Virus record (IMG/VR): IMGVR_UViG_3300035034_000730
Span: 1 to 29,633 of that record
Length of the DNA stretch: 29,633 bases
From: a virus
Strand: one strand, 5' to 3'
Shown here: positions 1 to 29,633 of the stretch, in pieces
How positions within the stretch are numbered: position 1 is the stretch's first letter
Layout: each line of letters starts with the position of its first letter
The notes under the pieces: generated by a model
What the model was told of the DNA's origin: nothing
The model's input: only the letters and a program-made list of their open reading frames with translations
Database searches by the model: none
Made by a program: the position numbers and the translations under genes

Positions 1-345
1 CAATTCACTGTCACTAATACTTATTCCAGTTGCTGACCCAACATTAGATGCAGCAGTATCTATTTGAATCAGAAGGTCTGGACCTCCAGAATAAGGCGTT
101 GTTTGATAATCGAAACGATAAAAGATTTTGGTTGGGATGATATAAATGTCAGCACCAGGTGCAGCAATTAAATCTATAGGTGTTGCTAAAAGGTCTAGGA
201 GTTGTACTGAAGTAATAGTGACTTTCTTCACAAGCTCAAAGACTGCATTATCAGGCACGGGATTACCACATAGAGATTGGAAGTACTCTAATAATTGAGA
301 GTTATTAGTCCCACACGCACAATTGGAATTGAGTATGTTAGCCAT
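1..345 (-). CDS. Virion structural protein, 3' end outside window
   Basis: The minus-strand frame opens with ATG at 345-343 and stays open to the left edge, giving 115 codons with no stop. The ATG overlaps the TAA of the upstream gene by one base (TAATG), which supports this start by translational coupling. The N-terminus carries a CAC cluster (NCACG) and a second Cys about 20 residues later, then a beta-rich stretch containing VTITSVQLLDL and PGADIYIIP. I read this as a phage head or tail surface protein from its position at the end of the structural operon and its beta-rich composition. No named family is recognised and the C-terminus cannot be seen. Confidence 0.75.
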   Translation of the reverse strand, partial: MANILNSNCACGTNNSQLLEYFQSLCGNPVPDNAVFELVKKVTITSVQLLDLLATPIDLIAAPGADIYIIPTKIFYRFDYQTTPYSGGPDLLIQIDTAASNVGSATGISISDSEL

Positions 346-884
346 TAGCAACCGCAATCAGAACTCTCACTACACAGGTTCTGAAGGGTTGCAAGTTGAG
401 ATTTGGTTGTTGTAAAGTTCTCCTGGTTATAATTAAAACAGGAACCATCTAAAATGGCACGCATCCTTGCGATAAACGCAAAGTCCTTGTCCTTACAGTC
501 ACAATCCTTGTCTTCAGCATCCTCCGTCTTCTGTTTAATACAGAGTTTTATATTATGAACATTATAATAGTATCCTCTCTGTGTCTGAGGACTATCAGCA
601 TCATCCGAAGTAACTACAAGGTCAATGGTATAAATACCATCATCTAATTTAACATCATCACTAGCTTTGCCGAAATCGGTAGGATCGTATTCAATAGAAG
701 CGTTGGGTGTAAGTATAGGCACCGCTGCGTCGATAACAGGCGTATCAGTTGAGGGATCTTGTGAAGGATCCCATATTTTCAACTGAATAGATGTTAGAAC
801 AACTGCAGAATAATCTGTAGTGTCCTCATATGTCCATGTCTTACCATCAGCAGCAAGACTATTCTGATACGTTATCGTTATCAT
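345..884 (-). CDS. Virion-associated beta-rich protein, 179 aa
   Basis: The product starts with a beta-strand-rich segment (MITITYQNS, then VVLTSIQLKIWDP), has an acidic middle (DDVKLDDGIYTIDLVV), a short Cys/Asp/Lys patch (DCDCKDKD near residue 128) and a helical C-terminal part ending in CSESSDCGC. It overlaps the upstream 145-residue gene by 26 bases and the downstream gene by one base, so the three are one translationally coupled unit downstream of the terminator at 1309-1337. The likely role is a minor virion or tail component, inferred only from position and fold-like composition. The paired CxC motifs could bind metal or form disulfides. I do not recognise the family. Confidence 0.7.
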   Translation of the reverse strand: MITITYQNSLAADGKTWTYEDTTDYSAVVLTSIQLKIWDPSQDPSTDTPVIDAAVPILTPNASIEYDPTDFGKASDDVKLDDGIYTIDLVVTSDDADSPQTQRGYYYNVHNIKLCIKQKTEDAEDKDCDCKDKDFAFIARMRAILDGSCFNYNQENFTTTKSQLATLQNLCSESSDCGC

Positions 885-1296
885 CGTCCATTGGTATTAC
901 GACTCCGAGCAGTGCTTCCATCACATTCTGCAATTGCATATCATTAGTACCAATGACAGGTTTCTTAAGGTTGAAATCCCTGATCCTGATTTCATAGAGT
1001 TTAAAATCTATGGTATCATTGTTCAAGGTTTTTATACCCTCAGTGTATGCATCCCTGTCAACATACTGTATTGCATTGCTACCTTTAACTGTTTCTGCAT
1101 TACCGCTCTCATCAAGTTTGATGTACTCCTTACGAAGTTTCTCCAGACCTTCATTATAAGTGTCTACTGCCTCACGTAATGCTTTCATGTTTTTACCGAG
1201 ACTGAGATAAACACCAAAGGGTAATTCTAACCCTTTCAAATTCTTACAGGCACCATATGCCTCTACTGCGTCTTTTAACTTAACTGCTTTAGTCAT
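859..1296 (-). CDS. Small helical phage protein, 145 aa
   Basis: This is an almost entirely helical, charged protein. Its pattern (LPFGVYLSLGKNMKALREAV, then a long Lys/Glu helix, then YIKLDESGN) loosely resembles small phage proteins of the DUF1617 type, but I cannot confirm the match. It ends in an acidic tail (MDDDNDNVSE). The ATG is preceded by an A/T-rich leader (CTACAGTAATG), the same final bases as before the scaffold gene at 7335. It is the first gene after the intrinsic terminator at 1309-1337, so it is expressed by read-through or from a promoter I do not see. It overlaps the next gene by 26 bases. A role as chaperone or adaptor in virion assembly is possible but unproven. Confidence 0.7.
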   Translation of the reverse strand: MTKAVKLKDAVEAYGACKNLKGLELPFGVYLSLGKNMKALREAVDTYNEGLEKLRKEYIKLDESGNAETVKGSNAIQYVDRDAYTEGIKTLNNDTIDFKLYEIRIRDFNLKKPVIGTNDMQLQNVMEALLGVVIPMDDDNDNVSE

Positions 1297-1308
1297 TACT
1301 GTAGTTTG

Positions 1309-1337
1309 AAAAAAGGAGCGGCCTCTACGCCGCTCCC
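1309..1337 (-). terminator. Intrinsic terminator after the 427-residue virion gene
   Basis: Read on the minus strand, GGAGCGGC, loop GTAGAG and GCCGCTCC form a perfect 8-bp GC-rich stem, directly followed by six T (plus-strand A at 1309-1314). It begins only seven bases past the stop of the gene at 1344-2627. This is a textbook Rho-independent terminator placed inside the structural operon. Confidence 0.9.
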
Positions 1338-1343
1338 ATAAGA

Positions 1344-2627
1344 TTAAGAAATATCAGCAACAGCTGAGTTAGTACCTTCCCAATTTTTGAGTTCATCAAG
1401 AATTGCTTCAAGACTATCCCCTTTTGAGGAGGTATCATACCAAGCTGTTGGAACTGCAATTTGAACAGTCATAGGATCAGCTACCTGCCCTGCATATGCT
1501 TTATTAGCATACACATTGAAATAGTCAATTCCGTAGATAGCGTAATTTTGATCAGTCGTCCGGAAAGAACGAACACCTAGATCGGTACGTGTAAAGCTTA
1601 CCCGGTTATGGTATCCACGTAACGCCAGGGATTTCTTCTCAGCGGCAAGTACCTTAGCATAGGTTCCGAATCCAGAGTTGAATGCTACTGCAGGAGATCC
1701 ATCCTCTGGGTTTGTAATGGTAGCAGTTTCAAAACTGTCGTACCGTGCAACCCGGAAATGTTGACCAAACTCTCCAGCAGTGATTTTAAATCCATACTCG
1801 GTCTGAGTAGCTCCAGATGCACCGTTGGTTGTAGATACAGCTCCAGCTGATTGAGTTGTACCTACATAAGTACGATCAAGTGTAATAGTGGCTACGTTAG
1901 CAGCTACAGATGAAGATACCTGCTTATACACCTGCCCATCAATTAAAATTTCTGAACCATCTGCAAGGTCCCACGATGTAATTGAAGTAGATGCTACAGT
2001 TAGAGTCTTAGTACCATTGGTAGCAGACACTGTAGGTGTTCCTGAGCCAGTATATTGAGTAGCAGCAACAAAAGCAGTACCGGCAACATTACCTACTACT
2101 CCCAGCACTACATTTACCTCTACACTACCAGAGTTTACACCGTTTACACGATTGTAAGCATCCTGAGCCATACGACTCATAACATCATACAATGTATCTC
2201 CGGTTTTTACACGTTCACTGTAACTGTCACGTGGGAGAGGTTCGTGTCCTTTTGTAGTCTCAATGATCTTGATGCCTACATCGTCTCCGACAGTAACCGA
2301 GTAGTTCATAGAACCACTAGATGTATTATAGCCGATGAAAGATACCTGCTTCACAGGGGCATCATAATCTTTCTTCCATAGACCGGTTACTGCTCTACGA
2401 TTAACGGTTACAGTAAGTGGCCCATCTGAAGTTTGAACTGCAACCAGTGCAGACCCAAAACCAGAGAGCCCTGCAGCACCAGTTACTAAAGCTCCATCAG
2501 AAGTAAAAATCCCCACACAACCTGGGTACAGATCATTCGGATTTGTTGCAGCGCCTGTGTCAGCAGCATTCCGACCGTAATTCTTGTCTGTGTAAGCAAC
2601 AAGAAAGTGATTTTGATTAGGTCTCAT
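1344..2627 (-). CDS. Abundant virion protein, possible tail tube or head decoration, 427 aa
   Basis: The protein is rich in Gly, Ala, Ser and Thr and in predicted beta strands, with few charges, as usual for a high-copy virion protein. Residues 1-180 and 275-427 look like one shell- or tube-type fold. Residues about 185-270 look like an inserted Ig-like or carbohydrate-binding-like domain: TNGTKTLTVAS, then ADGSEILIDGQVYKQV and ATITLDRTYVG alternate short strands and turns. It is followed at once by a strong terminator, which fits high expression. It lies downstream of the capsid gene and the two connector-like genes. It could be tail tube, decoration or head-fibre protein; I cannot choose. 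The start ATG follows an A-rich leader. Confidence 0.8.
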   Translation of the reverse strand: MRPNQNHFLVAYTDKNYGRNAADTGAATNPNDLYPGCVGIFTSDGALVTGAAGLSGFGSALVAVQTSDGPLTVTVNRRAVTGLWKKDYDAPVKQVSFIGYNTSSGSMNYSVTVGDDVGIKIIETTKGHEPLPRDSYSERVKTGDTLYDVMSRMAQDAYNRVNGVNSGSVEVNVVLGVVGNVAGTAFVAATQYTGSGTPTVSATNGTKTLTVASTSITSWDLADGSEILIDGQVYKQVSSSVAANVATITLDRTYVGTTQSAGAVSTTNGASGATQTEYGFKITAGEFGQHFRVARYDSFETATITNPEDGSPAVAFNSGFGTYAKVLAAEKKSLALRGYHNRVSFTRTDLGVRSFRTTDQNYAIYGIDYFNVYANKAYAGQVADPMTVQIAVPTAWYDTSSKGDSLEAILDELKNWEGTNSAVADIS

Positions 2628-2644
2628 TTCTTTTAAATTTATTG

Positions 2645-3697
2645 TTATTCGATAAAGTCGGCGGCTGTAAGTTGTGCGCTTGGGTTTTCTGAAATGATCT
2701 TCATATGGAATGCTGTCATGGTAATTATCTCACCATGTGTTCTCTCGTGTAACTCACAATGCCATCCTAAATATAAACTTATAGGCTTAGGTCTCCTAAT
2801 ATACGTAACATAGACCTGTGGTAATATAAAACTTTCTCCGTCATAAACCTGTATTTTACTCTCAGATAATGTGCCTACAGGTGCATCTGCACGGGTTCGT
2901 TCATTGGGATCCTTAGTGAAATCCTTCTCACTATCTACGATTCTTATATCTGTTAGTGTACCAGCAGCTAACGTATATTGGGTACCTATATTGATCGTAT
3001 TATTAGTATTAGTATCCACAGAAGCAGCAGCAATTAATAGTTCAGCTGTATCAGGAACATAAGTACCGTCTGGCGCTTCCAGGAACATAGTGTCCTTCTG
3101 ATATAGTCCTCGGTAGTCTTCCCAGTATAATGTCCAGCCTGCGGGCATAGCATTACGTAAGACCTCTATCAGATAGAATTTCTCATTAACATCTCCGAGT
3201 TGACTTATAAGTGCAGTATAATTGGTAGGGTCAAACAACGTAAATGTCCCTCCAGCCAGGATATTAATCTGGATCGTAAGGTTCGTGTAGGGAGGGGATT
3301 GACTAAATACGAGTTTAAAATAATTCTTTGTAATAGCAGCTGTTGCGGTGGTAGCTTGTAAGTCCGTATTGCAGTCATAGGTTATGTCTGCCCGGGATTT
3401 TATATGAAAGAGGAGGTTGGCTGGCAACCTCCCCTCTACATAATCGAGACTAGTGGTAACTACAGGGACAGAGATATTTCGTTTGACTAGTGATTCTAAA
3501 TCAGCAAGTCTCTTGGTATTATCTTCGTAGCCTCTCTGCTTTTTATTACTGAGTGGGTCCATCCTACTACGGATAAACCGGTGCATACTTTTGGTTAGCA
3601 ATAAATCTCGTACAGCGGGGTGGAAAATTTCAAAGGCATTAGAATCAATCCTTTGAAGCTCCTGCTCCAGCTCTTGATGCATTTGCGTTACCAGCAT
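2645..3697 (-). CDS. Virion structural or head-tail connector-like protein, about 350 aa
   Basis: The frame is open up to 3760, but the first 21 residues of that longer version are almost all Arg and Lys and come from reading the Lys-rich tail of the upstream gene out of frame, so I prefer the ATG at 3697 (MLVTQMHQ). An ATG at 3682 is also possible. The N-terminal 80 residues are helical; the centre is beta-rich. The C-terminal section has YIRRPKPISLYLG followed by CELHERTHGEIITMTAFHM, a pattern (short CEL motif, then a helix beginning with His-Thr) seen in connector or ring proteins of Bacteroidota phages. It probably acts at the head-tail junction. It overlaps the upstream gene by about 53 bases. 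Confidence 0.7.
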   Translation of the reverse strand: MLVTQMHQELEQELQRIDSNAFEIFHPAVRDLLLTKSMHRFIRSRMDPLSNKKQRGYEDNTKRLADLESLVKRNISVPVVTTSLDYVEGRLPANLLFHIKSRADITYDCNTDLQATTATAAITKNYFKLVFSQSPPYTNLTIQINILAGGTFTLFDPTNYTALISQLGDVNEKFYLIEVLRNAMPAGWTLYWEDYRGLYQKDTMFLEAPDGTYVPDTAELLIAAASVDTNTNNTINIGTQYTLAAGTLTDIRIVDSEKDFTKDPNERTRADAPVGTLSESKIQVYDGESFILPQVYVTYIRRPKPISLYLGWHCELHERTHGEIITMTAFHMKIISENPSAQLTAADFIE

Positions 3698-4607
3698 TCT
3701 CAGTCTCTTTTTCCTTGGTCTTTTTGTTGTCCCTCTTCTTCGCCGCTTCCTTATCTCCACGTGACAGTCCTACACGTGCTTTCAGTGTAGCAACCGCTTT
3801 TGAATTAGAGGGGTTCTGAATAAAAGTCACAGCCTCATCTACAGATGTGCCCATAATTCCAAAACCATCCATTTGATAAGTACTTCCAATTACCTCTATG
3901 GCATTCTCAGAAATACCCTTTTCTATCAATGACATATCCTGAAGATTTTTATCATTGACAGTTTCAAGGAACAGAGTAGGATCCAGCTCGTAGAGCTTTT
4001 CCAACTGCAGCTCTTTGTCTTGAATATCAAGAAGTTCCGGATTTATAATATGCCCAGTCTTCTTTACTCTCACAAGCTTACCGGAGAATACTCGTAGTAT
4101 TGTATCCATAAAGTCCTCATCTGCAGTGACTTTAATGAACTCTCCATAGGCTCTTTTCTTAGCAGATAGCTTTTTATGTTTTACATCTCGCTCTACAGTA
4201 GGATCATCTATGTAATAACGATGACGTCCTACGATCACCTCTGTCTTTGAGTTAGCTACCTCTGGGTGTGCCTCACAAAACCGATACTTAATGTAATCAA
4301 GTTCTACAAGTAGCCTCCCATCCTTATCCTTACCAATCTCTAATTTGAAATGTGGTTCAGATTCTACAGGTACTGAGATTCTGAGATTCTTCCAGAAATC
4401 TAATACCTCTTTACGCCAGGTTGGTTCATTCGGCGCAATACCCAGAATAGAAGGGAGGAGGGCTTCCTCCTCCTCCCGACTTAATCCTGATAGTGGTACA
4501 GATCCTTTATACACAGATCCGATTGTCTGTTTAGACTCCGAATACACATTCTTAGGTATCCGGGTTTTTATCTCTACTCTTCTGATTTCTACTACTTTAC
4601 TGCTCAT
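3645..4607 (-). CDS. Structural protein downstream of capsid gene, 320 aa
   Basis: It lies 13 bases after the major capsid gene and is presumably co-expressed with it. The N-terminal half contains REEEEALLPSILGIAPNEP and WRKEVLDFWKNLRISVPVE, the middle is mixed alpha/beta, and the last 45 residues are a low-complexity Lys/Glu/Asn/Ala tail probably disordered. Length and position fit an auxiliary capsid or head-completion protein, which is inference. I recognise no catalytic motif. The coding run of four Glu codons and following codons forms an inverted repeat at 4453-4477. The stop lies inside the 5' end of the next gene, so the two are likely translationally coupled. Confidence 0.7.
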   Translation of the reverse strand: MSSKVVEIRRVEIKTRIPKNVYSESKQTIGSVYKGSVPLSGLSREEEEALLPSILGIAPNEPTWRKEVLDFWKNLRISVPVESEPHFKLEIGKDKDGRLLVELDYIKYRFCEAHPEVANSKTEVIVGRHRYYIDDPTVERDVKHKKLSAKKRAYGEFIKVTADEDFMDTILRVFSGKLVRVKKTGHIINPELLDIQDKELQLEKLYELDPTLFLETVNDKNLQDMSLIEKGISENAIEVIGSTYQMDGFGIMGTSVDEAVTFIQNPSNSKAVATLKARVGLSRGDKEAAKKRDNKKTKEKETENAGNANASRAGAGASKD

Positions 4608-4620
4608 ATCTTATTGTGAT

Positions 4621-6066
4621 TTACGATGCTATACAAGCAAGGTGCATACAGTTGGTTGCCCTACGAATACAAATACCACCTGTTTTCATGAAGTGGATAG
4701 TTGCTCCATCGATATCTGTAGCACGCAATGCATTACCAGAGAATCCCTTAGGAACCGTTGCACCTGCAACTGCCCAACGAAGCATCTCCCGACCATTCTG
4801 CGTAACATGCGTGATGTTAGCCTGTCCATCATACGTGGACATGTCCAGGAAGATCATTCTGTAAGATTCCAAAGGCAATCCTGTAACAGGGTGCTTACGT
4901 GATTTCAATGCACGCATTCCATGATCCAGGATAGGGAGCTTCCGTACTGTAATGGTGTGACCATCAACGTGCTGGTAACTTGTGAAGAAACCACCTAGTT
5001 CAAGACTTGCACCTGTTCCAGTAACGAATTTGCCAGCATCCAACTTAATGTAAGTGCGTGAGGCAAGCTCATCCTTCATTGCATTGTCAAATTCTTCCAT
5101 TCCACCGGTACCAGTGAACAGTACGATGTTCATCTTCTGAGCATCAGAAGCACCATACAGAGCATCCCGTACCACAGACTTCAACTTTGAAGCAGTAAGT
5201 ACTGAATAGGTATCATAGTTTGGAATTTGCTCAAGGACTCCAGAACCAATTGGAACTGGTTTTCCGTTCTCATCCAATAATGGAATATCACCATTCTCAT
5301 TACGGTTGTACTGAGAATACCACCACATTGATTCACACTCTTCCATCCAGCGTAAAGAATGTTGCCACTCTTCAAAATCCCACCACAGCTTAGTTGGAGA
5401 TCCGTTTACCTTAAATTCTACATTCACAACCTTGTTCATGATGTTACCCTCATATCCGTAAGATTTACGTACGTGGGTAATCTGGTTGCGCATTTTGGAA
5501 GGAGCTACAAAATGGCTCTCGTTTCCACGAGATCCGGATGCAGCAACTGGTGCACCTAACTGTGCCCACAATGTTCCAGGAGTCAACTGGTCAGCTGCGA
5601 CTGATGCATTCGCACTCGGATTAACAGTCTGTACAGTGTACCACCAATATCCATTTTTGTACTCCGGATCCTTCATAATACGAACTTGCGTATCGTCCGG
5701 GGATTCAATGATATACTGTTTTACAAACCAGCGTTCTTCAAAAGGGATTTCGAAAGGAGCATGTCCTACACCCTGAGATGTAGAGATGGAGTTATCAGCA
5801 ATGGCAACAGCCTTGTTGATACGTCCCATCACAGGATAGTCATACTCAATGTCGTTAATCGACTTTTTCTCAATTCTTCCAATACCCTCCGTTAAGAAGG
5901 AGAGAGGAAACCGTTGGTCTTCTCTTCCTACCAGGTGGGTAAGGACAGGGGAGATGATATCAGGTTGGGTCAACATAGCGTTGGCCAACGAGTTTTCATC
6001 TGTCATAGTGTCTTCACTGAATGTATCTTCGTAAAGACGCAGCTTCGAAATGTTGTCAGCAGCCAT
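4621..6066 (-). CDS. Major capsid protein, 481 aa
   Basis: Identification rests on context and length: terminase, portal, acidic scaffold-like protein, then this 481-residue protein is the canonical head order, and 480-500 residues suits an HK97-fold capsid protein of a long-genome phage. Visible features are an N-terminal helical arm (residues 1-60), a Trp-rich central region (GYWWYTVQ near 155 and ECESMWWYSQYN near 255), a Gly-rich section with LFTGTGGMEEF near 325, and a C-terminal beta-rich part with three Cys near the end (CIRRATNCMHLAC). It starts 12 bases after the scaffold stop, with leader AATTGAATTATT and no Shine-Dalgarno. No N-terminal pro-peptide or protease gene was identified, so cleavage is unknown. 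Confidence 0.82.
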   Translation of the reverse strand: MAADNISKLRLYEDTFSEDTMTDENSLANAMLTQPDIISPVLTHLVGREDQRFPLSFLTEGIGRIEKKSINDIEYDYPVMGRINKAVAIADNSISTSQGVGHAPFEIPFEERWFVKQYIIESPDDTQVRIMKDPEYKNGYWWYTVQTVNPSANASVAADQLTPGTLWAQLGAPVAASGSRGNESHFVAPSKMRNQITHVRKSYGYEGNIMNKVVNVEFKVNGSPTKLWWDFEEWQHSLRWMEECESMWWYSQYNRNENGDIPLLDENGKPVPIGSGVLEQIPNYDTYSVLTASKLKSVVRDALYGASDAQKMNIVLFTGTGGMEEFDNAMKDELASRTYIKLDAGKFVTGTGASLELGGFFTSYQHVDGHTITVRKLPILDHGMRALKSRKHPVTGLPLESYRMIFLDMSTYDGQANITHVTQNGREMLRWAVAGATVPKGFSGNALRATDIDGATIHFMKTGGICIRRATNCMHLACIAS

Positions 6067-6078
6067 AATAATTCAATT

Positions 6079-7335
6079 TTAACCTGTCGGTATTACGTCA
6101 GATAATTTAATATTACCCAGGGGTTTTGTTTTATCGGGGTGTCTGGGTGAACCACCTTGACCTCTCATACGGCTGCCTGAACTCTTTGTCTGTAATTTCC
6201 CTGAGAGGGGTTTTTTATTTTTCACTTGTACGGTAGGCTTGAACTGTTTGTACAAGATGTACTCCAGTGCTAATGCCTTATCCAATGGTATCTCATTACG
6301 ATCTAAATCACGTTGAGATTTATTCTTCTCTATCGGCTTATACAGATATTCGAAAAATTCTTGTTTCTCTGCATCCGGAATAACATAGTTAAGGACCTTA
6401 CCACCGGTGATCATTTGCTTCACCTCTTTCTGGGTATTTTTATACTCCTCAACTTGTTGTTCGTGAACCTTCTCCTGCTCTTTAACTATCTCCTGTTGCT
6501 CTGCCTGGTAGTTCTCCTTAATATCATCTAAGTAAACCTTAGACTTATCATACAACCGCTTCTCATCTTTCAGAGACTTAAGTATCGGTTTAATCTCCTC
6601 GTCAGATAGTCCCTTTACCTCTGATAAGTATGCCTGTACTACACTTTCCTGTGTAACCACATCGTCCTTCTCTATATTCAGCTGTTCAAAATCAATCGGT
6701 CCACCCTTACCATACAAGTCTGTAGTATTACCACCATGAGATAAATGCTCGTAGTGACGCTTAAGCTCTGGATACTCATCGAACATATCATTAAGCCTTT
6801 TCTCACTTATCTGCTCTCCTACTTTCCGTATGTAATCTGCAGCTCCATCAACACTATCCTCAAATTCCCCATCTACTTCATATCCAAGCTGTTGATTTAA
6901 CTGAGCATACAGGCCGGGATTTGACATCTCCTCTACCTGTTCCTTTGTATAAATTACCTTACCATCCTCATCAACTGCAGCGCCATCTTTATTCAAGGTG
7001 TACGTAACATCCTCCTCTCCATCATCTCCAGCAACTACAAACTCACCAGGAGGATCGTCATCATCTCCTCCACCACTATCATCATCTCCTCCATCAGGAC
7101 TCCATCCTTTTAAGTCCTCTACACTCTTCAGGATTTTTCCCCCGGCATCAAGTAAGTTTCCACTGTCATCTATGTCGGCAGCACCTTCAATACCGGCAAC
7201 TGCTGACTTCTTAAAATCATCTGTTAACCAGTCTAACTGGTCATTTCCTTCATCTCCATTATCATCCCCACCATCAGGTGGTGGTGTTGGATCTTCTCCA
7301 CCGAATGTTATCCGGTTCTTGATGTCTTCTGCCAT
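6079..7335 (-). CDS. Scaffold-like acidic head-assembly protein, 418 aa
   Basis: It lies between portal and capsid genes, the usual place for scaffolding. The N-terminal 115 residues are extremely acidic and Gly-rich (two runs such as GGDDNGDEGND and GGGDDDDPPGE). The middle is long charged helix (YEVDGEFEDSVDG, then about residues 190-310 rich in Glu, Lys and Gln, likely coiled coil). The last 50 residues are basic (KPTVQVKNKKPLSGK, then RMRGQGGSPRH), like the basic coat-binding tails of scaffolding proteins. Known scaffolds chaperone capsid assembly and then leave or are degraded. No protease motif is seen. The function is inferred from composition and synteny. Confidence 0.72.
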   Translation of the reverse strand: MAEDIKNRITFGGEDPTPPPDGGDDNGDEGNDQLDWLTDDFKKSAVAGIEGAADIDDSGNLLDAGGKILKSVEDLKGWSPDGGDDDSGGGDDDDPPGEFVVAGDDGEEDVTYTLNKDGAAVDEDGKVIYTKEQVEEMSNPGLYAQLNQQLGYEVDGEFEDSVDGAADYIRKVGEQISEKRLNDMFDEYPELKRHYEHLSHGGNTTDLYGKGGPIDFEQLNIEKDDVVTQESVVQAYLSEVKGLSDEEIKPILKSLKDEKRLYDKSKVYLDDIKENYQAEQQEIVKEQEKVHEQQVEEYKNTQKEVKQMITGGKVLNYVIPDAEKQEFFEYLYKPIEKNKSQRDLDRNEIPLDKALALEYILYKQFKPTVQVKNKKPLSGKLQTKSSGSRMRGQGGSPRHPDKTKPLGNIKLSDVIPTG

Positions 7336-7343
7336 TACTGTAA

Positions 7344-7359
7344 ATTTAAGTTCTTAAAT
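7344..7359. repeat. Inverted repeat in the portal-scaffold gap
   Basis: The 72-base gap between portal and scaffold genes (7336-7407) contains ATTTAAG, spacer TT, CTTAAAT: a perfect 7-bp A/T stem 9-24 bases upstream of the scaffold start. A second weak pair (AGTATA and TATACT) lies near 7378-7399. There is no T tract, so this is not an obvious terminator. It may be an operator or an mRNA processing site that sets scaffold expression separately from portal; this is inference. Confidence 0.35.
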
Positions 7360-7407
7360 CTGTATAACATAAAGCTTAGTATACGCCTTTTTATATACTA
7401 CTTTAAT

Positions 7408-15134: not shown

Positions 15135-15200
15135 GGGGGGCTTCCCCCCGTGGCCCCCGGTATGTGTGCATGTGGCCCCCGGTATGTGTACCTCCGGGGT
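15135..15200 (+). repeat. GC-rich hairpin and 22-base direct repeats
   Basis: Five bases after the stop region, GGGGGG-CTT-CCCCCC (15135-15149) makes a tight hairpin. Two copies of GTGGCCCCCGGTATGTGT follow at 15150-15167 and 15172-15189, 22 bases apart start to start. The second copy can also pair its CCCCGG with CCGGGG (ending 15199). This is very GC-rich against an AT-rich background and lies just upstream of the TATATTTG box. It has no T tract, so it is not a classic terminator. Confidence 0.75.
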
Positions 15201-15203
15201 GTG

Positions 15204-15232
15204 TATATTTGTTAACTAAAAACCATAATACT
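15204..15232 (+). promoter_or_regulatory. Promoter/leader cassette 2 with TATATTTG
   Basis: TATATTTG (15204-15211) matches the Bacteroidota -7 consensus TAnnTTTG. It is followed by a 21-base leader ending AAAACCATAATACT before ATG, nearly the same as in cassette 1. The GC-rich dyad ends four bases upstream of the box. No TTTG -33 element at the usual spacing is visible, so activation may depend on a phage factor. Confidence 0.45.
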
Positions 15233-15589
15233 ATGGAACATAAAAAAATGTCTAGTAGATTATTTGCAATATCTGGTATCATACTCATCTCTATGGCCTT
15301 GGTTTTACTGGGGTATGGGGGAGTTATACAATGGTCACCAGTCCTTTTATTAGGTCTGTCCGGCATAGGACTTATTATTCTGGCATGTGTAAACACCAGG
15401 TTCTTAATCATGAATACCAAGCATAATAATTACAGTAGTGCTTTATTTAGTCACTATACAGCTGATAGCTATTATGCTCTGTTCGGGATTCAATGGCTTA
15501 AGGGTGAACTATATGTTAATATCTTATGGGTAGAGTTTAAGTTCTGCTCAATGAATGATAAATCCTTCTCAATTGATATAGAATGGTAA
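15233..15589 (+). CDS. Small membrane protein with two TM segments, 118 aa
   Basis: The start is ATG at 15233, right after the conserved leader; the frame is open further upstream to 15056, but that part overlaps the preceding gene and the GC repeats and does not look coding. Residues about 9-32 (ending LLGYGGVIQW) and 34-53 (LLLGLSGIGLIILACV) are two hydrophobic helices joined by a short turn, so the protein probably sits as a hairpin in the inner membrane. The C-terminal 60 residues are polar and aromatic. As an early membrane protein it could be a superinfection-exclusion or host-takeover factor; that is inference. It lacks holin context such as an endolysin neighbour. Confidence 0.65.
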   Translation: MEHKKMSSRLFAISGIILISMALVLLGYGGVIQWSPVLLLGLSGIGLIILACVNTRFLIMNTKHNNYSSALFSHYTADSYYALFGIQWLKGELYVNILWVEFKFCSMNDKSFSIDIEW

Positions 15590-15728
15590 TAGGGGCTAAT
15601 AAGTTCATCTTTATCCCCTTGATTGTGAGGGGGTTAGCACCCCATCGAGATATTTAAGGCAATATTGCCACAAATCATAACCACACATAGAAGATATAAT
15701 ACTTTCCTGTATTACTTGTCTGAAATAT

Positions 15729-15775
15729 GAGGGTTGATTGCAGTTTTTATATGGGGTATTCCTGCAATCTCCCTC
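15729..15775 (+). other. 13-bp stem hairpin before the 60-residue gene
   Basis: GAGGG-TT-GATTGCAG (15729-15743) pairs with CTGCAATC-T-CCCTC (15762-15775): 8 perfect pairs, a small internal loop, then 5 more, around an 18-base loop. It is followed by TATTTCT, not a strong T tract. It may be a weak terminator, an operator or a leader RNA structure. Confidence 0.55.
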
Positions 15776-15781
15776 TATTTC

Positions 15782-15817
15782 TACCTTCGTTATTGTTAAT
15801 TCTTAAACCTTATCACT
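15782..15817 (+). promoter_or_regulatory. Promoter/leader cassette 3
   Basis: TACCTTCG (15782-15789) fits TAnnTTyG, and TTATTG follows three bases into the leader. The leader ends CTTAAACCTTATCACT before ATG, a diverged version of the leaders at 14788 and 15233. The hairpin at 15729-15775 takes the place of the GC hairpins of the other two cassettes. Confidence 0.35.
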
Positions 15818-16000
15818 ATGAAACATGAAAATACATTTAACCTATGGCTTGCTGAGAAAGAGAATGAGCTGAACATTAAATTCGCAGAGACCGGCATGGA
15901 TCGAGAGGCGGACTTTGATTGGGACGCTGCGGTTGAGGCCGAGTGGGAAATGGATCAGGAACGTGACGCTGACGGCTATACACAAAACACGGAGTCTTAA
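15818..16000 (+). CDS. Small acidic protein, 60 aa
   Basis: The protein is highly acidic and probably mostly helical (FNLWLAEKENELNIKF, then WDAAVEAEWEMDQERDADG). It has no Cys and no membrane segment. ATG follows the third leader cassette and the gene ends 34 bases before an intrinsic terminator, so it forms its own transcription unit. Small acidic early phage proteins often mimic DNA or bind host polymerase; here that is only a possibility. Confidence 0.65.
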   Translation: MKHENTFNLWLAEKENELNIKFAETGMDREADFDWDAAVEAEWEMDQERDADGYTQNTES

Positions 16001-16034
16001 TCAAGGTCTTTAGTGTTTTGGACCAGATTATAAG

Positions 16035-16067
16035 AGGGTCACCTTTCTATTGATGGTGGCCCTTTTT
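16035..16067 (+). terminator. Intrinsic terminator after the 60-residue gene
   Basis: AGGGTCACC and GGTGGCCCT form a 9-bp stem with one G-U pair and an 11-base loop, followed by five T (16063-16067). It closes the early unit and separates it from the gene at 16265. Confidence 0.82.
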
Positions 16068-16226
16068 ATAAACTTTACTCGCTAAAACCTACTAGCGATT
16101 ATAAATTAGAAGTCCATAGTAATATGTGACCAGTGTACCCTTGAAATGCCATTTAAGAGGGATTATTACACTGAGGAGTTGGCAGCTTGACCCTAGACTT
16201 TCATTGTGGTTTTGTCTGGGGTGCTA

Positions 16227-16242
16227 GTCTCAATATTGAGAC
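16227..16242. promoter_or_regulatory. Perfect 16-base palindrome, candidate operator
   Basis: GTCTCAATATTGAGAC is a perfect palindrome ending 22 bases before the ATG at 16265. TTTG at 16211-16214 lies upstream and TATTG (16234-16238) falls inside it, so it may overlap the -7 box of the only promoter possible after the terminator at 16035-16067. It fits a dimeric repressor site and autoregulation; it could also act as an RNA hairpin in the leader. Confidence 0.55.
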
Positions 16243-16264
16243 AATTTCAAAACACTTTTTAATC

Positions 16265-16909
16265 ATGGCTAAAGAAACTGAAAAACAGAAGCCTGTTAAA
16301 CCCATTAAGACAGTAACATCTACAGAGGGAATTATTGCCTCGTATATGCCTGTGACTGTTGATAATGTGGGTATTATCGAGGGTGTCCGTAAGGACGGCA
16401 CTCCATTTAGTAACCCTAATGTATTCCGGGCGCAGTTGCGTCAGGTAGTGCAGAAGGAGTACCCGGCAACCCGGGTAGAGACAAAGATGCGTAGTAATAT
16501 CTTTGCAGCGGATGAGTTCGGGTCTGGTAATGCATACGAGGAAAAGCGTGTTGCATGGATACCAGTACCTAAAGGGACTAGTAAGGCAGAAGTAGAGAAA
16601 CGCCTTGCTCAATTAAGTAATCCTACTCTTTACAGAGTACTGGATGACGAGCCCATCCTTGACAGCTCAGATGATCAGGCTATTAAGAATGGTCTTATTG
16701 ACATCCAGGATATCGCTGAAAACCAATTGGCGATAAATCCTGAGACAGAGGAACCACTCTTGTTTCAAGGACGTACTTTCTTCCGTAGAGTATTTTTCTC
16801 TAAAAATTGGAAGAATGATATTGACAACCGCCAGCATGAGCGTGTATCTGTAGCAGATGCTGCTAAGGCTGACGATCCGTCTGTCCCTCGTTATCAAGTG
16901 GCACAGTAA
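16265..16909 (+). CDS. Hypothetical protein, 214 aa, own regulated unit
   Basis: I start at ATG 16265 (MAKETEKQKPVKPIK); the frame is open to a TTG at 16187, but that would read through the palindrome and gives no plausible protein. The N-terminus is Lys/Pro-rich. The rest is mixed alpha/beta with VRKDGTPFSNPNVFRAQLRQ, a Gly/Ser loop (DEFGSGNAYEEKR), an acidic patch (DDEPILDSSDDQ) and aromatic RTFFRRVFFSKNW. Terminators on both sides and a palindrome in the leader suggest strong, separately controlled expression. A nucleic-acid-binding role is plausible from the basic aromatic C-terminal strand, but I do not recognise the family. Confidence 0.7.
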   Translation: MAKETEKQKPVKPIKTVTSTEGIIASYMPVTVDNVGIIEGVRKDGTPFSNPNVFRAQLRQVVQKEYPATRVETKMRSNIFAADEFGSGNAYEEKRVAWIPVPKGTSKAEVEKRLAQLSNPTLYRVLDDEPILDSSDDQAIKNGLIDIQDIAENQLAINPETEEPLLFQGRTFFRRVFFSKNWKNDIDNRQHERVSVADAAKADDPSVPRYQVAQ

Positions 16910-16917
16910 TCTATGTC

Positions 16918-17187
16918 ATGTCAGATAGAAGGGCAGAAGTTGCCCCTTTAGAGGGGTGGCGTACTTCTGATGGTGAGCTTATTCCTTTTAATGAGATGTC
17001 CCTGGAGCATGTACAACGTGCTTTCAAATCTGTTCAAGTATCTATACTTAAACATGATAGGAAGATTATCACGTTGTTCAGATTGCTCAATCTCCTGGAG
17101 GATGAGGCTGATCGCAGAGGCGAGCAGCTAGAGGAGCCTGATCTTACGAGTGGCAATGCCAATCTTCGTAAGGTTTACGAGGCTTAA
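16918..17187 (+). CDS. Hypothetical helical protein, 89 aa
   Basis: It follows the 214-residue gene after eight bases and is the last gene before the terminator at 17196. The sequence is helical: SLEHVQRAFKSVQVSILKHD, then KIITLFRLLNLLEDEADRRG, which could be an amphipathic coiled coil. ATG at 16918 is used; another ATG at 16913 is out of frame. It probably works with or regulates the preceding protein. No family is recognised. Confidence 0.62.
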   Translation: MSDRRAEVAPLEGWRTSDGELIPFNEMSLEHVQRAFKSVQVSILKHDRKIITLFRLLNLLEDEADRRGEQLEEPDLTSGNANLRKVYEA

Positions 17188-17195
17188 CTAGTCAC

Positions 17196-17234
17196 AAGAC
17201 CTGCATACTGTAATAGTGTGCAGGTCTTTTTTTT
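17196..17234 (+). terminator. Strong intrinsic terminator before the replication operon
   Basis: AAGACCTGCA and TGCAGGTCTT make a perfect 10-bp stem around a 13-base loop, followed by a run of T (17227-17234). It begins eight bases after the stop of the 89-residue gene. The next ORF starts only 24 bases later. Confidence 0.92.
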
Positions 17235-17258
17235 ATCTTAACCACTAAATGTGTACGC

Positions 17259-17405
17259 ATGGAATTAGTAATCATTATGGAAGATACACTGAAACAATTA
17301 GAGTCAGAGATTATTCAGGAGATATTGAATAGTGGTAAGTGCATTCCTCGTAAAGAGGATATTGAACGACTATGGTATGTAAAGATTGAATATGGTAAAG
17401 ATTGA
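17259..17405 (+). CDS. Small ORF upstream of DNA polymerase, 48 aa
   Basis: ATG at 17259 opens a 48-residue frame (MELVIIMEDTLKQLESEI, ending VKIEYGKD); M7 at 17277 is an alternative. The product is an amphipathic helix followed by a basic patch. Its TGA (17403-17405) is two bases before the polymerase ATG, inside the second copy of a 16-base tandem repeat, so it could couple polymerase translation. It may be a leader peptide rather than a functional protein. Confidence 0.45.
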   Translation: MELVIIMEDTLKQLESEIIQEILNSGKCIPRKEDIERLWYVKIEYGKD

Positions 17406-17412
17406 ATATGGT
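17381..17412 (+). repeat. 16-base tandem duplication over the polymerase start
   Basis: AAAGATTGAATATGGT occurs twice back to back (17381-17396 and 17397-17412). The second copy contains the polymerase ATG and the stop of the 48-residue ORF; the first copy contains a decoy ATG in another frame. It looks like a recent replication-slippage duplication. Confidence 0.85.
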
Positions 17413-19456
17413 AAAACTAATAACGAACAGAGTACATCCACAACTTAAGAATGTTGAGACAGCTACTCTTAAAGAATTACTAGATCATGCTGCTCAGTGT
17501 GATCTCATACAACTGGACACAGAGACCACATCGCTGGATTTTTTAAGATGCCTCTTACTTATTGTGTCCATTGGCGTAGAGGATACCCAATATGTGATCG
17601 ATGCCGTGAACTTTGATATCCATCAATTAACTCCTCTAATGGAGCACGAACTTATCGGACATAATATTCTCTACGACTACTGCGTGTTAAGACACAGAGG
17701 ATTGAAAATGAATCGTGTATATGATACCATGGTGGCTGAACAGCGCATTCGTAAGGGTGTAATGCCGCCTGAGAATAATCTGGATGAAACTGCCCGGCGT
17801 CGTGTAGGTGTGTCAGTTCCGAAGGAACGTCGTTCTTTATTTCAGTACTTAAATAGTAACAATACATATACCTATAGTATGATTGACTATGCTGCTGGGG
17901 ACGTTAGATACCTTGTTAATATACGTGAACAACAGATAGAATTATTACAATACCATAAGATAGATAATTTCTTCGTTGGTGTAGAGATGCCTCTTATACC
18001 TATACTAGGTGATGCTATGGTCACAGGTATCAACTTTGATAAGGAACTATGGCTTAAGACCTACTACGACAATCGTAAACATCGTGATGAACTTGAGCTT
18101 GAGATGGATAAGATTGTGAAGGACTGGGAGATCAGGATAGGTGACTACAAGGTAACCGGTAAGTATGTAAGAGATAGGAAGAAGTCCTACTCTGAACAGG
18201 CTACCCTGTTTGGTGTACCACTAGCTGAGACTGTGAATGAGAATAAGGGTAACATCAATTATAACTCCTCTGATCAATTGAAGGATTTATTCTACTTAAT
18301 GGATGAAGAACCACCTACAACATGGAGTAAGCAGAAGCGTGAGGAGGTAGATACTGTAGGTTCTGAATTTCTTGAGCAGTGGTTGTATGATAATCCAGAT
18401 AGTCTTATGCACGAGTTTGTGACTAAACTACTGGAGTTTAAAACATATCAGAAGGCCACTAGTGATTTCGGTCGTAAGTACCTGGAGAAGTACGTGCGTA
18501 CAAATGGACGTATCTATACATGGTACAAGTCAAATACTACAGTTACTGGTCGGTTATCATCAGGCGCTACAGAGGCTGGATTCATAAATTCTCAGCAGAT
18601 ACCTAAGTTGAATAAGTACCGGCATGCATTTATTGCAGATCCAGGACATGTGATTATGACGATTGATTTATCTGGAGCTGAACTGATTATACTCGGCTCT
18701 CTGGCTGTTGATCATATATTACTAGAGCTACAAGCTCAGGATATACATAGTCACCTGGCTACTCAATGTTATAAGGCTATACTCTCCAGAGCATCTAAAT
18801 CTAAGATGATAGATTATCTGGGCTCAAGTAAGTATAAGGCTACTGAGGCTGATTACAAGGAGGTGAGTAAAGCATTGAAAGATGGTACGTTTGCTATAAG
18901 CAAGGAATACCGTAAGGATTTAAGGGATGATTTCAAGAATGTGGTGTATGGTACAGCATATGGTGCTGGTGTGAAGAAGATTGCTGAAACATTAAATGTA
19001 CAGCAAGGGGACGCACAGATAGTATTGGACACCCTTAAAGCAGAACTCCCTATTACCTTTTCCTTCCTGGAAGCCAATGCGAAGAAGGGAGTAGAGGAGG
19101 GTAAGATTGTCTTCAATACCCGGAGTAATAATTTTAGATGGTTCAGTAAGATTGTAATGGGACAGTATGTGAGTAAGTCAGAGCGATTTAAGATAGAACG
19201 TGACTGTAAGAATTCACCTATCCAAGGCACTCAAGCTGATATGGTAAAGGAGGCTATCGTACGTACTGCTGAACAAGTACCAGAGGCAGAGTTATTATTG
19301 CAGGTACATGATGAGGGTGTGTATCAACTACCTGAAGATAAGGCGGAGAAATTAGCTCCTAAGATTCAGATTATCTGGAATGATGCTGCGTCATCCTATT
19401 TAAACGGTTTTCGGATGAATTCAGAATATGATCTATTACCTTACTGGAATAAATAA
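17408..19456 (+). CDS. Family A DNA polymerase with 3'-5' exonuclease, 682 aa
   Basis: From ATG 17408 (a TTG six bases earlier is less likely) the proofreading domain shows Exo I D37/E39 (QLDTETTSL), Exo II N86 and D90 (GHNILYDYC), and Exo III Y161/D165 (YAAGDVRYL). The polymerase domain shows motif A D420/E425 (IDLSGAEL), motif B R506, K510, Y514, Y518 in the R-x3-K-x3-Y-x3-YG spacing, and motif C H634-D635-E636 (LQVHDEGV). All catalytic residues are present. Tyr at the position equal to Taq F667 is as in T7 polymerase, a residue known to weaken discrimination against dideoxynucleotides. No 5'-3' exonuclease domain is present. It is the main replicative polymerase of the following operon. 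Confidence 0.96.
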   Translation: MVKLITNRVHPQLKNVETATLKELLDHAAQCDLIQLDTETTSLDFLRCLLLIVSIGVEDTQYVIDAVNFDIHQLTPLMEHELIGHNILYDYCVLRHRGLKMNRVYDTMVAEQRIRKGVMPPENNLDETARRRVGVSVPKERRSLFQYLNSNNTYTYSMIDYAAGDVRYLVNIREQQIELLQYHKIDNFFVGVEMPLIPILGDAMVTGINFDKELWLKTYYDNRKHRDELELEMDKIVKDWEIRIGDYKVTGKYVRDRKKSYSEQATLFGVPLAETVNENKGNINYNSSDQLKDLFYLMDEEPPTTWSKQKREEVDTVGSEFLEQWLYDNPDSLMHEFVTKLLEFKTYQKATSDFGRKYLEKYVRTNGRIYTWYKSNTTVTGRLSSGATEAGFINSQQIPKLNKYRHAFIADPGHVIMTIDLSGAELIILGSLAVDHILLELQAQDIHSHLATQCYKAILSRASKSKMIDYLGSSKYKATEADYKEVSKALKDGTFAISKEYRKDLRDDFKNVVYGTAYGAGVKKIAETLNVQQGDAQIVLDTLKAELPITFSFLEANAKKGVEEGKIVFNTRSNNFRWFSKIVMGQYVSKSERFKIERDCKNSPIQGTQADMVKEAIVRTAEQVPEAELLLQVHDEGVYQLPEDKAEKLAPKIQIIWNDAASSYLNGFRMNSEYDLLPYWNK

Positions 19457-19463
19457 TTAACAG

Positions 19464-19486
19464 GTGTTAGAAATTTCCTCTGACAC
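19464..19486 (+). other. Hairpin between polymerase and next gene
   Basis: GTGTTAGA, loop AATTTCC, TCTGACAC gives an 8-bp RNA stem with one U-G pair, seven bases after the polymerase stop. It is followed by AACAAAG, so it is not a terminator. It could protect or process the mRNA between polymerase and downstream genes. Confidence 0.45.
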
Positions 19487-19501
19487 AACAAAGAGTAAAC
19501 T

Positions 19502-19885
19502 ATGAGTAAATCAAAAGTAGGGGTAGCTCTTGTAAAAGAAGCATGTCCTATATGTGCTAGATTATATGATGGGCCTATCCTGATAAACACACGATTGACC
19601 GAGGCTCGTGCTGAGGAAGTAGAGGAGATGCATGGGAAGACGATTGGTATGATGGATAAACCTTGTGAAGAATGTCAGGAATTGATGAATACCGGATTTT
19701 TATTAATTGGTTATGATGAGAGTAAGACTGATGATGAGTCTAATCCATATCGAACCGGTTGTGTATGGGTAATCCCACATGAAGTTGCAATGAAGATATT
19801 TAACGCAGACCTGAGTGCAGGTGTAGCATTTATAGATACAGAAACAGCAGAACATTTAAAATTACCTATGTCGAATACCTCATAA
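19502..19885 (+). CDS. Cys-motif protein in the replication operon, 127 aa
   Basis: Two CxxC pairs (CPIC at residues 15-18 and CEEC at 55-58) could form one zinc ribbon. The segment between them is helical (TEARAEEVEEMHGKTIG). The C-terminal half is a beta-type domain with YRTGCVWVIPHEVAMKIF and a third, isolated Cys. Its place directly after the polymerase suggests a DNA-metabolism accessory or zinc-binding adaptor. The family is not recognised with certainty; similar small CxxC proteins occur in replication blocks of other Bacteroidota phages. Confidence 0.7.
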   Translation: MSKSKVGVALVKEACPICARLYDGPILINTRLTEARAEEVEEMHGKTIGMMDKPCEECQELMNTGFLLIGYDESKTDDESNPYRTGCVWVIPHEVAMKIFNADLSAGVAFIDTETAEHLKLPMSNTS

Positions 19886-19906
19886 TTACTTAATTAACAA
19901 TTAATT

Positions 19907-20176
19907 ATGGACATTTTTAAACATACAGACGGGTTCTACACAGGTAGGGCTCTGCTGCGCCGTGGTCTCATCGTATGTTATAATTGTGGTGAGCTATGGC
20001 CTAAGGATAATGCAAAGTTCAAGGAAGCTGTATGTACATGTGGAGAGGATCTAATGTTTATTCGAGAGGCTTATGCCAAGGACGTTGCTATTAAATCATT
20101 TTCCATAAAAGATATTATCAATGACAAAAACGGAAAAGCAGACCCAATTTCAAGAGCTGTGGGTGAAGTCGGATAG
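19907..20176 (+). CDS. Small zinc-finger-like protein, 89 aa
   Basis: Residues 24-27 (CYNCGELWP) and 43-45 (CTCGED) give a C-x2-C ... C-x-C set typical of a small zinc ribbon. A basic RRG segment precedes it. The C-terminal 30 residues are overlapped for 56 bases by the start of the SF2 helicase in another frame. It may assist the helicase or bind nucleic acid. It ends in TAG, which shows that TAG is a normal stop in this phage. Confidence 0.65.
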   Translation: MDIFKHTDGFYTGRALLRRGLIVCYNCGELWPKDNAKFKEAVCTCGEDLMFIREAYAKDVAIKSFSIKDIINDKNGKADPISRAVGEVG

Positions 20177-21413
20177 TAATGATTATGGAAAATCACCTGC
20201 CGGCACACTGCAAGCAGCCACAGGGTTTGGTAAGACCAGGATTGCGCTTAATGTTATCAGAGATATGAATGAGCGTAATCCTGATTTTACTACTCTGATT
20301 ATCGTACCTACCAGGCATCTCAAAAATCAGTGGGAGGAGCAGGTAAGTGAACGGAAACTTAACAATGTAATAGTAGGTGTAATAAACACATATTGTAAAC
20401 AGATTAATCAGACTGACCTATTGGTACTGGACGAGATCCATAACTATGCAGCCCCTGAATTCTATAATCTGTTGAAGCATAGTCACTACAATTTTATACT
20501 AGGATTGACTGCTACTATTGAGCGACATGATGATAACCATTATATGCTGGAGCGTCATGCTCCGATAGTAATGAATATCACATTAGAGGAGTGTAGGAGG
20601 AATGGCTGGGTAAGTGAGTTCAAAGTCTACAATGTCAAGCTTAAGTTAGGAGATGTAGATAAGGAGATGTACCGTAGTATGGATAAGAAGTACCACTACC
20701 ACTTCTCCATATTTGAGCACAATTTTGATGTGGCTATGAAGTGCTTAATGAATGGTCCATTCAGAAAGAATTATGCAAGTAGGATGGGATACAGCCCTAC
20801 TGATATAGGTATGCATGCTGCTCAGTGGAATCGGTTAATGCATGCTCGTAAACAATTCATTTACAGTGCTCCATCTAAGATACAGGCTGTCAGAGAATTG
20901 ATATTGAAGTTCCCGGACAAGAAAGTGATTACATTCTCTCAATCTATTGACTTTGCGGATCAACTCACCGAGGAGTTAGGGGATGTAGCTGTATCCTACC
21001 ACTCTAATATGGAGACTCGTATGATAGATGGTAAGAAATTTGGAAAGACCAGATTGAAACGACTGGCTTTGAAGAAATTCCAGGACAATCGTTATAAAGT
21101 ACGTGTGATAAATACAGCCAAGGCTCTTGATGAAGGATTTGATGTAGAGGATATCGATATGGCAATAGTGGCATCATCGACATCTTCTAAGCGTCAGAAT
21201 ATTCAGAGAACTGGTCGGGCAGTAAGGTATGTAGAGGATAAAGTGGCTGTAATTGTTAACCTATATCTCCCGAATACACGTGATGAATCATGGCTTAAAT
21301 CACGTCAAACCCGAGATGTAAAACCTATTTATACAGATGACCTCAACGACATCACATTTGATCCTGCTCAGAGAGAAAATTCTAAGCATGAGAAACGATT
21401 TCAACTGTTCTGA
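20121..21413 (+). CDS. SF2 DEAD/DEAH-type helicase, 430 aa
   Basis: Motifs are in canonical order: motif I ATGFGKT (33-39), Ia IIVPTRHL (60-67), II DEIH (104-107), III GLTAT (128-132), IV-type KKVITFSQS (267-274), V near INTAKALDEGFDV (330-342) and VI QRTGRAVR (362-369). This matches the RecG/RapA/Type III-restriction-like branch of SF2 phage helicases. The domain between motifs III and IV is short and Lys/His-rich. It probably unwinds or remodels DNA during replication or recombination. ATG at 20121 overlaps the upstream zinc-finger gene by 56 bases; no later Met precedes motif I, so the start is needed. Confidence 0.93.
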   Translation: MTKTEKQTQFQELWVKSDSNDYGKSPAGTLQAATGFGKTRIALNVIRDMNERNPDFTTLIIVPTRHLKNQWEEQVSERKLNNVIVGVINTYCKQINQTDLLVLDEIHNYAAPEFYNLLKHSHYNFILGLTATIERHDDNHYMLERHAPIVMNITLEECRRNGWVSEFKVYNVKLKLGDVDKEMYRSMDKKYHYHFSIFEHNFDVAMKCLMNGPFRKNYASRMGYSPTDIGMHAAQWNRLMHARKQFIYSAPSKIQAVRELILKFPDKKVITFSQSIDFADQLTEELGDVAVSYHSNMETRMIDGKKFGKTRLKRLALKKFQDNRYKVRVINTAKALDEGFDVEDIDMAIVASSTSSKRQNIQRTGRAVRYVEDKVAVIVNLYLPNTRDESWLKSRQTRDVKPIYTDDLNDITFDPAQRENSKHEKRFQLF

Positions 21414-21543
21414 TATTGAGCAGATTCAAGTAACGTTGTTTCATGAGTTCGGAGATGAGTACCCTGAGGAAAATATCCTCAGAGCCATTGAAGAATTGAG
21501 TATTGATAAGAAAATCGAAGATTATGATAGTGGACGTTACTGA
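21388..21543 (+). CDS. Small hypothetical protein, 51 aa
   Basis: I start at ATG 21388 (MRNDFNCSDIEQIQVTLFHE), overlapping the helicase by 26 bases; a longer version from 21337 would overlap more. The protein is acidic and helical (NILRAIEELSIDKKIEDYD), perhaps a small wHTH-like or helicase-partner protein. Its end overlaps the next gene by 20 bases. Function unknown. Confidence 0.5.
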   Translation: MRNDFNCSDIEQIQVTLFHEFGDEYPEENILRAIEELSIDKKIEDYDSGRY

Positions 21544-22072
21544 ATACGTGAAGTTCCTTACCAGACATAAGATTGATGCTAACCAATTCCTTTTTATTTA
21601 TTTATTGTACAAGAAAGAGTGGAAGAATATACAGAGACTCCGGGATGCAGATAATTTATTATTTGATCCGGAGGATCTTCAATATCTGGAAAATATAGGT
21701 ATGATTCAGGACATGAATAAAGTCGGAGAGCATTACGCAGACATGTATATCGTGACTGACAAAATAGTATCTGATTTATTTATGGATACTGACATAGCGG
21801 CAGAGGAATTCTTTGAAGAATTCCCTCCATTTATGTATATTAATGGTCAGAAAGCCCCTATCAGGGGCGTACCGAAAGACCTGTTTCTCAAAAAGTATCT
21901 AAAATACATACGTAGGAATCCTAATGTACATCGCAAGATAATGAAAGCTATGCATGAGCAGCGAGAATCTGGTGCTATTAAGATGAGAATAGATAATTGG
22001 GTATTTAGTGAAATGTGGAAACTTGATGATGCTCAGGAAACAGGGACTAGTTATGGCAGTAGAGAAGTTTAA
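21524..22072 (+). CDS. Possible replication loader or winged-helix protein, 182 aa
   Basis: Start at ATG 21524 (MIVDVTEYVKFLTRHKID). The N-terminal 80 residues read like a winged helix: DANQFLFIYLLYKKEWKNI, then FDPEDLQYLENIGMIQD, then YIVTDKIVSDLF. The C-terminal half is basic and helical (KKYLKYIRRNPNVHRKIMKAM). The position directly before a DnaB-type helicase and after SF2 helicase fits a helicase loader or initiator-like protein, the role of DnaD/gp59-type proteins; this is inference, no AAA+ motif is present. It overlaps the helicase start by 20 bases. Confidence 0.6.
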   Translation: MIVDVTEYVKFLTRHKIDANQFLFIYLLYKKEWKNIQRLRDADNLLFDPEDLQYLENIGMIQDMNKVGEHYADMYIVTDKIVSDLFMDTDIAAEEFFEEFPPFMYINGQKAPIRGVPKDLFLKKYLKYIRRNPNVHRKIMKAMHEQRESGAIKMRIDNWVFSEMWKLDDAQETGTSYGSREV

Positions 22073-22994
22073 TGGGTTACCTCTCATCTCATCGGATACA
22101 GCAGCTAAACGTGCTAAAGAGCATTTGGATGATCATGAATTTAAAGGTGTTATCTGCCGGTGGCCTAAGATAAATGAAATCCTTAATGGTGGTTTTAGAT
22201 ATGAGAGAGTATTTATGCTTGCTGGTATGTCTGGTAGTGGTAAGAGTTATTTCCTGAATGTATTACTGGAGGATTTTACGGATATCAAATTGAATCCTAA
22301 ATCTCCTAAGATTTTGCATTTCAGTTTTGAGATGATGTCTTACATAGAGGCATTGAGACACGTTGGCAGGCAAGCTCAAGTATCTTACAGTGAGATGGTG
22401 AGTCCTGACAATGCACTGAATGATACACTTAAGGATCAACTGAAGGTATTACTCGACAAGTATGGTGAGTTACCAATCTATATTGTGGAAACTGCCGGCA
22501 ATCTTGATCAGATGTGGGACACCATGGAGGAGTTTAAGAAATCATTCCCGGACGACGATGTGATTGTCTCTGTTGATCACACCCTGCTTGCAAGACATAA
22601 GCGGGAACGTGATGACATTGAATTGCTTGCCAACATGGGTAAGATGTGTATGAGTGGTAAGAAAGAATTCGGCTACATGTATATACTACTCAATCAATTG
22701 AATGATAAGATCGAGGACCCTAATAGACTATCTGATAAACGGTTTCACTTCCCTACTAAGAGAGATATTCATGGATCTAAACAGGTTTACTGGGCATGTG
22801 ATGGTGTATGTGTTATACATCGGCCAGAAATGCTCAATATCTCTAAGTATGGAACTGCGCCAAATCCGGATAGAACATTAGGATGGTATACCGATGGCTT
22901 GTTAGCTTGTCACTGGTTAAAGATCCGAGAGGGTGTACCTGGTATTATAAGGATGCGAGAGCGTCTGAATTTTGGAACATTAGAACAATGGTAA
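22053..22994 (+). CDS. DnaB-type replicative helicase (RecA fold), 313 aa
   Basis: From ATG 22053 (MAVEKFNGLPL) the protein is a single RecA-like SF4 domain. Walker A is GMSGSGKS (58-65), the catalytic Glu lies in FSFEM (90-94), Walker B is VIVSVDH (170-176), H3 is LLNQLN (212-217), and the H4 region is KQVYWACDGVCVIHR (243-257). It lacks the N-terminal primase-binding domain of bacterial DnaB, so it must contact primase or loader differently. It should unwind the fork ahead of the polymerase. The gene is directly followed by the P-loop ATPase (TAA then ATG with no gap). Confidence 0.9.
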   Translation: MAVEKFNGLPLISSDTAAKRAKEHLDDHEFKGVICRWPKINEILNGGFRYERVFMLAGMSGSGKSYFLNVLLEDFTDIKLNPKSPKILHFSFEMMSYIEALRHVGRQAQVSYSEMVSPDNALNDTLKDQLKVLLDKYGELPIYIVETAGNLDQMWDTMEEFKKSFPDDDVIVSVDHTLLARHKRERDDIELLANMGKMCMSGKKEFGYMYILLNQLNDKIEDPNRLSDKRFHFPTKRDIHGSKQVYWACDGVCVIHRPEMLNISKYGTAPNPDRTLGWYTDGLLACHWLKIREGVPGIIRMRERLNFGTLEQW

Positions 22995-23696
22995 ATGGCT
23001 AAGAGTAAATTTGAATGTGTCGTACTGGATACTATAAACCAGATTCAGAATGACCTGTATATTGATCTGTTAGAACAAAAGGGAAAGGCAACCTATGACG
23101 ACTGGAAAGACTATGGAGTTGAGATATTACAACTACTCCATTTCATCAAAAAGACCGGAGCAGTACCAGTTTTGGTACTCGGTTACGAAGGGTCTGGGAA
23201 GACTATGGGAGCAGATAGACTCAACCCCAGTACTACCTTATACATCAACGCTGATAAGAAGCCCCTGGTACTGTCTAACAGAGACAAGTATATCCGTGGA
23301 GAGAATTATGCTGAACCAACCACATACGCAGACGTAAAGGGGTTAATTCAGTTGGCTAATGAGAGTAAGGGGAGTCACCCACTCATTATATTTATAATGG
23401 GGCATATTGAGACGTACCGTGGTACAGAGGGAGAGATACGTGAGCGATTGAAAGTCTTGGGTAAGATGGCTACCAAGTTAAATATTGAAGGCTCAGTAGT
23501 ACATTGTTATTACACTCAGATTAACTCTGGTGAAGAAGATCCAGCAAATCATTACCGATTAACCACTGCGAATTCAGGTTATAATACTGCCCGTGCACCT
23601 TACGGGTATTTCGAAGAATATACTATCCCGAACAATCTTCAAACCGTATTGGAGAAGATTAAGAAGGATGAGTTTTTTGTTAACAATCAAAATTAG
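22995..23696 (+). CDS. P-loop ATPase, Sak4/RecA-like with permuted motif order, 233 aa
   Basis: A perfect Walker A is at residues 63-70 (GYEGSGKT), followed by LYINADKKP (82-90) and a hydrophobic strand ending IFIMGH (132-137). The acidic strand expected for Walker B, VVLDTINQIQ (9-18), lies before Walker A instead of after it, followed by DDWKDYGVEILQLL. In Sak4-type phage ATPases (the AAA_24 nucleotide-binding family) the order is Walker A, then the VVID strand, then the strand ending in H. So this looks like a circular permutation. Sak4-like proteins assist annealing and recombination with SSB. The ATG directly abuts the helicase stop. It is probably a replication/recombination accessory; the family call is inference. 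Confidence 0.75.
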   Translation: MAKSKFECVVLDTINQIQNDLYIDLLEQKGKATYDDWKDYGVEILQLLHFIKKTGAVPVLVLGYEGSGKTMGADRLNPSTTLYINADKKPLVLSNRDKYIRGENYAEPTTYADVKGLIQLANESKGSHPLIIFIMGHIETYRGTEGEIRERLKVLGKMATKLNIEGSVVHCYYTQINSGEEDPANHYRLTTANSGYNTARAPYGYFEEYTIPNNLQTVLEKIKKDEFFVNNQN

Positions 23697-23704
23697 ATTG
23701 ATTT

Positions 23705-24133
23705 ATGGCTCTTTTAAGATTGGGTAACACCCGGACCTCTCAGAATGATGATGGTCAACCACGAATTGAGGTAAAGAAAAACAACCTCAAAATGAGCGTA
23801 GCAGCAGTGCTCGCATTAGGAGCAGTTAACGGTGAGTCTAACATAGACGTAGCTGTTGACTCGGATACAGGAGAGGCATATGTTGCTCTTATTCCTGCAG
23901 CTGAGGAGGGAAAGCCACAGAAAGGAAGAAAGCTTTCCGATACCGGCTATTTAAATGGTCAGGCTATTCACAGCCAGCTTGAGGATAAGGCTGAATCTTT
24001 TATTATAGACATGAAAGACAATCAGGAATCCTTTGGCCATACTTGGTACAAGTTGATACCTGAAGTTCCAGAGACTGAGGAAGCTTCGGATAAGTCTTCC
24101 AAGAAAGGTAAGACAGCAGCTGTAACGGCTTAA
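23705..24133 (+). CDS. Hypothetical protein, 142 aa
   Basis: The protein begins MALLRLGNTRTSQNDDGQPR, then VKKNNLKMSVAAVLALGAVN and beta strands (NIDVAVDSDTGEAYVALIP), and ends in a low-complexity acidic then Lys-rich tail (ETEEASDKSSKKGKTAAV). It sits between the ATPase and the 215-residue protein, both likely concerned with single-stranded DNA. The disordered tail could bind protein partners, as SSB tails do. The family is unknown. It begins eight bases after the ATPase stop. Confidence 0.62.
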   Translation: MALLRLGNTRTSQNDDGQPRIEVKKNNLKMSVAAVLALGAVNGESNIDVAVDSDTGEAYVALIPAAEEGKPQKGRKLSDTGYLNGQAIHSQLEDKAESFIIDMKDNQESFGHTWYKLIPEVPETEEASDKSSKKGKTAAVTA

Positions 24134-24161
24134 TTACAAACCTATAAAAAGACAATAGTCT

Positions 24162-24809
24162 ATGAGTAGTTTTAAGATTAGTAAGGATACCAGGAAGGGG
24201 ACAGATGTAGTCCCCATTCCTACAGGTAAACAGGAGGGTATTGTATTAGATAGTGTGGTATTTGAACCGCTTTCTGATGGCAACCCCAAGGAAGTATTAC
24301 GGTACAAGTTTAAAGATGATAAGGATCGCATCTTTACACATACCGAATTTGAACCTGATTACGAGTTTATCGAGAAGAAAAACAAGGATAAACCTCGTAC
24401 ATTCTCTCGTGGCCCTCGCAAGGGTGAGGCTATGACTGCCCAGGAACAGTTTGATACTGAGGTAGATGAGATGATGGTTCGTATTAAGCACATTGCTACC
24501 AAGTACATGCCTGAGGATAAGGTAAAGGTTGATAGCAAGAACTGGAACGAGTTCGGTAAGAAGGTAGAGAAGTTGTTTGATGGGATTGATACCCTTGCAC
24601 AGACAATGCGTCTACTGATCGTGTACAAGTACAATAGTACGTACACGGAGTTTCCGAGTTATCCTAATTTCATCGAACCAGATAGTATTGCGGAGGACAG
24701 TAGTACTATACGTATTACTAAGTTCCACAACCTCAAGTCTCTGGAAGATCAGGCAGCAGCAGCAGTTGATGCCCAGGATGCACCGGATCCTAAGAAGGTG
24801 AAATGGTAA
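24162..24809 (+). CDS. Possible single-strand DNA-binding or recombination protein, 215 aa
   Basis: The first 70 residues are beta-rich (EGIVLDSVVFEPLSDG, VLRYKFKDDKDRIFTHTEFE) and could form an OB-type barrel. A basic linker (KKNKDKPRTFSRGPRKG) follows, then a long helical section and a second beta part (IVYKYNSTYTEF). The C-terminus is Ala/Asp-rich and ends PKKVKW, not the DDDIPF of bacterial SSB. Position between the Sak4-like ATPase and primase fits a phage SSB or annealing partner. This is inference from layout; no named family is confirmed. Confidence 0.6.
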   Translation: MSSFKISKDTRKGTDVVPIPTGKQEGIVLDSVVFEPLSDGNPKEVLRYKFKDDKDRIFTHTEFEPDYEFIEKKNKDKPRTFSRGPRKGEAMTAQEQFDTEVDEMMVRIKHIATKYMPEDKVKVDSKNWNEFGKKVEKLFDGIDTLAQTMRLLIVYKYNSTYTEFPSYPNFIEPDSIAEDSSTIRITKFHNLKSLEDQAAAAVDAQDAPDPKKVKW

Positions 24810-24903
24810 TGGCCCTCTAGCCTATGTAATTAGACGTATGCAAGGGCTCACATTGCATTTGTAGTCTGTTTTCAGAATTTGGCAGATCGGAAATTACATT
24901 TTT
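24810..24903 (+). other. Gap before primase, possible weak promoter
   Basis: This 94-base spacer is the longest in the right arm. It contains GGCCCT and AGGGCT as distant inverted arms, and TTTG at 24859-24862 followed 16 bases later by AATTTG. The second box lacks the leading TA of TAnnTTTG. It may hold a promoter for the primase/rII part of the operon, but the evidence is thin. Confidence 0.35.
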
Positions 24904-25890
24904 ATGCTAAACATAAAGCCATCATTAAACAAAACTCTAATACTGGATACTGTATCTGAGGAAGAGTTATTTTATTATTACACAGGACAACGAGTAGTTT
25001 ACGATACCAATATACAATCCCCACTACGGCATGATAAAAAGCCCACGTGTAGGATTTATCCAAAGTTTAATGGTACAGGTATATGGATGGTTGACTTCTC
25101 TGGCGCCTTTTCCGGTGATGCATTTGACATCATACGGCAGTTACACCCTGGTATTACATCTTTCTACCAGCTATTATGCTTGATTGCATATGACCTGGAT
25201 ATACCACATGATAGAGAGGGATATTGGGGTGGTGATTCATTTAGGAATCCACATCTACCATCCGATGGTAAAGTAATAGATCGACCATCGGCCAGTAAAG
25301 AAAAGAAAGGTATTAGTGTTGTAAGGAGACACTGGGTAGAGTCCGATAAGGACTACTGGGCACCTTACCATATTAGTTTAGATACACTGGAGGAGTATTG
25401 TGTAGTACCAGTACGATGTGTGTTTATTGATAACAACATAGTGTATGGTTATAGAATAGTTGATAAGTGCTATGGATATTACTATGGAGATAATGAGTGG
25501 AAACTCTACTATCCTCTTAGAGATGTTAATCGATTTCTGGGAAATAGTACTAAACTCCAGGGCTATGAACAGCTTCCCGGGAGAGGGCCGTTACTTATAG
25601 TTACCAAAGCATTAAAGGATGTGATGTCATTCAGGGAATTAAGAATACCTGCAGTAGCTCCACAGGCAGAGGGACATGATATCAACCACCTCGATGAGTT
25701 AAAAGAGCGATTTGACCAGATAGTTACCTGGTATGATCCAGATGCAGCAGGCCGTAGAGCTACTAAGAAAGCTAAGAAATTAGGACTACAATCCATTACC
25801 ATAGAGGATGGTAGTGCGAAAGACCCTGCTGAGCTCGGTATGAAATATGGACTGAGTGCTATTACAGAATATTTAAAACCTTATATCTAA
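24904..25890 (+). CDS. DnaG-like primase with degenerate zinc and Toprim motifs, 328 aa
   Basis: The N-terminal part follows the CHC2 primase pattern: SPLRHDKKPTCRIY (39-52) matches the usual CPFHxDKxPS segment, and FSGAFSGDAFDIIR (65-78) matches the G-GDxFDF end, but the zinc Cys/His residues are mostly absent. The Toprim part has LLIVTKALKDVMSF (230-243) where a catalytic primase has VEGxxD, and WYDPDAAGRRAT (276-287) for the DxD motif. The first Glu is replaced by Thr/Lys while both later Asp residues remain. So it may be a variant active primase or a changed Toprim protein. It should lay RNA primers for the polymerase and helicase encoded just upstream. Confidence 0.82.
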   Translation: MLNIKPSLNKTLILDTVSEEELFYYYTGQRVVYDTNIQSPLRHDKKPTCRIYPKFNGTGIWMVDFSGAFSGDAFDIIRQLHPGITSFYQLLCLIAYDLDIPHDREGYWGGDSFRNPHLPSDGKVIDRPSASKEKKGISVVRRHWVESDKDYWAPYHISLDTLEEYCVVPVRCVFIDNNIVYGYRIVDKCYGYYYGDNEWKLYYPLRDVNRFLGNSTKLQGYEQLPGRGPLLIVTKALKDVMSFRELRIPAVAPQAEGHDINHLDELKERFDQIVTWYDPDAAGRRATKKAKKLGLQSITIEDGSAKDPAELGMKYGLSAITEYLKPYI

Positions 25891-26132
25891 TGGTAGTGAG
25901 ACATTTCTTGCTCGGAAATCAGTTTGTTGAGTACTACAAACACCAACGAGCATTTGGATTAATAACTGAATTCAATCTAGGACATAATCCCATACTTGTA
26001 AAACAATATCGTACTGAAGAGGAGATGATTGCCTTTACACAAGGACTCAATCTTTGTAAGGATGTTAGTGATTTTGTTGAAGTGGATAAGTCTGATTTTG
26101 AGTACATAGAAAACCAACTAGATGAAACTTAA
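25890..26132 (+). CDS. Hypothetical protein, 80 aa
   Basis: The ATG shares one base with the primase stop (TAATG), and its own end overlaps the rIIA-like gene by 11 bases, so it is coupled to both. The protein is acidic at the C-terminus (EVDKSDFEYIENQLDE) with a beta/helix N-terminal half (HFLLGNQFVEYYKHQRAFG). No motif is recognised. It may be a partner of the primase or of rIIA, by location only. Confidence 0.58.
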   Translation: MVVRHFLLGNQFVEYYKHQRAFGLITEFNLGHNPILVKQYRTEEEMIAFTQGLNLCKDVSDFVEVDKSDFEYIENQLDET

Positions 26133-28233
26133 AGAACAGATAGAACTGGTCAGGGAAGGTGATAATTTCTCCGGAGTTGACTTTGATGTAAACCCAGATG
26201 ACATCGGTCGTATGCTTAAGGCATTTTCTGACGGTATTTATTCTAACAAGATAGGTTCTATGATTCGTGAGATTGCTAGTAATGCAGTCGATGCGAATAT
26301 AGAATCAGGCAATGATAATCACCCTATTATATTATCACTACTCGGTACGTATGACAACCGGGTATTAGAGATAAAGGATGTTGGTCCAGGTATGACACGA
26401 GAGTTTATTCAACGTATTTACACTCGTTACTGGGCTTCAACTAAACGAGAGAGCAATAAATATATTGGTGCATTTGGTATAGGTTCTAAGTCCCCTCTCT
26501 CTTACACGAATAGGTTTGAGTGTATAACTTGCGTAAATGGTACTGAATATCACTACCTTATACATAAGGGAGAAAAGGTACCCAGACTTGAGTGCATAAA
26601 TGAAGCTCCTACAACAGAGCCTAATGGTACCAGGATACGAATCCCTATTAAGAGTTACGATGTAGCGTCTGTACAGAAGGAGGCAATTAATCAACTTGCC
26701 TATTTTGATAACGTGTATTTTGAAGGATTACAAATAAGTAATGACTTCAAATTCTACAAGGAGAGTAAGTACATTATCCGTAGTCCGTCAGCGTATAATG
26801 ATGTACATATAGTGCTCGGACGTGTAAGTTATCCTATTGACTGGATAGCATTGGGTGAAGAGTCTGTTCAAATACCTGTAGGGTTGATCTTTGACATAGG
26901 TGAATTGACTGTTACTATTAACAGAGAACAGATTGAGTATACCAAGGTCAATAAGAAGAAGATACTCAAACGTTTGAAGGAAGTTATTGATGAACTCACA
27001 GTACAATATAGCTCTCAGTATCCTGTATGTGATACTTTAATAGAGTATATGGATCAGAAGGCTGAGATGGCAGGGGACTGGGCTATCAGTCCAGATATTA
27101 CTATTAATGTTTGGCGTCTGGGTATTTCATCCAAGCCTGCCCATACATTTAATTTTAACCCAGATGGTAGTGCTTCTTTTACGTGCTATGAAAGGCACCG
27201 GTACTTAAAACCAAATGGTACAGTTGTTAAAACAGGGCCTGAGGAATATCACCTCCGTGCTTTAGTATCTGCAGGTCGTAAAATCATAGTGAAGTCAGAG
27301 GGGACACGCTACAACAAGTTGACTAACATGTATATCCTGGATCATATGGATCAATCGTGGGTATGGGAAGATGCAGATATTTATCAAGCTGCTAATGATA
27401 CTAACTTACCAGAATATCAGAAGAATTATTATCTACGTAAGGATCAGGAACTTAAAGAGTGTGAGCCATATGTCGTTCACTATGAGGATATTGAACCTAC
27501 TACGACTTGGATAAATAATAGGTATCAGGAATTGCTGAGGAAATCGAGGGAGCGTTCTGCATTGCTAAAGCAGAATGGGTCTATAAATGTTATGCGGGGA
27601 TATATATCTGCGTATACGGACTACCAGTTCTCTTTATATTTCCGCAGGCAGTCACTTAATATCAAGGAGGTTATGAATAGTAAATACCACATTGTATATG
27701 GTACGCAGGAAAATAAAGAGGATTTTATATCCGTGGCTATGATCCTGTCTGGTGTTTATAGTATACGCACTTACTGGAGGTTCTACCTCGTATCTAAGGC
27801 CAATATGAAGTACCTCCAAAACACTCCTAATGCATCTTATTATACTGATTTTATGGACGGTAAACACAAATTATTCAGACGGCTGGCCACAGCATACTGG
27901 CTCCAAGATCAAAATCTGGAGCAGTACAATGTTGATCTAAATATAAGAGTTGCCAAAGTAGTATCTGAGCTTATTAAATTCCGTGATAACAATTCATGGG
28001 AATTAGATACAGCCTTGAAAGATGCTATAATGGTGCTTGCCGGGGAGAATGATTTGATTAGTCCGGTAGCAATAAGGGTTGTTGAACGTCTTAAGATCAC
28101 CAAGGAGAAGTATCCTCTTTATTTTTGTTTAAGGAGTAGTACATCGGAGGCAGCTATACGAGAGTATACATTTTTAAAAACAAAAAAACTACGAGAAAAT
28201 GGCGAAAGTACAATTTCAGCAGTTAAGGGATGA
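26122..28233 (+). CDS. rIIA-like: rIIA-like GHKL ATPase, 703 aa
   Basis: The N-terminus carries a full Bergerat ATP-binding fold: N-box E50, N54, D57 (REIASNAVDAN), G1 box DVGPG (86-90), and G2 box GAFGIGSKSPLS (116-127). This matches T4 rIIA and related GHKL proteins of Hsp90/MutL/gyrase type. The rest (about 580 residues) is mixed and lacks other recognised motifs. It is followed by an rIIB-like gene with a 35-base overlap, the pairing seen in T4. T4 rIIA/rIIB allow growth on lambda-lysogenic hosts by countering RexAB; here the target is unknown. The protein is probably cytoplasmic or membrane-associated. Confidence 0.88.
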   Translation: MKLKEQIELVREGDNFSGVDFDVNPDDIGRMLKAFSDGIYSNKIGSMIREIASNAVDANIESGNDNHPIILSLLGTYDNRVLEIKDVGPGMTREFIQRIYTRYWASTKRESNKYIGAFGIGSKSPLSYTNRFECITCVNGTEYHYLIHKGEKVPRLECINEAPTTEPNGTRIRIPIKSYDVASVQKEAINQLAYFDNVYFEGLQISNDFKFYKESKYIIRSPSAYNDVHIVLGRVSYPIDWIALGEESVQIPVGLIFDIGELTVTINREQIEYTKVNKKKILKRLKEVIDELTVQYSSQYPVCDTLIEYMDQKAEMAGDWAISPDITINVWRLGISSKPAHTFNFNPDGSASFTCYERHRYLKPNGTVVKTGPEEYHLRALVSAGRKIIVKSEGTRYNKLTNMYILDHMDQSWVWEDADIYQAANDTNLPEYQKNYYLRKDQELKECEPYVVHYEDIEPTTTWINNRYQELLRKSRERSALLKQNGSINVMRGYISAYTDYQFSLYFRRQSLNIKEVMNSKYHIVYGTQENKEDFISVAMILSGVYSIRTYWRFYLVSKANMKYLQNTPNASYYTDFMDGKHKLFRRLATAYWLQDQNLEQYNVDLNIRVAKVVSELIKFRDNNSWELDTALKDAIMVLAGENDLISPVAIRVVERLKITKEKYPLYFCLRSSTSEAAIREYTFLKTKKLRENGESTISAVKG

Positions 28234-29470
28234 TGATGAAGTAATATTCATCATCACTATTGACGGTAATGTCTATACCAGGGGATTTCCGGAAGACTTT
28301 GCATTAAAGGTTCGTGGACTTATAAATAAGGTACGATCTGATGATCCTCTGTATATGGATAAGCAACCACTGATTGAAGAATTACGTGGATACTTTGATA
28401 AGTCGATAAGACGTCCATTCCACGGAGATATAGTTCAGGATATGGATGGTACATTGTATTTAAAAGATACTAGTATACCTATCCCTGATGAGCTAAAGGA
28501 TCGTATCCTGTATTACATTGATGAGTTGATATCTATCGACTCATTGATTAACTTCTGGAAGCTATGTCTGCTTAATCCGGATGAACGTGCAAGAGAGGAT
28601 GTCTACAAGTTCACAGAGAAGCATAAACTTCCTATTACGGATCATGGATACTTCATTGCCTATAAATCTGTAGTTCCTAAGGAAGACCCGTTACTGAATG
28701 AGTTCATTGATAAGCAGAAAACTAAGGTTCCTGGCTCATTTGACCTCAATAGCATTTATGTTATAAAGGATAGAGTATCAGGAGTTTATGCACTTAGCTT
28801 CACCAATACGATTGCAAATGACAATCTGATGGGGTCTGACTACGATGTGGATGATGAGAGTTATAGTGAGGATGGGTTCCATGAAGAACCAGAGGAAGTA
28901 GAGGATAGTACTGTAGTAGGTTCACTCGGAGATCTTATCCAGCAACGTAACTCAGGTGATATTACATTTACTGATATTCACTCCCGGACGATGACCATCA
29001 AGACTGATACTGTAGTCCATATGGACAGGAAGCAGTGTGATTCAGATCCCAGGAAAGATTGTTCTTACGGTCTTCATATAGGTGGTGTCAATTATGTAAA
29101 CAGCTTCGGTGCAGGTATGAAAAGCCGTAGGGTATTATTATGCTTGATCAATCCAGCCAACACTGTAGCAGTACCATCATACAACGCTGATAAGATGCGG
29201 GTATGTGAGTATTATGTATATGGTGTTAGTGAAATGGAGGACGAGCGTATCAAACCTATTGAAACCAGTTACTTTGAGTCCGATTATAAGGACTACGAGG
29301 AGGCTATGATGGTGAAGAAGTTAGAGGAATTACGCCATCTTAATACAGATGCGCTGATTAGTGGTGTTGATATTGAGGTAGCTCAGTCTATCATTCGTTC
29401 ACGTATAACTCATCTTAATGATGATAATAGTAACAGTACCACGACCTCCTCGCAGGTTCCTGGTGTCTAA
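28199..29470 (+). CDS. rIIB-like: rIIB-like protein, 423 aa
   Basis: Characteristic rIIB segments are present: NFWKLCLLNPDERAREDVYK (118-137) and ITDHGYFIAYKSV (146-158), then CSYGLHIGG (288-296), as in T4 rIIB-type proteins. An acidic insert (YDVDDESYSEDGFHEEPEE, about 215-233) separates the halves. The start ATG lies 35 bases inside the rIIA-like gene, coupling the pair. The C-terminal tail is Ser/Thr/Asn-rich and overlaps the next gene by 53 bases. The pair is expected to act together in protecting the phage from host exclusion systems; this is known for T4 and inferred here. Confidence 0.88.
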   Translation: MAKVQFQQLRDDDEVIFIITIDGNVYTRGFPEDFALKVRGLINKVRSDDPLYMDKQPLIEELRGYFDKSIRRPFHGDIVQDMDGTLYLKDTSIPIPDELKDRILYYIDELISIDSLINFWKLCLLNPDERAREDVYKFTEKHKLPITDHGYFIAYKSVVPKEDPLLNEFIDKQKTKVPGSFDLNSIYVIKDRVSGVYALSFTNTIANDNLMGSDYDVDDESYSEDGFHEEPEEVEDSTVVGSLGDLIQQRNSGDITFTDIHSRTMTIKTDTVVHMDRKQCDSDPRKDCSYGLHIGGVNYVNSFGAGMKSRRVLLCLINPANTVAVPSYNADKMRVCEYYVYGVSEMEDERIKPIETSYFESDYKDYEEAMMVKKLEELRHLNTDALISGVDIEVAQSIIRSRITHLNDDNSNSTTTSSQVPGV

Positions 29471-29633
29471 GGCACGTAATAGGAAGTACTATAAGAAAGG
29501 ACGGAAGAAGCTCCCGAAGAAGTACCAGACTAGTACGTACGAGTTCAAAAGATGGAAGGGGAGAGGTAAGGCCAGGAAACTGGTCTCCTCTCCTTACCTC
29601 CACAATATAAAAACCAATGAACGTGTGGTAGCC
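29418..29633 (+). CDS. Basic protein, 3' end outside window
   Basis: From ATG 29418 (or 29421; GTG at 29463 is a further option) the frame is open to the right edge, 72 codons with no stop. The product is very basic: ARNRKYYKKGRKKLPKKYQ, then FKRWKGRGKARKLVS. It starts inside the rIIB-like gene in the +1 frame, overlapping it by 53 bases if the ATG is used, or by eight bases if the GTG is used. A nucleic-acid-binding or virion-internal role is possible. It is seen only in part. Confidence 0.55.
   Translation, partial: MMIIVTVPRPPRRFLVSKARNRKYYKKGRKKLPKKYQTSTYEFKRWKGRGKARKLVSSPYLHNIKTNERVVA

Follow-up and report, generated by a model that had tools for sequence, protein, structure and literature searches.

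A Sak4-type phage ATPase with a non-circular permutation of its RecA-like core

A gene located in a virus contig of 29,633 nucleotides (IMG/VR record IMGVR_UViG_3300035034_000730, positions 1 to 29,633, called the window below) very probably encodes a Sak4-type ATP-dependent single-strand annealing protein (SSAP) with a RecA/Rad51-like core, in which the first two blocks of the chain have been exchanged and which would nevertheless adopt the same fold. Three blocks are distinguished here: block A carries β1, Walker A, α1, β2 and α2, block B the Walker B strand (β3) and helix α3, and block C strand β4 and the C-terminal half. Normal-order Sak4 proteins read A-B-C and the window protein reads B-A-C. 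To our knowledge, this is a known family, Sak4, with a chain order so far unreported.

The coordinates of the gene, its motifs and its neighbours are collected in Table 1. The open reading frame starts at the base directly following the stop codon of a DnaB-type helicase gene. A first-pass annotation, made from the sequence without database searches, had noticed a Walker B-like strand ahead of Walker A. Its reading frame and its placement of VVLDTINQIQ at residues 9–18 and of GYEGSGKT at residues 63–70 match ours exactly (the strand IFIMGHIET occupies residues 132–140), and the observation itself is confirmed and goes beyond chance. A search of PHROGs matched the protein to phrog_2872 (Sak4-like; E 1.6e-28), the match being split into two stretches. 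Pfam AAA_24 (PF13479) also matched in two stretches, with 25.3 bits, slightly below the curated cut-off of 27 bits, whereas a normal-order sister protein scored 53.4 bits and covered nearly the whole profile. Blocks B, A and C together fully account for the 233 residues and leave no room for additional RecA domains: this is a core-only RecA. The proposal that the gene might specify a new variety of phage recombination ATPase thus holds for the recombination ATPase and not for the new kind, since the phrog_2872 match identifies a Sak4 orthologue with a rearranged chain.

Table 1. Features of the permuted gene and of the surrounding cassette in the window
Feature	Coordinates	Strand	Remarks
SF2-type helicase	20121..21413	+	upstream cassette member
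DnaB-type helicase	22008..22994	+	upstream cassette member
Permuted Sak4-type ATPase gene	22995..23696	+	233 aa plus stop
Block B, residues 1–55	22995..23159	+	Walker B strand (β3) and helix α3, now N-terminal
Walker B-like strand VVLDT, residues 9–13	23019..23033	+	D12 invariant
YDDWKDYG signature of helix α3, residues 34–41	23094..23117	+	motif interrupted in the L002 and L017 genes
Block A, residues 56–128	23160..23378	+	β1, Walker A, α1, β2, α2
Walker A GYEGSGKT, residues 63–70	23181..23204	+	
Block C, residues 129–233	23379..23693	+	β4 and C-terminal half, usual place
GHIET, residues 136–140, end of β4	23400..23414	+	H137 is the invariant His of normal-order Sak4
142-aa protein	23705..24133	+	also encoded at some of the permuted loci
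SSB-like protein, 215 aa	24162..24809	+	sister-phage homologue with SSB-type tail DDDMPF
DNA primase	24904..25890	+	downstream cassette member

A canonical HMM was built from 37 normal-order proteins, including the biochemically proven HK620 Sak4, and searched against 28 non-redundant permuted proteins. All 28 gave three non-colinear domains in the order B-A-C, corresponding to profile positions ~74–120 for B, ~4–72 for A and ~120–213 for C, and the block B domain had an i-E value between 3e-3 and 8e-11 throughout. For the window protein (total E 6.6e-35) the domains are B at residues 4–53 (i-E 5.5e-5), A at 57–127 (8.5e-12) and C at 118–223 (1.1e-19). Reciprocally, an HMM of the permuted family matched every normal-order protein: in 35 of the 37 the match falls into three non-colinear pieces, and in the other two (from Shewanella 3/49 and Aeromonas 4_D05) into the A and C pieces only. 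When each normal-order protein was left out in turn it gave a single colinear match to the HMM of the remaining ones, and 1,000 shuffled permuted sequences yielded no domain at i-E <= 0.01 with the canonical HMM. The non-colinear matches confirm the order β3-α3-β1(P-loop)-β2-β4 which had been proposed as a departure from that of Sak4/AAA_24 ATPases.

The conserved residues follow the blocks. All 28 permuted proteins have D12, whose counterpart in the 37 normal-order relatives is the Walker B aspartate, invariant there too. The residues G63, G66, G68, K69, D12, H137, K161 and E165 are kept in both orders, and D12, T13, D35, W37, G63, G66, G68, K69, G136, H137 and E139 are invariant in an alignment of 15 permuted members. 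There is no canonical Walker B after residue 70; the first-pass annotation had noted that the strand after Walker A (IFIMGH) lacks an acidic Walker B residue. The acidic residues found there, D87 and E139, align with D33 and E134 of L152, a normal-order protein from the sister lineage which also keeps its own Walker B aspartate, D82; they correspond to other positions in normal-order relatives, in which the Walker B aspartate is separate, and a canonical Walker B in this part of the chain was rejected on these grounds.

One competing idea is an ordinary P-loop protein to which an unrelated strand and helix have been added at the N-terminus, with a coincidental likeness to Walker B. It draws on the behaviour of the N-terminal 55 residues, for which a separate comparison with AAA_24 had been suggested: they match the Walker B region (profile positions 62–119) weakly, with an E-value of 0.015, and unrelated tail-protein profiles match block B at similar E-values. 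Block B by itself also aligns with PHROG 124 over the Walker B region (profile positions 106–158, E 5.7e-4) and, by sequence, with the same region of a solved Sak4 (PDB 8rc5). Against a coincidence, the canonical HMM places B at its canonical ~74–120 positions in every permuted protein, and the B piece is absent between A and C, where the normal-order sister has 46–50 additional residues. BLAST of the window protein against L152 accordingly shows a gap of ~46–50 residues between A and C, and residues 6–51 match out of order. Taken with the reciprocal and shuffle controls, these results make an unrelated extension highly improbable and we have set it aside.

The protein had been described as circularly permuted. 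The change of order stands; its circular nature does not. A circular permutation of A-B-C gives only BCA or CAB. Here block C stays C-terminal while A and B trade places, and since BAC is no rotation of ABC, the permutation is non-circular; a circular one was discarded from both the HMM domain order and the block census described below. The window gene is a Sak4 gene with adjacent blocks A and B swapped, and its product belongs to Sak4 by descent and not by topology.

An initial scan of viral contigs with the single sequence gave no relatives and alignment queries were required; alignment-based scans of IMG/VR then provided many permuted members. The nearest are L128, L129, L130, L131 and L241 (41–49% identical). 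Among annotated phages, a protein search identified gp58 of Flavobacterium phage FpV4 (Fipvunavirus), 34% identical over residues 1–222, with VDTLTGIQ and DKWKDYG ahead of GEPGTGKS. It has the same B-A-C order and the same cassette as the window gene, is annotated 'Sak4-like' only, with no mention of the rearrangement, and several of its close relatives bear introns. A permuted gene adjoining DnaB and primase also occurs in a contig of a Neisseriaceae genome bin (L044, CALMTA010000080.1), probably a phage contig inside a bacterial bin. A block-HMM scan of 12,899 ORFs from 241 loci revealed 179 ABC ORFs (133 distinct core sequences) and 54 BAC ORFs (33 distinct core sequences), seven AC ORFs, which come from permuted genes broken up by an insertion, and no mixed or intermediate architecture (BABC, ABAC). 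The rearrangement may have gone, for example, through a duplication of A-B followed by two losses. Two trees from block-wise alignments separate permuted and normal forms with support of 99.7/100 and 100/100. With HK620 as root, all 28 permuted proteins group in a single clade beside L152/L158/L168, a sister placement which is only moderately supported, and the permuted form has a single origin in this tree. The window being a metagenomic virus contig, an assembly chimera or rearrangement artefact might be suspected. The cultured phage FpV4 has the same order, and this recurs, within the same cassette, in 33 distinct sequences of varied metagenomic origin, which reduces an artefact to a negligible likelihood; it was rejected.

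Normal-order Sak4 genes were found in HK620 (HkaL), with similar genes in Vibrio, Acinetobacter, Shewanella, Aeromonas and Stenotrophomonas phages, and in L020, L047 and L152-L158/L161. The L152 protein reads MATLVQVLGEPGTGKTFSMRNLDPEGVLYINGDKK ... IKVIVIDTLNSIMSDKEM..KKKGYDKWMDLAGD ... DLTVFCIAHTEDY, the counterpart of the N-terminal block of the window protein being located between Walker A and the β4 strand. The sister lineage as a whole (L152-L158/L161-L169, e.g. IMGVR_UViG_3300024359_000009) keeps the A-B-C order at the same cassette position as the window gene, with 31% identity to the window protein in block A, 26% in B and 42% in C. The window itself is a fragment of a crAss-related phage. 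crAss001, DAC15 and an unannotated human-gut scaffold carry Sak4 in the normal order, and in several Suoliviridae a P-loop ATPase of normal order is encoded close to the primase. As the crass-like phages examined have the normal order, the rearrangement is restricted to one lineage among the crAss-related phages examined. Elsewhere in the window, the large terminase (9763–11727, minus strand) is about 40–42% identical to those of Crassvirales, and two adjacent and slightly overlapping genes, 26122–28233 and 28199–29470, match RIIA and RIIB lysis-inhibitor profiles.

Nearly all permuted genes lie, as far as the contigs extend, in a cassette with the order helicase, (190-aa protein), DnaB, Sak4, SSB-like protein and primase. 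The normal-order gene of the L152 lineage occupies the identical position in the same cassette, and identities between the window and L152 are 35% for the helicase (E 1e-64), 30% for DnaB (7e-38), 32% for the primase (6e-36) and 25% for the SSB-like protein (7e-17). Profile and homology matches across this cassette bear out the setting first assigned to the gene, with a DnaB-type helicase on one side and an SSB-like protein on the other. The first-pass annotation had proposed that two neighbouring products might be single-strand DNA proteins. The larger one has no match to an SSB profile, and its L152 homologue has a weak one (E 0.06); it may be called SSB-like through this chain of homology only, and the 142-aa product received no assignment. 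The L152 homologue (L152:4701-5288) ends in DDDMPF, as do bacterial SSB tails, and the window protein has no such tail. An SSB gene adjoins up to 80% of sak4 genes (PMC5928155).

Several of these genes are interrupted. In Flavobacterium phage Fpv1 and its relatives, a group I intron (RF00028, 59.3 bits, Rfam) carrying a homing-endonuclease-type ORF is inserted between WKD and YG of the Sak4 gene, a position which separates most of block B from the remainder. Joined together, the two exons specify the same protein as the uninterrupted FpV4 gene (100% identity), which indicates that block B and the remainder form one functional unit. The corresponding positions in Fpv1 are L002:3158-3391 and 3394-3981; the public annotation omits exon 1, and Fpv1 gp63 is annotated from an upstream TTG inside the insertion. 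A LAGLIDADG ORF interrupts the gene of L017 (3781-5010) within DKWKDYG, and those of L041 (3410-4004) and L160 (1637-3077) are interrupted within the P-loop, GEPG|TGKS; Rfam recognised none of these three insertions as introns. In every interrupted permuted gene the upstream piece starts with block B. The neighbouring DnaB-type helicase gene is apparently interrupted in L129 (1768-2836), where a probable endonuclease ORF precedes it, and in L017 (2621), and mobile introns seem to be frequent in the replication genes of these phages. Normal-order Sak4 genes are also broken, after a TNG motif and by ~1 kb, in L049 (1471-2010 and 3044) and L050 (1477-2037 and 3009), which suggests an insertion at yet another conserved site.

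Structure prediction had been proposed in the first-pass annotation; AF2 gave the expected elements in the expected order. The window model (15-member alignment; pLDDT 75.7, pTM 0.81; means of the five models 42–76) has strands and helices at E8-12, H15-29, H42-53 / E57-63, H71-75, E81-85, H111-123 / E131-142 onwards. The L152 model (pLDDT 91.1, pTM 0.90) has E3-8, E27-31, H59-72 / E78-82, H84-94, H103-119 / E126-137 onwards. Foldseek with the L152 model retrieved 451 PDB chains at E <= 0.001, the best being the Sak4 SSAP 8rc5 (E 9.2e-9), followed by RAD51 paralogues, RecA and KaiC. The permuted window model had no PDB match at E <= 0.001 in the same order-dependent search. Since Foldseek needs a colinear order this is expected, and the lower confidence of the model may contribute; the result gives no positive proof of the fold. 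Its best viral match was A0A1B0WM31, whose 217 aa are the length of the truncated Fpv1 protein without exon 1.

The window protein is most likely an active ATP-dependent ssDNA annealing protein which builds the usual active site from a reordered chain. ASCE ATPases have the strand order 5-1-4-3-2, and the rearranged chain would fold into this same sheet: helix α3 would enter β1 rather than β4 and α2 would enter β4 rather than β3, each linker spanning to a neighbouring strand. The linkers are short (KKTG-AVPVLVLG from B to A, SKGSHP-LIIFIMGH from A to C) and would fit an exchange of A and B between neighbouring strands. D12 would lie beside the P-loop lysine K69 and serve as Walker B, and Walker A, D12, H137, K161 and E165, which are kept whichever way the blocks run, support a working site. 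With ATP, the protein would bind ssDNA, cooperate with the putative phage SSB, whose gene lies a short way downstream, and anneal complementary strands during phage replication and recombination. Such activities have been measured for HK620 Sak4, which binds ssDNA and anneals strands in an ATP-dependent manner and is stimulated by its own SSB (PMC5928155).

Two other readings accept the permutation and differ in what it does. Since a single short linker now ties block B to the rest as a terminal segment, and the Sak4 of phage 52A forms Rad51-like filaments (PMC11846896), the N-terminal β3-α3 arm might complete a neighbouring protomer in a filament or ring. Walker B would then be supplied in trans, and the rearrangement would be functional and not neutral, with protomers exchanging their Walker B arms and the ATPase site complete only in the assembly on which ATP use would depend. 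If true, the protein would be a natural example of a RecA-type ATPase in which the order of the motifs ties catalysis to assembly. The single-chain AF2 model (pTM 0.81, mean pLDDT 77–82 over the first 30 residues) and an α3-to-β1 linker only a few residues long (KKTG-AVP), with little room for an arm to swing across, argue against such an exchange, and we consider both the swap and a functional role of this kind unlikely. The protein could also be a degenerate ATPase, which binds ATP, has lost turnover and acts as a scaffold or ssDNA binder: permuted proteins lack some residues conserved in the normal order around the old α3-β4 junction (e.g. R122 and D124 of L152), and a Walker A mutant of the phage PA73 Sak4 retained some recombineering activity (PMC5928155). 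In 28 permuted proteins that have diverged from one another, Walker A, D12, H137 and E165 have stayed unchanged or almost so, which argues for a working site, and loss of turnover seems to us similarly improbable.

The protein can be compared with several known systems. It shares with HK620 Sak4 (HkaL; phrog_2872), a RecA-like core-only SSAP, the three blocks, Walker A, the Walker B aspartate, the β4 histidine and the glycine and glutamate of block C; the SSB gene adjoins the HK620 gene and an SSB-like gene lies near that of the window. The two differ in their order, A-B-C for HK620 and B-A-C here, and the former is known from measured activity (PMC5928155) and the latter from its sequence. 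The Sak4 of Staphylococcus phage 52A (PDB 8rc5, ORF016; PMC11846896) has a Walker B strand and α3 which match block B by sequence; it is of normal order and is the best solved match of the L152 model, whereas the permuted model has no significant order-dependent match. Outside the family, the circularly permuted GTPases (YawG/YlqF, cpRAS; PMC2430557) are likewise of the P-loop NTPase fold with reordered motifs, but they are GTPases and truly circular, while the window protein is a RecA-type ATPase with a non-circular change. In the non-circularly permuted HK97-fold capsid protein of phage BPP-1 (PMC3863775) two adjacent elements are swapped and the third is unmoved, as here; that protein has another fold and no recognisable sequence similarity to the unpermuted form, in contrast to the window protein, which retains such similarity. 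Searches of the open-licence literature brought up no paper describing a permuted RecA, AAA or Walker ATPase (RecA/ASCE).

Non-circular permutations of protein folds are rare. Their origin is hard to study, as the forms before and after may share no recognisable sequence, as with BPP-1. In Sak4 both orders survive in the same gene cassette, and the closest pairs still share roughly 25–45% identity in each block, which makes the event, with its breakpoints and what it costs in function, directly accessible to study. There is also a practical blind spot: order-dependent searches (the Pfam cut-off, Foldseek) miss proteins in which every block is present. RecA-type ATPases are among the best studied recombination machines, and the two forms of Sak4 provide a natural test of how important the connectivity of the chain is to them.
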